A DNA stretch of 64,000 nucleotides from contig WLOQ01000009.1 in assembly GCA_009699245.1 (NCBI GenBank), forward strand, positions 1 through 64,000, given 5' to 3'. The stretch's first letter is position 1, and the number at the start of each line of letters is the position of its first letter. Both the position numbers and the translations under genes were made by a program. A model generated the notes under the pieces. The model was given only the letters and a program-made list of their open reading frames with translations, was not told the DNA's origin and ran no database searches. This document shows positions 1-64,000 of this stretch, piece after piece. The stretch is from Actinomycetota bacterium (GTDB lineage: Bacteria; Actinomycetota; Thermoleophilia; Solirubrobacterales; Solirubrobacteraceae).

Positions 1-459
1 CTGATCGACAAGCTCGACGATCTCATCCACAACGCCAAGCCGGTGCCGCTCACCGACCAGGTACGCGTGGACAAAGAGGAGATCTACGACATCCTCGATC
101 AGATGCGCGCCACGATCCCCGAGGAGATCAAGCAGGCGCGCTGGATCGTCAAGGAGCGCCAGGAGATGCTCGCCGAGGCCAAGCGCGAGGCGGAGCGGAT
201 CATCAAGGAGGCGCGCGAGCGTCAGGAGCAGCTGATTTCCCAGGAGGAGGTCATCCGCCAGGCCGAGCGCAGCGCCGAGGACATCGTCGAAGACGCCCGT
301 GCCCGCGAGCGCGAGATCCGGCTCGGCGCCGAGGACTACGCCGATGAGATTCTCGGCACGCTCGAGGTCAACCTCACGAAGTTCATCGCGGCGGTCCAGC
401 GCGGCCGCGATCGCCTCGCCGGCGAGGGCGACGCGCCCGAGTCCGGCTCCGGCCGCTGA
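1..459 (+). CDS. Coiled-coil protein (5' partial), F0 subunit b-like
   Basis: The frame is open from base 1, so the gene begins before the window; a GTG at 43 is internal and probably not the true start. The visible 152 residues are charged and helical, with the segment VRVDKEEIYDILDQMR followed by a long coiled coil rich in E, K, R and A (about residues 30-110) and a short disordered Gly/Ser end. Such proteins are often labelled ATP synthase subunit b-like or DivIVA-like, and in actinobacteria they commonly lie just before the DUF177-rpmF pair. No membrane segment is seen in this part. A role in cell-envelope or division scaffolding is only inferred. Confidence 0.75.
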   Translation: MIDKLDDLIHNAKPVPLTDQVRVDKEEIYDILDQMRATIPEEIKQARWIVKERQEMLAEAKREAERIIKEARERQEQLISQEEVIRQAERSAEDIVEDARAREREIRLGAEDYADEILGTLEVNLTKFIAAVQRGRDRLAGEGDAPESGSGR

Positions 460-491
460 GCGCGCCCGGCGCGGATCGCCGATTCGTTCTG

Positions 492-497
492 TAGCGT
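492..497 (+). promoter_or_regulatory. Possible -10 box (TAGCGT) for the RCC1 gene
   Basis: TAGCGT fits the TANNNT pattern seen before many genes here. It lies 49 nt before the ATG at 547, so this transcript would have a leader; AAAGGA at 532-537 could serve as ribosome binding site. No clear -35 is visible. Confidence 0.3.
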
Positions 498-546
498 TTC
501 GTCAGCGTTCCGCGTCACGCGGCGTCCCGGTCAAAGGATTGAGTTC

Positions 547-3398
547 ATGCCGCACGCGTTCATGCCGTCTTTCGGTGCTCTTCGGCGCAAGTCCCTCGTG
601 CCACTCGCGCTGCTGGCGGCGCTCGCGCTGGCTTCGCCTGCCACTGCCGGTGCGGCGAACGTGGATGCGCAGATCAGCGCTGGGGCCTACCACACGTGTG
701 CGCTGGCGCCCGCGGGTACCGTCAGCTGTGGGGGAGCGATGCCGACGGCCAGCTCGGCGACGGTGGTGCGACGATCGGCTGGAGCGCCGTCCCCGTCCCG
801 GTGCCGGGCCTTTCCGGCGTAACCCAGATCAGCGCCGGCGGCGATCACACCTGCGCCCTGCTCGCGAACGCCACCGTGAAGTGCTGGGGGAGCAACGCCG
901 ATGGTCAGTTGGGGAACGGACTGAACCTCAGCAGCGACGTCCCCGTCGTCGTCGGGGCGCCTGCGCTTTCGGGCGTGACGCAGGTCAGCGGCGGCGATGA
1001 TCACACCTGCGCGCTGCTGGTGGACCGGACCGTCAGGTGCTGGGGGAAGAACTCCGATGGGCAGCTCGGGAACAGCTCGACGTCGCCCAGCAACCTCCCG
1101 GTGCAGGTCACCGACCTCACGGACGCGCTGCAGGTCGACGCCGGCGGGCTGCACTCGTGTGCGCTGCGCAGCGCCGGCTCGGTCGTGTGCTGGGGGGGCA
1201 ACGGCGATGGCCAGCTCGGCGACGGCGTTTCGCTGGTCGACCAGGATCACCCCGTCGCGGTCTCCGGCGTCACGGGGGCCACGCAGGTGAGCCTTGGATA
1301 CACCCACTCTTGTGCGCTGGTCGCCGCCGGGAAGGTTCTCTGCTGGGGTTCGGACTCCAGCGGGAAGCTCGGGAACGGCGCCGGCACGGACAGCAATGTC
1401 GCGGGCGAGGTCTCAGACCTCTCCGGCGCGACGCAGATCAGCCTCGGGTATTACCACTCCTGTGCGCTGGTCGCCGGCGGCGCGGCGAAGTGCTGGGGCG
1501 AAAACGACTATGGCCAGCTTGGGGACGGGAGCATCGTCTCCCGCGAGACCCCGGTCGCGGCCTCCGGGATCTCGGGCGCGGTGCAGATCAGCGCCGGGGA
1601 GTCCCACTCCTGCGCGCTCAACGCCGGCGGAACGGTGAAATGCTGGGGAGCCAACTACAGCGGGCAGGTGGGGGACGGTCTCCCCGGGAGGCGCTCCACC
1701 GCGTTCACGGTGCCCGGGATCTCCGGCGCGCTTGAGGTCGCCGCGGGGAGTAGCCACACCTGCGCGCGCTTCTCCGGTGGCACCGTGGAGTGCTGGGGGA
1801 GCAACAGCAAGGGGGAGCCTGGGGATGGCACGACCACCGACCGCTCGGTCCCGGTGACCGTGCAGGGCCTCACCGGCGTCACACAGCTGAGCCTTGGGAC
1901 CAGGTACTCCTGCGCCTTGATGACCGACGGGCACGTGAAGTGCTGGGGAGGGAACGCGGATGGGCAGCTCGGGGACGGCTCGACCTTCTCCCCCAGCTCG
2001 GTGCCGGTGACGGTCGCCGGCATCACCACCGCGACACAGGTGAGCGCCGGGACGCAAAGAGCGTGCGCGAGACTCGCCAGCGGAAAGGTGATGTGCTGGG
2101 GGAGCAGCAACAGCGGCGGGCTCGGGGCAGGCCCGGGGCTCACCGGCGGGATCAACACGCCGGTCGAGGTGCTCTCGCTGACCGATGCCGTTCAGGTCAA
2201 CGTCGACTACTTCCACGCATGCGCCACGCGCTCGGGCGGGACGGTCTCGTGCTGGGGCTATGACGGGCTCTACGGGTCGCTCGGGCAGGGAAACGTCGGG
2301 TATTTCACGAACGCGCCGGGCGCCGACGTGAGCGGGCTCTCCACGGCGGCCGAGGTCGGCGCCGGCTCGCTCTTCACCTGCGCGCGGCGCATCGCGGGGA
2401 CGGTCGCATGTTGGGGCTACAACGAATTGGGCCAGCTCGGGAGCGGCGTCAACTCGCAGAAGAGCTTCACCCCGCTGGAGGTCTCCGGGCTTTCGGACGC
2501 GTCGGCCCTGGCCGTAGGCGACAACGCGAGCTGCGCGCTGCGCGGCGGCGGGAGCGTGGTCTGCTGGGGATCGGGCTACGGCGGGCAGCTCGGGGACGGC
2601 ACGTACACCGACAGCAACGTCCCCCGCGCGGTCGCTGGGCTTTCGGGCGTGGAGCAGATCTCCGCCAGCGGCCATGTATGCGCACGGAGAACGGGCGGGA
2701 CGGTCTCATGCTGGGGCGATGACTCCTACGGACAGCTCGGTGACGGCGGCGCAGATGCCCGCACGACGCCGGTGACGGTGCTCGGCCTGGTCCTCACCGC
2801 CAAGCCCGGAGCGCCAGGCGTCCCTTCGGTCGTCGCGGGCAACGCGCAGGCGACCGTCTCGTGGGCGGCGCCCGCCTCTAACGGTGGTTCCGCGATCAGC
2901 TCCTACACGGTGACCGCGAGCCCGGGCGGGGCGACGTGCAGCACGGCGACGCTCTCCTGCACGGTCAAGGGGCTGCGCAACGGCACCGCGTACACCTTCA
3001 CGGTGATCGCCGCGAACGAGGCCGGCTCCGGGCCGGCGTCGGCGGCCTCGGCGCCGGCGACCCCGGGCACGGCGCGTGCCGTCTTCGGCACCCTGCCAAG
3101 CGGCAAGGTCGGGTCGGCCCGCACGCTGACGGTGCCGCTGCGCTGCCCGAAGGCCAGCATCCGCTCCTGCACGGGCTCGCTGACGCTCGAGCGGGTCGGT
3201 GCCCGCGGCAAGGTCACGGTGCTCGCGAAGGTCTCCTACCGCGCAGGCGCGGGCAAGACGGTCAAGGTGAAGCTGCGGCTCACCGCTGCCGGCCGCCGGC
3301 TGCTGGCCGGCCAGCAGCGACTGCAGGCGAGGCTCACGCTGCGCGACGGCTCCCGCAAGGTCCTCGGGCGCAAGCCGATCACCCTGCGCCGCCGCTGA
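547..3398 (+). CDS. Secreted RCC1-repeat/FN3 protein, interrupted by a frameshift
   Basis: The N-terminus has a signal peptide (basic MPHAFMPSFGALRRK, then a hydrophobic Leu/Ala stretch ending near SPATAGA). Then come 14 RCC1-type repeats of about 50 residues, each with a cysteine pair (xxxHTCAL ... CWG) and a GQLGDG turn, predicting a secreted beta-propeller. A fibronectin type III domain and a basic beta-rich C-terminal domain follow. The frame breaks at about base 729: the first repeat reads SC then loses frame, while the next frame resumes at WGSDADGQLGDG. Other repeats carry TGCTGGGGG; here it is TGTGGGGG, which is exactly the loss of one C. It could be a sequencing error or a real null allele. 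Function unknown; surface adhesion or protein binding is a guess. Confidence 0.8.
664..2790 (+). repeat. Tandem ~150-bp RCC1-coding repeats (14 copies)
   Basis: The repeated unit encodes about 50 residues with the order QISAG-HTCAL-CWG-GQLGDG-VPV-GLSG. Copies are diverged at DNA level, but short blocks such as TGCTGGGG and CAGCTCGG recur in each. Such arrays can recombine or be mis-assembled. Confidence 0.85.
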
Positions 3399-3502
3399 GG
3401 CCGCCCCTCTGCAACAGTGCTCTTCGGCGTGGGCCTCCCGCATGTAAGGTCGTGCCAACGGGCGCCGAATCGACGGAGCCCAACCCCATTGGAGGTCGCA
3501 CC

Positions 3503-3787
3503 ATGTCCTACCTGCTCACACATTTCTGGCCGGGCGCCACTGAGGAGCAGTACCGCACGACGATGGCGGCTGTTCATCCGGACGGCGGGGCGGGGCTTCC
3601 GCCCGGGCAGCTCCACCATGCCGCCGCGCACACCGAGGACGGCATCGTGATCATCGCTGTCTGGGACTCGAAGGAGAGCTCGGACCGCTTCGTCTCCGAC
3701 ACGCTGCTGCCGTCGATGCCGGCCGACGGCTTCCAGGGTCAGCCCGAGGAGCGGGCGGCGACGATCTTCAACAGCATCGCGATCTAG
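3503..3787 (+). CDS. Small alpha/beta protein, possibly monooxygenase-like (ABM/Dabb) fold
   Basis: This encodes 94 residues starting MSYLLTHFWPGATEEQYR. GGAGG at 3491-3495 is well placed before the ATG. The pattern (beta strand, helix with EEQYR, acid/Gly loop, strand GIVIIAVWDSKESSDRF, terminal helix) resembles the ferredoxin-like fold of antibiotic-biosynthesis-monooxygenase and Dabb proteins, but no catalytic residue can be named. It converges with the next gene; the two share the stop palindrome CTAG at 3784-3787. A TAAGGT box at 3445-3450 may be its promoter. Function unknown. Confidence 0.75.
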   Translation: MSYLLTHFWPGATEEQYRTTMAAVHPDGGAGLPPGQLHHAAAHTEDGIVIIAVWDSKESSDRFVSDTLLPSMPADGFQGQPEERAATIFNSIAI

Positions 3788-5103
3788 GCGCCTGGGGCAT
3801 CGATTCCGGGCGGCGCATCGGCGTCGCCCGGACGTGCCAGCAGCGCGATCTCGTCGAGCTGGTCGCGTACGGCCTTCGCCATCCCCTCGACAGCCTCCGA
3901 CGACTTGCCGATCTGGTTGCGGGCGGCCGTCAGCCCGCTCTTGATCGCCTTGACCTGGCCGAGCAACTCGACGGCGCGGGCCGCGGCCTCTTCGATCGCC
4001 GCCGCGTCGATCCCGTCGTGCTCGCCGCGGGCCATCAGGACGCGGGCCCGCGCGAGCGCGTACGCCGTCTCCAGCGCGAGCGTCGAGCCGTCCTCGGGGT
4101 CGAAGGTGACGACCAGCTTGTCGCCGTGCAGCTCGCGCAGCGGGCTCATGCCCGCCGGGATCCGCTCGTCGGACGGGACGACAAGTACCGCGTAGCCGGC
4201 GCTGCGCTGCTCGCGCGCGGCGTCCAGGGTGCGCACCGTCTCCGGCATGCTCAGGCGTGAGGTCTTCATCTCGAAGGCGATCCGACCGCGTGGCGGGCCG
4301 GCCTGCGCGTCGACGTCCACAACGACGTCGCCCTTCTTGCCGCCGCCCTCTGTGGCGTCACCGACCTGCTCTGCGAGGTCACCGCGGCCCTGGGCGATCC
4401 GCGTCAGCGCCTCCGCGACCTGCTCCTCGTAGGTGCGGCCCTTGGCGGTGCCGCGCTCGGCCTCCTCGGCGACGGCCTGGTCCTTCTCCTGCTCGGCCTT
4501 CAGCGCCGCGATCTCCGAGCGCATGGCCGTCATCGTCCGCGTCATCTCCAGCAGCTGGCGCTGCTGCGCGGCCGAGGCGTTGGTGATCGCCTCGGTGGCG
4601 GAGCGCTGGAACTGCCCGAGGGGGTTGCTGGCCTCGTCGGCGGAGCTGAACTGCTTGAGCAGGGCCTCGCGGTGGCTCTTGAGAAGCTCGTTGACGAGCG
4701 CGGAGACCTGATGCTGCACAGCGGCCGTGGATTCCGCGCCGAAGTGGCGCTCCATGAGCTTCGGCAGCAGGCCCGACTCGGTGCCGAAGGCAGCGTCAAT
4801 GCTCGCGGTCAGCGCCGTAGCGGCGGACTGCGCCTGCTCGCCGAAGCGCGCTTCGAGCTCGCGAGCCTGACGCTCGAACTCCGCCTTGACGAAGTCGGTG
4901 TCGGCGGCGGTCTGCTCGCGGTCGAGGACGCGCGCGCCGATCTCGATCGCCTGGTGGATGAGTGGCGCGACGTCATCTCCCGCCCGCTCGCGCTCACCGG
5001 CGAGGCGCACCGTGGTGGGGTCGGTGATGGTCAGGGCGTCGACGCGCAGGCGGTCTCCGACGAGTGCGACGCGGTCTGGATGAAGGGGAGTTGCGGCTTC
5101 CAT
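3784..5103 (-). CDS. Coiled-coil protein with PD-(D/E)XK-like (DUF2130/RmuC-like) C-terminal domain
   Basis: This encodes 439 residues from MEAATPLHPDRV. The N-terminal half is helical, with long coiled coils (about residues 60-210, ending in LKAEQEKDQAVAEEAERG). Then comes a compact domain: GRTYEEQVAEAL, GGKKGDVVVDV, then RIAFEMKTSRLSMPE. The order E, GD, then E-x-K fits a restriction-endonuclease-like core as in RmuC/DUF2130 proteins. A second helical segment ends the protein. The ATG at 5103 was chosen because a TACCCT box (minus strand) lies 14 nt before it; an upstream in-frame ATG at 5181 would overlap the start of the divergent gene. Nuclease activity is inferred from motifs only. Confidence 0.75.
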   Translation of the reverse strand: MEAATPLHPDRVALVGDRLRVDALTITDPTTVRLAGERERAGDDVAPLIHQAIEIGARVLDREQTAADTDFVKAEFERQARELEARFGEQAQSAATALTASIDAAFGTESGLLPKLMERHFGAESTAAVQHQVSALVNELLKSHREALLKQFSSADEASNPLGQFQRSATEAITNASAAQQRQLLEMTRTMTAMRSEIAALKAEQEKDQAVAEEAERGTAKGRTYEEQVAEALTRIAQGRGDLAEQVGDATEGGGKKGDVVVDVDAQAGPPRGRIAFEMKTSRLSMPETVRTLDAAREQRSAGYAVLVVPSDERIPAGMSPLRELHGDKLVVTFDPEDGSTLALETAYALARARVLMARGEHDGIDAAAIEEAAARAVELLGQVKAIKSGLTAARNQIGKSSEAVEGMAKAVRDQLDEIALLARPGDADAPPGIDAPGA

Positions 5104-5117
5104 GATGATCGTGTCGC

Positions 5118-5123
5118 AGGGTA
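5118..5123 (-). promoter_or_regulatory. -10 box (TACCCT) for the 5103 gene
   Basis: On the minus strand TACCCT is followed by 14 nt and then ATG, giving a leader of about 8 nt. It lies inside the longer possible frame, arguing for the shorter start. Confidence 0.45.
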
Positions 5124-5171
5124 CGCGTGCGATCTGACGGACCGCACGCGAACCTGCGTCCCGTCTCGTCG

Positions 5172-5177
5172 TACTCT
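5172..5177 (+). promoter_or_regulatory. -10 box (TACTCT), leaderless, for DUF177
   Basis: TACTCT ends 8 nt before ATG 5186 and only 2 nt before the alternative ATG 5180. This spacing supports 5186 as the start and a leaderless transcript. Confidence 0.55.
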
Positions 5178-5185
5178 GCATGCAG

Positions 5186-5707
5186 ATGCCTGCGCGAGCC
5201 GATGACTTCGACCTGGGCCGCCTGCAGATGAAGGCGGGAGAGGGGCGCCGCCTCGAGCTCGAGGTGGACCTCGGTGAACTGCGCCTCGCCGATGACGACT
5301 ATCGCCCTGAGCCGCAGGTCGTTCCGGTCCAGCTCGACCTCTCGCGAACCACGGGAAGTGGCTGGGCGCTGCGGCTGCGCACGCGCGCCGCGCTGCAGGG
5401 TCCGTGCATGCGCTGCCTGGGGCCCGCCTCGTCGGTCGTCGAGATCGACGCGCGCGAGATCGACCAGCCGGGAGCAGGCGAGGAGCTCCAGTCGCCCTAC
5501 ATCGAGGGCGAGGTGCTCACCCTGCGTGACTGGGCGCATGACGCCTTCGTGCTGGCCGTGCCCGCGGCGGTGCTCTGCCGCCCGGACTGCGCCGGCCTGT
5601 GCCCGCGATGCGGCGCCGATCTGAACGCCGATCCCGGGCACAGCCACGAGGCCGAGGTCGACCCACGCTGGGCGAAGCTCGGCGAGCTGCGCTTCGACGC
5701 CGACTGA
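5186..5707 (+). CDS. DUF177 (YceD-like) protein
   Basis: This encodes 173 residues beginning MPARADDFDLGRLQM. The DUF177 pattern is present: an N-terminal beta region, a CMRCL cysteine pair in the middle (GPCMRCLGPASSV), an acidic loop, then the late motif CRPDCAGLCPRCGADLN with four cysteines that could bind zinc. DUF177 genes almost always sit directly before rpmF, as here; plant and bacterial members have been linked to 23S rRNA metabolism and accumulation. The start was set by the leaderless promoter. Probably cotranscribed with rpmF, although rpmF also has its own -10 box. Confidence 0.9.
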   Translation: MPARADDFDLGRLQMKAGEGRRLELEVDLGELRLADDDYRPEPQVVPVQLDLSRTTGSGWALRLRTRAALQGPCMRCLGPASSVVEIDAREIDQPGAGEELQSPYIEGEVLTLRDWAHDAFVLAVPAAVLCRPDCAGLCPRCGADLNADPGHSHEAEVDPRWAKLGELRFDAD

Positions 5708-5748
5708 CGCGCGCCGAGACCGGGCGGCGCCGTCCCGCCGCGACCCGC

Positions 5749-5754
5749 TACTCT
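5749..5754 (+). promoter_or_regulatory. -10 box (TACTCT) before rpmF
   Basis: TACTCT ends 10 nt before the rpmF ATG, predicting a leader of 0-4 nt. No Shine-Dalgarno lies between. Confidence 0.5.
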
Positions 5755-5764
5755 GACCAGTCTC

Positions 5765-5968
5765 ATGGCCGTCCCGAAGCAACGTCAGTCGCACTCGCGC
5801 ACCACCAAGCGCCGGTCGACCCACAAGATCTCCGCCCCCACGTACAACGCGTGCCCGCAGTGCCACAGCCCTCGGCTGCCGCACCGTGTGTGCCCGACGT
5901 GCGGGACGTACGCTGGCCGTGAGGTCGTGCACATGCACGACCACCACGATCACGATCACGACCACTAA
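5765..5968 (+). CDS. rpmF: 50S ribosomal protein L32
   Basis: This encodes 67 residues starting MAVPKQRQSHSRTTKRRS, the classical L32 start. The zinc-binding CPQC and CPTC pairs mark the zinc-containing paralogue type. L32 binds near the peptidyl-transferase end of the large subunit. Oddly, the protein ends in HMHDHHDHDHDH, an alternating His/Asp tail that ordinary L32 proteins (about 57-60 residues) lack. It sits between DUF177 and plsX, the usual L32 context. Confidence 0.97.
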   Translation: MAVPKQRQSHSRTTKRRSTHKISAPTYNACPQCHSPRLPHRVCPTCGTYAGREVVHMHDHHDHDHDH

Positions 5969-5983
5969 CTCGCCCCTGGCGCG

Positions 5984-6997
5984 ATGAGCGTCACGGTCGC
6001 TGTCGACACCGCCGGTGCGGACCTCGGTCCGCGCGAGGTGGCTGAGGGTGCGGCGATCGCAGCCGCCCGCGGTGTGCGGGTCATCCTCTTCGGATCGGCC
6101 GCCGAGATCGGCACCGTGCCGGCCGGCGTCGAGGTCGTCGACGCGCCCGTCTCGATCGCGAAGGCGCATGATCCTGCGCGCGCCGTGCGCGCAACACCGG
6201 ACGCCTCGATTGTCCAGGCCGCCAAGGCGGTCGCGGCCGGGGACGCCGACGCGCTCGTCAGCGGTGGTTCCACGGGCGCTGCGCTCGCCGCCGGACTCTT
6301 CGAGATCCGCCGCGCGCCCGGCATCTATCGCCCGGCCCTGGCGCTCCCCATCCCGGTGCCCGGAGCCCCGGTGACGCTCGTCGATGTCGGGGCGAACACG
6401 GACGCTCGCAGCGAGCACCTCGTGCAGTTCGCCTACATGGGCGCGGCGCTCGCCCAGACGGTGCTCGGCGTGGCGCGCCCACGCGTCGCCCTCCTCTCCA
6501 ACGGGGAGGAGGCGAGCAAGGGCACCGAGGCGGTCGTGGCTGCGCACCGCGAGCTCGCCGGTCGCGAGGGACAGGCCGGCCGCACCCTCGAGTTCATCGG
6601 GAATGTCGAGGGGCATGACCTGACCGCAGGTGTCGCCGACGTCGTCGTCTGCGACGGGTTCACCGGCAACATCGCGCTGAAGATCCTCGAAGGAACCTCG
6701 TCGATGCTGCTCGGCGCAGTGCGCGACGCTGCGGCGTCGAGTCCCCGCGCCACGCTCGGTGGGCTGCTGCTGCGGCCGTCGCTGCGCCGGCTGCGCGATG
6801 AGATCGACCCGGAGGGCCCGGGCGGCGCCTACCTGCTCGGATTGCGGCGCCTCGGCGTCGTCCCGCACGGCCGCTTCACCCGTCACGGCTTCTCGCAGGC
6901 GATCCTGCTCGCGGCCCGTGGGGTCACGGGAGACATCGTCGGGACCACCCATGCGGCGCTCGAGGCCGGCGGCGCCCTGCGTCGCAGGCCCGCGTAG
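5984..6997 (+). CDS. plsX: Phosphate acyltransferase PlsX
   Basis: This encodes 337 residues, the usual PlsX length. It transfers the acyl group from acyl-ACP to phosphate, giving acyl-phosphate for phospholipid synthesis. Family segments are visible: GADALVSGGSTGAAL-type Gly/Ser loop (here DALVSGGSTGAALAAG), VTLVDVGAN, EEASKGTEAV, FIGNVEGHD and VVCDGFTGNIALK. The start begins MSVTVAVDTAGADLGPRE, slightly diverged from the common DxMGGDxGP (Thr and Ala replace Met and Gly). It lies 15 nt after rpmF and upstream of acpP, the standard rpmF-plsX-acpP arrangement. Confidence 0.95.
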   Translation: MSVTVAVDTAGADLGPREVAEGAAIAAARGVRVILFGSAAEIGTVPAGVEVVDAPVSIAKAHDPARAVRATPDASIVQAAKAVAAGDADALVSGGSTGAALAAGLFEIRRAPGIYRPALALPIPVPGAPVTLVDVGANTDARSEHLVQFAYMGAALAQTVLGVARPRVALLSNGEEASKGTEAVVAAHRELAGREGQAGRTLEFIGNVEGHDLTAGVADVVVCDGFTGNIALKILEGTSSMLLGAVRDAAASSPRATLGGLLLRPSLRRLRDEIDPEGPGGAYLLGLRRLGVVPHGRFTRHGFSQAILLAARGVTGDIVGTTHAALEAGGALRRRPA

Positions 6998-7015
6998 CCC
7001 GTCCGACGCTGTCTC

Positions 7016-7021
7016 TAGCGT
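7016..7021 (+). promoter_or_regulatory. -10 box (TAGCGT), leaderless, for acpP
   Basis: TAGCGT ends 9 nt before ATG 7031, with no Shine-Dalgarno between. acpP may thus be transcribed separately from plsX. Confidence 0.5.
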
Positions 7022-7030
7022 GCCGCACCG

Positions 7031-7282
7031 ATGACCCGTGCAGAGGTGCTCAACCTGATCGCCACCCATCTCGGTGATGAGCTCGATCTCGATCCCTCCG
7101 TGATCACCGAGGAGTCGAGCTTCCGCGAGGACCTCGAGGCCGATTCGCTCGACCTCTACACGCTCGTGCAGGAGCTCGAGGACACGTACGGCGTGACGAT
7201 GTCCGACGAGCAGGCCGCCCGCATCACGACCGTCGGGCAGGCCGTCGACTTCGTCATCTCCCAGGCCCCCGGCGCGCCCTGA
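7031..7282 (+). CDS. acpP: Acyl carrier protein
   Basis: This encodes 83 acidic residues with the phosphopantetheine site DLEADSLDLYTLV, where the Ser of DSL carries the prosthetic group. It carries growing acyl chains in fatty-acid synthesis and supplies PlsX. The length and four-helix pattern are typical. In the site the more common DSLD-x-V-E-L/M is DSLDLYTLVQELE. It is followed almost immediately, in the same reading frame after its TGA, by rnc. Confidence 0.95.
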   Translation: MTRAEVLNLIATHLGDELDLDPSVITEESSFREDLEADSLDLYTLVQELEDTYGVTMSDEQAARITTVGQAVDFVISQAPGAP

Positions 7283-7327
7283 GCCCTGCGACAGCTCAGC
7301 GATCTTCTCGACGAGCTGCCGGAGGAG

Positions 7328-7957
7328 TTGTACCGGCAGGTCTTCACGCACGCCTCCTGGAGCGACCGGCACGAGGACACCTACGTGCGCCTCGCCTTCC
7401 TGGGCGACAGCGTTCTGGGCCTCGCGATCTCGGCGCACATCTATCCCCGGCTCGAGGCCGAGCGGTACGGGGCCGGACGGCTGACGGTGATCCGTGCGCA
7501 GACGGTGTCCGGCACGGCGTGCCGCGAGGCCGGCGAGCGCCTCGGTGTCCCGGAGCGCCTGCGTCAGGCGGCACCGGACGGGTCGGTCCTGCCGGACACG
7601 GTGATGACGCGGCGGGTGCTGTCGTCCGTCGTGGAGGCGGTGATCGGCGCATGCTTCCTGCACGCCGGCTACGAGCGCACGGCGGCGGCGGTCGTCGAGG
7701 CCTTCGAGCCGGAGATGCTCCATGCGCTCGACCATCCGATCGACTTCAAGTCCGCACTCCAGGAGCGCCTCGCACAGCGGTCCGCGCTCGTCGCCTACGA
7801 GGTGACGCTCGAACTCGGTCCGCCGCACGAGCGCACCTTCGAGGTCCGCGCGATGGTCGACGGGGTGGAGGTCGGGAAGGGGTCGGGCCGTTCGAAGAAG
7901 GCAGCCGAGCAGGTGGCCGCGCAACGGGCGCTCGAAGCGCTCGAGGAGGAGTCGTGA
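7328..7957 (+). CDS. rnc: RNase III-family protein with altered active site
   Basis: The RNase III domain (VFTHASW, RLAFLGDSVLGLAI, VVEAVIGACFL) is followed by a dsRNA-binding domain (about the last 70 residues, ending GSGRSKKAAEQVAAQRALEAL). Family members cleave double-stranded rRNA precursors. Against E. coli numbering, D45 (FLGDS) and E117 (VVEAV) are kept, but E38 is Val, E41 is Ala, E65 is Ala and D114 is Ser, so the usual metal site is incomplete. TTG 7328 is the first conventional start; family-like residues (LRQLSDLLDELPEELYRQ) extend back to a CTG at 7286, just after the acpP stop, so a CTG start there is likely. Sits between acpP and smc as usual. Confidence 0.88.
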   Translation: MYRQVFTHASWSDRHEDTYVRLAFLGDSVLGLAISAHIYPRLEAERYGAGRLTVIRAQTVSGTACREAGERLGVPERLRQAAPDGSVLPDTVMTRRVLSSVVEAVIGACFLHAGYERTAAAVVEAFEPEMLHALDHPIDFKSALQERLAQRSALVAYEVTLELGPPHERTFEVRAMVDGVEVGKGSGRSKKAAEQVAAQRALEALEEES

Positions 7958-7958
7958 C

Positions 7959-10900
7959 ATGCATCTGAAGTCGGTCACCCTCAAGGGCTTCAAGTCCTTT
8001 CCCGACCGGACCACCCTGCAGTTCGCGCCGGGGGTCTCGGTCGTGGTCGGCCCGAACGGTTCGGGCAAGTCGAATGTCACGGACGCCGTGCTCTGGGCGA
8101 TGGGCGAGCAGTCGCCGCTCGCCGTCCGCGGCCAGTCGATGCAGGACGTCATCTTCGCCGGCGGCCATGGGGTCCAGGCGCGATCGAGCGCCGAGGTCGA
8201 ACTCGTGCTCGACAACAGCGACGGGCATGTCGATCTGCCGGTCGGCGAGATCTCGATCATGCGCCGGCTCGACCGCAATGGCGAGGGCGAGTACCGGCTC
8301 AACGGTGCGCGCTGCCGCCTCGTCGACGTGCTCGAGGTGCTTTCGGACACGGGTCTCGGCAAGGAGATGCACTCCGTCGTCTCGCAGGGCCGCGTCGAGT
8401 CGATCGTCACTTCCAAGCCCCGTGATCGGCGCCTGCTCATCGAGGAGGCCGCGGGCCTCGGCAAGCACCGCAAGCGCCGTCGTCGCGCGCAGCTCAAGCT
8501 CGACCGCACGCAGGAGAATCTCGATCGCGCGCTCGACGTGGAGCGCGAGGCACGCTCACGCCTGAAGCCGCTCAAGCGCCAGGCCGAGGCCGCCGAGCTG
8601 CACGAGCGCCTCGAGCGCCAGACGCTGGAGGCGCGCTGGGAGCTCGGGCGTGACGATCTGCGCGCACGCCGTGCGGAGCTCGCGACCGCTCAGGCTGAAG
8701 CCGTCGCTGCGCGCGCCACGCTGCAGGAGGCGCAGGCCGAGCTCGCCGAGATCGCCGCCCGCCGCGAGCTGGCCGAGCGCGAGCTGGCCGAGCGGACCGA
8801 GCGCCGCGAACGGATCGGCCATCGCGCCGAGCGCGCCCGTGCGGCCGTGGACCGCATCGAGCTGCGTCTGGAGCGCACCGCCGAGACCGGGCAGTCTCTC
8901 GCCGAGCGGCTCGAGCGCCGTCGTCACCGCCTTGAGGTGCTCAGCCAGCAGGCCGCTGCCGACGCGCCCGATGAGGTGGGGCGTGAGCGCATTGAGGCGC
9001 TGGAGGCCGAGGTCGCACAGCTCGACGCCGACCACGCGGCCGAGCTCGAGCGTGAGCTCGCGGCGCTGACCGTCGAGGTCGAAGCGGCCGCGGCGCGCAC
9101 GGCGACCGCCGCGCAGACGGTCGAGGAGCACGCCGCGGTGCTCGCCGGGGCCGAGCAGGCGTGCGAGTCCGCTCGCGCTGCACTGCGCGCCGCCGAGCGC
9201 GGCTCTGAGGAGGCGCGCCGTGATGCGGCGCGGATCGGCGCGGAGCTCGCGGCGGCCAATCAGTTCCTGCGCAGTCACGCGTCCGCGCCGCGCGGCGAGC
9301 GCTCGCTCGCCGACGACCTCGTCGTCGAGGCCGGGTTCGAGCGCGCGGTCGCTGCCGCGCTCGGCGGGCGCCTCGCCGCGGCGATCGTCGAGGATCTTGG
9401 ATCCGGTGAGGCGCTGCTCGGCCGCTTGGGGGCGGACGGCGGACGGGCGCTCGTGGCCGGACGCGGTCCCAAGGCCACCGACGCGACCGACGCACCCGCT
9501 CCTGGAGCGCGTCGGCTGACCGACCTCGTCAGCGGCCCGGAGGCGAGCGTCGCGATCGCCCGCGGACTGCTCGATGGCGTCTGGGTCGTTGAGGAGCTGA
9601 CGCAGCTGCCATCCGGGTTCACCGGAACGGCGGTCACCACGGCGGGCCGGGCGTTCTTCGGTGCGAGCGGCGAGCTGCTGCAGGCGCCGCAGGGTGGATC
9701 TGAGCGTGTGCTCGCCGAGCGCAACCGCCGTGATGGGCTGATCACGCAGTCCGAGGTGGCGGTGCAGGCCGAGCACGCGGCCATCGCCGCTGCAGAGGAG
9801 GCCGGCGGGGTCCTGGCCGCCGCCGAGGCGGCGCGTGAGCAGGCCGACGGCATCGTTCGCGACGCACGCCGCGAGCAATCGGCCGCGGCGGAAGCCGAGC
9901 GCCGCGCCCGCTGGCTGCTCGAGCAGCGCCGAGAGGCCCCCGAGCAGGGTGCGGGCGCTGTGCGCCGCGCCCAGATCGAGGGCGAGCTCGCGGCTGAGCG
10001 CCGGGTCGCCGAGCGCGCGCGCATCGAGCGCGAGGAGCGTGCCACGACGATCGAGCGCCTCCAGGTCGCCGTCGCCCGGGACACCGACCTCGTGCCCGCC
10101 TGCGCGCGCCTCGCGCAGGCGCTGACGAGCGCCCTGGAGGCGGTGCGCTCACGCGCGCTCGTGATCGAAGCGGAGCTCGACGAGGATCGCCGTGCCGGTG
10201 CCGGTGTGGCGGCTGAGCTCCGTGCGTGCGCTGCTGCGGAGGCTCAGGTGCAGCAGCGGCTGCGCGAGCGCGGCGAGCAGGTCACGCGCACCGAGGTGCG
10301 CGCCCAGCAGACGCGCGACCAGGAGGCCGACATCGCGGCGTCGCTCACCGAGCTCGCCCAGCGCCTGGGACTCGTAGCCGAGCCGGCCGACGAGGCGCTC
10401 GACCCGCAGGAGGCCGAGTCCCTGCGCACGCGCCTCGAGCGGCTGCTGCGCAGGCGCGAGCAGCTCGGTCCGGTCAATCCCCTGGCCAAGGCCGAGTACG
10501 ACGAGGCGCTCGCCCATGTCGAGGAGCTTGAGCGCCAGCGGACGGACCTGGAGACCGCGATGCGTGAGCTGCGCACGCTGATCCGCGACACCGACCGTCA
10601 GATCCACGAGACCTTCCAGGAGACGTTCGAGGCGGCCGCCAAGAACTTCGAGGAGCTCTCCGCCCACTGCTTCCCCGGTGGACGCGGTCGCCTGCGGCTC
10701 GTGCGCGAGGAGCAGCCTGCCCGCACCGTGATCGGCGGCGGCTCCTCCGAGGAGTTCGAGGCGGGCGTCGACGCCGAGGACGGCGCTGAGGCTGAGGAGC
10801 AGCGCGAACTCGGTGAGCCCGAGGAGGATCTCGGCGTCGAGATCGAGATCACGCCCGCCGGAAAGTCGATGAAGCGCCTGACGCTGCTCTCCGGCGGCGA

Positions 10901-11198
10901 GAAGTCGATGACGGCGATCGCCTTCCTGTTCTCGGTCTTCCTCGCCAAGCCGTGCCCGTTCTACATCCTCGACGAGGTCGAGGCGGCGCTCGACGATCTC
11001 AACATCGGCCGCTTCCTCGAGCTCCTGCGGGCGTACCGCGAGCGCGCGCAGTTCATCGTCGTCACGCACCAGAAGCGCACGATGGAGGCCGCGGACATGC
11101 TCTACGGCGTCTCGATGAGCGGCGACGGCGTCTCAAAGGTGGTCTCCCGGCGCCTTCCGCGTGCGCCGGATCCCACACCGGATCCCGTCCCCGTCTGA
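7959..11198 (+). CDS. smc: Chromosome segregation ATPase Smc
   Basis: This encodes 1079 residues. The N-terminal ATPase half has Walker A GPNGSGKSN (residues 31-39). Long Arg/Glu/Ala coiled coils flank a globular hinge at about 445-560. The C-terminal half has the ABC signature LSGGEKSMTAIAF (near 977) and Walker B FYILDEVEAALDD (D near 1005). Smc with ScpAB organises and separates replicated chromosomes. It is about 100 residues shorter than most Smc proteins (near 1180), with shortened coiled coils. ATG is 1 nt after the rnc stop, so translation is probably coupled. Confidence 0.97.
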   Translation: MHLKSVTLKGFKSFPDRTTLQFAPGVSVVVGPNGSGKSNVTDAVLWAMGEQSPLAVRGQSMQDVIFAGGHGVQARSSAEVELVLDNSDGHVDLPVGEISIMRRLDRNGEGEYRLNGARCRLVDVLEVLSDTGLGKEMHSVVSQGRVESIVTSKPRDRRLLIEEAAGLGKHRKRRRRAQLKLDRTQENLDRALDVEREARSRLKPLKRQAEAAELHERLERQTLEARWELGRDDLRARRAELATAQAEAVAARATLQEAQAELAEIAARRELAERELAERTERRERIGHRAERARAAVDRIELRLERTAETGQSLAERLERRRHRLEVLSQQAAADAPDEVGRERIEALEAEVAQLDADHAAELERELAALTVEVEAAAARTATAAQTVEEHAAVLAGAEQACESARAALRAAERGSEEARRDAARIGAELAAANQFLRSHASAPRGERSLADDLVVEAGFERAVAAALGGRLAAAIVEDLGSGEALLGRLGADGGRALVAGRGPKATDATDAPAPGARRLTDLVSGPEASVAIARGLLDGVWVVEELTQLPSGFTGTAVTTAGRAFFGASGELLQAPQGGSERVLAERNRRDGLITQSEVAVQAEHAAIAAAEEAGGVLAAAEAAREQADGIVRDARREQSAAAEAERRARWLLEQRREAPEQGAGAVRRAQIEGELAAERRVAERARIEREERATTIERLQVAVARDTDLVPACARLAQALTSALEAVRSRALVIEAELDEDRRAGAGVAAELRACAAAEAQVQQRLRERGEQVTRTEVRAQQTRDQEADIAASLTELAQRLGLVAEPADEALDPQEAESLRTRLERLLRRREQLGPVNPLAKAEYDEALAHVEELERQRTDLETAMRELRTLIRDTDRQIHETFQETFEAAAKNFEELSAHCFPGGRGRLRLVREEQPARTVIGGGSSEEFEAGVDAEDGAEAEEQRELGEPEEDLGVEIEITPAGKSMKRLTLLSGGEKSMTAIAFLFSVFLAKPCPFYILDEVEAALDDLNIGRFLELLRAYRERAQFIVVTHQKRTMEAADMLYGVSMSGDGVSKVVSRRLPRAPDPTPDPVPV

Positions 11199-11216
11199 TC
11201 GGGGCTCGGGCCGCGC

Positions 11217-11222
11217 TACCGT
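11217..11222 (+). promoter_or_regulatory. -10 box (TACCGT), leaderless, for ftsY
   Basis: TACCGT ends 8 nt before ATG 11231; no Shine-Dalgarno intervenes. Confidence 0.5.
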
Positions 11223-11230
11223 CGGCACAC

Positions 11231-12214
11231 ATGGCCCACGACTGGAACGACGTCTTCCTCCTTGATCGCCCGGAGCGCGAGGCGGTCGCCGAGGCGCCCG
11301 AGGCCCGCGGAGGCTTTCTCCGGCGCCTGCGCGAAAGTCTCGGCCGCACGCGCGAGGCGCTCTCCGCCGAGGTCCAGGCGACCGTTGCGCAGGCGCTCGA
11401 CGAGGAGTCCTGGGAGCGCCTCGAAGAGGCGCTGATCATGGCCGACGTTGGCGCCGTCACGACGGCCGACGTCGTCGAGCGCCTCGAACGCGAGGCGACC
11501 GACACCGGCCTATCGGGTGAGGCTCTCGGCGAGCGCCTCATCGAACTCCTCACCGAGCAGGCCACAGTCGGCGACGGCCACATCGATCTGCGTCATCGCC
11601 CCACGGTGATCATGGTTGCGGGCGTCAATGGCACCGGGAAGACCACGACGATCGGCAAGCTCGCGTGGCACCTGGTCCAGGAGCAGCAGCTCAAGGTCGT
11701 GCTCGGAGCGGGCGACACCTTCCGCGCGGCCGCCGTCGAACAGCTCGCCGAGTGGGCGCGGCGGGCTGGCTGCGAGATCGTCACCGGCGATGACGGGTCG
11801 GACCCCGGAGCCGTCGCGTTCGAGGCGGTCCGCCGTGGGCGTGAGCAGGACGCCGACGTCGTCATCGTCGACACGGCCGGGCGCCTCCACACCCAGGACG
11901 ACCTGATGGCCGAGCTCGCGAAGGTCCGCCGGGTCCTCGACAAGCAGCTGGAGGGCGCGCCGCACGAGACGCTCCTGACGGTCGATGCGACCACTGGGCA
12001 GAACGGACTGCGTCAGGCGCGCAGCTTCTCCGAGGCGGCGCCCGTCACCGGCATCGTCCTCACGAAGCTCGACGGCACGGCCAAGGGCGGGATCGCGATC
12101 GCGATCGCCCGCGAGCTCGGCATCCCGGTGAAGCTCATCGGGGTCGGTGAGCAGCTTGAGGACCTGCGGCCGTTCGACCCGGGCAACTTCGCCCGCGCGC
12201 TGCTCGAGCCGTGA
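11231..12214 (+). CDS. ftsY: Signal recognition particle receptor FtsY
   Basis: This encodes 327 residues. After a short N-terminal segment (no long acidic A domain) comes the four-helix N domain and the SRP-type GTPase: G1 [15 protein letters not shown] (from residue 131), the insertion-box [38 protein letters not shown] and the final [14 protein letters not shown]. FtsY docks the ribosome-SRP complex at the membrane. The start [12 protein letters not shown] matches the leaderless -10 box. The partner ffh lies two genes downstream. Confidence 0.97.
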
Positions 12215-12240
12215 GCGGCCTCAAGGCGCCGGGCGCCCGA

Positions 12241-12246
12241 TAGGCT
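12241..12246 (+). promoter_or_regulatory. -10 box (TAGGCT), leaderless, for nfeD
   Basis: TAGGCT ends 6 nt before ATG 12253, putting the predicted transcription start on the A of the start codon. Confidence 0.55.
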
Positions 12247-12252
12247 GAACGA

Positions 12253-12687
12253 ATGGATGCCTGGGTCCTGTGGCTGCTCGCCACCGTCGTCCTCGCATTC
12301 GGCGAGATCGCCACGACGAGGCTCGTCCTCGGTCCGTTTGCCCTGGGTGCTGTCATCGCCTCGTTCGCGTCGCTCGGCGGCGTCGGCGGGTCGGCGATCT
12401 GGATCCTGTTCATCGTCGTCTCGCTCGCCGCGCTCGTGCTCCTGCGCCCGGTCGCTCGCCGGCATCTGCGCGAGCACGCGCCGCACCGCCGTGGTCCGCG
12501 TGACGTGATCGGGCGTCCCGCGCGCGTCCTTGAGCGGGTGGCGAACGTCGAGGGGACGGGGATCGTCGAGCTGCACGGCGTGGTCTGGAACGCCCGCGCA
12601 CTCGAGGCGCACGAGGTCTATGAGACCGGCGACGAGGTCGAGGTCGTTGACGTTCGCGGCGCCACGGCCCTCGTGGCGGGTTGCTGA
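12253..12687 (+). CDS. NfeD-family membrane protein
   Basis: This encodes 144 residues. Two or three hydrophobic helices fill the first 70 residues ([43 protein letters not shown]), then a soluble beta-rich OB-like domain (about 85-144: [17 protein letters not shown] ... [17 protein letters not shown]). This is the short NfeD type, usually paired with a stomatin-like protein; none is nearby. It probably helps membrane-protein quality control, by family analogy only. It lies between ftsY and ffh. Confidence 0.88.
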
Positions 12688-12692
12688 GCCGC

Positions 12693-14027
12693 ATGTTCGA
12701 CGGCCTCTCGGACAAGCTCCAGGCCACGCTCGCCGAGCTGCGCTCGCACGGGACGCTGACCGAGGACGACATCGACCGCGCCATGCGCGAGATCCGCCTC
12801 GCCCTGCTCGAGGCGGACGTGAACTTCAAGGTCGTCAAGGCCTTCACCACGACGGTCAAGGAGCGCTGTCTCGGGGCGGATGTGGTCGGTGGGCTCAACC
12901 CCGGCCAGCAGGTCGTGAAGATCGTCGACGAGGAGCTCGCGGCGCTGATGGGCGGGACCGCTGCGGGTGTGGCCTTCGCCCCGCGTCCGCCGACGGTCAT
13001 CCTCCTCGCCGGGCTGCAGGGCTCGGGAAAGACCACCGCGGCGGCCAAGCTCGCGCTGCATTTACGCGAGGAGCACGGTTCGTCGGTGGCACTCGCCGCG
13101 TGCGACGTCCACCGTCCTGCCGCCGTCGAGCAGCTCGTGACGATGGGCGAACGTGCGGGTGCCGAGGTGTACCGCCGCGAGGGGGAGACCGACGCGGTCG
13201 CCATTGCGACCTGGGCTCTGGAGGAGACGCGCCGTCAGGGCAAGGACGTGCTGATCGTCGACACGGCGGGCCGGCTCCACGTCGATGCCGATCTCATGGA
13301 CGAGCTCGTGCGCATTCGCAAGGCGACGCGCCCGACCCAGGTGCTGCTCGTCGTCGACGCGATGACGGGGCAGGACGCGGTCAACGTCGCGCAGGAGTTC
13401 GCCGCGGCCGTCCAGTTCGACGGCGTCGTGATGACGAAGCTCGACGGCGATGCCCGTGGTGGCGCGGCGCTGTCTGTCAAGGCCGTCACCGGCAAGCCGA
13501 TCCTCTTCGCCAGCACGGGCGAGAAGATCGACCAGTTCGAGCGCTTCCACCCGGACCGCATGGCACAGCGCATTCTCGGGATGGGCGACGTGCTCAGCCT
13601 CATCGAGAAGACGCAGAAGGAGTTCGACGAGGATGAGGCCCGCGTCCTCGAGCGCCGGATGCGCAAGGGGGAGTTCACGCTCGAGGACTTCCTGTCGCAG
13701 CTCAAGCAGATGCGTCGCATGGGCCCGCTCACTTCGCTGCTGGGAATGATCCCTGGGTTCTCCGGGCAGCAACTGCGCAACCTCAAGGTCGACGAGCGCG
13801 AGCTCGACCGCGTGGAGGCGATCATCCTTGCGATGACTCCGGAGGAGCGCCGTCGCCCAGAGCTCATCAAGGGCTCGCGTCGCCTGCGAATCGCACGCGG
13901 CTCGGGCACGAGCGTGCAGCAGGTCAATCGCCTTGTGAAGCAGTTCGATGAGATGCGCAAGGTCATGAAGCGCATCGCCGGCGGCAAGATGCCGGACATG
14001 GCGGCGCTGCTGCGCCAAGGCCGCTGA
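12693..14027 (+). CDS. ffh: Signal recognition particle protein Ffh
   Basis: This encodes 444 residues from [16 protein letters not shown]. The NG GTPase domain has [17 protein letters not shown], the [11 protein letters not shown] box, [13 protein letters not shown] and [16 protein letters not shown]. The C-terminal M domain follows ([17 protein letters not shown], then [16 protein letters not shown]), which binds 4.5S RNA and signal sequences. ATG 12693 was preferred to an in-frame TTG 12681, which overlaps the nfeD end; the first residues match the family. Works with FtsY (upstream). Confidence 0.97.
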
Positions 14028-14062
14028 GAGCGCCCGGCCGACCATCACCGTCGCCCGACCGC

Positions 14063-14068
14063 TACCCT
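14063..14068 (+). promoter_or_regulatory. -10 box (TACCCT) for the rpsP operon
   Basis: TACCCT lies 34 nt before the rpsP GTG, so this transcript has a short leader; GAGAGG at 14092-14097 is a good ribosome binding site. Confidence 0.45.
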
Positions 14069-14102
14069 GAGGCGTCTTCGACGTTCGATCCGAGAGGTAT
14101 CC

Positions 14103-14348
14103 GTGGCTGTACGACTGAGGCTCACCCGTGTGGGCGGCAAGAAGAACCCGATCTGGCGCGTTGTCGTCGCCGATCAGCGGTCCCCGCGCGACGGGCGCTT
14201 CATCGAGGTCGTCGGCCACTACAACGCGCAGACGCATCCCTCGACGGTCTCCCTCGACGAGGAGAAGATTCGTCACTGGATCTCGAAGGGCGCCCAGCCG
14301 ACCGACCAGGTCCGCCGGCTGATGCGCATTCAGGGCATCACGGCCTGA
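14103..14348 (+). CDS. rpsP: 30S ribosomal protein S16
   Basis: This encodes 81 residues starting (GTG) [20 protein letters not shown], the classical S16 start. S16 is needed early in small-subunit assembly. It heads the common rpsP-khpA-rimM-trmD-rplS series. A GAGAGG site precedes the GTG by a few bases. Confidence 0.97.
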
Positions 14349-14358
14349 TCATCCTCGG

Positions 14359-14592
14359 ATGCGCGAGCTCCTTGAGTACCTCGCGCAGTCGCTCGTCGAC
14401 GACCCTGACGCCGTCCGCGTCGACGAGTTCACGGAGGACGACGGCACCGTGGTCCTCGAGCTCGCCGTCGGCGACGACGACTACGGCAAGGTCATCGGGC
14501 GCAACGGACGCACCGCCAAGGCGCTGCGTGCAGTGGTGAAGGCTGCGGCCGTCCATGAGGACCGCCGCGTGCTCATCGACATCGTCGACTGA
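14359..14592 (+). CDS. khpA: KH-domain RNA-binding protein KhpA (YlqC)
   Basis: This encodes 77 residues forming a single KH domain; the RNA-binding loop is KVIGRNGRTAKALR. KhpA acts with KhpB in small-RNA and cell-elongation control in Gram-positives. It sits 10 nt after rpsP and 2 nt before rimM, its standard place. Confidence 0.95.
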   Translation: MRELLEYLAQSLVDDPDAVRVDEFTEDDGTVVLELAVGDDDYGKVIGRNGRTAKALRAVVKAAAVHEDRRVLIDIVD

Positions 14593-14594
14593 CG

Positions 14595-15107
14595 GTGGCC
14601 GACTCCGAGGCGGTTCCCGAGTGGCTGCCGGCCGGACGCGTTGGCCGGGCCCATGGGCTGGACGGCAGCTTTCACGTCACGCGCCCTCGCCCTGCGCTCC
14701 TGCCGCTTGACGGCCTGATCCAGATCGACGGGCGCCAGACGCGCATCGTGCGCCGCGCTGGGACCGACGACCGCCCGATCCTGCGGCTTGAGGGCATCGG
14801 CACGCGTGAAGCGATCGAGGCCCTCCGCGGGGCGGACCTGACGGCGCCGCGCGCCGCCGCGCCGACCCTCGGCGACGATGAGTGGTGGGCCGAGGATCTC
14901 GAGGGCTGCCGCGTCACGGACGGCGAGATCGAGGTCGGCACCGTTCGCCGCCTGCTCGCGCTGCCCTCCTGCGAGGTGCTCGAGGTGGAGCGCACCGCGG
15001 GTGGGGAGCTGCTCGTGCCGCTCGTGCGCGATGCCGTGCGCAGCGTGGACGTGGACGCTCGGAGGGTCGACATCGACCTGGTCTTTCTCGGCGAAGCGCA
15101 AGGATGA
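14595..15107 (+). CDS. rimM: 16S rRNA processing/ribosome maturation factor RimM
   Basis: This encodes 170 residues. The N-terminal domain has [16 protein letters not shown]. The C-terminal PRC-barrel has DLEGCRVTD...[17 protein letters not shown] and the end [20 protein letters not shown]. RimM helps 30S head assembly and binds S19. The GTG start is 2 nt after khpA, implying coupled translation. Confidence 0.95.
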
Positions 15108-15111
15108 TCTG

Positions 15112-15795
15112 GTGCAGATCGACGTCGTGACGCTCTTCCCGCAGTGGTTCGACTGGTTCCGCGGCCAGCGGCACGTCGCCAACGCCCTCGAGGCGGGCCA
15201 CGATCTGCGCGCGCTCGACCTGCGCGAGCACACGCCGCTCACCGGCGGCCAGGTCGACGACACGCCGTTCGGCGGAGGCGCGGGCATGGTCCTGCGCGTC
15301 GATGTGATGGACCACGCGCTGCGAGCGTTCTACGACACCGACCCGGTGGAGCTGCGCAAGGAGCGCCGCGTCATCGCGCTCACGCCCGGCGGGCGGATGC
15401 TCGACGACGGACTCGTCGACGAGCTCGCAGCCGAGCCCGCCGTGACGCTCTTGTGTGGGCGCTACGAGGGGTTCGACGAGCGGATCGTGCAGCACTTCTG
15501 CAGCGATGCGGTCTCGATCGGCCGGTACGTCATCGCGGGCGGCGAGCTCGCGGCGATGGTCGTCTGCGACGCGGTCCTGCGCAAACTCCCCGGGGCGCTC
15601 GGCCATGTCGATTCGGCGGCCGAGGAGTCCTTCAGCGTCGCGCTCGGCGGCGATCCCGAATATCCGCACTACACACGTCCTGCCGAGTACCGCGGTTGGA
15701 GCGTCCCTGAGGTGCTGCTGTCCGGGCACCACGAGGAGATCCGCCGCTGGCGCCGCGCGCGCAGTCGTGAGCGCGGGGCCTCCGGAACCGCCTGA
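15112..15795 (+). CDS. trmD: tRNA (guanine37-N1)-methyltransferase TrmD
   Basis: This encodes 227 residues from GTG (reads [13 protein letters not shown]). The deep trefoil knot that binds S-adenosylmethionine is marked by [13 protein letters not shown] and the segment [15 protein letters not shown]. It methylates G37 of tRNAs to prevent frameshifting. The start lies 4 nt after rimM. The N-terminal [12 protein letters not shown] segment is typical. Confidence 0.96.
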
Positions 15796-15833
15796 GCCCG
15801 AGCCCCGTCGCCGCACCTCGCGCGGCCTCCCGC

Positions 15834-15839
15834 TATCCT
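15834..15839 (+). promoter_or_regulatory. -10 box (TATCCT) for rplS
   Basis: TATCCT follows trmD and is 81 nt before the rplS ATG, so rplS has a leader of about 75 nt holding a strong hairpin. Confidence 0.45.
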
Positions 15840-15860
15840 CACCGCTCGCGCGCAGCCCTT

Positions 15861-15892
15861 CGCCGGATCCCGCAGTTCGGGTCCGTCCGGCG
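15861..15892 (+). promoter_or_regulatory. Hairpin in the rplS 5' leader
   Basis: CGCCGGA (15861-15867) pairs with TCCGGCG (15886-15892). A competing inner hairpin pairs GGATCCCG (15865-15872) with CGGGTCC (15878-15884). Mutually exclusive stems in a ribosomal-protein leader suggest autoregulation by L19, but no family could be confirmed. Confidence 0.4.
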
Positions 15893-15920
15893 GTACCACG
15901 TCCCTGCGCCGACTTCCTTC

Positions 15921-16505
15921 ATGAGCACTGTCATCGAAAGCCTCGAGCGCGCCCAGCTGCGCAGGGTCCCGGACTTCAAGGCCGGCGACCGCGTCAAGGT
16001 CCACTTCCAGGTTGTGGAGGGCACCCGCCGCCGCACCCAGGTCTTCGAAGGCGTGGTCATCAAGCGCCAGGGCCACGGCGCCCGCGAGACGTTCACCGTC
16101 CGCAAGCAGTCGTTCGGCGTCGGCGTGGAGCGCACGTTCCCGGTCCACTCGCCCAAGATCGAGAAGATCGAGGTCGTCGCTCGCGGCGAAGTGCGCCGCG
16201 CCAAGCTCTACTACCTGCGCGATCGCGTCGGTAAGCGTGCCCGTGTGCGTGAGCGCCGCTATGTCGGCCCGGAGGAGGTCGTCATTCCCGGCCTGCTCCA
16301 CGAGCCCGAGGCGCCCGCTGCCGAGCCCGTCGAGGCGGACGCCGACGCTGTCGAGGCCGTCGAGGCTGAGGTCGCTGCGGTTGAGACCGACGGCGCCGAG
16401 GCGCCCATCGAGACGCCCGCCGAGCCTGAGGCACCCGCTGCCGACGAGCCGGTGGCCGCAGCCGAGGACGAGAACGCCGAGCCGGAGGCCGAAGAGCCGG
16501 CGTGA
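15921..16505 (+). CDS. rplS: 50S ribosomal protein L19 with long acidic tail
   Basis: Residues 1-117 are a normal L19 ([57 protein letters not shown]). L19 sits at the 30S-50S interface. A tail of about 70 residues rich in Glu, Ala and Pro follows (e.g. [19 protein letters not shown]), absent from ordinary L19 (about 115 residues). The last codons overlap lepB by 4 nt. Confidence 0.96.
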
Positions 16506-17152
16506 CCGGCGCGGCGAGCGAGCCCGGGCAGGACGAGGCGACCGGCAAGTCCGGTCGCAACTCGTTTGTCGAGCTTGTCGTCATCGTCGCGGTAGCCCTG
16601 GGTCTCGCACTGGTCATCCAGGCGTTCCTGATCAAGCCCTTCCGCATCCCCAGCGAGTCGATGGTTCCGACGCTGCAGGTCGGCCAGCGCGTCCTCGTGA
16701 ATCGGCTCGGGACGCACTTCGGTGATCCGAGCCTGGGGGACATTCTGGTCTTCCACCCGCCGGCCGGTGCGGTCGACGGCGGCTCCCAGTGCGGCGAGAC
16801 CCCGCCTGAGGGCGCGGCCTGCGGCAAGGCGACACCGACACACGCGAGCGCGAACTTCATCAAGCGCGTCGTCGGCACCCCAGGTGACACGATCGCGATC
16901 CGCGGCGGCCGCGTGATCCGCAACGGCAAGCCGACGAAGGAGCCCTTCATCCGTGACTCGTGTCGCGACGGTGCGGGGACCGGGTGCGACTTCCCGAAGG
17001 CCATCACCGTTCCGCCGGGCCACTACTTCATGATGGGCGACAACCGTGGGGAATCCGACGACAGCAGGTTCTGGGGCCCGATCCCCAAAGACTGGGTCAT
17101 CGGCGGAGCCTTCGCCACGTACTGGCCCATCAAGCGCATCGGCCTCCTCTGA
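16502..17152 (+). CDS. lepB: Signal peptidase I
   Basis: This encodes 216 residues. One N-terminal membrane anchor ([20 protein letters not shown]) precedes the catalytic Ser in [14 protein letters not shown] and the general-base Lys in [28 protein letters not shown] is the conserved box E. It removes signal peptides on the outer face of the membrane. An insertion with two cysteines ([14 protein letters not shown]) and two later ones ([10 protein letters not shown]) could form disulfides. The GTG start overlaps rplS by 4 nt. Confidence 0.95.
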
Positions 17153-17207
17153 TCCGCAGCCGGAATCCTCCGGTCGCCGCCTGATTGACTTCGACCGCTC
17201 GCTCGGC

Positions 17208-17798
17208 GTGCGCTTCATCGCCGGCGCCGATGAGGCCGGGCGCGGATGCCTCGCAGGCCCACTTGTCGCAGCTGCGGTCCTGCTCGACCTCGAGGCGCTC
17301 GGCGCCGATCAGGTTGAGGCACTGGCCGCGCTCAATGACTCCAAGCAGCACGGGGAAGCAGCGCGCGAGGCGCTCTATCCGGTGGTGCTCCGGAGCGTGA
17401 CGCGTGCTGCCGTCGTCTCGCGCAGTGCGCGTGGCATCGACATTCGCGGGCTGCATCGCACGAATCTCGCGGCGCTGCGGGATGCCCTGCTCGGCGTGGC
17501 TCGCCCCGGCTGCCTGTGCCTCGTCGATGGCTTCGGCGTGGCGGAGATGCCGTTCGAGCAGCGCGCGGTCGTGCACGGCGATGCGACGAGCGCGGCGATC
17601 GCGGCCGCGTCGATCCTGGCGAAGGTCACGCGCGACCGGTTCATGCGGCGGGCCGCTCAGCGCCATCCCGCATGGGGCTTCGAGGAGCACTTCGGCTATT
17701 CGACGCCGAGCCACCGGGCCGCGATCGTCGAGCATGGTGTCTCGCCGCTCCACCGACTGTCCTTCCAGTCGACGGCGTACCAGCAGCTCGCCCTCTGA
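17208..17798 (+). CDS. rnhB: Ribonuclease HII
   Basis: The catalytic acids are in AGADEAGRG (Asp, Glu), CLVDGFG (Asp) and HGDATSAAIAAASILAKV (Asp). RNase HII removes ribonucleotides from DNA. GTG 17208 is the first conventional start after lepB, but the frame is open right after the lepB stop and RLIDFDRSLG looks family-like, so a rarer CTG start at 17181 is possible. About 196 residues, slightly short but complete. Confidence 0.92.
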   Translation: MRFIAGADEAGRGCLAGPLVAAAVLLDLEALGADQVEALAALNDSKQHGEAAREALYPVVLRSVTRAAVVSRSARGIDIRGLHRTNLAALRDALLGVARPGCLCLVDGFGVAEMPFEQRAVVHGDATSAAIAAASILAKVTRDRFMRRAAQRHPAWGFEEHFGYSTPSHRAAIVEHGVSPLHRLSFQSTAYQQLAL

Positions 17799-17812
17799 GC
17801 CACGCTATGGCA

Positions 17813-18187
17813 TCAGAACGCCGCCTCAAGGTGTTCGAGCGCCGCGAGGTCGCCGCGATCGTCGACCAGCACGCCGATGGCGTCGAATCGGATCTCCTGG
17901 GCGTGCGGCCGAGCCCAGACGTCATGCAGGAAGGCCGCCGCCATGCGCCGCACCTGGCGGCGCTTGCGCTCATGCAGCGCGTCCCAGGGTGTCGGCCCAC
18001 CACGGCCGCAGACGCGGGTCTTGACCTCGGCGAAGACGAGGGTCCGCGCATCACAGACGACGAGGTCGATCTCACCGTGACGTGTGCGGTGGTTGCGCGC
18101 GACCAGCGCGAAGCCGAGGCGCTCGAGGTGCTCGAGGGCGAACTGCTCGCCGGCGCGGCCAATCGCGATGCGTGGGTCGGTGGTCAT
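17813..18187 (-). CDS. yraN: YraN/UPF0102 endonuclease-like protein
   Basis: This encodes 124 residues. The nuclease-like core is complete: GRAGEQFALEHLERLGF, RHGEIDLVVCDARTLVFAEVKTR (E-x-D ... E-x-K). In relatives this gene lies in the same direction as rnhB and comM, often associated with recombination; here it is on the opposite strand, convergent with rnhB (14 nt between stops). The molecular role is not established. Confidence 0.92.
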   Translation of the reverse strand: MTTDPRIAIGRAGEQFALEHLERLGFALVARNHRTRHGEIDLVVCDARTLVFAEVKTRVCGRGGPTPWDALHERKRRQVRRMAAAFLHDVWARPHAQEIRFDAIGVLVDDRGDLAALEHLEAAF

Positions 18188-18353
18188 CGCCGAGATCGTG
18201 CCGCCCGCGATGTTGCAGCTGGGTACGCAGATCGCGGCGAATCCGTCACGCGATGTGGCAGGGTCAGCGCAGGCTGGCGGCAGCGCGACCGGTGCGCGTG
18301 AGACGACACGATCCTGCGCAAGACGCCGTGGCGTTGTGTGACGCGGGCCGCCA

Positions 18354-18359
18354 TAGCGT
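18354..18359 (+). promoter_or_regulatory. -10 box (TAGCGT), leaderless, for comM
   Basis: TAGCGT ends 8 nt before ATG 18368 and lies inside a longer possible frame from GTG 18338, arguing for the ATG start. Confidence 0.55.
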
Positions 18360-18367
18360 CCGCCGCC

Positions 18368-19873
18368 ATGCTGGCTCGCGTCACGACATTCGCCATCGAT
18401 GGCCTCGAACCCCGGGCGGTCACCGTGGAGGCGGACATTCGCTCAGGCCTACCCGCGTTCACGATCGTCGGGCTCGCCGATCGCGCGGTCTCGGAGGCTC
18501 GCGAGCGCGTTCGCGCTGCGCTGCTGAACAGCGGCTTCGAGTTTCCGCTGCGGCGGGTCACCGTCAATCTCGCGCCCGCAAGTCTGCGCAAGGCCGGTCC
18601 CGGCTTCGATCTCGCCATCGCATGCGCGGTGCTCGCAGCCAGCGGGCAGATTTCGCCTGAGCCGCTTGCCGGGCACGGCGTCTTCGGTGAGCTGTCGCTC
18701 GGCGGCGAGATTCGCCCGTGTCGGGGCGTCCTTGCAGCCGCAGAGGGTGCGCGCCAGGCGGGGCTGACGGCCGTCCTTGTCGCCCGCGAACGCATGGGGG
18801 AGGCGGGGCTCGTACCCGGGATCGCCGTCGCGGGAATCGATCGTCTCGCACGCCTTCCGGCAGTCCTCGCGGGCGAGCGCCTCACGCCCCCGTCGGCACC
18901 GGACGTCGCGCCTGACGCGCCGGCGACAGCGGCCGACCTGCTAGATCTCGCGGACGTCCGCGGACAGGCACTGGCGATCGAGGCGCTCGCTGTCGCCGCG
19001 GCCGGTGGCCATAGCCTCCTGCTCGAGGGGCCGCCCGGTACGGGCAAGACCATGCTCGCGCGGCGGCTCCCGTCGATTCTGCCTCCGCTTGAGCCGCAGG
19101 AGGCGCTCGAGGTCACGCGGATCGCGAGCATCGCGGGCCTCCACGAGGGCCACGGCCTCGCGACGCGGCGACCCTTCCGGGCACCCCATCACACGATCTC
19201 TGCGGCCGGGCTCATCGGCGGTGGTCCCGTCCCCGCGCCTGGTGAGGCGACACTCGCCCACCGTGGGGTGCTCTTCCTGGATGAGCTCTCCGAGTTCGAC
19301 CGTCGCGCCCTCGAGTCCCTGCGCCAGCCGCTCGAGGATGGTCACGTGACGGTGGTGCGGGCGAATCGCTCAGCGCGCTTCCCGGCGCGATTCGCACTCA
19401 TCGCCGCCACCAACCCGTGTCCGTGCGGACGTGCCGCGAGCAGCTGCCGCTGCGGGGAGGCCGAGCTCGCCCGGCATCGGCGGCGCCTCTCCGGTCCATT
19501 GATGGATCGCATCGACCTTCATGCGAGCGTCGGTCGCCCGTTGCTCGACGATCTCGTCGGCAGTGCCACCACGAGTTCGGCCGAGGTGCGCGATCGGGTC
19601 GTCGCGGCGCGCGAGCGCCAGCGCGCGCGTGGCCGCCAGGCGAACGCGGAGCTGCGCGGCGCGGCGCTCGAACGCGCACTCCAGCTCACGAGCGCCGCCG
19701 AGCGGCTCTTCGCACGCGCCTACGACGCGGACGGGCTCAGCGCGCGCGGACGCGACCGTGCGCTTCGGGTCGCCCGGACCGTCGCGGACCTCGATGGGAG
19801 CGATCGCGTGGACCGCGAGCACGTGGCCGCCGCACTCGCGCATCGGCGCAGGGACGCGGAGGCGCTCGCATGA
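18368..19873 (+). CDS. comM: ComM/YifB-type Mg-chelatase-like AAA+ ATPase
   Basis: This encodes 501 residues from MLARVTTFAIDGLEPRAV. The N-terminal Lon-protease-like domain is followed by AAA+ motifs: Walker A LLEGPPGTGKTMLARRLP, Walker B VLFLDELSEF, sensor ATNPCPCG with a cysteine-rich loop (CPCG...CRCG), then DRIDLH. ComM is a hexameric helicase promoting branch migration in natural transformation. The start was set by family fit and the leaderless promoter. Its stop overlaps the dprA start (ATGA). Confidence 0.95.
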   Translation: MLARVTTFAIDGLEPRAVTVEADIRSGLPAFTIVGLADRAVSEARERVRAALLNSGFEFPLRRVTVNLAPASLRKAGPGFDLAIACAVLAASGQISPEPLAGHGVFGELSLGGEIRPCRGVLAAAEGARQAGLTAVLVARERMGEAGLVPGIAVAGIDRLARLPAVLAGERLTPPSAPDVAPDAPATAADLLDLADVRGQALAIEALAVAAAGGHSLLLEGPPGTGKTMLARRLPSILPPLEPQEALEVTRIASIAGLHEGHGLATRRPFRAPHHTISAAGLIGGGPVPAPGEATLAHRGVLFLDELSEFDRRALESLRQPLEDGHVTVVRANRSARFPARFALIAATNPCPCGRAASSCRCGEAELARHRRRLSGPLMDRIDLHASVGRPLLDDLVGSATTSSAEVRDRVVAARERQRARGRQANAELRGAALERALQLTSAAERLFARAYDADGLSARGRDRALRVARTVADLDGSDRVDREHVAAALAHRRRDAEALA

Positions 19874-20985
19874 GACCGCTCCAGGATGTCTGCAGCGACT
19901 GCGCACGCCGGTCCTGGACGGTCGCCCGCCTCGCCGGGCACCTCGAGCAGTGCCGGGGGTCCGGGGACGTCGTGCGTGAGGTGCTAGCACTCGACGACCG
20001 CAGCCTCATCAGCGCGCTCGGGGGCCGCGAGATGGGCGCGATCCTCAGTGAGTGGGCGGCCGTCCGGCCGACGGATCTCCTCGCCGACTGGTCGCGTGCC
20101 GGGACCTCGGCGATCTGCCGCCACGCTGGCACCTATCCGGGCGGGCTCCTCGACCTCGCTGACCTTCCGGCGGTGCTGCACCTCCACGGCGATCCGGGAC
20201 GGCTGCGGGGCTTGGTGGGTCCGCAGGCGCGCACGGTCGCCATCGTCGGAGCCCGCCGCGCCTCGGTCGAGGGCCGCGAAACGGCTGCAGCGCTCGCACG
20301 CGGGCTCTCCGCCGCCGGCGTGACAGTCGTGAGCGGGATGGCGCTCGGGGTCGACTCGGCCGCGCATGAAGGAGCGCTCGCTGCCGGCGCACGCACGCTG
20401 ACGGTGCTCGCGTGCGGTCCGTCCCGTCCCTATCCCGCCCGTCGCGCGGCGCTGCATGCCGAGCTTTCGCAGCGCGCGCTCGTGCTCTCTGAGCTGCCAC
20501 CGGGGATGGCGCCCTGGCGGTGGGCCTTCCCTGCCCGCAACCGCATCATCGCCGGACTCGCCGAAATGACGGTTGTCGTCGAGGCTGCCGATCGGTCAGG
20601 GTCGCTGATCACCGCGGACATCGCCCTGCAGCTCGGCCGCGACGTCGGCGCGGTCCCGGGCTCGCCGGCTGTGTGGCGCTCGGTCGGGTCCAACCAGCTC
20701 CTGCGTGATGGTGCGGTCTTCGTACGCAGCGCGGAGGACGTGCTCGATGCGGTCCTCGGCGTCGGACGCACGCGTGCCGCCGCGGGAGGGCACGTGCCAC
20801 CGCCGCCCGACCTCGAACCCGAGCTCGTCGCGCTGCTCCATGCCGTGGAGCTCGCGGACGGCGCAGTCGCGGGCCTGGCCGAGACGCCGGCGGCAGCCCG
20901 AGCCACGCTCGCGGGGCTCACGGAGCTCGAGCTCCTCGGACTCGTCGAACACCGCGGTGGGCGCTACGTCAGGCGGCGGGCGTGA
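19870..20985 (+). CDS. dprA: DNA-processing protein DprA
   Basis: This encodes 371 residues. The Rossmann core has TVAIVGARRASVEGRETA, VSGMALGVDSAAHEGAL, FPARNRIIAGL and EAADRSGSLITA. A C-terminal winged-helix-like part follows. The N-terminus carries CSDCARRSW, a cysteine pair unusual for the family. DprA loads RecA on incoming single-stranded DNA. Overlaps comM by 4 nt, so the two are probably translated together. Confidence 0.95.
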   Translation: MRPLQDVCSDCARRSWTVARLAGHLEQCRGSGDVVREVLALDDRSLISALGGREMGAILSEWAAVRPTDLLADWSRAGTSAICRHAGTYPGGLLDLADLPAVLHLHGDPGRLRGLVGPQARTVAIVGARRASVEGRETAAALARGLSAAGVTVVSGMALGVDSAAHEGALAAGARTLTVLACGPSRPYPARRAALHAELSQRALVLSELPPGMAPWRWAFPARNRIIAGLAEMTVVVEAADRSGSLITADIALQLGRDVGAVPGSPAVWRSVGSNQLLRDGAVFVRSAEDVLDAVLGVGRTRAAAGGHVPPPPDLEPELVALLHAVELADGAVAGLAETPAAARATLAGLTELELLGLVEHRGGRYVRRRA

Positions 20986-21009
20986 CGCGCTCCCGCCCCG
21001 AGGCGCGCC

Positions 21010-21015
21010 TATGCT
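21010..21015 (+). promoter_or_regulatory. -10 box (TATGCT), leaderless, for thiD
   Basis: TATGCT ends 9 nt before ATG 21025, but only 3 nt before GTG 21019; this decides for 21025. Confidence 0.55.
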
Positions 21016-21024
21016 CCCGTGACG

Positions 21025-21831
21025 ATGAGCGGTTCCCGCGTGATTCCCGTGTGCCTCGCGATCGCCGGTTCGGACTCCGGTGGCGGTGCAGGAATCCAAG
21101 CGGACCTCAAGGCCTTTGCGATGGCCGGTGTCCACGGAGCGACGGCGATCACGGCGATCACCGCGCAGAACACCAGAGCGGTCATCGCGGTCGAGGCTGT
21201 GTCGCCGGCGCTCATCCTCGCCCAGGTACGCGCGGTCGTCGAGGACCTGGGCGTCCAGGCGGTCAAGACCGGGATGCTCGGCGGCCCGGAGACGATCGCC
21301 GCCGTCGCGCAGGCGCTCGGCGAGCTGCCGCGCGGAGTGCCGATCGTGGTGGACCCGGTCATGGTCGCCGAGTCCGGCGCCCGCCTCCTCGCCGGGGAGG
21401 CAGAGGCGGTACTGCGGGACACCATCCTGCCGCTCGCGACCGTCGTGACGCCGAACGTGCCTGAGGCCCGCGCCATCACGGGCCGTCACGAACTCGACGG
21501 GGCGGACCTCGCCCGCGCGGTCCTCGCGCTCGGTCCGCGGGTCGTGGTCCTCACTGGCGGGCACCGCGACGTCGCGACCGACGTCCTCGTGGACGCAGAC
21601 GGGATCGAGGAGATCGCCGGACCGCGTCATCCAGACGGCGCCGCGCATGGCTCCGGATGCACGCACGCATCGACACTCGCTGCCCGGCTCGCGCTCGGGG
21701 ATGACCCGCGGGCCGCGGCCCGCCATGCGCGGAGGATCGCGGGCGACGCCGTTCGCGACGGCCTGCGAGACATCGGCAACGGGCCCGGACCGGTCGACGT
21801 CCTCGGGCTCCTACGCCGCGCGGCGCGCTGA
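21025..21831 (+). CDS. thiD: Hydroxymethylpyrimidine (phosphate) kinase
   Basis: This encodes 268 residues. Ribokinase-fold motifs are present: [67 protein letters not shown] and the anion-hole region [13 protein letters not shown]. It phosphorylates the pyrimidine half of thiamine. No other thiamine gene is near, so a pyridoxal-kinase-like side activity cannot be excluded. Confidence 0.93.
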
Positions 21832-21885
21832 GTGGCCGCCATCCGACCCGGCTTGCGCGGCGCGACGTCGGCGCGGTCGCACGGT

Positions 21886-21891
21886 TACTGT
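21886..21891 (+). promoter_or_regulatory. -10 box (TACTGT) for ilvD
   Basis: TACTGT ends 10 nt before GTG 21902, with no Shine-Dalgarno. Confidence 0.45.
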
Positions 21892-21901
21892 CCCTGAGAC
21901 C

Positions 21902-23593
21902 GTGACCGAGAATCTCAGCTATCTCAAGCACAAGAGCGCAGCGCTCACCGAGGGCCCCGAGCGCGCCGCTGCGCGCGCCTACCTCAAGGGCATCGGATAC
22001 GACGACGAGGCGCTCGCGAAGCCGATCATCGGCGTCGCCTCGACCTGGATCGAGACGATGCCGTGCAACTTCCACCTGCGCGCCCTCGCAGCAAAGGTGA
22101 AGGAGGGTGTCCGCGCCGCCGGCGGCACGCCGATGGAGTTCAACACGATCGCCATCTCGGACGGCATCACGATGGGCACCAGCGGGATGAAGACGTCGCT
22201 CGTCTCCCGCGAGGTCATCGCCGACTCGATCGAACTCGTGGGACGCGGTCACCTCTTCGACGGCGTCGTCGCGCTTTCCGGCTGCGACAAGACGATCCCC
22301 GGAACGGTCATGGCGCTCGCGCGGCTCAACGTGCCGTCCGTGATGCTCTACGGCGGATCGATCCCCCCGGGCCGCTTCCGCGGTGAGGACGTCACGATCC
22401 AGCAGGTCTTCGAGGCCGTCGGTGCGCACGCCGCCGGCAAGATGAGCGACGAGGATCTGCACGAGCTCGAAGGCGTCGCCAGTCCGGGTGCGGGCGCGTG
22501 CGGCGGCCAGTTCACGGCGAACACGATGGCGATGGCCTTCGAGATCCTCGGGATCTCCCCGATGGGCTCCTCGATGGTGCCCGCGCAGCACAAGAGCAAG
22601 GCGCAGGTCGCTCACGAGGCGGGAGAGCTCATCATCGACGTGCTCAAGCGCGATCTGAAGCCCAAGGACATCATCACCCGCGAGAGCCTGGAGAACGCGA
22701 TCGCCGGGGTGGCGGTCAGCGGCGGCTCCACGAACGCGGTGCTCCACCTGCTGGCACTCGCGCGCGAGGCCGGGGTCGAGCTCGACATCGACGACTTCGA
22801 TCGCATCAACGAGCGCACTCCGCTCCTCTGCGATCTCCAGCCCGGCGGGAAGTACGTCGCGGTCGACCTCTTTGAAGCGGGCGGCGTGCCGCTTGTCGTG
22901 AAGCGCATGCGCGAGCTCGGCGTCCTCCACGAGAACGCGATCACCGTTGACGGGCTCACCGTCGGCGAGCACGCCGATCGCGCGACGGAGACCGCCGGGC
23001 AGCCGGTCGTCCACGCCGTCTCCGATCCGATCAAGCCGACCGGCGGCATCCAGATCCTCCGCGGCAACCTTGCGCCAGAGGGCTCCGTCGTGAAGCTCGT
23101 AGGTCACGAGCGGCGTCTGCACAAGGGGCCCGCGCGCGTCTTCGAGAATGAGGAGCTTGCGATGGAGGCGGTCCTCGGAGGCGCCATCGCCGCCGGCGAC
23201 GTCGTGATTATCCGCAACGAGGGCCCGGCAGGCGGTCCCGGGATGCGGGAGATGCTCGCGGTGACCGCCGCCATCAACGGCGCCGGCCTCGGCGAGGAGG
23301 TGGCGCTCATCACCGATGGCCGCTTCTCCGGTGCGACCCATGGCTTCACCGTCGGGCACGTCGCTCCTGAGGCCTTCCGCGGCGGCCCCATCGCCGCGGT
23401 TCGCGACGGCGACCTCGTCACGATCGACGTCGATGCTCGGCGCCTCGATGTCGACCTGACCGACGCCGTCATCGCTGAACGGATCGCAGCCTACGTCGCG
23501 CCGCCGAACAGCGACCGGACCGGCGTCCTCGGCAAGTACGCGGCGCTCGTCGGCAGCGCCTCCGCCGGAGCCGTCACCCTGGCCGACGGCTGA
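21902..23593 (+). CDS. ilvD: Dihydroxy-acid dehydratase
   Basis: This encodes 563 residues, normal length. The three iron-sulfur cysteines lie in [20 protein letters not shown] and [13 protein letters not shown]. The active-site and substrate segments [19 protein letters not shown] and [10 protein letters not shown] are present. It makes the 2-oxo acids for valine, isoleucine and leucine. Relatives with this cysteine set carry a [2Fe-2S] or [4Fe-4S] cluster. Other ilv genes are not in the window. GTG start ([18 protein letters not shown]). Confidence 0.96.
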
Positions 23594-23604
23594 GCAGCCG
23601 TCCA

Positions 23605-24165
23605 ATGCGCATCGCCATCGACATCGACTCGACGCTGCACCATTACTGGGACCAGTTCTCCCACGCGGTGCGCGAGCAGTTCGGCATCGACATGCCGTAC
23701 GAGGGCCAGACCTCCTGGGGTATCACGCGCCTCGAACTCGACCAGATCAAGGCCGCCGTCCTCTACACCCACAGCGACGAGGTCGTTGCAGCGGCTGAGC
23801 CGTACGATGGCGCCGTCGACGTCGTGAACTCCTGGCACGAGGCCGGGCACTACATCCACATCACGAGCCACCGGTCGGACACCGCCTTCGACGCCACGAC
23901 GCGGTGGCTCGAGGCGATCGGCCTGCGCTACGACGACCTGCACTGCTCGTTCGACAAGCTCACGCGCTGTCGCGAACTCGGGATGGAGCTCCTCGTGGAC
24001 GACAGCCCTGTGAACCTCGAAGGAGCGCTCGAGCTCGGGATGATGGGGGCGACCATCATCCATCCGTGGAACCGCGAGCTCGTCGCCAGCGGCCGCGTGA
24101 TCGGCGCCGCCGCGTGGCCCGAGCTCGGTCTCGCGCTCGCGCCGTTGCTGCACCGCGCCGCCTGA
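23605..24165 (+). CDS. HAD-family 5'(3')-deoxyribonucleotidase-like phosphatase
   Basis: This encodes 186 residues. HAD motif I is IDIDSTLHHYW (D-x-D), motif II ITSHRSDTA, motif IV ELLVDDSPVNLEGAL. The cap region and WHEAGHYIHITSHR resemble the NT5C-type nucleotidases. It starts 11 nt after ilvD and may be cotranscribed. Substrate not determined. Confidence 0.82.
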   Translation: MRIAIDIDSTLHHYWDQFSHAVREQFGIDMPYEGQTSWGITRLELDQIKAAVLYTHSDEVVAAAEPYDGAVDVVNSWHEAGHYIHITSHRSDTAFDATTRWLEAIGLRYDDLHCSFDKLTRCRELGMELLVDDSPVNLEGALELGMMGATIIHPWNRELVASGRVIGAAAWPELGLALAPLLHRAA

Positions 24166-24215
24166 CCCACCGCGCCAGCAGGCTTGCAGTGGTCGTGCGC
24201 CGTCGGCGTGTGACC

Positions 24216-24221
24216 TATTCT
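24216..24221 (+). promoter_or_regulatory. -10 box (TATTCT), leaderless, for L,D-transpeptidase
   Basis: TATTCT ends 7 nt before ATG 24229. A GTGAG directly before ATG is too close to act as a Shine-Dalgarno. Confidence 0.55.
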
Positions 24222-24228
24222 CGGTGAG

Positions 24229-25290
24229 ATGGCGGGCCCGCAGCGCTCACTCTTGCGTCGCCCCTGGTTCATCGTCGGCGGGACCGTGGCGCTCATCGCC
24301 CTCGTCGTCGTCGCCTTCGCCTTCGTCTACGACGCCGCACGCACGGATCGGATCGCGGACGGCGTCACGATCGGCGGCGTCGCGGTCGGGGGGATGTCGA
24401 GCGGGCAGGCCCGCAACCAGCTGCGCACAGCGCTCGTCGAGCCACTCGCCGAGCCGATCGTGGTGCGCCGCGATGGGCGGGAATGGCACCTGACGCCGCG
24501 CGAAGCGAAGGTCCGCGTCGACATCGACGCGAGCGTCGACGCCGCGCTCGCGCGCAGCCGCGAGGGCTCGTTCCTCAGCCGCAGCGTGCGCTCGATCGCC
24601 GGAACAGAGCTCGGGCTGTCGTTGACGCCGGAAGCGACGTACTCGCACTCCGCCGTCACGCGCCTCGTGTCGCGCGCGCGGCGTGGGGTGCGCACCCAGC
24701 CGCGCGACGCGGAGCTCGTATTCAGTGGCTCGCGCCTGGCCCCGAGGCCCTCGCGCAACGGTGCGGTCCTCGAGCAGCAGCGACTCGAACGCGACCTTCG
24801 GGCGGTCATGCTCGCCCCAGGCGCGACGCGCACCGTCGTCGCGCACACGCGCGCGATCAGGCCGAAGGTGACGACGGCGCAGCTCGGTGCGCGCTATCCG
24901 GAGCTCATTACCGTCAATCGCTCGCGATTTCGCCTCGTCCTCTACCGCAACCTGCGCCGCTTCAAGGTCTACAAGATCGCCGTCGGGCGCGCGGGGCTTG
25001 AAACGCCCGCCGGGCTCTACTCGATCCAGGACAAGCAGGAGAACCCGTCGTGGCACGTGCCGAAGAGCGACTGGGCTGGGGACCTGGCGGGGAAGGTCAT
25101 CCCGCCCGGACCGACCAATCCGATCCAGGCGCGCTGGATGGGCCTCCACGACGGGGCCGGCATCCACGGGACGACGGACATCGCGTCGCTGGGGTCCGCG
25201 GCATCGCACGGTTGCGTCCGCATGGCGATCCCGGACGTCATCGACCTCTACGACCGCGTTGCGGTCGGAACGCCCGTCTACATCTCCTGA
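24229..25290 (+). CDS. L,D-transpeptidase with peptidoglycan-binding-4 domain
   Basis: This encodes 353 residues. An N-terminal membrane anchor (FIVGGTVALIALVVVAFAFV) precedes a PG_binding_4-like domain (DGVTIGGVAVGGMSSGQA, about 40-150). The YkuD catalytic domain is C-terminal: LITVNRSRFRLVLYRNL, GLETPAGLYSI, and the catalytic HGTTDIASLGSAASHGCVRM (His and Cys). It makes 3-3 crosslinks or attaches proteins in peptidoglycan outside the membrane. Ends in VYIS directly before a convergent small gene, overlapping by 13 nt. Confidence 0.92.
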   Translation: MAGPQRSLLRRPWFIVGGTVALIALVVVAFAFVYDAARTDRIADGVTIGGVAVGGMSSGQARNQLRTALVEPLAEPIVVRRDGREWHLTPREAKVRVDIDASVDAALARSREGSFLSRSVRSIAGTELGLSLTPEATYSHSAVTRLVSRARRGVRTQPRDAELVFSGSRLAPRPSRNGAVLEQQRLERDLRAVMLAPGATRTVVAHTRAIRPKVTTAQLGARYPELITVNRSRFRLVLYRNLRRFKVYKIAVGRAGLETPAGLYSIQDKQENPSWHVPKSDWAGDLAGKVIPPGPTNPIQARWMGLHDGAGIHGTTDIASLGSAASHGCVRMAIPDVIDLYDRVAVGTPVYIS

Positions 25291-25583
25291 TCGCCCTGCG
25301 GGACGCCGTCCCGTGCGCGGAGTTCCTCGACGTCGACTTCCTCCCAACCGCGCTCGACGAGCAGGGCATGGTGGCTGCTGTGGCGAAGAACCAGCGAGCC
25401 GATGAAGATTCCCTTCTCCTCACGTCGCAGCACGGCGTACCAGAGCGTCGTCGCGTCGTCCGTGCCGCGGATGCGCAGCCACGGGCGTTGCGGCTCCTCG
25501 CGGGGCGTCGCAACGCCCTCGGCGAGCAGCTGCCGGCGAGTCGCGACCTGACCCGTGGACGTGTCGATGAAGAAGACGGCCAT
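25278..25583 (-). CDS. Conserved-looking small hypothetical protein
   Basis: This encodes 101 residues starting MAVFFIDTSTGQVATRRQLL, with WLRIRGTDDATTLWYAVLRR and LVLRHSSHHALLVERGWEEV. No family is recognised. Support for a real gene comes from a TATCCT box on the minus strand exactly 8 nt before the ATG, like its neighbours. It is convergent with the transpeptidase, and its start codon overlaps head-to-head with that of the recombinase (CATG at 25581-25584). Confidence 0.6.
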   Translation of the reverse strand: MAVFFIDTSTGQVATRRQLLAEGVATPREEPQRPWLRIRGTDDATTLWYAVLRREEKGIFIGSLVLRHSSHHALLVERGWEEVDVEELRARDGVPQGDQEM

Positions 25584-26502
25584 GGTCGGCGAGGATACGG
25601 ACAGCGCCATCGCTCCGTCATGGCGCAGCGCGCTCGTCCTCCTCGACGATGACCTGCGCCGACGTGGCGCAGCGCAGCGCACCCGCCGGGCGTACGGCGC
25701 GGACGTCGAGCAGTTCGTCATCTGGGCCAGTGAGCGCGGGCTCGACCCCGAGCTGACCTCCCCCCGCGAGCTGCGCCGCTACGCCGCGCTCCTTGGGGAG
25801 CGTCGCCTCGCGGCCACGACGGTCGCGCGCAAACTCGCCTCGCTGCGCGCCTGCTTTCGGGCCCTGCGCGAGCATGGCGTCGTGACGCAGAACCCCGTGG
25901 AGCTGGTCGGCGCGCCGCGGCGCCCGGACTATCTGCCGCGCGTCCTGCGGGCCGAGGAGCTCGCCGCGCTGCTCGATCGCATTCCCGCGCGAACACCGCT
26001 CGAGCTGCGCGATCGGGCGCTCTTTGAGATCGCCTATGCGTGCGGCCTGCGCGCGGAGGAGCTCGTCAACCTCGATGTCACGTCGGTCCTCTTCGACAGT
26101 GAGGAGCTGCGGGTCGAAGGCAAGGGCGGGCGCACGCGCATCGTGCCGGCCGGAGAGCCGGCGCTCCGTGCGCTCACCGCGTATTTGGAGCGCGGTCGCC
26201 CGCCGCTCGCCGGCCGCGGGGACGAGGCCGCGCTCTTTCTCTCGAAGTCCGGGCGGCGACTGCAGACCTCGGATGTGCGCCGGCGCCTGCGGGTGTGGGC
26301 GCGCGCAGCGTCCGTCCAGGGCGGCGTGTCGCCGCATGCGCTGCGGCATTCATTCGCGACGCATCTGCTCGATGGTGGCGCCGACCTGCGGGCGATCCAG
26401 GAGATGCTCGGGCACAGCAGTATCTCCACGACCCAGATCTACACTCGGGTAGAGTCCGCGCGGCTCAAAAGCGCATACCGAAGCAGCCACCCGCGAGCCT
26501 GA
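25582..26502 (+). CDS. Tyrosine recombinase XerC/XerD-like
   Basis: This encodes 306 residues, usual Xer length. The N-terminal SAM-like domain (TRRAYGADVEQFVIWA, LAATTVARKLASLRACFRAL) precedes the catalytic domain: Arg in YACGLRAEELVNL, Lys in VEGKGGRTRIVP, HALRHSFATHLL (His, Arg), LGHSSISTTQIYTRV (His, Tyr). It resolves chromosome dimers at dif with a partner. XerC against XerD cannot be told from this window. The start is uncertain (ATG 25582, or ATG 25567 and GTG 25555 upstream). No phage or integron genes adjoin, so it looks chromosomal. Confidence 0.9.
   Translation: MVGEDTDSAIAPSWRSALVLLDDDLRRRGAAQRTRRAYGADVEQFVIWASERGLDPELTSPRELRRYAALLGERRLAATTVARKLASLRACFRALREHGVVTQNPVELVGAPRRPDYLPRVLRAEELAALLDRIPARTPLELRDRALFEIAYACGLRAEELVNLDVTSVLFDSEELRVEGKGGRTRIVPAGEPALRALTAYLERGRPPLAGRGDEAALFLSKSGRRLQTSDVRRRLRVWARAASVQGGVSPHALRHSFATHLLDGGADLRAIQEMLGHSSISTTQIYTRVESARLKSAYRSSHPRA
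25592..25597 (-). promoter_or_regulatory. -10 box (TATCCT), leaderless, for the 25583 gene
   Basis: On the minus strand TATCCT is followed by 8 nt and ATG. It lies inside the xerC coding region. Confidence 0.5.
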
Positions 26503-26512
26503 CGACCTGACC

Positions 26513-27288
26513 ATGGAACCGAACGTGAAGCAGGTCGAGCTGCGGGATCTGTGGCGCCGCTACAAGCAGGATGGCGACGACTCTGCACGCGACGCCTCGT
26601 CGTCGCCTACGCCCCGCTGGTGAAGTACGTCGCCGGCAGGATGGCGTCCGGGCTTCCGTCTCATGTCGACGAGGCGGATCTCATCTCCTACGGCCTCTTC
26701 GGCCTGATCAATGCGATCGAGCGCTTCGAACTCGAGCGCGAGATCAAGTTCGAGACCTATGGGATCACGCGCATCCGGGGGGCGATCATCGACGAGCTGC
26801 GCGCACAGGACTGGGTTCCGCGGTCGGTGCGAGCCAAGGCGCGCGAGATCGAGCGTGCGCACCAGAAGCTTGAGCATCGGCTCCAGCGCGCCCCGACCGA
26901 CGAGGAGATGGCCGCCGAGCTCAAGATCACGGTCGATGAGTTCCAGGAGACGATCGTGCAGATCTCGAACTCCTCGATCGTCGCGCTCGACGAACTCTGG
27001 TCCACGGGCGACTCAGGCGGCGATCAGGTCTCGCTGCTCGACACGCTCGCGGACGATCACGCCGCGGACCCGGCAGCGGCGCTCGACCGCACCGAGCTGC
27101 GCGATCGTGTGGCCGATGCCATTGCCCGCTTGCCCGAGCGCGAGAAGCTCGTGATCGCCCTCTATTACTACGAGAACCTCACCTTGCGCGAGATCGGCGA
27201 GGTCCTTGGCGTGACGGAGTCGCGGGTCTCGCAGCTGCACACGAAGGCCGTTCTGCGGCTGCGCGCGCGGATGAGCACCGAGGACTGA
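26513..27288 (+). CDS. WhiG/FliA-type sigma factor, frameshifted near its start
   Basis: ATG 26513 gives MEPNVKQVELRDLWRRYKQ...SARD, the usual beginning of this family. After GAC at 26591 the frame should continue RLVVAYAPLVKYVAGRM, but that reads one frame over: GACCGC has become GACGC, loss of one C near 26593. The rest is complete: region 2 (DLISYGLFGLINAIERF, FETYGITRIRGAIIDELR), region 3, and region 4 (LTLREIGEVLGVTESRVSQLH). Such factors drive motility or differentiation genes. If the frameshift is real, a shorter product from GTG 26551 would lack the proper start but keep region 2. Follows xerC by 10 nt. Confidence 0.85.
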
Positions 27289-27318
27289 GAGGAGTCCCGG
27301 CCGGCGGGCTGCCGCTGG

Positions 27319-27324
27319 TACCCT
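27319..27324 (+). promoter_or_regulatory. -10 box (TACCCT), leaderless, for the 27333 gene
   Basis: TACCCT ends 8 nt before GTG 27333. Confidence 0.5.
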
Positions 27325-27332
27325 CGACTGCC

Positions 27333-28073
27333 GTGGCCCCCCGACAGATCAGCACCGCGCAGATCCGACAGGAGTGCGCGGTGTGCCACCGAAACATCCT
27401 GCGTGGCGAGCAGCCGGTGGTCTTCCTCCACGGCGGGGAGCGCCACATCGTCTGCGAGCTCTGCGTTCCGCGGGCGGTCCACAGTGGGTGGATTCGTGAG
27501 GGCGCCGACGCCGTTCAGGGGCGCTCCCTGCGGCCATGGGGGCGCCGCGCCGGACCGTCGCTGCGCGAGCGCCTGCTGCGCCCCCGAGACGAGCCGGAGC
27601 TGCTCGTCCCCGAAGATGGGGAGGGGTTGCTCGAAGGGATCGACGAGCCGCCGTTCGACTACGTCGAGCCGCCCGCGCCGCGCACGGAAATGGACCCCTT
27701 TGAGGCTCCCGTCGTGTACCGGAAGGACCGTGCCGTCCGCGGCATTCCCACCAATGCCGAGATGAAGATGGTGCGCGCCATCGAGCTCTTCAACCAGAGC
27801 TCCCATGCCCGCATGATCGCGGGCGTCGCCCGCACGCTCGGCGCGCCGCTCATCAGCGTGCGCCCCTCCGCGATCGAGGGAAGCATCGTCGGGATCGTCG
27901 TCGGCTGGGAAATCTCCTGGTACCGCTTCGAAGTGGATCTCGCCGATGAGGCGTCGGGCGTACGCGAGGTGGGGAAGGGGTACGTCCTCGATGAACTGGA
28001 GGACGCGGAGCGCGAGCCGAACGCCGTCGCCGACGAGCTCGGGGTCCTCCATCCTGCGTTGCAGTCGGGCTGA
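27333..28073 (+). CDS. Hypothetical zinc-ribbon protein
   Basis: This encodes 246 residues. The N-terminus has two CxxC pairs (ECAVCHRNI, VCELCVPRAV) spaced about 30 apart, a likely treble-clef or ribbon. A charged linker rich in Pro, Glu and Arg follows, then a folded domain from about 150 (NAEMKMVRAIELFNQSSHARM, ISVRPSAIEGSIVGIVVGWEISWYRFEVDL). Function unknown. It lies after the sigma factor and before two small genes. The GTG start follows from the -10 box. Confidence 0.75.
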   Translation: MAPRQISTAQIRQECAVCHRNILRGEQPVVFLHGGERHIVCELCVPRAVHSGWIREGADAVQGRSLRPWGRRAGPSLRERLLRPRDEPELLVPEDGEGLLEGIDEPPFDYVEPPAPRTEMDPFEAPVVYRKDRAVRGIPTNAEMKMVRAIELFNQSSHARMIAGVARTLGAPLISVRPSAIEGSIVGIVVGWEISWYRFEVDLADEASGVREVGKGYVLDELEDAEREPNAVADELGVLHPALQSG

Positions 28074-28093
28074 CATGGAATCCTCCTGAACTC

Positions 28094-28324
28094 ATGATCT
28101 ACAGCGTCGTTCCCGAAGAGCTGGGCCCGGAGGTGTACGAGCGCCTCAAGGCGTACTACGCCGACGACCCGAACGTCACGGTGATCATGGACCGTCGGCG
28201 AGGCGGCAGCCCCTCGGGAGGCCCGCCGACGGCGGATGAGTCAGAGTTTCGCGGGCTCCGGCGGCGTCGCGCAGGCGGAGAGCATCCGCCGCTCTACACG
28301 GGCGACGGCCCGACGGCCGCCTGA
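28094..28324 (+). CDS. Small hypothetical protein
   Basis: This encodes 76 residues: MIYSVVPEELGPEVYERLKAY, then a strand VTVIMDRRRG and a low-complexity Arg/Gly/Pro tail. The folded N-terminal 40 residues look real. It is followed after 1 nt by an RNase H-like gene, suggesting one transcript. Function unknown. Confidence 0.6.
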   Translation: MIYSVVPEELGPEVYERLKAYYADDPNVTVIMDRRRGGSPSGGPPTADESEFRGLRRRRAGGEHPPLYTGDGPTAA

Positions 28325-28325
28325 C

Positions 28326-28724
28326 GTGCGCCTCATCGTGCACGTCGATGGGGGATCCCGCGGGAACCCCGGACCGGCCGCGGCCGGCGCTGTGATCTCC
28401 ACACCGGATGGCGACGTGGTCGAACGCCTCGGGGAACGCATCGGCATCGCGACGAACAACGTCGCGGAGTACCAGGGACTGCTCCTCGGGGTGCGTCGCG
28501 CCGCCGCGCTCGGGGCGACCGAGGTCGAAGTGGTCAATGACTCAGAGCTCGTGGCCAAACAGGTCAACGGGGTCTACAAGGTCAAGCACCCCGACATGAA
28601 GCCGCTCCACGCCGAGGCCCTCGCGGCGCTCAGCGCCTTCGAGCGCTGGAAGGTCCGCAGCGTCCCGCGAGCGCAGAACGCCGAAGCCGACGCGATGGTC
28701 AACGCGGCGCTCGACGCCGCCTGA
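28326..28724 (+). CDS. RNase HI-family protein
   Basis: This encodes 132 residues. The RNase H core is complete: VDGGSRGNPGPAAAGAV (Asp), TNNVAEYQGLLLGVRRA (Glu), EVVNDSELVAKQVNG (Asp) and RAQNAEADAMVN (last acid). It lacks the basic protrusion of E. coli RnhA, like the short actinobacterial type. Likely degrades RNA in RNA-DNA hybrids. GTG start (MRLIVHVDGG). Confidence 0.88.
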   Translation: MRLIVHVDGGSRGNPGPAAAGAVISTPDGDVVERLGERIGIATNNVAEYQGLLLGVRRAAALGATEVEVVNDSELVAKQVNGVYKVKHPDMKPLHAEALAALSAFERWKVRSVPRAQNAEADAMVNAALDAA

Positions 28725-28750
28725 CGCACGCGCACCGCTCAGGAACGAGG

Positions 28751-28772
28751 AAGGCCCCGCGGTGGCGGGGCC
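28751..28772. terminator. Hairpin terminator shared by two convergent units
   Basis: AAGGCCCCGC (28751-28760) and GCGGGGCCTT (28763-28772... with a GGTG-type loop) form a perfect 10-bp stem with a 4-nt loop within 28751-28772. It lies between the RNase H gene and the minus-strand tRNA-Gly and can serve both directions. There is no long T run. Confidence 0.6.
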
Positions 28773-28782
28773 TTCGGATCAA

Positions 28783-28856
28783 AGCGGCTGAAGGGACTCG
28801 AACCCTCGACCTTCTGCATGGCAAGCAGACGCTCTAGCCAACTGAGCTACAGCCGC
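28783..28856 (-). tRNA. tRNA-Gly (GCC)
   Basis: The reverse strand reads GCGGCTG at the 5' end, pairing with CAGCCGC near the 3' end, then discriminator T. The D arm (GCTCAGTTGGCTAGAGC), the anticodon loop TTGCCAT closed by TCTGC/GCAGA, and the T arm (GGTTCGAGTCC) are clear. CCA is not encoded. Length 74 nt. Confidence 0.95.
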
Positions 28857-28886
28857 ACTGAGCGCGGGAGTATAGCCCGGCGCGGG

Positions 28887-28892
28887 TAGGGT
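28887..28892 (+). promoter_or_regulatory. -10 box (TAGGGT), leaderless, for hydrolase
   Basis: TAGGGT ends 6 nt before ATG 28899. Confidence 0.5.
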
Positions 28893-28898
28893 CGCGGT

Positions 28899-29813
28899 AT
28901 GCCCGAGCAGCCCGCCGTGGCGCCCCAGCGTCCGTTCCCGCAGGTCGGCGATCTCGAGGTCGAGCACCGGTTTATCACGGTCGGCGATCTGCGGCTCCAT
29001 GTGGCGCTCTGCGGCCCGCCAGCTGCGGAGCCGCTGCTGCTCCTCCACGGTTGGCCGCAGCACTGGTTCATGTGGCGCAAGGTGCTGCCGGAGCTCGCAC
29101 GCGGGCGTCGCTGCATCGTGCCGGACCTGCGCGGCCTGGGATGGAGCGACGCCCCGTCGCTCGGCTACCGCAAGGAGCAGCTCGCCGATGACGTCCTGGG
29201 GATCCTCGACGCGCTCGAGGTCGAGCGGACCGACCTCATCGCGCACGACTGGGGCGGGTGGGTCGGGTTCCTCCTCGCCTTGCGCGCGCCGGAGCGCCTC
29301 GGGCGCTACCTCGCACTCAACATCCCGCCGCCATGGCCGACGCAGCGGGGGCGCCTGCGGGCGCTCGGCGCCGCCTGGCGGCTCTGGTACCAGGTCGTGA
29401 TCGCGACACCGGGCCTCGGCATCGCGCTGGTCGGGCGGCAACGGGTCATGGCGCGTGTCCTGCGCGCAGACAACGTGCACGCGACGACGTTCTCCGATGA
29501 GGACCTCGCCGTCTTCACGGCCGCGCTCGCCGACTCGCAGCGGGCTGCAGCGTCGTCGCGTTACTACCGGGAGTTCCTCATGCACGAACTGCCCGGCGCG
29601 CTTGCGGGCCGCTACGCCGGCGTACCCCTGACCGTCCCGACCCACATCCTCTTCGGCACGGGTGACCGCGCGATAGCGCGGTCGCTCATCGACGGTGCCC
29701 AGCGCCCCGGGGACCCGCTCACCGTCGAATTCGTCGCGGACTCCGGGCACTTCGTCGCCGAGGAGCGGCCTGACCTCGTGATCCAGCGAGCGCGCGACTT
29801 TCTGGGAGTGTGA
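28899..29813 (+). CDS. Alpha/beta hydrolase, epoxide-hydrolase/dehalogenase type
   Basis: This encodes 304 residues. The motifs are LLLLHGWPQHWFMWRKVLP (oxyanion HGWP), PDLRGLGWSDAP, and the nucleophile elbow LIAHDWGGWVGFLLA, where Asp rather than Ser is the nucleophile, as in epoxide hydrolases and haloalkane dehalogenases. The catalytic His is in DSGHFVAEERPDLV. The substrate is unknown. It is divergent from tRNA-Gly and carries its own promoter. Confidence 0.88.
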   Translation: MPEQPAVAPQRPFPQVGDLEVEHRFITVGDLRLHVALCGPPAAEPLLLLHGWPQHWFMWRKVLPELARGRRCIVPDLRGLGWSDAPSLGYRKEQLADDVLGILDALEVERTDLIAHDWGGWVGFLLALRAPERLGRYLALNIPPPWPTQRGRLRALGAAWRLWYQVVIATPGLGIALVGRQRVMARVLRADNVHATTFSDEDLAVFTAALADSQRAAASSRYYREFLMHELPGALAGRYAGVPLTVPTHILFGTGDRAIARSLIDGAQRPGDPLTVEFVADSGHFVAEERPDLVIQRARDFLGV

Positions 29814-29867
29814 GCGCATGAGCGCCGCGGGACCGCAACATCGTTGGGCCGGCGGGGTTGGAGGGGC

Positions 29868-30815
29868 ATGACGTCGCGCCTGCTGCTGATCCTCGCTGTG
29901 GCGCTGTGCGCGGCCGCCGCGCTGCCGCGTCTCGCGCAGGCTGCCGACACCCTCGTCGTGCCCGACGTCGCGGCGACGGAGATCACGGCGCTCGACGGTT
30001 CGATCGCGTGGGTCAGCGGCCCCTCCACGGGTCCTCAGCACCTCATGATCCGCACCGCGACGGGAGCGTCGCGGCCGGTTTCAGGGGCGCCGTCGGCGCT
30101 CGGCTACCGCTCGCTCGATCTCGGCCGGGACAGCCAGGGCCGGCTCGTCCTGAGCTACCGGCGTTGCCGCACCTTCAGTTCGTGCGTTGCTCGGCGCGAC
30201 GATCTCCACGGGCATCGCTCGAGCTTCAAGGGCCTCGCGCCCGCCGGCTGCTCGCTGACGACCGCTCCAGCGATCTGGCGCCATCGCGTCGCATACGGTC
30301 GCTTCTGCGTGACCGGGAACCGCGAGGACGAGCTGCGCTCGGGGCTCTGGGTCAAGGCGACGGGTACCGCTCCCCACCGCGTGCCGCGCCCCCACGACGC
30401 AGCGAAGTACGGCGTGTCGTCGGTGTCCTCGGTCGACCTGCGCGGGACGACGGTCGGGGCGATCTACGCCGACATCTACTCCTACGCGGCGGTCTCCGGG
30501 ATCTGGGGCGGGGGCATGCGGTCCTTCCTCGCGGGCGCATCAGAGGGCGAGAGCGATGCACGCGTCCCGGGGCTCGCCCTGGGATCGGGCGGCACGCTCT
30601 GGGCGCTGACCAACGCCGAGCACGCCGGTGACCCGCTGCAGGCGATCACCTATCGCCTCATCGACACGTGCCGCAGCTACGAGGTGCAGGAGACCCCGGA
30701 AGCGGCGGGGGTCCACGCTGTCAGCGACATCGCCGTCGACGGCACCCGGCTCTTCGAGCTCGTGCCCGGTGTCGGGGTCAAGCGGCACACATTCACGCCG
30801 ACCGGGACGTGCTGA
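29868..30815 (+). CDS. Secreted hypothetical protein
   Basis: This encodes 315 residues from MTSRLLLILAVALCAAAALP, a clear signal peptide (cleavage near AQA-AD). GGAGGGG at 29860-29866 is a good ribosome binding site. The mature part is beta-rich with paired cysteines (YRRCRTFSSCVARRD, GCSLTTAP, GRFCVTGN, DTCRSYEV), like other exported beta-propeller-like proteins of this group. No family is recognised. Confidence 0.75.
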   Translation: MTSRLLLILAVALCAAAALPRLAQAADTLVVPDVAATEITALDGSIAWVSGPSTGPQHLMIRTATGASRPVSGAPSALGYRSLDLGRDSQGRLVLSYRRCRTFSSCVARRDDLHGHRSSFKGLAPAGCSLTTAPAIWRHRVAYGRFCVTGNREDELRSGLWVKATGTAPHRVPRPHDAAKYGVSSVSSVDLRGTTVGAIYADIYSYAAVSGIWGGGMRSFLAGASEGESDARVPGLALGSGGTLWALTNAEHAGDPLQAITYRLIDTCRSYEVQETPEAAGVHAVSDIAVDGTRLFELVPGVGVKRHTFTPTGTC

Positions 30816-30885
30816 GGTTTCAGCTCAGCCACGTTGTGGCACCCTGACCGCCGTGAGCGATCAGATGCGCAACACGTAGTCGCAG

Positions 30886-31803
30886 ATGCCCCCCGGTCCT
30901 TCGCTCAGCGCCGAGGCACGCGTCATCGAGACGGTGTCGCGGGCCAGCGCCTCGATGGTCGCGCTCGACTCGCAGCGCAACTATCTGGCAGTCAGCGACG
31001 CGTACCTGAGGCTCATTCGCAGGCGGCGTGCCGACATCATTGGCACTCCGTTTGACCACCAGACGCCCGAGACCTCGCTCGACGGCCTCGAGGACCGGTG
31101 GCGGCGCTTCCTGGAGACCGGATCCGACATCGGCACCTTCGACATGGTGGGTCCCGATGGCGAGACGATTCGCTATCGGATGAGCGCGATGACCGACGTC
31201 GCCCCGGGTGTCCACCTGAGCGTCACGACCGACGGGGAGATCATCGACGGCCCGGCGGTCCCGGGGTTCCGCGTCGGGCATGACGTCTCACCGCGCGAGC
31301 GGACGATTCTCTGGCTGCTGATGGACGGGGCGACGGGCGCGCAGATCGCCTACGCACTCGGGATCAGCGAGCAGACGGTGCAGAAGCACGTCGCGAATGT
31401 GAAGCGCAAGCTCGGAGCCGTCACGCGCTCCCGGGCGGTGGTGCTCGCGCTGCGCGACGGTGTGCTTGAGCCGAGCGTCATCGAAGACCACATCGCGATC
31501 CACGAGATCATCCGCGGTGCCGATGGCGGGATCGCCGACACGGTGCTGCGGTACATCAGCGGCGACCTCGTGCAGAGCTCCCCGCAGCTCTCCGTCAATG
31601 TCGGACGTCCCCACAGGGCGTGGTCTCCGGGCTTCCTTGAGAGCGACATCTTCGCCTGCATGGTGCAGGTCGACGCAGTGCAAGAGGCGCGAGAGTTCCA
31701 CGGCGCGGCGCTGCACCACGCTGGGCTCCCGTCAGCGCAGTGGGAGGGCGTGGTCGTCCCGCTCCTCAACGATCGCATCGCCGTTCGCGGGCACATGGCG
31801 TGA
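30886..31803 (+). CDS. PAS-LuxR regulator with an internal HTH and an extra C-terminal domain
   Basis: This encodes 305 residues. Residues 15-120 look like a PAS sensor (MVALDSQRNYLAVSDAYLRL, ADIIGTPF). A LuxR-type HTH lies at about 134-195 (VSPRERTILWLLMDG, GISEQTVQKHVANVKRKLG). Another 105 residues follow (ISGDLVQSSPQLSVNVG, FACMVQVDAVQEAREFHG), not recognised. LuxR HTHs normally end a protein, so an internal one is unusual. No promoter box of the local type was found upstream. Confidence 0.82.
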   Translation: MPPGPSLSAEARVIETVSRASASMVALDSQRNYLAVSDAYLRLIRRRRADIIGTPFDHQTPETSLDGLEDRWRRFLETGSDIGTFDMVGPDGETIRYRMSAMTDVAPGVHLSVTTDGEIIDGPAVPGFRVGHDVSPRERTILWLLMDGATGAQIAYALGISEQTVQKHVANVKRKLGAVTRSRAVVLALRDGVLEPSVIEDHIAIHEIIRGADGGIADTVLRYISGDLVQSSPQLSVNVGRPHRAWSPGFLESDIFACMVQVDAVQEAREFHGAALHHAGLPSAQWEGVVVPLLNDRIAVRGHMA

Positions 31804-31806
31804 ACG

Positions 31807-31827
31807 CCCGACCTGCGGTAGGTCGGG
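31807..31827. terminator. Hairpin after the PAS-LuxR gene
   Basis: CCCGACCT (31807-31814) and AGGTCGGG (31820-31827) form a perfect 8-bp stem with a 5-nt loop, 4 nt after the stop codon and just beyond the 3' end of the minus-strand tRNA-Cys. It could end transcription from both sides. Confidence 0.55.
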
Positions 31828-31828
31828 A

Positions 31829-31899
31829 AGGCGACGACCGGAATCGAACCGGTGTACACGGCTTTGCAGGCCGCTGCGTAACCACTCCGCCACGTCGCC
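31829..31899 (-). tRNA. tRNA-Cys (GCA)
   Basis: On the reverse strand GGCGACG pairs with CGTCGCC, with discriminator T. The anticodon loop CTGCAAA is closed by GCGGC/GCCGT, giving anticodon GCA. The T arm CCGGTTCGATTCCGG is clear. 71 nt; CCA not encoded. Confidence 0.95.
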
Positions 31900-31951
31900 G
31901 GGGTGCGCAGGCAGACTAGCGGGGGAGGGACCGCAGCCGTCGCTCCGCTGC

Positions 31952-31957
31952 TACTCT
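31952..31957 (+). promoter_or_regulatory. -10 box (TACTCT) for tRNA-Val
   Basis: TACTCT ends 12 nt before the tRNA 5' end, giving a short 5' extension to be trimmed by RNase P. Confidence 0.45.
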
Positions 31958-31969
31958 TCCCGCGTCCCA

Positions 31970-32042
31970 GGGCGATTAGCTCAGCTGGGAGAGCGCCGCC
32001 TCGACAAGGCGGAGGTCACTGGTTCGAGCCCAGTATCGCCCA
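31970..32042 (+). tRNA. tRNA-Val (GAC)
   Basis: GGGCGAT pairs with ATCGCCC, discriminator A. The D arm (GCTCAGCTGGGAGAGC), the anticodon loop TCGACAA closed by CCGCC/GGCGG, and the T arm ACTGGTTCGAGCCCAGT are complete. 73 nt. The following 90 bases hold a 6-bp hairpin (32045-32065) and a repeated GGCCGGGAG, and nothing else recognised. Confidence 0.96.
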
Positions 32043-32132
32043 CTCCGGCCGCTGCATCGGGCCGGGAGAAATGGTCTCCAAAAGGCCGGGAGTCCTTCAT
32101 GCATGCGGGATCGAGCGTGACGATCTCTGGCT

Positions 32133-33209
32133 CTAGCCCACGTGGAGTCCATGGCGCAGCACACCGCCCATCTCGATGACGGCCTCGCGACCGACGCGGC
32201 CTGCGCCGAGCATGTTCGCGAAGCCGTGGATGAGCCCGGCATGGCGCCGCAGCGTGACCGCGACGCCCGCGTCGCGCAGGCGGGCGGCGTAGGCCTCGCC
32301 CTCGTCGCGCAGCGGATCGAATCCGGCGGTGACGATGTGCGCGGGTGCCAGCCCGGCGAGGTCCGGGGCGAGGAGCGGTGACGCTCGCGGGTCCGGCGCA
32401 AGCTGCGGCTCCTGCGGACCGAAGTAGTGCCCGCGGTACCAGGCCATGCCCGACCCGGTGAGGAAGAAGCCCTCATCGAAGAACACCTGGGACGGGCGGT
32501 CGCGCGCGACGCTGTCGGTCGCCGGGTAGATGAGGAGCTGGAAGGCCGGCACCGGACCGCCCAGCGTGCGTGCCTCGAGCGCCACGACCGCGGAGAGGTT
32601 GCCGCCGGCGCTGTCGCCGCCGACCGCGATGCGTGTCGCATCGGCGCCGAAGCGGTCCGGATCGCGAGCCACGTCGAGGAACGCCGCGAGCGCGTCGTCG
32701 GCCGCGGCGGGAAAGCGGTGCTCCGGCGCGAGGCGATAGTCGACCGCGAGCACGCGCGCGCCCGAAGTCACGGCGAGCCTGCGGCAGAGCGCGTCGTGGG
32801 TGTCAAGATCGCCGACAACCCAGCCGCCGCCGTGGAAGAAGACGAGGAGCGGCCAGGAGCCCGGCCCGCCGGCCTCGGCCGGGACATAGAGGCGGGCGCC
32901 GAGCGGCCCATCCGCGCCCGCGACGCTGTGCTCCTCGACGGCTGCCAGCGGCAGGGGCGCACCGGCCACGGATGCCGCTGAGCGGCGGATGCGCTCGCGA
33001 GCCTCGGACACGGTGAGCGTGGTGACGTCCTCGCGGCCGCTGAGCCGCGCAAGGCGCAGGATCACGGCGGTCTCCGGTTCGAGCCGCTGACCGTCGATCA
33101 CGACCTGGCGTCCGCCGAGGGCGCGCAGCACGCGGGGCGTGAGCCCCAGCGTGATCGCTGCGGCTCCCGCCTCAAGGCGTGCGATCGCGCCGATCGGGTA
33201 GCCGCTCAC
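32133..33209 (-). CDS. HSL-family esterase/lipase
   Basis: This encodes 358 residues. The hormone-sensitive-lipase marks are the oxyanion box FFHGGGWVVGDLDTHD, the nucleophile Ser in VGGDSAGGNLSAV, Asp in FDPLRDEGEAYA and His in LIHGFANML. It hydrolyses short-chain or aryl esters by family analogy. It starts 4 nt after the previous minus-strand hydrolase and is probably cotranscribed with it. Confidence 0.92.
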   Translation of the reverse strand: MSGYPIGAIARLEAGAAAITLGLTPRVLRALGGRQVVIDGQRLEPETAVILRLARLSGREDVTTLTVSEARERIRRSAASVAGAPLPLAAVEEHSVAGADGPLGARLYVPAEAGGPGSWPLLVFFHGGGWVVGDLDTHDALCRRLAVTSGARVLAVDYRLAPEHRFPAAADDALAAFLDVARDPDRFGADATRIAVGGDSAGGNLSAVVALEARTLGGPVPAFQLLIYPATDSVARDRPSQVFFDEGFFLTGSGMAWYRGHYFGPQEPQLAPDPRASPLLAPDLAGLAPAHIVTAGFDPLRDEGEAYAARLRDAGVAVTLRRHAGLIHGFANMLGAGRVGREAVIEMGGVLRHGLHVG

Positions 33210-33213
33210 GCGG

Positions 33214-34269
33214 TCAGGTCCGATCCTGCGTGATCGTGGGGGATGTGCTCGGGTGGGGACGATCCGGTGCCACGCGCTCGTCGAGGAACTCGATCAGCGC
33301 CCGGTTGAACGTCCGCGGGCGCTCGAGCATCGGCACATGACCCGTGTCATCGAGCACGAGACACGTCGCGCGCGGGATTCGCCGGGTGAACTCGTGTGCG
33401 TCGCCGAGCGGCACGAGGACGTCGTCGGCTCCCTGGATCACGAGCGTCGGGCACCCGATGTCCCCGAGCCGGTCGACGAAGCGGTAGCCGATGAGCGCCT
33501 CAAGGCCGGGGAAGAACCCCGGCGACCCGGCGAACTGCACCTGCTCCGCGAGGAGGTCTCGGGCGAGGCGTGTGGGATGGCGCGCGATGGCGCCCATCGC
33601 AAGCTGGATGTATCCCGGGCGACGGAGCATCGCTCGGGCCTGCGCGCGACGGTGTTGCGGGTCGTCCTCGGGGCCCGCGCCACCGGTCAGGAGGAACCGG
33701 CCGACGCGGTCGCTGACGCGGTTGCGCGCCGTCGAGGAGGAGATCCCCGCTGCGTCGACGAGCACGAGCAGCTCGACCCGGTCGGGGTGACGGATGGCCG
33801 TCTCGGCCGCGATGAACCCGCCCATCGAGCTCCCAACGACCGCGACGGGCCCGAGGTCGAGCTGCGCGCACAGTTCGTCGAGCGTGCGCGCGTACTGCGT
33901 GATCGAGATCGGCTCGCGGGCCATCGGCGAGCGCCCGAAGCCGGGGAGATCGAAGGCGATCACGCGGCGCCCGCTCGCGGCCACCGCCGCGACGTTCTCC
34001 AGCCAGTTCTGCCATGACCCGCCGAGTCCGTGGACGAAGACGACGGTCTGGTCGCCCGCGCCGAGATCGACGAAGTTCACCGGGCCGCCGTCGAGCGTCA
34101 CCTGCCGCGTGTGCATCGCCCAGTTGACGGTGCGCCAGTCGGGGAGCGCCCCGGCGCCGTAGTCGGCGTCCGCATGGCGCGCCGCCCAGCGCGTGACGGG
34201 GAGCGCAGGTGACGGCCAGACGAAGCGCAGAGCGCCGCGACGGTAGTGACGGGGACCCGACTGCGACAT
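33214..34269 (-). CDS. Alpha/beta hydrolase (Ser nucleophile)
   Basis: This encodes 351 residues. VVFVHGLGGSWQNWLENV gives the oxyanion region, AVVGSSMGGFIAAETA the Ser nucleophile, QGADDVLVPLGDA the acid and DDTGHVPMLERP the His. A 50-residue N-terminal extension precedes the core. It is divergent from the P-type ATPase. A leaderless TACGGT box supports the start MSQSGPRHYRRG. Confidence 0.9.
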   Translation of the reverse strand: MSQSGPRHYRRGALRFVWPSPALPVTRWAARHADADYGAGALPDWRTVNWAMHTRQVTLDGGPVNFVDLGAGDQTVVFVHGLGGSWQNWLENVAAVAASGRRVIAFDLPGFGRSPMAREPISITQYARTLDELCAQLDLGPVAVVGSSMGGFIAAETAIRHPDRVELLVLVDAAGISSSTARNRVSDRVGRFLLTGGAGPEDDPQHRRAQARAMLRRPGYIQLAMGAIARHPTRLARDLLAEQVQFAGSPGFFPGLEALIGYRFVDRLGDIGCPTLVIQGADDVLVPLGDAHEFTRRIPRATCLVLDDTGHVPMLERPRTFNRALIEFLDERVAPDRPHPSTSPTITQDRT

Positions 34270-34276
34270 GGTGCGG

Positions 34277-34282
34277 ACCGTA
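34277..34282 (-). promoter_or_regulatory. -10 box (TACGGT), leaderless, for the hydrolase pair
   Basis: On the minus strand TACGGT is followed by 7 nt and ATG 34269. Confidence 0.55.
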
Positions 34283-34307
34283 CTCGCCGAGGGGCGCAGA
34301 GGCCAGG

Positions 34308-34313
34308 TACGGT
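34308..34313 (+). promoter_or_regulatory. -10 box (TACGGT), leaderless, for the P-type ATPase
   Basis: TACGGT ends 6 nt before GTG 34320. It is the same hexamer as the divergent promoter 26 bp away. Confidence 0.55.
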
Positions 34314-34319
34314 TGGCGC

Positions 34320-36659
34320 GTGCTCAGTGACGCCGACGCGGCAGGGCTGCTCGCCGCGCGCGGTGGCGCCCGCACGCCCCGCGCGAGCCGTTCGGCGTGG
34401 AGCATCGTCCGGGCCAACGTCTTCACGCTCTTCAACGCGATCCTCATGGTCGCGGGCGCCGTCACCCTGACCCTCGGCGACCCTCGCGACGCTCTCTTTC
34501 TCGGGATCCTGCTCGGCAACACCGTCATCGGCATCGGCCAGGAGCTGCGCGCCAAGCGCGAACTCGACCGGCTCGCGGCGCTCGTGGCGCCGCACGCCCG
34601 GGTGGTGCGCAACGGCGTCGAGCGGATCGTCCCGGTTGAGGAGGTCGTGCCGGGCGACCTCGTGCGCGCGGGGGCGGGGGATCAGATCGTCGCTGACGGC
34701 CCGCTCGAGGCGGGCGTGCGCGTGCTGGTGGACGAGTCGATTCTCACCGGCGAGTCGCGCGCCGTGGTGCGCAGCGCAGGCGATGAGGTGCGCTCGGGGT
34801 CCTTCGTCGTCGAGGGTCGTGCCGACTACATCGCGCGGGATGTCGGTCCGGACAGCTATGCCGAGCGTATCGCCGGCGTCGCGCGGGCGTTTCGCCATCC
34901 GCGCTCGCCGCTCGAGCGCGGCCTCAACCGGCTGCTGATGGCGACCGTCGCGGCTGTCGCGCCGCTCGCCATCGTCCTCGGAATCGGGCTCGCCCTCCAC
35001 ACGAGCAATGACCGCACAGCGACCGTCCAGACGGGGGTCGCTGGCCTCGTGAGTCTCGTCCCCGAAGGACTGATCCTGCTCGCGAGCATGACCGCAGCGG
35101 TGGCCGCACTGCGCATGGCGCGCCGCGGCGCGCTCGTCCAGCAGCTCAACGGGGTCGAGTCGCTCGCCTCGGTCGATCTCCTGTGCCTCGACAAGACTGG
35201 CACGCTGACGAGCCCCGAGCTGTGCGCCCTGCGCCTCGTGCCGGCGCAGGGCGTCAGCGAGGACGAGCTGCGCAGCGCCGTGGCGCGGCTCGCGGCGGCG
35301 ACCGCTGATCGCAACCGCACGATGGAAGCGATCGCCCAGGCGTACCCGGCACCGGCGGAGCCTCCCCGTGCGGTCGCGCCGTTCTCCTCCCAGCGGCGCT
35401 GGAGCGGCGTGGAGCTCGACGACGGGATCCTCATCCTCGGCGCCCCGGAGGCCATGCGCCTCGGGCCGCTTGCAGCCGCGGCACAGGAGGCCGCCGCGGA
35501 CGGCGCGCGCGTCGTCGCGATCGGGCGCGCAGCCGGAGTGCTGCAGGAGCCGCAGGGCGACGACCCGCCGCCTGCGGACCTCACGCCGCTCGGGCTCGTC
35601 CTCCTTGCGGAGGCGCTGCGCGCCGATGCGCGTGAGACGGTCGCCTTCCTGCGCGCAGAAGGTGTGGAACTGCGGATTCTCTCGGGGGACAATCCGGCGA
35701 CGGTCGCGGCGATCGCCCGCGATGCGGGGATCTCACAGGAGCCGCAGGCGGCCGACGGGACCGACCTGCCGGAGGATGACGCGGAGCTCGCAGCCCTTCT
35801 CGAACGCGTGACGGTCGTGGGCCGGATCTCACCGGAGGGCAAGCGGCGCGTCGTCGAGACGCTCGGGGCGCAGGGCCGGTACGTCGCCATGGTCGGTGAC
35901 GGCGTCAACGATGTGCCCGCCCTCAAGGCGTCGCGGCTCGCGATCGCGCAGGGCAACGGCACGCAGATGGCGCGTGGCGTCGCGGACGTCGTGCTCGTCG
36001 ACGGGGACTTCGCGTCGATCGCGCCGATGGTCCACGAGGGCCGCCAGATCCTGCGCAACATCCAGCGTGTCGCGCGGCTCTTCGTCTCGAAGTCCGTCTT
36101 CGCCGGGATTCTCATCGTGGCGTTTGCGGTGACGGGCATGGCCTATCCCTTCATCCCGCGCCAGCTCAGCCTTGCCGCGACCCTCAACGTCGGGATCCCG
36201 GCGTTCGTCCTCGCCCTCGCGCCCAGCACCGGCGCGTGGCGGCCGGAGGCGTTCGTGCGCGAGATCGCGCGCTTCGCGATTCCAGGTGGCGTCGCGCTCG
36301 CTGCGGGCGTCCTGTCGGCCGAACTCGCCAGCGTCCACCTGCTCGGCGAGTCGACCGCGGAGGCGCGGACCGTCGCGACGGTCGTCCTCGTCCTCGTGGG
36401 TCTCGTGTATGTCGTCGCCCTCGAGGGCCGCGAGCGGCGCGGGATCGCGGCGGCCGTGACGATCCCGATGGTCGCGGTGCTCGCGCTCACACTTGCAGTG
36501 CCTGGACTGCGGCGCTTCTTCGAGCTCACCGCGCCGGAGTGGGACATGCTCGCGTGCTCGGCGGGCGGGACACTCGTGGCGCTCGCGAGCTTCTTCCCGC
36601 TCTGGCGCGCGATTCGGGCGCGGACGGACGATGACGCACAGATGTCGCACGGAGCGTGA
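34320..36659 (+). CDS. Cation-transporting P-type ATPase, CtpE-like
   Basis: This encodes 779 residues. The actuator loop has ESILTGES, the membrane helix 4 has GLVSLVPEGLILLASM, the phosphorylation site is CLDKTGTLTS (Asp near 291) and the hinge is MVGDGVNDVPALKASR. Eight to ten membrane helices are predicted. There is no N-terminal metal-binding CxxC domain, and the PEGL motif fits the CtpE group, for which calcium uptake is described in mycobacteria. GTG was chosen for the leaderless promoter; a frame open upstream would overlap the divergent gene. Confidence 0.9.
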   Translation: MLSDADAAGLLAARGGARTPRASRSAWSIVRANVFTLFNAILMVAGAVTLTLGDPRDALFLGILLGNTVIGIGQELRAKRELDRLAALVAPHARVVRNGVERIVPVEEVVPGDLVRAGAGDQIVADGPLEAGVRVLVDESILTGESRAVVRSAGDEVRSGSFVVEGRADYIARDVGPDSYAERIAGVARAFRHPRSPLERGLNRLLMATVAAVAPLAIVLGIGLALHTSNDRTATVQTGVAGLVSLVPEGLILLASMTAAVAALRMARRGALVQQLNGVESLASVDLLCLDKTGTLTSPELCALRLVPAQGVSEDELRSAVARLAAATADRNRTMEAIAQAYPAPAEPPRAVAPFSSQRRWSGVELDDGILILGAPEAMRLGPLAAAAQEAAADGARVVAIGRAAGVLQEPQGDDPPPADLTPLGLVLLAEALRADARETVAFLRAEGVELRILSGDNPATVAAIARDAGISQEPQAADGTDLPEDDAELAALLERVTVVGRISPEGKRRVVETLGAQGRYVAMVGDGVNDVPALKASRLAIAQGNGTQMARGVADVVLVDGDFASIAPMVHEGRQILRNIQRVARLFVSKSVFAGILIVAFAVTGMAYPFIPRQLSLAATLNVGIPAFVLALAPSTGAWRPEAFVREIARFAIPGGVALAAGVLSAELASVHLLGESTAEARTVATVVLVLVGLVYVVALEGRERRGIAAAVTIPMVAVLALTLAVPGLRRFFELTAPEWDMLACSAGGTLVALASFFPLWRAIRARTDDDAQMSHGA

Positions 36660-36721
36660 CGGCGGCGCACCGCCTGCGCATCGAATCAGCGGTCGGCGAT
36701 CACCCCCGCAGGGCGCTCGCG

Positions 36722-36727
36722 TAGCAT
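36722..36727 (+). promoter_or_regulatory. -10 box (TAGCAT), leaderless, for thrS
   Basis: TAGCAT ends 7 nt before GTG 36735, so no T-box leader is possible on this transcript. Confidence 0.55.
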
Positions 36728-36734
36728 CGGTGCC

Positions 36735-38672
36735 GTGATCGTCACCCTTCCTGATGGGACTGAGCTCGAGCTGCCCGAAGGGGCCACGGGCGCCGACGCC
36801 GCCGCGGCGATCGGCCCGGGCCTTGCACGCGCCGCCCTCGCAGTGCGCCAGGCCGGTGAGGTTCGCGACCTTGCGCGCCCGCTGATCGCCCGTGAGGCGC
36901 TCGAGATCATCACGGCGAAGAGCGGCCGTGATGCCCTGGACCTCATCCGCCACGACGCCGCCCACGTGCTGGCCGCCGCCGTCATGGAGCTCTACCCCGG
37001 CGTGAAGATCTCGATCGGTCCGCCGATCGAGCAGGGCTTCTATTACGACTTCGAGTTTCCCGACGGCGTCACCGTCACCGAGGCGGACTTCGATGCGATT
37101 GAGGCGCGGATGCGCGAGCACATCGCTGCCGGCGAGACCTTCGATCGCGCAGAGGCGACCGTCGTCGAGGCCCTTGCGCGCTTCCGCGCAGAGGGTCAGG
37201 ACTACAAGGTCGAGCTGATCGAGGACCTCGTGCGCGACCAGGGCATCGACACGGTGTCGGTCTATCGCAACGGCCCGTTCACCGATCTCTGCCGCGGCCC
37301 CCACGCGCCCGGCACTGCGACGATCGGGGCGGTCAAGCTTCAGTCGGTCGCCGGCGCCTATTGGCGCGGGGACGCGTCCCGCACGATGCTCACCCGGATC
37401 TACGGGACGGCGTTCTTCACGAAGAAGGAGCTCGAGGCGGAGCTCGAGCGGCTCGAGCAGGCACGGGCACGCGATCACCGCCGCCTGGGCCGGGAGCTCG
37501 GGCTCTTCACGTTCTCCGAGGTGTCCCCGGGGTCGGCCTTCTGGCTGCCCAAGGGCACGACGATCTTCAACCAGCTCGTCGGACTCTCGCGTGAGATGGG
37601 GGAGGAGCGCGGGTTCACGGAGGTCAAGACGCCGCAGCTCTACGACAGCGAGCTGTGGAAGACGTCCGGCCACTGGGACAAGTACCGGCAGAACATGTTC
37701 GTCACCGAGGCGGAGGACCGCGAGTTCGGTCTCAAGCCGATGAACTGCCCGGGCCACGCGCACCTCTTCGCGGGCCAGCGCTGGAGCTATCGCGACCTGC
37801 CGGTCCGCTACTCCGAGCCGGGGCTCCTGCACCGCAACGAGCTGAGCGGCACGCTCCACGGGCTCCTGCGGGTGCGCCACTTCGCCCAGGACGACGCGCA
37901 CATCTTCTGCACCGAGGAGCAGATCGAGCAGGAGGTCCGCACGTGCCTCGAGTTCGCGATGGAGACCTTCGCGATCTTCGGCTTCGCGGTCGAGCTCGAG
38001 CTCTCGACACGACCCGAGCAGCGCATCGGCAGCGATGAGATGTGGGATCGCGCTGAGGGGGCCCTGCAGAAGGTCCTCGACGACGAGGGGCTCTCGTACC
38101 AGGTGAATCCCGGCGACGGAGCCTTCTACGGCCCGAAGATCGACCTGCACACCACCGACTCGCTCGGCCGCTCGTGGCAGCTCGGCACGGTGCAGCTCGA
38201 CTACTCGATGCCGGAGCGCTTCGGTCTCGTCTACACCGGCGCCGATAACGCGGACCACCGCCCGGTGATGATCCACACCGCGCGCATGGGCTCCTTCGAG
38301 CGGTTCATCGGCATTCTCGTCGAGCACTACGCCGGCGAGTTCCCGCTCTGGCTCGCGCCCGTCCAGGCGACGGTGCTGCCCATCTCCGATAAGCACGCCG
38401 ACGCCGCACACGCCGTCGCGTCGACGCTGCGCGGCCAGGGCCTGCGCGTCGACGTCGATGACCGCACCGAGTCCCTCGGGCGTCGCATCCGTGACGGCGA
38501 GCTGGCGCGTGCGCCGTACCTCCTCGTCGTCGGTGAGCGCGAAGCGGCGGACGGCACGGTGTCCGTGCGTCGTCGGCACGAGGGGGACATCGGCACGATG
38601 CCCGTCGCCGAGTTCGCCGCCGTCGCCGCCGCGGAGATCGCGGAGCGCCGCGAGGCGCCCGCACCCGCGTGA
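36735..38672 (+). CDS. thrS: Threonyl-tRNA synthetase
   Basis: This encodes 645 residues. The domains in order are TGS (VTLPDGTELELPEGATG), the editing domain (HDAAHVLAAAVMELYPG, with YRNGPFTDLCRGPH), a class II catalytic core with MNCPGHAHLF (zinc Cys), RNELSGTLHGLLRVRHFAQDDAHIF-type motif 2, and the C-terminal anticodon domain. It charges tRNA-Thr. It is followed with a 4-nt overlap by DUF192, then infC. Confidence 0.96.
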   Translation: MIVTLPDGTELELPEGATGADAAAAIGPGLARAALAVRQAGEVRDLARPLIAREALEIITAKSGRDALDLIRHDAAHVLAAAVMELYPGVKISIGPPIEQGFYYDFEFPDGVTVTEADFDAIEARMREHIAAGETFDRAEATVVEALARFRAEGQDYKVELIEDLVRDQGIDTVSVYRNGPFTDLCRGPHAPGTATIGAVKLQSVAGAYWRGDASRTMLTRIYGTAFFTKKELEAELERLEQARARDHRRLGRELGLFTFSEVSPGSAFWLPKGTTIFNQLVGLSREMGEERGFTEVKTPQLYDSELWKTSGHWDKYRQNMFVTEAEDREFGLKPMNCPGHAHLFAGQRWSYRDLPVRYSEPGLLHRNELSGTLHGLLRVRHFAQDDAHIFCTEEQIEQEVRTCLEFAMETFAIFGFAVELELSTRPEQRIGSDEMWDRAEGALQKVLDDEGLSYQVNPGDGAFYGPKIDLHTTDSLGRSWQLGTVQLDYSMPERFGLVYTGADNADHRPVMIHTARMGSFERFIGILVEHYAGEFPLWLAPVQATVLPISDKHADAAHAVASTLRGQGLRVDVDDRTESLGRRIRDGELARAPYLLVVGEREAADGTVSVRRRHEGDIGTMPVAEFAAVAAAEIAERREAPAPA

Positions 38673-39091
38673 GCGCTCGCAACCTCGCCGGCGAGCTCCC
38701 CTCCGTGACCCTTCCGGGCGGCTTCACCCTGCTCGAGGCGTCGACACTGCGCAGCCGCACCCGCGGGCTCGCGGGGCAGGATGGGCTCCCGGCGGGGTGC
38801 GCGCTCCACTTGCGCCCGTGCCGCTCGGTCCACACCTTCGGCATGCGCTTCGCGCTCGATCTTGTCTGGCTCGGCGCCGACGGGACGCCTGTCCGGGTGG
38901 ACCGCTCGGTCGCTCCCCGGCGCCACCGATCCTGCCGCGCGGCGCGCTCGGTGATCGAGGTGGAGGCCGGCGGCGCCGACCCCCTTGTCCGGGCGTGGAG
39001 CGCAGCGTGCGGCCCGCGGGGTATACTCAACGACGTTGATCCAGATGCCCGCCCACGCCTGCGCCTCTTGAAGCGCGAGCGACACAGCTAG
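38669..39091 (+). CDS. DUF192 family protein
   Basis: This encodes 140 residues. The family centre CRSVHTFGMRFALDLVWLG is present, with the LEASTLRSRTRGLAGQDGLP start region. DUF192 proteins are small beta-barrels of unclear role. It overlaps thrS by 4 nt (GTGA) and its stop overlaps the infC start by 1 nt. The infC -10 box lies inside its 3' end. Confidence 0.82.
   Translation: MSARNLAGELPSVTLPGGFTLLEASTLRSRTRGLAGQDGLPAGCALHLRPCRSVHTFGMRFALDLVWLGADGTPVRVDRSVAPRRHRSCRAARSVIEVEAGGADPLVRAWSAACGPRGILNDVDPDARPRLRLLKRERHS
39022..39027 (+). promoter_or_regulatory. -10 box (TATACT) for infC
   Basis: TATACT lies 63 nt before GTG 39091, inside the DUF192 gene, so infC mRNA has a leader of about 57 nt where autoregulation could act. 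Confidence 0.45.
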
Positions 39092-39924
39092 TGCCGGTCC
39101 CACGCAGATTCGACCGGCGCCCGCCTGAGCGGGACACGACCCGGATCAACGAGCGCATTCGCGTTCCCGAGGTTCGTGTCATCGGCGACGACGGCAACCA
39201 GATCGGGATCCTCCCGACCGAAGAGGCGCTGCGCATCGCTCAGGAGCGCGATCTCGATCTCGTCGAGGTGGCACCCGAGGCGCGCCCGCCGGTGTGCCGC
39301 ATCCTCGACTACTCGAAGTACCGCTACGAGCTCGCCCAGAAGCAGAAGGCCGCTCGCAAGCACCAGCAGAAGATCACGATCCGCGAGATCAAGTTCCGCC
39401 CCAAGATCGCCGAGCACGACTACGCGACGAAGAAGGGGCATGTGCAGCGCTTCCTGCGCCACAAGGACAAGGTCAAGGTCACGATCATGTTCCGTGGTCG
39501 TGAGACCACGCATCCCGAGCGCGGGCAGATGATCCTCGATCGTCTCGCCGAGGAGCTCGAGGAGATGGCCGTCGTCGAGCAGCGCCCGAATCTCGAGGGC
39601 CGCAATATGACCATGGTGCTCGGCCCGTCGAAGGCGCTCCTGCGCGGCGAGCTGGGCGACGTGGCTGCTGACGGCGATGAACCCCTTCCGGAGGACGATT
39701 CCCTCCTCACCGACGACGTCCACGAGGATGACGTCCACGCCGACGCGCCGGACACCTCCGAGGACGCGCCGGACACCGCGGAGGACACGCCGGAGACCGC
39801 CGAGGACGCCGTCGCCGGCGATGACGACGGCGACACCGATGGCGGCGCCGACCCGCCCGAGGACGCCGAAGAGGCCCTCGACGAGGGCGCTGACGCGCCC
39901 GAAGAGCCGGCTTCCGAAGCCTGA
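39091..39924 (+). CDS. infC: Translation initiation factor IF-3 with long acidic tail
   Basis: Residues 1-182 are a standard IF-3: [20 protein letters not shown], a linker helix ([16 protein letters not shown]), then the C-terminal domain ([21 protein letters not shown]). IF-3 checks start-codon pairing on the 30S subunit. A tail of about 95 residues, nearly all Asp, Glu, Ala, Pro and Thr in near-repeats ([17 protein letters not shown]), follows; typical IF-3 has about 180 residues. The GTG start fits the family's habit of non-ATG starts. Confidence 0.96.
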
Positions 39925-39971
39925 TCAACGCCCTGGCGAAGACCGCACTGCGGTCATCGCTCCATCTTTCC

Positions 39972-39977
39972 TATACT
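39972..39977 (+). promoter_or_regulatory. -10 box (TATACT) for rpmI-rplT
   Basis: TATACT ends 12 nt before the rpmI ATG, giving a leader of about 6 nt. Confidence 0.5.
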
Positions 39978-39989
39978 TCACCGCTCGCC

Positions 39990-40190
39990 ATGCCCAAGAT
40001 GAAGACCCATTCGGGTGCCAAGAAGCGCTTCAAAGTGACTGCCAAGGGGAAGGTCCATGGCCGCCACGCCTACTCGAGCCACATCCTCGAGAAGAAGTCG
40101 CCCAAGCGCAAGCGCGGTTTCCGCAAGGACGCTGTGATCAGCGACAGCGATGTTCCGCGCATCAAGAAGATGTTGGGGGTGGGCAAGTGA
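39990..40190 (+). CDS. rpmI: 50S ribosomal protein L35
   Basis: This encodes 66 basic residues: [46 protein letters not shown]. Complete and normal length. It precedes rplT with a 4-nt GTGA overlap. Confidence 0.97.
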
Positions 40191-40552
40191 GCCGCGTCAA
40201 GCGCAGCGTCCACGCGCAGAAGAAGCGCCGTGCGACCCTCGAGCGCACCAAGGGCTTCCGCGGCGACGCGAACTCGCATTACAAGAAGGCCAAGGAAGCG
40301 CTGATGAAGGCGGATTCCTATGCGTATAGGGATCGCCGCAACCGCAAGCGTGACTTCCGTCGCCTCTGGATCACGCGCATCAACGCCGCAGCTCGCCTCA
40401 ATGGCATGAGCTACGGCGAGTTCATCCATGGCATCCAGCTCGCTGGTGTCGAGGTCGACCGCAAGGTCCTCGCCGACATCGCCGTCCGTGACCCCGAGGC
40501 TTTTGCCCGATTCGTGGACGTCGCCCGCGAGGCGTCGGCCGCTGTCGCCTAG
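40187..40552 (+). CDS. rplT: 50S ribosomal protein L20
   Basis: This encodes 121 residues from [23 protein letters not shown], then [20 protein letters not shown]20 is needed for early 50S assembly and in many bacteria represses its own operon. Followed by a strong terminator. Confidence 0.97.
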
Positions 40553-40577
40553 ACAGCAACCGACACCACTGCTTCAC

Positions 40578-40612
40578 GGGCGCCGCTTCCTCTCAGGATC
40601 GGCGCCCTTTTT
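40578..40612 (+). terminator. Rho-independent terminator of infC-rpmI-rplT
   Basis: GGGCGCCG (40578-40585) pairs with CGGCGCCC (40600-40607), followed by five T. It is the clearest intrinsic terminator in the window. Confidence 0.9.
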
Positions 40613-40623
40613 CGTTCCAGGAC

Positions 40624-41322
40624 ATGATCGACAGCATCCACAACCCCCAGCTGAAAGACATCCGCCGCCTCGCACGGCGCCGCGGCCGCGAGGACGCGGG
40701 GCGGTTCGTCGCCGAGGGTGAGGATCTTCTGGAGGCCGCCGACGCTGCGGGCTGGACGCCCGTCGCGCGCTTCGCTGCGGCCGACTCCGGCCTGCCCGGA
40801 ACGCCGGTGGAGCCGGCGGTGCTCGACCGGATCAGTGGGCTCGGCAGCGGGACACGCACGCTCGCCGTCTACGAACTGCGCTGGAGCGCTCCGGCGGGCC
40901 CGCTCGCCATCTATCTGCACGGCGTCGCCGATCCGGGGAACGTCGGGACGATCCTGCGGTCAGCGCTCGCCTTCGGCGCGTCGAGCGTCGTTCTGGGCCC
41001 CGGCTGCGCCGACCCCTTCGGGCCCAAGGCGGTGCGGGCCAGCATGGGCGCCGTGTTCAGCGTGCCCGTCGCCCGGGTGACGTCCGTGTCCGACCTGCCC
41101 GGGCGGACGATCGCGCTTGCTGCTCGGGCCGGCGGGCCGCTGCGAGGACCGGTCGAGGGCGACGCGACCCTGCTCATCGGTGCCGAGCGCACCGGGCTGC
41201 CGGACGAGGTCCTCGCGGCAGCCAACGAGGTGCGGGAGATTCCGATCCACAGCGAGTCGCTCAATGCCGCGATGGCCGCCACCGTCGCCCTCTACGAACT
41301 GACTAGGGTCCAGAGCGGATGA
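40624..41322 (+). CDS. TrmH/SpoU-family RNA 2'-O-methyltransferase
   Basis: This encodes 232 residues. The knot motifs are VADPGNVGTILRSALAFGA, LLIGAERTGLPDEVL and IHSESLNAAMAATVALYE. An N-terminal substrate-binding part (MIDSIHNPQLKDIRRLARRR) is present. It methylates rRNA or tRNA riboses; the exact target is unknown. It starts only 11 nt after the terminator, so its own promoter must overlap the terminator or it relies on read-through. The pheS -10 box lies within its last codons. Confidence 0.92.
   Translation: MIDSIHNPQLKDIRRLARRRGREDAGRFVAEGEDLLEAADAAGWTPVARFAAADSGLPGTPVEPAVLDRISGLGSGTRTLAVYELRWSAPAGPLAIYLHGVADPGNVGTILRSALAFGASSVVLGPGCADPFGPKAVRASMGAVFSVPVARVTSVSDLPGRTIALAARAGGPLRGPVEGDATLLIGAERTGLPDEVLAAANEVREIPIHSESLNAAMAATVALYELTRVQSG
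41304..41309 (+). promoter_or_regulatory. -10 box (TAGGGT), leaderless, for pheST
   Basis: TAGGGT ends 9 nt before ATG 41319. Confidence 0.5.
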
Positions 41323-42386
41323 TCGATCGCATCGGACAGATCCGGGCCGAGGCCGAGGCTGCGATCGGCGCTGCGGTGACCACCGCCTCGCTCGAAGAGC
41401 TGCGAGTGCGCTACCTCGGGCGCAAGGCGGAGCTGCCGAACCTCCTGCGCGGTGTGGCGGACCTCGATCCGCAGGAGCGGGGCGCCGTCGGGCGGGCCGC
41501 GAATGAGACGCGGCAGGCTCTTGAAGGCCTCATCACGTCGCGCGGTGCAGAACTTGAGCTCGGTGAGCTGCGCGAGCGGCTTGCTGCCGATCGGGTCGAT
41601 GTGACGCTGCCCGCGACGCCGCCGCAGCCCGTCGGTCGCCTGCATCTGCTGACTGCGACACGGCGGGAGATCGAGGACGTCTTCTGCGGGCTGGGCTTCA
41701 CGGTCGTCGAGGGCCCCGAGGTCGAGTTCGTGCGTTACAACTTCGACGCGCTCAACCACGATCCGGCGCACCCCGCGCGGGCGCGGAGCGACACGTTCTA
41801 CGTCGATGCCCCCGCGCATCCCGACGGGGGCGAGGTGCTCCTGCGCACCCATACGTCGCCGATGCAGATCCGGGCGATGGAGCTCCAGCCGCCGCCGATC
41901 TCGATCATCGTCCCCGGGCGCGTCTACCGCCGGGACAGCGACGCTACGCATACGCCGCAGTTCCACCAGATCGAGGGACTCGCGGTCGCCGAGGACGTGA
42001 CGCTCGCCGATCTCAAGGGCACGCTGCTCGCCTTCGCCAAGGCGATCTTCGGCGACGAGCGCGAGATCCGGCTGCGCCCGCACTTCTTCCCGTTCACCGA
42101 GCCGAGCGTCGAGGCCGACGTCTCGTGCTTCATGTGCGCCGATGCCGCGCCGGACGCCGACCGGTGCCCGCTCTGCAAGGGGACGGGCTGGCTCGAGATC
42201 CTCGGCTCCGGCATGGTCGACCCCAACGTGCTCGGCGCGGTGCGCGAGCACGGGTACGACCCTGAGAAGCATCAGGGCTTCGCCTTCGGGCTGGGCGTCG
42301 AGCGGATCGCGATGCTCAAGCACGGGGTTCCCGACCTGCGGCTCTTCTACGACAACGACCTGCGCTTCCTGCGTCAGTTCGGCTGA
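41319..42386 (+). CDS. pheS: Phenylalanyl-tRNA synthetase alpha subunit
   Basis: This encodes 355 residues. An N-terminal coiled coil (about 1-85) precedes the class II core: motif 1 (EDVFCGLGFTVVEGPEVEF), motif 2 (VYRRDSDATHTPQFHQIEG) and motif 3 (LGVERIAMLKHGVPDLR). A CFMCADAAPDADRCPLCKGTG-like segment gives four cysteines that could bind zinc. Forms an alpha2-beta2 enzyme with PheT. Overlaps the methyltransferase end by 4 nt. Confidence 0.96.
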   Translation: MIDRIGQIRAEAEAAIGAAVTTASLEELRVRYLGRKAELPNLLRGVADLDPQERGAVGRAANETRQALEGLITSRGAELELGELRERLAADRVDVTLPATPPQPVGRLHLLTATRREIEDVFCGLGFTVVEGPEVEFVRYNFDALNHDPAHPARARSDTFYVDAPAHPDGGEVLLRTHTSPMQIRAMELQPPPISIIVPGRVYRRDSDATHTPQFHQIEGLAVAEDVTLADLKGTLLAFAKAIFGDEREIRLRPHFFPFTEPSVEADVSCFMCADAAPDADRCPLCKGTGWLEILGSGMVDPNVLGAVREHGYDPEKHQGFAFGLGVERIAMLKHGVPDLRLFYDNDLRFLRQFG

Positions 42387-42394
42387 GGAACGCC

Positions 42395-44812
42395 ATGAAG
42401 CTTCCGCTCTCCTGGCTCCACGACTACGTCCAGCCCGACATCGATGCGCGGGAGCTCGCATCGCGCCTGGCGATGACCGGCACCGAGGTCGATCGGATCA
42501 CGCATCACGGCGTGCCGGCGACCGACAACTTCGTCGTCGGCAAGGTCCTGGCCGCCGAGCAGCATCCGGATGCCGACCGGCTGCGCGTCTGCACCGTCGA
42601 CATCGGCGATACCGAGCCCCGCACGATCGTCTGCGGCGCGCCGAACGTCGCCGCGGGCCAGACGGTCGCGGTGGCGTGCCCCGGGGCCGTGATGCCCGAT
42701 GGGACGAAGCTCGCAAAGGCGAAGCTGCGCGGGGTCGTCTCGCTCGGGATGATCCTCGCCGAGAACGAGATCGGTCTCGGGCCCGGCCAGAAGGGCATCA
42801 TGGTCCTCGACGACGCGATCCCCGCAGGGACGCCGCTCGCCGACGTGCTGCCGATCAGCGACGAGGTCCTCGAGCTCGAGATCACGCCGAACCGCCCTGA
42901 TTGTCTCGGCGTCTACGGCGTCGCGCGTGAGGTCCATGCGGCCACCGGCGCTCCGCTCGCGCCGCCGCCGTGGAAGCACGACGTCGGGGCGGACACGACC
43001 GGCTCGCCGCCGGGTATCGAGGTCATCGTCGAAGCTCCCGACCTGTGCCCGCGCTTCACCGCGCGCGTCTTCGAGGACGTCACCGTCGGCGAGTCGCCGG
43101 CGTGGCTCAAGGGCCGACTGATGGCCGCCGGACAGCGCCCGATCAACAACGTGGTCGACATCACGAACTACGCGATGCTCCTGACCGGGCATCCGCTCCA
43201 CGCCTTCGATCTCGACCGGATCGCCGGCGCACGGCTCGTCGTCCGCGCGGCCGTCGCCGGCGAAGCGATGACGACGCTCGACGGCCAGGAGCGTGCGCTG
43301 GATGAGGGCATGTGCCTGATCGCCGACGCCGACGGGCCCACATCGCTCGCGGGCGTCATGGGCGGAACGCGGTCCGAGGTCGAGGCCGGCACGACCCGGG
43401 TCCTCCTGGAGGTCGCGACGTGGCACGGGCCGACGATTCACCGCACGTCCACACGCCTCGGTGTGCGCAGCGAGGCCTCGGCACGGTTCGAGAAGGGTCT
43501 GCCGCCAGAGGGGTGCATGGAAGCGCAGGCCGTCGCGACGCAGCTCATGCTCGAGCTCACCGGCGCGCGGCTGCTCCCCGGCACGCTGGACATCAAGACC
43601 GCCAACGGCGCCCCGATGGTCATCCGCCTGCGTGACGCGCGCGTCACCGGACTGCTCGGCACGGACATTCCGCGGGCGCGGTCGGCCGAGATCCTCAGGG
43701 CGCTCGGGTTCACGACCACCGACGCCGCCGACGGCCTTGATGTCGAGGTCCCGTCGTGGCGGCGGGGCGAGGTCACACGCGAGGCCGATCTCATCGAGGA
43801 GGTCGCGCGGATCGACGGTGTCGATCGCCTCCCGGCGACGCTCCCCGTCAACCGCACCGGCCTGCCCGGCCGGCTCGCGCACGCCCAGCAGCTGCGGCGG
43901 CGGGCGGAGGACACGCTCGCCGGGCTCGGACTGCACGAGATCGTCGGCTGGTCGTTTGCGGCGCCGGACCTCCCGGACCGCCTCCTCGCTCCCGCCGGTG
44001 ACGTGCTGCGCGACCTTGTGGTGCTCGAGAACCCCATGTCGGCTGAACAGTCGGTCATGCGCTCGACGATCGTCGGGTCGCTGCTCGACACGGCCGCCTT
44101 CAACCGGGACCGGGGCCACCCGGACCTCGCGCTGTTCGAGTCCGGCGCCGTCTACCGGCGCGGCACCGCCGCCCTCCCGGACGAGCATCACGCACTCGGC
44201 GCGCTCCTCACCGGAACCGTACGGCCGGCGACGTGGGCCGAGCCCGAGCCACCCCAGGCGGACGTCTTCGCCGCCAAGGGCATCGCCGAAGCCGTCCTCG
44301 GTGCCCTGCGCGTGCCGTTCACGGTCCGCGCGGTGGAGCGCTGCTTCCTGCATCCCGGACGGTCCGGCGAGCTGCTCAGCGGCGACGTCGTGCTCGGCCT
44401 CTTCGGGGAGCTCCACCCTGAGGCGGCCGCGAACTGGGGCTTTGACGAGCCGGTGGCCGTCCTCCTCCTCGACCTCGGGAAGGCGATCAGCGCCGCGCCG
44501 GAGGTGCACGCCTACACCGATCTCACGACGTTCCCCGGGATGCGGCAGGATCTCGCCGTGATCGTTGACGAGTCCGTCCCGGCAGAACAGGTGGCGATGG
44601 TCGTGCGGCGGGCCGGTGGCGCGCTCGTGGCGCACGCTGAGGTCTTCGACGTCTACCGCGGCGAGCAGGTGGGGGCTGGGCGCACGTCGCTCGCGCTGCA
44701 CCTCGAGTTCCGCGCCGCCGATCGCACCCTGACCGATGAGGATGTCGCACCCGTGCGGGAGCGGATCGTCGCGGCGCTCCGCGACGAGCTGGGGGGTGAG
44801 CTGCGTGGCTGA
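42395..44812 (+). CDS. pheT: Phenylalanyl-tRNA synthetase beta subunit
   Basis: This encodes 805 residues, normal length. In order: tRNA-binding OB domain (FVVGKVLAAEQHPDADRLRV), the B3/B4 editing domain (RPINNVVDITNYAMLLTGHP), B5 domain, the inactive synthetase-like core, and the C-terminal FDX-ACB anticodon domain (FPGMRQDLAVIVDESVP). Nine nt after pheS; the end overlaps argC by 8 nt. Confidence 0.96.
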   Translation: MKLPLSWLHDYVQPDIDARELASRLAMTGTEVDRITHHGVPATDNFVVGKVLAAEQHPDADRLRVCTVDIGDTEPRTIVCGAPNVAAGQTVAVACPGAVMPDGTKLAKAKLRGVVSLGMILAENEIGLGPGQKGIMVLDDAIPAGTPLADVLPISDEVLELEITPNRPDCLGVYGVAREVHAATGAPLAPPPWKHDVGADTTGSPPGIEVIVEAPDLCPRFTARVFEDVTVGESPAWLKGRLMAAGQRPINNVVDITNYAMLLTGHPLHAFDLDRIAGARLVVRAAVAGEAMTTLDGQERALDEGMCLIADADGPTSLAGVMGGTRSEVEAGTTRVLLEVATWHGPTIHRTSTRLGVRSEASARFEKGLPPEGCMEAQAVATQLMLELTGARLLPGTLDIKTANGAPMVIRLRDARVTGLLGTDIPRARSAEILRALGFTTTDAADGLDVEVPSWRRGEVTREADLIEEVARIDGVDRLPATLPVNRTGLPGRLAHAQQLRRRAEDTLAGLGLHEIVGWSFAAPDLPDRLLAPAGDVLRDLVVLENPMSAEQSVMRSTIVGSLLDTAAFNRDRGHPDLALFESGAVYRRGTAALPDEHHALGALLTGTVRPATWAEPEPPQADVFAAKGIAEAVLGALRVPFTVRAVERCFLHPGRSGELLSGDVVLGLFGELHPEAAANWGFDEPVAVLLLDLGKAISAAPEVHAYTDLTTFPGMRQDLAVIVDESVPAEQVAMVVRRAGGALVAHAEVFDVYRGEQVGAGRTSLALHLEFRAADRTLTDEDVAPVRERIVAALRDELGGELRG

Positions 44813-45818
44813 TCAAGCGCCGGTGCGGGTCCTCGTGGCCGGTGCGTCCGGCTATGCCGGCGCGCTCGCCGCACGTCTCGTCCAGTCCCATTCGCAGCTC
44901 GAGCTCGCGGCCGTCACCTCGCGCTCCGACGCCGGCCGGCGGCTCTCCGAGCTCTATCCGCACCACCGGGTGGACATGGTCCTCGAGGAGCTCGACCTCG
45001 GTCGGCATGCGGACGTCGACGCGGCGATCGTCGCCTATCCGCACGGCGCGGCCTCCGGGCTCGTCGCGGCGCTGCGGGCCCAGAACGTGCGTGTCATCGA
45101 CCTCAGCGCCGACTTCCGTCTGCGCGATCAGGCCGTGTACGAGGAGTGGTATGTCCCGCACGCCGCGCCGGAGCTGCTGGCTGAGGCGGTCTACGGCCTC
45201 CCCGAGCTGCATCGCGACGCGATCGCGCAGGCGAACCTCGTCGCGAACCCGGGCTGCTTCCCGACCGCCGCGCTGCTCGCCCTCGCGCCCTTGGCGCGTG
45301 GCGGGTTGATCGCCGGCGTCGTCGTCGACGCGAAGACCGGCGTGAGCGGGGCCGGGCGCGCAGCGACCGACACGACGCACTTCGTCTCGGTGACGGAGAA
45401 CATCCTTCCGTACAAGGTCGGCGGCCATCGGCACATGCCGGAGATGGAGCAGGGCATCGCGCTGCTCGGCAGCCCCGTACCTGTGACCTTCATCCCGCAT
45501 CTCGTCCCGGTGGATCAGGGGGAGCTGACGTCGTGCTACGTGACGCCGTCGTCACCGCTCACGCAGGCCGAGCTCGATGCGCTCTACGCCGAGGCCTACG
45601 CGGACGAGCCCTTTGTCGAGGTCGTCGGCGGTGCGCCCGGTACGCACGACGTGCGCGGCACGAACCTCTGCCGGATCCACGTCCACGCTGAGGAGCGCAC
45701 CGGGCGCGTGCTGGTCTTCGCCGCGATCGACAATCTCTGGAAGGGCACGTCCTCGCAGGCGATCCAGAACCTCAATCTCATGTTCGGGCTCCCCGAGACG
45801 ATGGGGATCGAGCCGTGA
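44805..45818 (+). CDS. argC: N-acetyl-gamma-glutamyl-phosphate reductase
   Basis: This encodes 337 residues from GTG (MADQAPVRVLVAGASGYAGA). The NADP-binding GASGYAGA loop, the active Cys in VANPGCFPTAALLAL and DAKTGVSGAGRAATD are typical. Second step from N-acetylglutamyl phosphate to ornithine. The start lies inside the last codons of pheT, so the arg cluster may be read from the pheS promoter; no local -10 box was found. Confidence 0.95.
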   Translation: MADQAPVRVLVAGASGYAGALAARLVQSHSQLELAAVTSRSDAGRRLSELYPHHRVDMVLEELDLGRHADVDAAIVAYPHGAASGLVAALRAQNVRVIDLSADFRLRDQAVYEEWYVPHAAPELLAEAVYGLPELHRDAIAQANLVANPGCFPTAALLALAPLARGGLIAGVVVDAKTGVSGAGRAATDTTHFVSVTENILPYKVGGHRHMPEMEQGIALLGSPVPVTFIPHLVPVDQGELTSCYVTPSSPLTQAELDALYAEAYADEPFVEVVGGAPGTHDVRGTNLCRIHVHAEERTGRVLVFAAIDNLWKGTSSQAIQNLNLMFGLPETMGIEP

Positions 45819-47080
45819 GCTTCGGCGGCGGGAAGGCCCCGGGCTTCAGCGCGCGCTGGGTACCGCTGCCCGAGGGCGTCGTCCTCGCGCCCGACCCCGA
45901 CGTGCTGCCGGCGGGATTCCGCGCGGGTGGCGTCGCTGCGGGCATCAAGCCGTCCGGCGGGACCGATGTCGGCCTGATCGTCTGTGACGCCCCCGATGTC
46001 ACGAGCGCGGCGCGGTTCACGCGCTCGGGCACGCAGGCGGCGCCAGTGCTCATCACGCGAGAGCGCTGCAAGCTCGACGCGATCCGCGCGATCGTCGTCA
46101 ACAGCGGCAACGCAAACGCCGCCACCGGCTCCCAGGGCTACCAGGAGGCTGCGAGGATGCAGGGCGCGGCGGCGATGACGGTAGGCGTCCCCGAGGACCA
46201 GGTCGCGGTCTGCTCAACCGGCGTGATCGGTGTGCAGCTCGACGGGACCAAGGTCGTCAGCGGCCTCACCGCGGTCCGGCCACAGCTGCGTGCGGACGGC
46301 ATCGCCGATCTCCAGCGCGCGATCATGACCACCGACCTGTTCGAGAAGCGCGCGTCGCTTGAGGTGACGCTCCCGAGCGGCCCGGTCGTCCGGCTCGCCG
46401 CCCAGGCCAAGGGCGCCGGGATGATCCAGCCGAGCTTCGCCACGATGCTCTGCTTCGTGCAGACCGACGCCGCGCTCTCGGCGCAGACCGCCGACCTGCT
46501 CCTCGGCGTCTGTGTGCAGCGCAGCTTCGATCGCATCTCGGTCGACGGGCAGCTCTCGACGAACGACACAGCGATCCTCCAGGCATCCGGTGCCTCCGGC
46601 GTGACGATCGAGCCCGAGAGCGCCGACGAGCTGCGGTTCGGCGAGGCACTCGACGCGCTGCTGCGCCACCTGGCGCTCCTGATCGTGCGCGATGGGGAGG
46701 GCTCGCGTCGGATTGGGCGGGTCACCGTCCGCGGCGGCCATGGCCCGAACGTCGAGCGCGCCGCCCGTGCCGTCGCCAACTCCCCGCTCGTGAAGACCGC
46801 GCTCCATGGCGGTGACCCCAACTGGGGGCGGATCGTGCAGGCCGTCGGCATGGCGCTCGTCGACACGGCGCCGCTGCCCGTGGACGTCTCGATCGAGGGT
46901 GTCCAGGTCTGCGTCGCCGGTGAGGCGATCCCCTTCGATGAGGGGGATTTGGCCGCGCGCGTCGAAGGCGACGATGTGGAATACACGATCGGCCTGCCCG
47001 GGGACGGCTTTGAGACCGAGGTCTTCTTCAGCGACCTGGGCCATGAGTACATCCGCATCAACGCCGAGTACACGACCTGA
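45815..47080 (+). CDS. argJ: Glutamate N-acetyltransferase (ornithine acetyltransferase) ArgJ
   Basis: This encodes 421 residues. The self-cleavage and nucleophile region is KGAGMIQPSFATMLCF, cut before the Thr of ATML. SGNANAATGSQGYQEA and DGQLSTNDT are family marks. It recycles the acetyl group from acetylornithine to glutamate, so no deacetylase is needed. Overlaps argC by 4 nt. Whether it also uses acetyl-CoA cannot be told. Confidence 0.95.
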   Translation: MSFGGGKAPGFSARWVPLPEGVVLAPDPDVLPAGFRAGGVAAGIKPSGGTDVGLIVCDAPDVTSAARFTRSGTQAAPVLITRERCKLDAIRAIVVNSGNANAATGSQGYQEAARMQGAAAMTVGVPEDQVAVCSTGVIGVQLDGTKVVSGLTAVRPQLRADGIADLQRAIMTTDLFEKRASLEVTLPSGPVVRLAAQAKGAGMIQPSFATMLCFVQTDAALSAQTADLLLGVCVQRSFDRISVDGQLSTNDTAILQASGASGVTIEPESADELRFGEALDALLRHLALLIVRDGEGSRRIGRVTVRGGHGPNVERAARAVANSPLVKTALHGGDPNWGRIVQAVGMALVDTAPLPVDVSIEGVQVCVAGEAIPFDEGDLAARVEGDDVEYTIGLPGDGFETEVFFSDLGHEYIRINAEYTT

Positions 47081-47088
47081 CGAGCACG

Positions 47089-47955
47089 ATGACTCCGATC
47101 CAGCCGCACGCCGACATCGGCACCCTGCTCGAGGCACTGCCCTACATCCGTGAGTTCCACGGCCGCACGATCGTCATCAAGTATGGCGGCGCGGCGATGG
47201 AGGACCCACTGCTGCGCGAGGAGTTCGCGCGCGACATCGTGCTCCTGAAATACGTCGGCATGAACCCCATCGTCGTGCATGGTGGCGGGCCGGAGATCAC
47301 CGCCGTCATGGAGCGTCTCGGCATGCCGGTCGAGTTCCGCGGCGGCCTGCGCGTGACCGACGCCGACACGGTCGACATCGCCAAGATGGTCCTGATCGGC
47401 AAGGTCAACACGGACATCGTCGCCCGCATCAGCCGTCACGGCCAGCCCGCCGTCGGCCTCTCCGGGCAGGACGGCAACCTCTTCCGCGTCAGTCGGCAGG
47501 CAGCGCCGGACGGGAGCGACATCGGCTTCGTCGGCAAGATCGACCGCGTCGATGTCGACGTGCTCAACCACGTGGCGCAGGACTACATCCCCGTGATCGC
47601 GTCGATCGCCGATGACCGCGATGGGCAGACCCACAACGTCAACGCCGATGACGCGGCCAGCGCCGTCGCGGCTGCGCTCGGGGCGCACAAGATCCTCTTC
47701 CTCACCGACGTCGAGGGCTGGCTCGCCGACCCGGCCGACGACGCGTCGCTCATCAGCGAGGCCTCCGCCGACGAGGTCGAGGCGGCGCTCGACGGCGTCG
47801 GCGGCGGGATGCGCCCGAAGCTGCGCGCCTGCCTTGAGGCGATCCAGGGCGGCGTGAGCTCGGCGCACATCGTCGACGGCCGCGTCGCGCACTCGATCCT
47901 GCTGGAACTCTTCACCGACAAGGGCTGCGGAACGAAGATCCGGCGCAGTCGATGA
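47089..47955 (+). CDS. argB: Acetylglutamate kinase
   Basis: This encodes 288 residues. The phosphate-binding IVIKYGGAAM, the substrate loop PIVVHGGGPEITAVME, and HNVNADDAASAVAAAL are intact. It phosphorylates N-acetylglutamate and is usually the arginine feedback point. Eight nt after argJ; overlaps argD by 4 nt. Confidence 0.95.
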   Translation: MTPIQPHADIGTLLEALPYIREFHGRTIVIKYGGAAMEDPLLREEFARDIVLLKYVGMNPIVVHGGGPEITAVMERLGMPVEFRGGLRVTDADTVDIAKMVLIGKVNTDIVARISRHGQPAVGLSGQDGNLFRVSRQAAPDGSDIGFVGKIDRVDVDVLNHVAQDYIPVIASIADDRDGQTHNVNADDAASAVAAALGAHKILFLTDVEGWLADPADDASLISEASADEVEAALDGVGGGMRPKLRACLEAIQGGVSSAHIVDGRVAHSILLELFTDKGCGTKIRRSR

Positions 47956-49121
47956 GCCTTGCGGAGCTGCGCGCGCTCGACAGCGCGCACGTCATCGGCA
48001 CCTATGCGCGCCTGCCCGTCGAGATCGTGCGCGGCGCGGGATCGCGCGTCTGGGACGACGAGGGCCATGAATACCTGGACCTGCTCTGCGGGATCAGCGT
48101 CACGAACCTCGGGCACTGTCACCCCGATGTCGTGGCGGCCGTGCGCGAGCAGGTCGGGACGCTCATGCACGTCTCGAACCTCTTCCACACCGAGCCCGCC
48201 ATCCGGCTCGCCGAGCGCCTCGCGACCCGCTCGCTCGGCGGCAAGGTCTTCTTCTGCAACTCCGGCGCGGAGGCCAACGAGGCCGCGATGAAGCTCGCGC
48301 GCCGCGCGCGCCCGCGCGGCGAGATCGTGAGCGTCGCCGGCGGCTTCCACGGGCGCACGTTCGGCGCGCTCTCGGCGACCGCCCAGGAGAGCAAGCAGGC
48401 GCCGTTCGAGCCGCTCGTGCCGCGCGTGCGCGCCGTCGCCCCGACCGCAGAGGCGATCGTGGGCGCCGTGGGCCCGGAGACCGCGGCGGTGCTCGTCGAG
48501 GTCATCCAGGGCGAGAGCGGCGTGCACCCGCTCGCAGCCGAGACGCTGATCGCGGCGCGCGAGGCGTGCGATCGCCACGGTGCGGCGCTGATCTTCGATG
48601 AGGTGCAGACCGGCATGGGCCGGACCGGCAGCCTGTGGGCCTACGAGCAGACGGGCGTCGTCCCGTGCGCGCTCACGACCGCGAAGGCGCTCGGCGGCGG
48701 GCTGCCGATCGGCGCGCTCATCACCGGGCCGCGCCTCGCCGACGCCCTCAAGGCCGGGGACCACGGCTCGACCTTCGCGGGCGGCCCGGTCGTCGCTCGC
48801 GCCGCGCTCGCCGCGCTCGAGCTCACGGACGACCCGGCGCTCCTGGCACGTGTCGCGCAGCTCGGTGAGCATCTGCGCGAGCAGCTCGCAGCGCTCGACG
48901 GCGTCACGGATGTGCGCGGACGCGGCCTGATGATCGGCTTCGACCTCGAGGGTGGGCGCGCTCCCGACTTCGTGCTGCAGCTGCTCACCGAGCAGCGCCT
49001 GATCGCCAACGCGACCGGCCCGGAGACGGTGCGGCTGCTTCCGCCGCTCACGCTCTCCGACGCCGATGCGCAGGACGCGCTCGCCCGCATCGCGGCGGCA
49101 CTTGCCGCCCACCGCGCCTGA
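47952..49121 (+). CDS. argD: Acetylornithine aminotransferase
   Basis: This encodes 389 residues of PLP fold type I: FCNSGAEANEAAMKLAR, LIFDEVQTGMGRTGSLWAYE (Asp for the pyridine N) and the Schiff-base Lys in LTTAKALGGGLPIGA. It transfers the amino group to N-acetylglutamate semialdehyde. The 4-nt overlap with argB suggests tight coupling. Confidence 0.95.
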   Translation: MSLAELRALDSAHVIGTYARLPVEIVRGAGSRVWDDEGHEYLDLLCGISVTNLGHCHPDVVAAVREQVGTLMHVSNLFHTEPAIRLAERLATRSLGGKVFFCNSGAEANEAAMKLARRARPRGEIVSVAGGFHGRTFGALSATAQESKQAPFEPLVPRVRAVAPTAEAIVGAVGPETAAVLVEVIQGESGVHPLAAETLIAAREACDRHGAALIFDEVQTGMGRTGSLWAYEQTGVVPCALTTAKALGGGLPIGALITGPRLADALKAGDHGSTFAGGPVVARAALAALELTDDPALLARVAQLGEHLREQLAALDGVTDVRGRGLMIGFDLEGGRAPDFVLQLLTEQRLIANATGPETVRLLPPLTLSDADAQDALARIAAALAAHRA

Positions 49122-49149
49122 GCAGTCCGCAGGCTCCGGGCCGGGTTCC

Positions 49150-49155
49150 TAGACT
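49150..49155 (+). promoter_or_regulatory. -10 box (TAGACT), leaderless, for argG
   Basis: TAGACT ends 8 nt before ATG 49164, so argG can be transcribed apart from argCJBD. Confidence 0.55.
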
Positions 49156-49163
49156 GCGCTGCG

Positions 49164-50435
49164 ATGACCGCCGCAGCGAACGCCCGCCCCACGCCCACCG
49201 CGAGCTACCTCGCCACGCCTGAGGAGGTCCACCGCGTCCTCCTGCTCTACTCGGGCGGCCTCGACACGAGCGTCATGCTCAAGTGGATCCAGGACGAGTA
49301 CGGGGCGGAGGTCGTCGCCCTGACGATCAACCTCGGTCAGCCGGGCGAGGACTACGACGTCGTGCGCGGCAAGGCGATCGATCTCGGCGCCATCGCCGCA
49401 GAGGTCATCGACGCGCGCGAGGAGTTCGCCCAGGACTTCATCGCCCCGGCGATCCGCGCGAACGCCGTCTACGGCCTGAACTACCCGCTCTTCACCGCCC
49501 TCGGCCGGCCGCTGATCGCGAAGCTCGCCGTCGAGTACGCCCGCAAGCATGGCTGCGACACGATCGCCCACGGCTGCACGGGCAAGGGCAACGATCAGGT
49601 CCGCATCGAGGCGACCGTCGCCACGCTCGCGCCGGAGCTCAAGGTCATCGCCCCGGTCCGCGATTGGAAGATGGGCCGCGAGGAGGAGATCGCCTACGCG
49701 CGCGAGCACGGCATCCCGATCAAGGGCGGCGCCGAGGCCACGCCGTACTCGATCGACGACAACCTCTGGGGTCGCTCCTCCGAGGGCAAGTGGATCGAGC
49801 AGCTCGACCACGCGCCGGACGACGATGTCTTCCAGCTCGTCACGCGTCCTGAGGACGCCCCCGACGAGGCGGAGATCGTGCGCATCACGTTCGAGCGCGG
49901 CGTGCCCGTCGCCCTCAACGACGAGCCGCTCGGCCTCGTGGAGCTCCTCGAGCGCACGGCGGAGATCGGCTGCCGTCATGGCGTCGGCATCGTCGACCAC
50001 ATCGAGGACCGCATCGTCGGCCTGAAGGTCCGCGACATCTACGAGGTTCCGGCGGCCGCGATCATCCTGCCCGCGCACGCCGAGCTCGAGCGGCTCGTGG
50101 GGACCATCCACCAGAATCAGTTCAAGACGAACCTCGATCGCCAGTGGGGCTACCTCGTCTACGCCGGCCTCTGGTGGGAGCCGCTGCGCGAGAACCTCGA
50201 CGCCTTCATGGAGTCCGTCAACGAGCGTGTCACCGGCACGATCGGCCTGAAGCTCTACAAGGGCTCCGTGCGCACCGTGACCCGCGAGAGCCCGAACGCG
50301 GTCTACGACGCGTCGCTCGCGACGTTCGAGACGAGCGGCGGCCTCTTCAGCCAGGAGGCCTCGCCGGGCTTCATCGAGCTGTGGTCGCTCCAGTCGCGGA
50401 TGGCCTGGCGCCTGCGCGAATCCCAGCAGTCCTGA
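49164..50435 (+). CDS. argG: Argininosuccinate synthase
   Basis: This encodes 423 residues. The ATP pyrophosphatase loop is LLLYSGGLDTSVMLKW; AHGCTGKGNDQVR and YSIDDNLWGRSSEGKW are family marks. It joins citrulline and aspartate. argF, argR and argH, which often lie between argD and argG or beyond it, are absent here. Own promoter. Confidence 0.96.
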   Translation: MTAAANARPTPTASYLATPEEVHRVLLLYSGGLDTSVMLKWIQDEYGAEVVALTINLGQPGEDYDVVRGKAIDLGAIAAEVIDAREEFAQDFIAPAIRANAVYGLNYPLFTALGRPLIAKLAVEYARKHGCDTIAHGCTGKGNDQVRIEATVATLAPELKVIAPVRDWKMGREEEIAYAREHGIPIKGGAEATPYSIDDNLWGRSSEGKWIEQLDHAPDDDVFQLVTRPEDAPDEAEIVRITFERGVPVALNDEPLGLVELLERTAEIGCRHGVGIVDHIEDRIVGLKVRDIYEVPAAAIILPAHAELERLVGTIHQNQFKTNLDRQWGYLVYAGLWWEPLRENLDAFMESVNERVTGTIGLKLYKGSVRTVTRESPNAVYDASLATFETSGGLFSQEASPGFIELWSLQSRMAWRLRESQQS

Positions 50436-50446
50436 CGGTCTGCGGG

Positions 50447-50452
50447 TAGGCT
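50447..50452 (+). promoter_or_regulatory. -10 box (TAGGCT), leaderless, for the 50459 gene
   Basis: TAGGCT ends 6 nt before ATG 50459, which supports this very small gene. Confidence 0.55.
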
Positions 50453-50458
50453 TCGGGC

Positions 50459-50650
50459 ATGCCCGGGAGCAGGACGTATCAGGCAATCGGCTTTGCCACC
50501 TACCAGGGTGGTCGCATCTACGCACGGCGCAACCGCGAGGCCCTGCAGCGCCGCGCCGCGCTCGCCGGTGCCGGTGCCGTCGCCGTCGTCGGCGTCCTCG
50601 CGGCGCTCAGCGCGACCGCGCGGCGGCGCTCGCGCCTGACCACTGTCTGA
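50459..50650 (+). CDS. Small single-pass membrane protein
   Basis: This encodes 63 residues: a basic N-terminal part (GRIYARRNREALQRRAAL), one hydrophobic helix (AGAGAVAVVGVLAALSA) and a basic tail. No family is recognised. Its stop overlaps the next start by 1 nt, so the two are likely made together. Confidence 0.65.
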   Translation: MPGSRTYQAIGFATYQGGRIYARRNREALQRRAALAGAGAVAVVGVLAALSATARRRSRLTTV

Positions 50651-51372
50651 TGCAGCCCGCCGAGCCACAGCCGCTGCCCGACCGGCCCGAGGCCGCTGAG
50701 CCCGCGGTGCTCGCCGAGCGCCGCGCACGCCGTGCCGAGCACGCCGAGCAGGAGCTGCGCACCCGTCTGGCCGATGCGGAGCGCCGTGTCGCGGAGCTCG
50801 AGCACGCCGAGCTCGAGACGACCGCGCTGCGTGAGCGGCTCGCCGAGCGTGCCGCTCGCGACGCTCGAATGGCAGACCTTGCCGGGCGATCCGCCGCCGC
50901 CCTGCGCACCGCCCGCGAGGCGCTCGACCGCGAGATCCTCGCGCGGCAGGCCGCTGAGACCGCCCTCACCGCCGAACGTGCAGCACGGGAGGCGGCCCAG
51001 GAGGCCGTCAGCGCCGAGCGCGCTGCACGGGACGCAGTGACGGCCGCGCTGGCCGCCGAGCGCGCCCGCGTCGCCACACCGGCCGCTGGGTCGCCGGCTG
51101 GTCCCGCGCCCACCATGCCCGGCATCCCGGCCACGGGCTTCAGCGTCCCCACGGCACCCGCGCCCGTCGCGGGCGACACCGATGCCGACGAGCTCATCGC
51201 GGGGCTCGCACGCGCCGCTGAGCGCCTGCGCGCGCAGGCGCCGCAGGCGGCCGGAGACCCGCCGAGCCTGCCGGCCATCCCACTGCTCGCGAGCATCCCG
51301 CAGCCCACAGCCCGGCCTGCGCCCGGCGCGCTCGCCCCGGAGCTCGAGCGGGCGCTGCGAAACGCGCGCTGA
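50650..51372 (+). CDS. Alanine/arginine-rich coiled-coil protein
   Basis: This encodes 240 residues. A coiled coil of about 120 residues (ERRARRAEHAEQELRTRL to AALAAERARV) has a repeated AERAAREA pattern. A Pro/Ala-rich linker and a short helix (ADELIAGLARAAERLRAQ) follow. No family is recognised. Coupled to the small membrane protein upstream. Possibly a structural or polar-scaffold protein; that is only a guess. Confidence 0.6.
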   Translation: MQPAEPQPLPDRPEAAEPAVLAERRARRAEHAEQELRTRLADAERRVAELEHAELETTALRERLAERAARDARMADLAGRSAAALRTAREALDREILARQAAETALTAERAAREAAQEAVSAERAARDAVTAALAAERARVATPAAGSPAGPAPTMPGIPATGFSVPTAPAPVAGDTDADELIAGLARAAERLRAQAPQAAGDPPSLPAIPLLASIPQPTARPAPGALAPELERALRNAR

Positions 51373-51420
51373 GAGCGCGCTGATCGTCACAGGACCGTTT
51401 CGCGCGTCCGGAGCGGCGCC

Positions 51421-51426
51421 TATGCT
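51421..51426 (+). promoter_or_regulatory. -10 box (TATGCT), leaderless, for dnaE
   Basis: TATGCT ends 9 nt before GTG 51436 but only 3 nt before GTG 51430, which favours 51436. Confidence 0.5.
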
Positions 51427-51435
51427 CCGGTGCCC

Positions 51436-54400
51436 GTGACGGTCCCCGCCTGCGCTCACCTCCACGTCCACAGCGAGTACTCGCTGCTCGACGGCGCATG
51501 CAACATCGACGCACTCGCCGAGCGCGCCGCGGCGTTCGGTCAGCCGGCCCTCGCCCTCACCGACCACGGGGTCATGAACGGCGCGCTCGAGCTCTACAAG
51601 GCTGCGAAGAAGCACGGGATCAAGCCGATCGTCGGCTGCGAGCTCTACTTCGTCGACGACCACACGGTGCGCGAGAAGGCCGAGCGCAACCACCTCACGG
51701 TGATCGCATCGTCGAACGCCGGCTACCGCAATCTCGTCAAGCTCTGCTCCGCCGGGTTCCTCGAGGGCCTCAGCCGCGGCAAGCCGACGGTCGACATGGC
51801 GCAGCTCGAGGCGCACAGCGAGGGCCTGATCGTCCTCACGGGCTGCCTCGCCTCCCGCTTCGTCAGCCGCCTGGCGGACGGACGCGACGACGAGGCGCGC
51901 GCCCACGCCGACGAGCTCATGCAGGCGGTCGGCGCGGACAACGTCTACTTCGAGGTGCAGAAGAACGGCCTGGCGCAGCAGGACCGCGCGAACGAGGGCA
52001 TCGTGCGGATCGCGCGCGAGGTCGGCCGGCCGATCGTCGGCACCGGGGACGTCCACTACCTGCGCCGCGAGGACTTCGGCCACCACACGGCGCTCCTCTG
52101 CGTCCAGACGAAGTCGACGCTCGCCGAGCCGAAGATGACCTTCGGCACCAACGAGTTCTATCTGCGCGACAACGCGGAGATGGCAAAAGCGTTCGAGGAG
52201 TGGCCCGAGGCGATCGCCTCGACGCTCGAGATCGCCGATCGCTGCGACATCGAGCTGGAGCTCGGAAAGTACCTCATCCCGCGATTTCTCCCGGAAGGGC
52301 AGGATGAGCGGCTCCATCTGCGCGAGCGCGTCGAGGAGGGCCTGCGCGCCCGCTACGGCGATCCCGTTCCGAGCGCGGCGATCGAGCGGATGGAGATGGA
52401 GCTCGGGGTCATCGACCGCATGGGCTTCAACGCCTACTTCCTCATCGTCTGGGACTTCGTCAGCTGGGCGCGCGAGAACGGCATCGCCGTGGGTCCGGGA
52501 CGTGGGTCCGCCGCGGGCTCGATCGTCGCCTATTCGCTGCGGATCACCGACGTCGATCCGCTGCGCTACGACCTGCTCTTCGAGCGGTTCCTCAACCCCG
52601 AGCGCGTGTCGATGCCGGACATCGACATCGATTTCTCGGTCCGCGGCCGCGAGCAGGTCATGCGCTACGTGACCGAGAAGTACGGCCGCGACCGCGTCGC
52701 GCAGATCATCACCTTCGGCCGCATGTTCCCGCGGGCGGCGACCCGCGATGCCGCGCGCGTCCACGGCCACGACTACGGCGTCGGCGATCGCCTTGCGAAG
52801 CTCATCCCGGAGCCCGAGCAGGGGCGTGCCACGAGCTTCGAGCAGTGCCTGGAGGATGGCGAGCCGCTGCGCGAGGCGCGCGACGCCGACCCGATCGCCC
52901 GGCAGATCATCGACACGGCGCAGGGCCTTGAGGGCATCGTGCGCAACGCGTCGATCCACGCCGCCGCCGTCGTCATCGCCGACCGCCCGTTGACGGACGT
53001 CGTCCCGGTGCAACTCGCCGACGCCAATACGACGGACGAGGCGGGCAACCGCGTCTACAAGCTCGTCACACAGTTCTCCATGAAGCCGGTCGAGGAGATC
53101 GGCCTGCTGAAGATGGACTTCCTCGGGCTGCGCAACCTCGACGTCATCGAGGACGCGCTCGACATCATCGAGCGCTCGACCGGCGAGCGCCCCGATATGG
53201 CGACGCTGCCGCTCGACGACGGCCTGACGTACGACATGCTCGCCCGCGGCGACTCGGTCGGCGTGTTCCAGTTCGAGTCCGAGGGGATGCAGGAGGCGCT
53301 GCGCAAGGTGCGCCCGACGGAGTTCGACGACCTCGTCGCGCTCGTCGCCCTCTACCGGCCGGGCGCGATGGATCAGATCCCCACGTACGCGCGCGGCAAG
53401 CGCTCGCCGGACAGCGTCTCGATCCCCGACGAGCGCCTCACGCCGATCATCGGCCCGACCTACGGCGTGATCCTCTACCAGGAGCAGGCGATGCAGATCG
53501 CCACGACGCTCGGTGGATTCAGCGGCGCCAAGGCGGACGACCTGCGCAAGGCGATCGGCAAGAAGAACCGCGAGGCGATGGCGAAGCTCGAGCCCGAGTT
53601 CCGCGAAGGCTGCAAGGCGTCCGGCGTCGACCCATCCGTCGTCGAGTGGATCTGGAAGACGAACGAGAAGTCGGCGGATTACTCCTTCAACAAGTCGCAC
53701 GCCGCGTGTTACGCGCTGATCTCCTATCGCACGGCGTGGCTCCGTGCGAACTACCCAGCCGAGTACATGGCGGCGCTCATCTCCTCGGTGATGGACACGA
53801 AGGACAAGGTGCCGTTCTTCGCCGCGCGCTGCGAGGACATGGGCATCGCGATCCTGCCGCCCGATGTCAACCTCTCCGACCACGAATTCGTCGTCGTCGA
53901 CGGCGACATCCGCTTCGGTCTCGATGCCGTCAAGGGCGTCGGCTACCAGGCGGTCGAGGCGATCAAGGAGGCGCGCACCACCGGCGGCCCGTTCACCTCG
54001 ATCTGGGACTTCTGCTCGCGCGTCGATGCTCGTCACGTCAACAAGCGCGCGATCGAGGCGCTCGTGAAGTGCGGTGCCTTCGGCTCGACCGGTGCGACGC
54101 GCAAGGGCATGCTCATGGTGCTCGAGCAGGCGCAGTCCGCCGGCCAGCAGTCACAGCTCGACGCGCAGATCGGGCAAGCGTCGATCTTCGACATGCTCGA
54201 CGACGGCCCGACCGACGCGCCGCCGCTCGCCCAGGTCCATCCGCCGATTCCGCTCGAGGAGTTCGACCAGCGCGAGCTGCTCGCGATCGAGAAGGAGGCC
54301 ATCGGCCTCTTCATCTCGATGCACCCGCTCAAGGAGGTGCGCGAGGCGCTCGACGACGCGGTGGACTGCAGCCTCGCGGAGCTCGCGAACCGTCGTGACG

Positions 54401-54948
54401 GCGACTCCGTCCTCGTCGGCGGCATCATCACGGCGGCCAAGCGAATCCGCACGAAGTCCGGCTCGCACATGATGTTCGCCGGCCTCGGCGACCTCGAAGG
54501 CGAGGTCGAGCTCCTCCTCTTCGAGAAGGTCCTCAACGACAACGAGGAGCTGCTCGCCGTCGATGAGGTCGTGCTCGTCAAGGGCCGCGTAGATCACAAG
54601 GACAAGCAGAAGACCGTCGTCGTCGTGCAGAAGATCCAGCGCTTCGAGCCGAGCACCGAGGAGGTCGAGGCCGCCCGCGAGCGTGCGGCAGCGCTTCCCC
54701 AGGGGCCGCAGGCGCTGCGGCTCCAGATCGACGCGGCGGGCGGCGGCCTCACGGCGCGCATCATCGAGGACATCAAGCACGTCCTCGGCAATCACGCCGG
54801 CGAGAGCGAAGTCGTCCTCGACCTCGTGACGAGCGGCGGGCCCCGCACTCTGCGCCTCGGCGACGACTACCGCGTCACGGCGACGCCGTCGCTGCGCGCC
54901 GAGCTCGAGCAGCTGCTCGGCCCGGCCGCCCTGCGCACCGCCGCCTGA
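51436..54948 (+). CDS. dnaE: DNA polymerase III alpha subunit (DnaE1 type)
   Basis: This encodes 1170 residues. The PHP domain opens with HLHVHSEYSLLDGACN and keeps TDHGVMNGALELYKAAK. The polymerase catalytic acids are in MPDIDIDFSVRGREQVM, with VGPGRGSAAGSIVAYSL before it and SVGVFQFESEGMQEALR later. A helix-hairpin-helix region and an OB domain (LVGGIITAAKRIRTKSG) close the protein. It is the replicative polymerase; PHP histidines look complete, so proofreading by PHP is possible, as in mycobacteria. Confidence 0.96.
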   Translation: MTVPACAHLHVHSEYSLLDGACNIDALAERAAAFGQPALALTDHGVMNGALELYKAAKKHGIKPIVGCELYFVDDHTVREKAERNHLTVIASSNAGYRNLVKLCSAGFLEGLSRGKPTVDMAQLEAHSEGLIVLTGCLASRFVSRLADGRDDEARAHADELMQAVGADNVYFEVQKNGLAQQDRANEGIVRIAREVGRPIVGTGDVHYLRREDFGHHTALLCVQTKSTLAEPKMTFGTNEFYLRDNAEMAKAFEEWPEAIASTLEIADRCDIELELGKYLIPRFLPEGQDERLHLRERVEEGLRARYGDPVPSAAIERMEMELGVIDRMGFNAYFLIVWDFVSWARENGIAVGPGRGSAAGSIVAYSLRITDVDPLRYDLLFERFLNPERVSMPDIDIDFSVRGREQVMRYVTEKYGRDRVAQIITFGRMFPRAATRDAARVHGHDYGVGDRLAKLIPEPEQGRATSFEQCLEDGEPLREARDADPIARQIIDTAQGLEGIVRNASIHAAAVVIADRPLTDVVPVQLADANTTDEAGNRVYKLVTQFSMKPVEEIGLLKMDFLGLRNLDVIEDALDIIERSTGERPDMATLPLDDGLTYDMLARGDSVGVFQFESEGMQEALRKVRPTEFDDLVALVALYRPGAMDQIPTYARGKRSPDSVSIPDERLTPIIGPTYGVILYQEQAMQIATTLGGFSGAKADDLRKAIGKKNREAMAKLEPEFREGCKASGVDPSVVEWIWKTNEKSADYSFNKSHAACYALISYRTAWLRANYPAEYMAALISSVMDTKDKVPFFAARCEDMGIAILPPDVNLSDHEFVVVDGDIRFGLDAVKGVGYQAVEAIKEARTTGGPFTSIWDFCSRVDARHVNKRAIEALVKCGAFGSTGATRKGMLMVLEQAQSAGQQSQLDAQIGQASIFDMLDDGPTDAPPLAQVHPPIPLEEFDQRELLAIEKEAIGLFISMHPLKEVREALDDAVDCSLAELANRRDGDSVLVGGIITAAKRIRTKSGSHMMFAGLGDLEGEVELLLFEKVLNDNEELLAVDEVVLVKGRVDHKDKQKTVVVVQKIQRFEPSTEEVEAARERAAALPQGPQALRLQIDAAGGGLTARIIEDIKHVLGNHAGESEVVLDLVTSGGPRTLRLGDDYRVTATPSLRAELEQLLGPAALRTAA

Positions 54949-54951
54949 GGC

Positions 54952-55818
54952 TCAGGCGCGTGCGGCGAGGCCCTCGTCGCGCAGTCTCGCGCAGAGGGCG
55001 AGTTCCTCAGCCGGCGGACCCTTACGGTCCGGACCGGGGGTCTCAAGGACGCACGGCAGCTCCTGAAAGCGCGGTTCGCTGAGGAAGACGCGCGCCCCGT
55101 CGAGGCCGAGTTCGCCGGCGCCGATGTCGGCGTGACGATCGCGGTTCGACCCGAGCGGGTACTGGCTGTCGTTGAGGTGGAGCGAGCCCAGGCGCCCAGG
55201 GCCGACGGCGCGCTCGCACGCGTCGATCGCCTCCGTGAGAGCGTCGGCCGTGCGGATCTCGACGCCCGAGGAGAGCAGGTGACACGAGTCGAGGCAGATG
55301 CCGAGCCGCGCGTCGCCACCCGCCGCCTCGATCAGGCCGCCGAGCTCGTCCCAGGAACGGCCGAGCGTCCCGCCGGCGCCCGCGGTGTTCTCGAGGTGCA
55401 GCGCGCAGTGCTCGGACTGCGCGAGGGCCTCGCGGATGACCGCCCCGGCACGCTCGATCGCGGGCCCGACCTCGCCGGTCTTCGCCGACCCGGGGTGGAG
55501 GACCACCGCGGTCGCCCCGAGCGCGTCCCCGGCGCGTAGCGATGCGCTGAGCGACACGAGCGTCTTCTCACGGATCTCCGGGTCCTCGCTGGCGGCGTTG
55601 AGCAGGTAGACCGCGTGGATCAGCAGGGCGTCGATGGCGCTCGCCTGCGCCGCGGCACGGTACGCCTCGATCTGCTCATCGGTGTAGATCGTCGGCTTCC
55701 AGGCGCGCGGGTTCTGATTGAAGATCTGGATGGACCGAGCGCCGAGCGCGCTGCCGCGCTCGATCGCCTTCGCCGGGCCACCGGCGGGGGAGACGTGCGC
55801 GCCGATCAGCATGGGCAT
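54952..55818 (-). CDS. nfo: Endonuclease IV (AP endonuclease)
   Basis: This encodes 288 residues. It is a TIM-barrel with metal ligands in IGAHVSPAGG (His), LLIHAVYLLN (His), VVLHPGS (His), LHLENTAGAG (Glu), GICLDSCHLLSSG (Asp, His), LHLNDS and DRHADIGAG. It cuts DNA 5' to abasic sites. The first Met (MPMLIGAH) was chosen; MLIGAH at 55812 is also possible. Converges with dnaE (3 nt apart) and diverges from gltX. Confidence 0.93.
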   Translation of the reverse strand: MPMLIGAHVSPAGGPAKAIERGSALGARSIQIFNQNPRAWKPTIYTDEQIEAYRAAAQASAIDALLIHAVYLLNAASEDPEIREKTLVSLSASLRAGDALGATAVVLHPGSAKTGEVGPAIERAGAVIREALAQSEHCALHLENTAGAGGTLGRSWDELGGLIEAAGGDARLGICLDSCHLLSSGVEIRTADALTEAIDACERAVGPGRLGSLHLNDSQYPLGSNRDRHADIGAGELGLDGARVFLSEPRFQELPCVLETPGPDRKGPPAEELALCARLRDEGLAARA

Positions 55819-55845
55819 GAATGAGGGTTCGATCGCGTCATTCCC

Positions 55846-55851
55846 TAGATT
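55846..55851 (+). promoter_or_regulatory. -10 box (TAGATT), leaderless, for gltX
   Basis: TAGATT ends 9 nt before ATG 55861, in the 42-bp gap divergent from nfo. Confidence 0.5.
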
Positions 55852-55860
55852 CCTATCGGT

Positions 55861-57189
55861 ATGCGTGTCCGCTTCGCTCCCAGCCCCACCGGCCCCCTGC
55901 ACATCGGAGGCGCTCGCACAGCGCTCTACAACTGGCTGGCGGCCCGCGGCGCGGGTGGTCGGATGGTCCTGCGGATCGAGGACACCGACCGCGAACGCTC
56001 GACCCCGGAGAACGTCGATCAGATCCTCGAGGCCCTGCGCTGGCTCGAGCTCGACTGGGATGAGGGCCCCCTGTCGCAGAACGACGCGCAGGAGCGCCAT
56101 CGTCTGGTGATCGAGCGCCTGCTCGAGGAGGGCAAGGCGTACCGCACGAGCGCGACCGGCGACGACGTGCGCGTGTGGAAGGAGATCCACGGGGCCGATC
56201 GCGGCTACCGCGGGGCCGACGAGCGCGAGGGCGCGGTGCGTCTGCGCGTCCCGGACGAGGGCGCGACGGTCGTCCACGACCTCATCCGCGGCGACACGGT
56301 CTTCCAGCACGTCCATCTCGACGACCCGGTGATCGCGCGCGCCGACGGCAGCCCGCTCTACAACCTCGCGGTCGCGATCGACGACCATGACGCGGAGATC
56401 ACGCATGTGATCCGCGGCGAGGATCACATCTCCAACACGCCGAAGCAGCTCCTCGTCCTCGAGGCGATCGGCGCGCCTCGCCCGATCTACGCGCACCTGC
56501 CGCTCCTCCATGGGGCGGACGGGGCGAAGCTCTCCAAGCGCCACGGGGCCGCGTCCGTCCAGGACCTGCGCGATGCGGGATATCTCCCCGAGGCGGTGCG
56601 CAACTACCTGGCGCTCCTCGGCTGGGGGGACCAGGACGACGAGACGATCATCAGCACCCCGGATCTCATCACGCGGTTCGACGTCTCCCGAGTCTCGAAA
56701 AACCCCGCACGCTTCGACGAGCAGAAGCTGCGCTGGGTCAACGGGCGGCACCTGCGCGAGCTCGGCACGCAGGAGCTCACCACGCGCCTTGAGGCGTTCA
56801 CCGGCCACGACGGTCTCGGGCCGGCGGTGGCGATCTCCGAGGAGAAGATCCAGACCCTCGCGGACTTCTGGCCGCTCTGCGGCTTCTTCTACGACGGCCC
56901 GTCGGACGATCCGGCGGCGCGTGAGCGCTGGCTCGACGACGGCGGCCGCGCCGCGGTCACGGAGGCGCGCGCCGCACTCGCCCTCGTTGCGGATGAGCAG
57001 TGGACACCGGAGCCGATCGAGGAGGCGCTCGGGCGCGTGCTCGCGGGTCTGGAGATCAAGCCCAAGCAGCTCTATCAGCCGCTGCGCGTCGCCGTGGCCG
57101 GGACGACCGTCTCGCCGGGCATCTTCGAGACGCTCGCCGTGCTCGGTCGCGACGAGACGCTGCGGCGCCTCGACGCCATCTCGGCCTAG
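55861..57189 (+). CDS. gltX: Glutamyl-tRNA synthetase
   Basis: This encodes 442 residues, slightly short for the family. Class I motifs are SPTGPLHIGGARTALYNW (HIGH) and GAKLSKRHGAASV (KMSKS). The anticodon-binding part is helical. No zinc-binding cysteine cluster is visible. Whether it is discriminating, or also charges tRNA-Gln for GatCAB, cannot be told from this window. Confidence 0.95.
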   Translation: MRVRFAPSPTGPLHIGGARTALYNWLAARGAGGRMVLRIEDTDRERSTPENVDQILEALRWLELDWDEGPLSQNDAQERHRLVIERLLEEGKAYRTSATGDDVRVWKEIHGADRGYRGADEREGAVRLRVPDEGATVVHDLIRGDTVFQHVHLDDPVIARADGSPLYNLAVAIDDHDAEITHVIRGEDHISNTPKQLLVLEAIGAPRPIYAHLPLLHGADGAKLSKRHGAASVQDLRDAGYLPEAVRNYLALLGWGDQDDETIISTPDLITRFDVSRVSKNPARFDEQKLRWVNGRHLRELGTQELTTRLEAFTGHDGLGPAVAISEEKIQTLADFWPLCGFFYDGPSDDPAARERWLDDGGRAAVTEARAALALVADEQWTPEPIEEALGRVLAGLEIKPKQLYQPLRVAVAGTTVSPGIFETLAVLGRDETLRRLDAISA

Positions 57190-57199
57190 CACACGCAGT

Positions 57200-57233
57200 T
57201 GCCGCTTGCGTGCGGCACCTCACACAAGCGGCA
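57200..57233. repeat. Perfect 9-bp inverted repeat between gltX and the HDOD gene
   Basis: TGCCGCTTG (57200-57208) and CAAGCGGCA (57225-57233) with a 16-nt spacer. There is no T run, so it may be an operator or a Rho-type end rather than an intrinsic terminator. Confidence 0.5.
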
Positions 57234-57312
57234 TTCTGCGCGCAGTTCAATGTGCCGATAGCTCCAGTGGGCCGGCATTCCGCCTGGCTCCGCAGAGGGA
57301 GTTGACGAGACG

Positions 57313-58395
57313 ATGCCTCAGACCATGACCGCACCAGCGCTTCGCGTCGCCGTCCCGGGGGAGTCCCCGGTGGAGCAGAACCACGGCCACGGACGACGCC
57401 TGACGATGGCGTTCGAAGCGCTCGATGACTTCCCGGCGCTGAGCGCGTCGCGTGACCGCGTCCTGCGCATCGTCGGTGACGGGCCGGCCCCGTCGGCCCA
57501 GCTCCTGACCGCGGTCGAGAGCGACGTCGCCCTGGTGGTCGCCGTCCTACGGGCGGCGAACGCGCTCGACGGGCTCGAAGCCGGCCGGGTCGACTCTGCT
57601 GCTCAGGCCACCCAGCTGCTCAGCCCCGAGGGCGTCGCAGCGGTCGCCGCCGATGTGCGCACGTTCGACTTCTTCGAACGCCACGCTGTCTGGGACGTGA
57701 TACCTGAGCGCTTTCGGCTGCACGCGCTCACGACGCAGCGTGCCGCCGCACGGCTCGCCGCGGAGGGTGGCTTCCCCGACCCCGACCGGCTGCTCGTCAC
57801 CGCGCTGCTGCACGACCTCGGCAAGCTCGTCCTGATGCACGCGTACGCGGGGTACCCGAACCGCGTCCACCAGGGGGCGCGCACGCCCGAGGAGCGCATG
57901 GCCTGTGAGCGCGCTGAGCTCGGCGTCGATCATGCGCTGGTCGGCGGGGTGCTCGCCCGCCGCTGGGGCCTGCCGGGCTCGGTGGCTGCGGTGATCGAGC
58001 GGCACCACGCGATCGATGCGACCGGGGAGGCCGCGTTCGTGCGGCTCGCGGACATGCTCGCCCACTACGGACAGGGCGGGATCGTCTCGCCGCAGGAGAT
58101 GCTCCGCTGCGCCGCCGTCGTCGGTCTCGACCGCGAGGACCTGCGCGCCATCATGGTCGACCTGCCGTTCGCGCAGGCGGCGCGCCTGCGGACGATCGAG
58201 CCGTGTCCGCTGTCGATGCGCGAGCTCGACGTCCTGCGCCACCTCGCCGAAGGCAAGGTCTACAAGCAGATCGCCCTCGCGCTCGACCTCTCGACGAGCA
58301 CCGTGCGCACACACCTCCACAACATCTACGGCAAGCTCGGCGCTGTCGACCGCGCTCAGGCCGTCCTGATGGCCAACGAGCGCGGCTGGATCTAG
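57313..58395 (+). CDS. HDOD-domain regulator with C-terminal LuxR HTH
   Basis: This encodes 360 residues. The HDOD domain (about 35-240) has the HD site in VTALLHDLGKLVLMHAY and the later HHAIDATGEAAFVRLADMLAHY. A LuxR-type HTH occupies the last 62 residues (LSMRELDVLRHLAEGKVYKQ, DLSTSTVRTHLHNIYGKLG). HDOD proteins usually act in signalling and lack a DNA-binding domain; here both are joined. The start could also be GTG/ATG codons further in, but the family-like part begins after residue 33. It shares the stop palindrome CTAG with the convergent vanZ gene. Confidence 0.88.
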   Translation: MPQTMTAPALRVAVPGESPVEQNHGHGRRLTMAFEALDDFPALSASRDRVLRIVGDGPAPSAQLLTAVESDVALVVAVLRAANALDGLEAGRVDSAAQATQLLSPEGVAAVAADVRTFDFFERHAVWDVIPERFRLHALTTQRAAARLAAEGGFPDPDRLLVTALLHDLGKLVLMHAYAGYPNRVHQGARTPEERMACERAELGVDHALVGGVLARRWGLPGSVAAVIERHHAIDATGEAAFVRLADMLAHYGQGGIVSPQEMLRCAAVVGLDREDLRAIMVDLPFAQAARLRTIEPCPLSMRELDVLRHLAEGKVYKQIALALDLSTSTVRTHLHNIYGKLGAVDRAQAVLMANERGWI

Positions 58396-58775
58396 GAGCC
58401 CGCACCCCGGGCCGCGCGGCGGCTCGAGATGCGCTGGTGGACGTACCAAACGAGGAGCACACCGCCCGCGTCGATGAAGACGTCGACGGGCGTGCCGTGG
58501 CGTCCGCTCACGAGGGTCTGGTGCACCTCGTCGGTGGCCGCGTAGCCGATCGCGATCAGGGCCGCGAGGCCTGCCCGTCCGCGCAGCGCCCGCAACCACA
58601 GCAGGAAGAGCAGCGCGAACTCGGCCATGTGGATGAGCTTGCGCCCCACTGCGTCGACCACGCCGAGTCCGGAGTCCACGTCCGACTGGGCGCTGACGGC
58701 GAAGATCGCGCCCATCACCACGACGGGCGGGCCGAAGCGCAGCACCAGCTCTACGAGCATTCCGCGGCGTGCCAT
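58392..58775 (-). CDS. VanZ-like membrane protein
   Basis: This encodes 127 residues from MARRGMLVELVLRFGPPVVV. The VanZ pattern is clear: a first helix ending in SAQSDVDSG, RKLIHMAEFALLFLLWLRAL, then GYAATDEVHQTLVSGRHGTPVDVFIDAGG. Three or four membrane helices. VanZ-type proteins are linked to glycopeptide tolerance only in some hosts; here no resistance genes are near, so this is a general membrane protein. Confidence 0.9.
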   Translation of the reverse strand: MARRGMLVELVLRFGPPVVVMGAIFAVSAQSDVDSGLGVVDAVGRKLIHMAEFALLFLLWLRALRGRAGLAALIAIGYAATDEVHQTLVSGRHGTPVDVFIDAGGVLLVWYVHQRISSRRAARGAGS

Positions 58776-58780
58776 AGGAT
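58775..58780 (+). promoter_or_regulatory. Possible -10 box (TAGGAT) for the Rrf2 gene
   Basis: TAGGAT ends 20 nt before ATG 58801. It overlaps the vanZ start codon. Confidence 0.35.
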
Positions 58781-58788
58781 CGCGAGCG

Positions 58789-58794
58789 AGAGTA
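58789..58794 (-). promoter_or_regulatory. -10 box (TACTCT) for vanZ
   Basis: On the minus strand TACTCT is followed by 13 nt and ATG 58775, giving a leader of about 7 nt. Confidence 0.45.
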
Positions 58795-58800
58795 GAGCCG

Positions 58801-59190
58801 ATGATCTCGATCACCACCAAGTCCCCGTACGCACTCCAGGCGCTGGCCGAGCTCGGCACCTCGGGGGACGGGCCGGTCTCGATCGGCCAGCTCTCCCGGC
58901 GTCGCGAGATCCCCGCCCAGTTCCTTGAGCAGCTCTTCGCCACCTTGCGGCGTGCCGGTGTCCTGAAGAGCCAGCGCGGGGTGAAGGGCGGCTACACCTT
59001 CGCCCGTGACCCGTCCGAGATCACGGTCCTCGAGATCGTCGAGTTGCTCGACGGCCCGCTCGGCCATGACAGCGAGGGCATCTTCGCCGACGCGGCTGCA
59101 GCAGCCCGCGAGGTCCTCGCCACCACGACGATCGCCGACGTCATCGAGCGCGAGCGCGCCCAAGGCGGCTCGGCGATGTACTACATCTGA
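58801..59190 (+). CDS. Rrf2-family transcriptional regulator without cysteines
   Basis: This encodes 129 residues. The winged helix has MISITTKSPYALQALAELG, IPAQFLEQLFATLRRAGVL and SQRGVKGGYTFAR, then EITVLEIVELLDGP. The Cys cluster that binds Fe-S in IscR, NsrR or RsrR is absent; there is no Cys at all. It must therefore sense something else or act constitutively. Divergent from vanZ with interleaved promoters, so it may regulate vanZ and itself. Confidence 0.88.
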   Translation: MISITTKSPYALQALAELGTSGDGPVSIGQLSRRREIPAQFLEQLFATLRRAGVLKSQRGVKGGYTFARDPSEITVLEIVELLDGPLGHDSEGIFADAAAAAREVLATTTIADVIERERAQGGSAMYYI

Positions 59191-59303
59191 TTCAGCGGTT
59201 TGCGCGATCCCCGTCTGCAGCGCGGTTTCTCAGGTGTTTGCAGGGGATGCGAGCGATTCGTAATGAGCGTTTGAGCGCGTCTGGGAGCATCTAGGGGCAC
59301 CCT

Positions 59304-59325
59304 GACTGGCTATAGACTGGCTATA
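59304..59325. repeat. Tandem 11-bp repeat GACTGGCTATA x2
   Basis: GACTGGCTATA occurs twice in direct succession (59304-59314, 59315-59325). The first copy overlaps TAGACT (59313-59318), a TANNNT box without a gene following directly. Confidence 0.7.
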
Positions 59326-59451
59326 GATCGGCCCAGCGGCGTCGTAGGGGCGGTGGTCATCCCCCGTTAGACAATCCAAGACCATGCTCTAAGGGCGATC
59401 TGGAACGAGGCCGCGATCATGCCTCGTTTGCCAGCGCGAGAGAACCCGCCG

Positions 59452-59469
59452 ACTCCGGTGTACCGGAGT
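59452..59469. repeat. 18-bp palindrome
   Basis: ACTCCGGT (59452-59459) and ACCGGAGT (59462-59469) are perfect inverted arms with a 2-nt centre. This is a possible regulator site or an end of a lost element. Confidence 0.6.
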
Positions 59470-59856
59470 TCTTGGGGATACCCCCGCGTGTGATGTGCCT
59501 CGTGCGAACGACGTGCTGCACCCTGCGGCTGGGCGTCCCCCTCGCCGCTGCCACTCCCCCCCGATGAAGCCTGATCCAAGCGTCCGTCAATCGGACTTCC
59601 CCTTCACTTGAGCCGGATGGCATTGCTGCTGCGCGGGCAGCTACGAGCGCAGCCGCGCGGCGCCGCTTATTTCTGTCGGGCAGCCCGCTGTGGGGCGCCC
59701 TTCGCGAGCCGGCTGGCGCGCAGCGCATCGGTACGCCGCTTCGGCGCCTTGATGAGCTGACGGTCGGCGCGCTCTTCGAGCTGCTCCACCAATGCGCGTC
59801 AGCGGCTATTTCGCCCGCTGGGCTTCGCGAAACTGCCGGTCGGAGGCGGCGGCCTG

Positions 59857-60855
59857 CTAGGGGAAGGCTTCGCGGCCGCCGAAGTCGATGTAGACCTTGT
59901 CGACCATTTCGACGGCCTTCGTCCCGGACTCCTGGGAGCGCTCGAACAGCTTGTCGGCGCGCACGCGTTTGGCTTCCGCCTGACCGGGTGAGTCGGGCAT
60001 CTGCACCAGGAGCCGCACGCCGGCGAGCAGGGTGGTGGCGTCGCGGAGCATCAGCGGCAGAGCGTCGGCGATGTATGGGTTCTCGTCGAGGTCCAGCGTC
60101 TGCCGGCGGAACTTGCGAGCGAGCGCGAGAATTTCCTGCAGTCGCTCCTGGCCCTGCGCTGAGAACGGCTCATCGCGTCTAGCCCAGCGGTTGAGCTTGG
60201 CGAGCGCCTCGACGCGCGTGTCGACCGATGACGAGTATGTCGTCAGCCACGACCCGAACGCGGCGCGGTCGTCGGCCAGCTGGCGCTGACGCTGCGTCTC
60301 GGTGGTGCTCTGAAGAATCGAAGGCGCGTTCGGGTTCAGCTCGGCGCGGCGGAGGTCCATCCCGTGCACGCCCACCCACACGAGCAGCATGAGCGGAAAG
60401 CTCAGCAGCACACGCGGGTAGCTCGACGGGCGCTTGATAAGCCGTTTGAACGCCCAGGGGACTAGCGCGAACACCATCAGGCCGCCGATGAAGAAAATGG
60501 CTGCGCCGGAGATAACGCGCACCGCTATCGCCTCGTCGACCCACTCTTCGGGCGTCAGCGCCGTCAGCCCGCCGTCGACCAGCACGAGCGCGAGCACCGG
60601 CCCGCGCACCCACCACGAGCGGTACCAGCGCATGCCGCGCCACGGGAGCTTGGCGCCCGCCGGGAGCGTCGCCGTGGCGGGTGCCTGCGGCGGCGCGGGC
60701 GGTCCAGCGGGTGCGCCGCGCCGCTCGGCGGCGATCGCCCGCTCGGGAGCACCGAGGTCGGGCAGACGCTCGTGTCCGCAGAAGCGGCAGACCTTCGCGT
60801 CGCGGCGCACGCGCTCGTCGCAGCGCGGGCAGCGTACACGGCCGACCATCGCCAT
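59857..60855 (-). CDS. Zinc-ribbon membrane protein, unknown
   Basis: This encodes 332 residues from MAMVGRVRCPRCDERVRRDA; the ribbon is CPRC ... CRFCGHE. A Pro/Ala-rich linker precedes two or three membrane helices (VRGPVLALVLVDGGLTAL, VISGAAIFFIGGLMVFALV, VLLSFPLMLLVWVGVHGM). A helical charged domain (about 200-332) follows, probably outside. No family is recognised. After its stop the same frame reads on for 16 codons (SDRQFREAQRAK) to another stop. Alternative start at 60849. Confidence 0.7.
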   Translation of the reverse strand: MAMVGRVRCPRCDERVRRDAKVCRFCGHERLPDLGAPERAIAAERRGAPAGPPAPPQAPATATLPAGAKLPWRGMRWYRSWWVRGPVLALVLVDGGLTALTPEEWVDEAIAVRVISGAAIFFIGGLMVFALVPWAFKRLIKRPSSYPRVLLSFPLMLLVWVGVHGMDLRRAELNPNAPSILQSTTETQRQRQLADDRAAFGSWLTTYSSSVDTRVEALAKLNRWARRDEPFSAQGQERLQEILALARKFRRQTLDLDENPYIADALPLMLRDATTLLAGVRLLVQMPDSPGQAEAKRVRADKLFERSQESGTKAVEMVDKVYIDFGGREAFP

Positions 60856-60978
60856 CAGCCCCCCGCCGTCACTGTCACCCGTTCGGCCACGCGGCACAAG
60901 CTTACAAGTGAGTGGCCACACCTTTCCACTCGCGCAGCGTGTGCGCTGTCGGGGTTGCGTCTTAACCATCTTCACAGG

Positions 60979-60984
60979 TAGACT
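60979..60984 (+). promoter_or_regulatory. -10 box (TAGACT), leaderless, for the lipoprotein
   Basis: TAGACT ends 6 nt before ATG 60991. Confidence 0.55.
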
Positions 60985-60990
60985 GACGCC

Positions 60991-61638
60991 ATGTGGGCCG
61001 CGTCCTCCCTTTCACGTTTGTTGATATTGGCGTGCATCGGCGCGCTGACGCTCACGCTGCTCGGCGCCTGCGGCGGCTCGCCAAGGACCAAGACCGCCGC
61101 CGACGCGGCGGCTAACACAACCGCCGCCGAGGAGAGTCTTCTCGCCGACGAGGGCGCCAGCGACCAGCCGGCCGACAAGGCTGAACCAGCCGAAGAGGCG
61201 GAGCCGGTCGCCCCGACGGTCGCCAAAGTTGGCGACGCCATCACGCTTACCGGCCAGGACGACGCCGAAAGGGTCAAGGTCACCGTCGTCGAGGTCCTCG
61301 ATCCGATGCCGACCGGCGAGTTCGATTCACCTGCCAGCGGCAAACGCTACGTCGGCATCGTGCTGCGCCTGACCAACGTTGGCTCGTCGAGCTATTCGGA
61401 CTCGCCAAGCAACGGGGCGGTCGTGGTCTATGGCGACGACCGCCAGGCGCAAGGCACAATCGTTCTCGAAGGGCCGTGCAGCGACGGGTTCTCATCCACG
61501 CTAAAACTCGCGCCCGGCGAGAGCGGGAAAGGCTGTCTGCCGTTCGAAGTTGGCGCCACCAGCACGCTGAAGCGTTTCAAGTTCACGCTGGCCTCCGGCT
61601 TCGCCGACGAGACCGGGCTGTGGTCATTGCGCGACTAG
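60991..61638 (+). CDS. DUF4352-type lipoprotein
   Basis: This encodes 215 residues. A signal peptide ends in the lipobox LTLLGACGGS, so the Cys is lipidated. A linker rich in Ala and Glu precedes a beta-sandwich domain (AKVGDAITLTGQDDAERVKV, RYVGIVLRLTNVGSSSYSD, PGESGKGCLPFEV). DUF4352 domains are extracellular and of unknown role. Two Cys (GPCSDG, KGCLPF) may form a disulfide. Confidence 0.82.
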   Translation: MWAASSLSRLLILACIGALTLTLLGACGGSPRTKTAADAAANTTAAEESLLADEGASDQPADKAEPAEEAEPVAPTVAKVGDAITLTGQDDAERVKVTVVEVLDPMPTGEFDSPASGKRYVGIVLRLTNVGSSSYSDSPSNGAVVVYGDDRQAQGTIVLEGPCSDGFSSTLKLAPGESGKGCLPFEVGATSTLKRFKFTLASGFADETGLWSLRD

Positions 61639-61651
61639 CCGTCAAGAGCCA

Positions 61652-62149
61652 ATGCGGATCGCGCGACCTGCGTGCAGCGCCGTCTCGACGTCGAGCGCTG
61701 GTAACGCATCGACAGTTCACAACGCTGGCTCTGGGGTCGGGGTGCTCACCGGCACCGGACTCGCTTCACCGACATTCTCGTTCGCCTTCAGCGCGAACAG
61801 CGAGATGATCGTCTCTGGAACGCCCACGTATGTGGTCGAGACAGAGATCAACGCGCCATTCGCGGGACGCATGATCGTGAACTTCAGTGGTTCCTTTGAA
61901 AGGGAGAATGACGCCGGCGTTGCGAACAGCTTCGCCTGCTCCATGTATGGGCCTGGAGGCATCTCCGCATCCAATCCCGCCATCAGCGGCGACCTCGCTC
62001 AGGCTGAGCATGAGCAGCTCGCGCTCACAGGAAGCTTCACCGCAGCGGCAGGTCTCAACCGCATTGCTCTGAACTGCTACCTGAGGTTTGGCGGGTCCGG
62101 CATCTACCTGCGCAGTTACGACATCACCGGCGTCCTCACCGGTAGCTGA
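61652..62149 (+). CDS. Hypothetical beta-rich protein, possibly 5'-truncated
   Basis: This encodes 165 residues: GVLTGTGLASPTFSFAFSAN, VETEINAPFAGRMIVNFSGS, SFACSMYGPGG, ALNCYLRFGG. It looks like an exported beta-sandwich but has no signal peptide, and the first 25 residues are low-complexity, so the true beginning may be lost. Codon use is less GC-biased than its neighbours. It ends directly where a broken dehydrogenase begins. Confidence 0.5.
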   Translation: MRIARPACSAVSTSSAGNASTVHNAGSGVGVLTGTGLASPTFSFAFSANSEMIVSGTPTYVVETEINAPFAGRMIVNFSGSFERENDAGVANSFACSMYGPGGISASNPAISGDLAQAEHEQLALTGSFTAAAGLNRIALNCYLRFGGSGIYLRSYDITGVLTGS

Positions 62150-62674
62150 AGCCAGGGTCTCAGGCCCGCGAACGTCGCCGCGCGCCTTGCGGGCCTCGCC
62201 GAGGTGACCGGCGGCGTCGCACTCGACCCCGGGTTCGCGCAGAACCTCGTCGCGACGAAGGAGTGCTTCAACCGCTTCGCCACGACCGGAGTGGACGAAG
62301 ACTTCGCGCGGGGCGCGGAGTCGAGCGAGCTCGACTGCACGGGCTTCGTGCGCCCGGGCAACCACCCGAACAAGACGATGTATCCGCTCGCCGACGTCGG
62401 CCCGTACTGCGCGATCATCGTCGCGGCGGGCACGCTCGACATCAAGGGCGGCCCGCGCACCGACACGGTCGGCCGCGTGCTGCGCTCGGGTGGGACGCCC
62501 GTTGCTCGCCTCTACGGCGTCGGGAACTGCGTCGCTTCTCCGGCCGGCAGCGGCTACTGGTCCGGCGGCAACACGCTCGGCATCGCGATCACCTTCGGCT
62601 ACCTGGCCGGACGCGCGATCAGCGGCGAGCGCCCGCGCGCCGAGCGGACGGCGGTGTGCGGTCTGCGGCGGCGC
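62150..62674 (+). pseudogene. C-terminal fragment of an FAD-binding dehydrogenase (ketosteroid-dehydrogenase-like)
   Basis: The frame encodes ANVAARLAGLAEVTGG, FNRFATTGVDEDFARG, YCAIIVAAGTLDIKGGPRT, VARLYGVGNCVASPAGSGYW and GGNTLGIAITFGYLAGRA, matching the last third of 3-ketosteroid-dehydrogenase/fumarate-reductase-type flavoproteins. The N-terminal FAD-binding GxGxxG region and the start are absent. The frame has no proper stop near the expected end and runs on antisense to the thioesterase. It reads as a decayed remnant. The exact borders are approximate. Confidence 0.7.
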
Positions 62675-63094
62675 TCAGGTGCCGCTGTAGACCGCACGCT
62701 CGGGCGCATTGATCTCCCGAGCACAGCGCGCCTCGGGGTCCCACGCGACCATGATCGTGAGGCCGGATGCCGCGACGGTGCCATCCGGGCGCACGACGTC
62801 ATTGGCGACGGTGATGCTCTTCGATCCCATCCGCTCGAGCCACGCGCGTGCGATGACCCAACCGTCCTCCATGACGACCTCGCGGTGATAGTCGAGTTCG
62901 ACGCGCGCGAGGACGAAGTGCCCGTTCGGCGTGGGGTGGTCGAGCGCCATCGGGTCCGGGACGAAGGGGCCGAAGAGGAACCGGCGCCGGGCACGCCCGA
63001 TGATGTGGTGGTACCGCGCCTGGTTGAGGTGCCCGAAGTCGTCCATGTCCTCGGCGGTGAGTTCGTGCCTGTGGGATACCTCGTAGCGCGCCAT
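62675..63094 (-). CDS. 4HBT-fold acyl-CoA thioesterase
   Basis: This encodes 139 residues from MARYEVSHRHELTAEDMDDF. The hotdog-fold mark DFGHLNQARYHHIIG holds the catalytic-type acid region, then VELDYHREVVMEDGWVIARA. It hydrolyses acyl-CoA by family analogy. A TATCGT box 10 nt before ATG supports this start over in-frame upstream ones (63115, 63166). Confidence 0.85.
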   Translation of the reverse strand: MARYEVSHRHELTAEDMDDFGHLNQARYHHIIGRARRRFLFGPFVPDPMALDHPTPNGHFVLARVELDYHREVVMEDGWVIARAWLERMGSKSITVANDVVRPDGTVAASGLTIMVAWDPEARCAREINAPERAVYSGT

Positions 63095-63104
63095 GCGGCG
63101 GCGG

Positions 63105-63110
63105 ACGATA
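63105..63110 (-). promoter_or_regulatory. -10 box (TATCGT) for the thioesterase
   Basis: On the minus strand TATCGT is followed by 10 nt and ATG 63094. Confidence 0.45.
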
Positions 63111-63183
63111 CCCATCCCACAGGGCCCTCGGCCTGCGGTAGCGTGGCGCTGAAGCCAGCCGACCACGAGTGGAGGAGAGGGCC

Positions 63184-63789
63184 ATGGCTACGACGGAGAT
63201 GACGAAGACCCGCGAGCGCCTGATGGATGAGCTGCTTGCGAAGGAGGCGATCCGCGAGGCGATCAACCGCTTCTCGCGCGGGATCGACCGGCAGGACTCG
63301 GAGCTGGCCAAAAGCGTCTACCACGACGATGCGCGCGACGACCACATCGGCTACACGGGCAGCGGGCACGGCCTCGTCGACTGGGTCAACGGGTACGAGG
63401 GCCCGGACGGCTGGGTTCGCGGCTACCTCCAGGACCAGTACGTCCAGCACTACGTCACCAACACGACGATCGACCTCGACCTCGACAACGATGTCGCGCA
63501 CGTCGAGTCGTACTACCAGATGGTCGAGCGCCCGATGGACTCCGCCGCGATGACGCAGATCTTCGGCGGGCGGTACATCGACCGCTTCGAGTGCCGTGAC
63601 GGGCGCTGGGCGATCGCCGCGCGGATGATCACGGTGGCCTGGAGCACCGATGCGGAGATCTACGCGCAGATCGAGCAGATCGGGAACCCGAGCCTGCCCA
63701 GCCGCGACGACATCTCCTACAAGCGGCCGCTGACCGTCGACCGTGAGGACCGGGCGATGCTCGGGCCGGGGACGCCGGGCTGGAAGTGA
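63184..63789 (+). CDS. SnoaL/NTF2-like protein
   Basis: This encodes 201 residues from MATTEMTKTRERLMDELLAK, with GGAGGAGAGG at 63171-63180. The pattern AIREAINRFSRGIDRQDSEL, YHDDARDDHIGYTG, IDLDLDNDVAHVESYYQM and FGGRYIDRFECRDGRWAI fits the SnoaL_4-type NTF2 fold found in hydroxylases and dehydratases. Substrate unknown. Divergent from the thioesterase; a flavin-dehydrogenase remnant nearby hints at a former steroid- or ring-degrading context. Confidence 0.85.
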   Translation: MATTEMTKTRERLMDELLAKEAIREAINRFSRGIDRQDSELAKSVYHDDARDDHIGYTGSGHGLVDWVNGYEGPDGWVRGYLQDQYVQHYVTNTTIDLDLDNDVAHVESYYQMVERPMDSAAMTQIFGGRYIDRFECRDGRWAIAARMITVAWSTDAEIYAQIEQIGNPSLPSRDDISYKRPLTVDREDRAMLGPGTPGWK

Positions 63790-63796
63790 GGCGCTG

Positions 63797-63982
63797 ATGC
63801 TGCGCCGGGGGCGTCGCGGTGGCCGCCCGGCGCGGCGGTTCGGATCGGCCATCGCGGTGGCCTCGTTCGTCGTCCTCGTGATCGCGATCCCGATGCTGCT
63901 CGGCTTCGCGATCTCGTGGCTCGCCGGGGTGGTCGCCGCGGTCCCCATGGTGATGCTCTGGGACTGGGCGCTCGGTCGCTGA
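63797..63982 (+). CDS. Small two-helix membrane protein
   Basis: This encodes 61 residues: an Arg-rich N-terminus (MLRRGRRGGRPARRFG), then two hydrophobic helices (AIAVASFVVLVIAIPMLL and FAISWLAGVVAAVPMVML). It begins 7 nt after the SnoaL-like gene and is probably cotranscribed. Function unknown. Confidence 0.6.
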   Translation: MLRRGRRGGRPARRFGSAIAVASFVVLVIAIPMLLGFAISWLAGVVAAVPMVMLWDWALGR

Positions 63983-64000
63983 CCGACGCGTGGAATAGGA

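What the first reader, a model, noticed from the sequence alone, without database searches (positions are those of the whole stretch)
7328..7957. RNase III lacking most of the metal-binding carboxylates
In E. coli numbering, E41 is Ala (RLAFLGDS), D114 is Ser (LSSVVEAV), E38 is Val and E65 is Ala. Only D45 and E117 remain. The dsRNA-binding domain is intact. The protein may bind but not cut dsRNA, use a rearranged site, or need a partner. It is the rnc in the standard chromosomal place, so if it is inactive, rRNA maturation must rely on something else.
Basis: partly seen in the sequence, partly recalled or inferred. Interest (0 to 1): 0.65.

Follow-up and report, generated by a model that had tools for sequence, protein, structure and literature searches.

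The report
RNase III with a rebuilt active site
A whole order of soil bacteria (Solirubrobacterales) carries an RNA-cutting enzyme, RNase III, that has lost two of its four standard catalytic acidic residues yet keeps the two most essential ones, gained a positively charged residue where the eukaryotic enzymes have one, and still has the double-stranded ribosomal-RNA stems such an enzyme normally cuts, so it is probably a remodelled enzyme and not a dead one.

Summary
The only RNase III of this Solirubrobacterales genome has E38V, E41A, E65A and D114S (E. coli numbering) and keeps D45 and E117. It is not a defect of one genome: E41A is fixed in all 73 distinct sequences of the order and traces to one event on its stem branch. 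It is absent from 53 other Thermoleophilia and 70 other Actinomycetota.

"Most metal-binding carboxylates lost" overstates it. Published structures place E38 and E65 on the RNA-contacting surface, and D114 touches no Mg directly. One direct Mg ligand is lost (E41). D45 and E117, which hold the second Mg, never vary in the order.

A new basic residue (Arg/Lys) sits at position 110, the catalytic-lysine "K6" position of eukaryotic RNase IIIs. All 50 tree rows lacking acids at both 41 and 114 have it, against 9 of 57 others.

Long 23S stems, with compensatory changes, flank 23S in 12/12 relatives, and 16S stems in 9/9. No second RNase III or Mini-III was found. AlphaFold gives an intact fold (pLDDT 94).

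Best reading: an active RNase III with a remodelled, arginine-assisted metal site (about 0.68). A non-cutting scaffold remains possible. Cleavage is not shown. The gene probably starts at CTG 7286, not TTG 7328.

The parts
7286..7957 (+). rnc, RNase III, 223 aa, probable CTG start at 7286-7288
   Evidence: TIGR02191 E 1.6e-41 (below its cut-off), PF14622 and dsrm over cut-off. CTG in the start column in 30/45 of the family sample; 26 have no ATG/GTG/TTG alternative
7385..7387 (+). Val at E. coli E38 (RNA-contacting surface)
   Evidence: role of E38 from PMC9291653
7394..7396 (+). Ala at E. coli E41 (MgA ligand): 73/73 in the order, 0/53 in the rest of the class
7406..7408 (+). retained Asp = E. 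coli D45 (MgB ligand), invariant
7472..7474 (+). Ala at E. coli E65 (RNA-contacting surface); never Glu in the order
7613..7615 (+). Arg at E. coli S110, the position of eukaryotic catalytic Lys 'K6'; order-specific gain
   Evidence: 69/73 basic in the order vs 3/55 elsewhere; aligned with the Lys of Dicer and DCL1
7625..7627 (+). Ser at E. coli D114 (63 S, 10 E in the order)
7634..7636 (+). retained Glu = E. coli E117 (ligand of MgA and MgB), invariant
7772..7774 (+). Ala at E. coli Q165 (+3 G recognition); also mostly Ala in the rest of the class
   Evidence: role from PMC9291653
7031..7282 (+). acyl carrier protein gene (identified from sequence; not scanned against a library); its TGA is one codon before the CTG, in the same frame
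7959..11198 (+). smc gene directly downstream (identified from sequence; not scanned against a library)

Best explanation
This is the genuine chromosomal RNase III of Solirubrobacterales. It is most likely still a dsRNA endonuclease that matures 23S and 16S rRNA, working with a remodelled active site. D45 and E117 keep the MgB site. The MgA ligand E41 and the second-shell D114 are gone. An Arg/Lys at position 110, one helical turn before 114, probably contacts the scissile phosphate and takes over part of the work of MgA/MgC, as lysine K6 does in eukaryotic RNase IIIs. Loss of E38 and E65 removes negative charge from the RNA-binding valley and should tighten dsRNA binding. Shown here: residue identities and conservation, single gene, intact predicted fold, conserved substrate stems. 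Inferred: that it cuts, and the role of Arg110.
For: D45 and E117 are invariant in 73 order sequences, with zero changes on a clade tree of total length 34 per site and with synonymous codon variation, while E38, E65, 110 and 114 change 13, 7, 3 and 4 times. All 50 tree rows without acids at both 41 and 114 are R/K at 110, against 9/57 others. Position 110 is exactly 7 before the catalytic Glu, like K217/E224 of KpDcr1 (PMC5357909; PDB title) and the Lys of Dicer and DCL1. The 23S flanking helix is present in 12/12 order genomes, 24-34 bp paired; 8 of 26 pairs carry changes on both sides, 21 cells against 5.9 +/- 2.2 shuffled. 16S stems are present in 9/9 order genomes. No other RNase III domain in a 99.4% complete genome. 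AlphaFold pLDDT 94.2; best Foldseek hit 7r97, the E. coli post-cleavage complex.
Against: In E. coli, E38V or E65A alone abolish activity in vivo, and E41A and D114A give only weak activity in excess Mg (Table 1 of PMC8708148). An E41A/D114A double mutant is recalled to have about 80-fold weaker Mg affinity (Sun et al. 2004, from memory; paper not held). D45 and E117 are 2 of 33 invariant columns, so their invariance alone is not decisive. The 110/114 coupling rests on few independent events (3 of 4 pairs, sign test p 0.25). Stems can persist for ribosome assembly without cleavage. No activity data exist.
Confidence: 0.68

Rival explanations
1. Pseudo-nuclease: the protein binds dsRNA and rRNA stems without cutting, as a scaffold or assembly factor like mitoribosomal mL44. 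RNase E/G, RNase J or exonucleases mature the rRNA.
For: Loss of E41, D114, E65 and, in this genome, E38, each harmful in E. coli. dsRBD intact. The model also resembles mitoribosomal RNase III-fold subunits. RNase E/G and RNase J are encoded. rnc null E. coli is viable (general knowledge).
Against: D45 and E117 never vary. The gain of R110 is tied to loss of the acids. 23S and 16S stems stay long and covarying. No other dsRNA endonuclease of the family in the genome.
Confidence: 0.2
2. Active but conditional enzyme: weak metal affinity makes it slow, or dependent on Mn2+, high Mg2+ or a partner protein, so that it acts mainly on very long stable stems such as pre-23S.
For: E. coli E41A and D114A work only with excess Mg. 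Stems here are long.
Against: Does not explain the gained basic residue at 110; no candidate partner is known, though none was systematically sought.
Confidence: 0.1
3. Relic under relaxation: the enzyme is decaying by drift in this order.
For: Stepwise loss of acids across the class.
Against: Present once in nearly every genome. A41 is fixed although 29/73 codons are GCG, one step from Glu GAG. 33 invariant columns including RNA-binding Lys.
Confidence: 0.02

Closest known systems
Bacterial RNase III (E. coli Rnc, A. aeolicus RNase III)
   Same: Fold, dsRBD, gene single-copy, D45 and E117, RL.FLGD motif, rRNA stems as likely substrates
   Different: E41->A, D114->S/E, E65 lost, E38 often lost, Arg/Lys at 110
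EcEEQ 'bacterial Dicer' (E. coli E38A/E65A/Q165A; PDB 7R97)
   Same: The window protein naturally lacks all three side chains (V, A, A); 7R97 is the best Foldseek hit
   Different: EcEEQ keeps all four catalytic acids; the window protein lacks E41 and D114. Product size untested
Eukaryotic RNase III (Rnt1p, Dicer, Dcr1) with catalytic Lys K6
   Same: Basic side chain at the same position, 7 before the catalytic Glu
   Different: Eukaryotes keep all four acids and add Asn N5; here the aligned N5 position is not Asn (Gly78/Thr79 in the window) and two acids are lost
Catalytically inactive RNase III-fold proteins (mitoribosomal mL44, plant RNC1, trypanosome KREPB)
   Same: Loss of catalytic residues in an RNase III fold
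   Different: They are extra paralogues or ribosomal parts of eukaryotic organelles; here it is the only chromosomal rnc and keeps D45/E117

Membership tests
Bacterial RNase III family (fold and orthology) | RNase III nuclease domain plus C-terminal dsRBD | tested here: met
   PF14622, PF00636 and dsrm over cut-off; AlphaFold pLDDT 94.2, Z 18.9-19.0 to 7r97 and 2nug
NCBI equivalog 'ribonuclease III' (TIGR02191) | Score over the equivalog cut-off (166.25 bits) | tested here: not met
   142.3 bits; also below it in many other Thermoleophilia and in 12 f22 genomes with an intact E41/D45/D114/E117 set, so a low score does not track loss of the catalytic set
Canonical catalytic RNase III | Four catalytic carboxylates E41, D45, D114, E117 | tested here: not met
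   A, D, S, E
Canonical catalytic RNase III | MgB ligands D45 and E117 | tested here: met
   invariant
Canonical catalytic RNase III | Metal-dependent dsRNA cleavage | not testable with these tools
   needs an assay
rRNA-processing RNase III | 23S and 16S flanked by long complementary stems in the same organisms | tested here: met
   12/12 and 9/9 order genomes, covariation; own assembly lacks 23S, so this is shown in relatives
Eukaryote-like K6-assisted RNase III | Basic residue 7 before the catalytic Glu | tested here: met
   R/K in 69/73
Eukaryote-like K6-assisted RNase III | Asn N5 | tested here: not met
   No conserved Asn at Ec 77-79 in the order; window reads Ser-Gly-Thr
EcEEQ-type Dicer-like RNase III | About 22-nt products | not testable with these tools
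   needs product sequencing

The most novel reading that the evidence does not exclude
A bacterial clade has swapped a metal-ligand carboxylate and its neighbour for an arginine at the eukaryotic K6 position, giving an RNase III that cuts with one fully liganded Mg plus a side-chain cation. Because it also naturally lacks E38, E65 and Q165, it may dice long dsRNA into about 22-nt pieces like the engineered EcEEQ.
Probability: 0.25. Interest if true: 0.78.

Novelty: new variant of a known kind. Interest (0 to 1): 0.57.

Why it matters
The four RNase III carboxylates are described as conserved in all RNase IIIs (PMC9291653). An entire order without E41 and D114, but with a basic residue at the eukaryotic K6 site and with intact rRNA stems, is a natural experiment on how much of the metal site is needed and whether a cationic side chain can replace a metal. 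If instead the protein is dead, the order would need another way to mature rRNA from long stems. Either outcome is directly testable with one purified protein.

Tried and rejected
Second rnc or Mini-III rescuing the function: none found. Sequence or assembly error: rejected, since the substitutions recur across the order. New acidic residues at the site: no newly invariant acidic column; position 109 is acidic in 84% of the order but Arg in the window. Eukaryotic N5: not gained. Low family score as a sign of lost catalysis: rejected, as 12 f22 genomes of the phylum score equally low with a full E41/D45/D114/E117 set. A first stem search with an unrestricted duplex fold was uninformative, ignored strand and crashed; it was redone with strand correction and ungapped helices. 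Literature: no paper in the library holds both RNase III and Thermoleophilia, or ribonuclease III and Solirubrobacter; subscription papers are not held.

Full report
What is there. The ORF is the sole RNase III found in a 1.95 Mb, 99.4% complete genome. It lies after the acyl carrier protein gene and before smc (identified from sequence). Relatives with names are Solirubrobacteraceae, Solirubrobacterales and Conexibacter, so the class is Thermoleophilia (class from general taxonomy). The protein matches the RNase III and dsRBD families but falls below NCBI's equivalog cut-off (142 against 166 bits).

The residues. Arg occupies position 110 and Ala position 165.

How far it extends. I collected 126 distinct Thermoleophilia sequences. 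All 73 of the own order have Ala at 41, never Glu at 65, and Ser (63) or Glu (10) at 114. All other 53 keep E41, and 52 keep E65. Position 114 is already variable across the class (D, A, N, E, G). D45 and E117 are invariant in every one. In 70 further Actinomycetota, E41, D45, E65 and E117 never change, and 114 is D or N. On a tree built without these columns, E41A is a single event on the stem of the order (SH-aLRT 99). E38 is lost repeatedly within the order (13 changes).

What the residues do in known enzymes. In the E. coli post-cleavage complex E41 and E117 hold MgA, D45 and E117 hold MgB, D114 touches no Mg, and E38 and E65 lie on the RNA-contacting surface, E38 explicitly distant from the cleavage site (PMC9291653). 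The E38A/E65A/Q165A triple mutant is an active, engineered 'bacterial Dicer'. The window protein lacks the same three side chains. In E. coli, D45A and E117 substitutions abolish activity in vivo; so do E38V and E65A; E41A and D114A are weak and need excess Mg in vitro (Table 1 of PMC8708148). The true loss at the metal site is therefore one direct ligand and one second-shell acid.

A compensating feature. Position 110 is Arg or Lys in 69 of 73 order sequences against 3 of 55 others. It is seven residues before the catalytic Glu, the place of the catalytic lysine of eukaryotic RNase IIIs. KpDcr1 K217 and Rnt1p K313 are described in PMC5357909; phmmer aligns the window Arg with the lysine of Dicer and DCL1. 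That lysine contacts the scissile phosphate and excludes the third Mg (PMC9291653). Among 107 tree rows, all 50 without an acid at both 41 and 114 are basic at 110, against 9 of 57 others. Within the order, when 114 is Glu the basic residue is lost in 4 of 10, never when it is Ser (63 of 63; Fisher p 0.0002, not corrected for kinship). Phylogenetically independent contrasts are few (3 of 4 pairs, p 0.25), so the coupling is suggestive only.

Is the substrate still there? The own assembly has no 23S. In 12 of 12 order genomes with a complete 23S and readable flanks, two of them of the own genus (G012, G013), the gene is flanked by a helix of 24-38 positions with 24-34 paired. Over 26 aligned pairs, 8 carry changes on both sides (21 cells; 5.9 +/- 2.2 in shuffles; slid controls 1-5). 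16S stems are found in 9 of 9 order genomes. Genomes of other orders with E41 have similar stems.

Selection. D45 and E117 show no amino-acid change on a clade tree of length 34 per site but vary in codon (GAC/GAT, GAG/GAA). A41 is fixed although 29 of 73 codons are one step from Glu. Because 33 columns of the order are invariant, this supports but does not prove catalysis.

Structure. AlphaFold on 62 sequences gives mean pLDDT 94.2 and pTM 0.80. The closest solved structures are E. coli 7r97 and A. aeolicus 2nug.

Mechanism and likelihood. I favour a working RNase III with an intact MgB site and an arginine that takes over part of the MgA/MgC role (0.68). A non-cutting scaffold (0.2) and a conditional, metal-hungry enzyme (0.1) remain. 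RNase E/G and RNase J are present and could serve the scaffold rival. No activity was or could be tested here.

Start codon. In 30 of 45 Solirubrobacteraceae-type sequences the start column reads CTG, and in 26 there is no ATG, GTG or TTG between the upstream in-frame stop and codon 8; some relatives have ATG or GTG in the same column. In the window the CTG is at 7286, one codon after the acyl carrier protein stop.

Noticed in passing
window 7280-7288: rnc appears to start at a conserved CTG one codon after the in-frame acpP TGA; 26 family members have no ATG/GTG/TTG alternative. Suggests translational coupling and a non-standard start codon kept across a family.
   Followed up: partly
L105 and L106 (genomes G140, G166, same family): Two 1.7 Mb genomes have a highly divergent RNase III (branch length 2.9 for L105) with Pro at E65 and, in L105, Lys at 110; ATG directly after the start column.
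   Followed up: no
L231-L242 (family f22 of the phylum): Twelve genomes have RNase III with Gly at E38 and a shorter loop before the D114 helix, but E41, D45, E65, D114 and E117 intact; an independent loss of E38.
   Followed up: no
L245-L247, L249, L251, L252, L254-L257, L263 and others: D114->N is common in other Actinomycetota (16 of 70), with all other catalytic acids kept, so D114 is the least conserved of the four.
   Followed up: partly
L150-L157, L159, L189-L191 (23S) and L174-L184 (16S): The 5' arms of the 23S and 16S processing stems share a similar core (CTTGAAAACT / CTTTGAAAACT), suggesting a common recognition or antitermination-like element.
   Followed up: no
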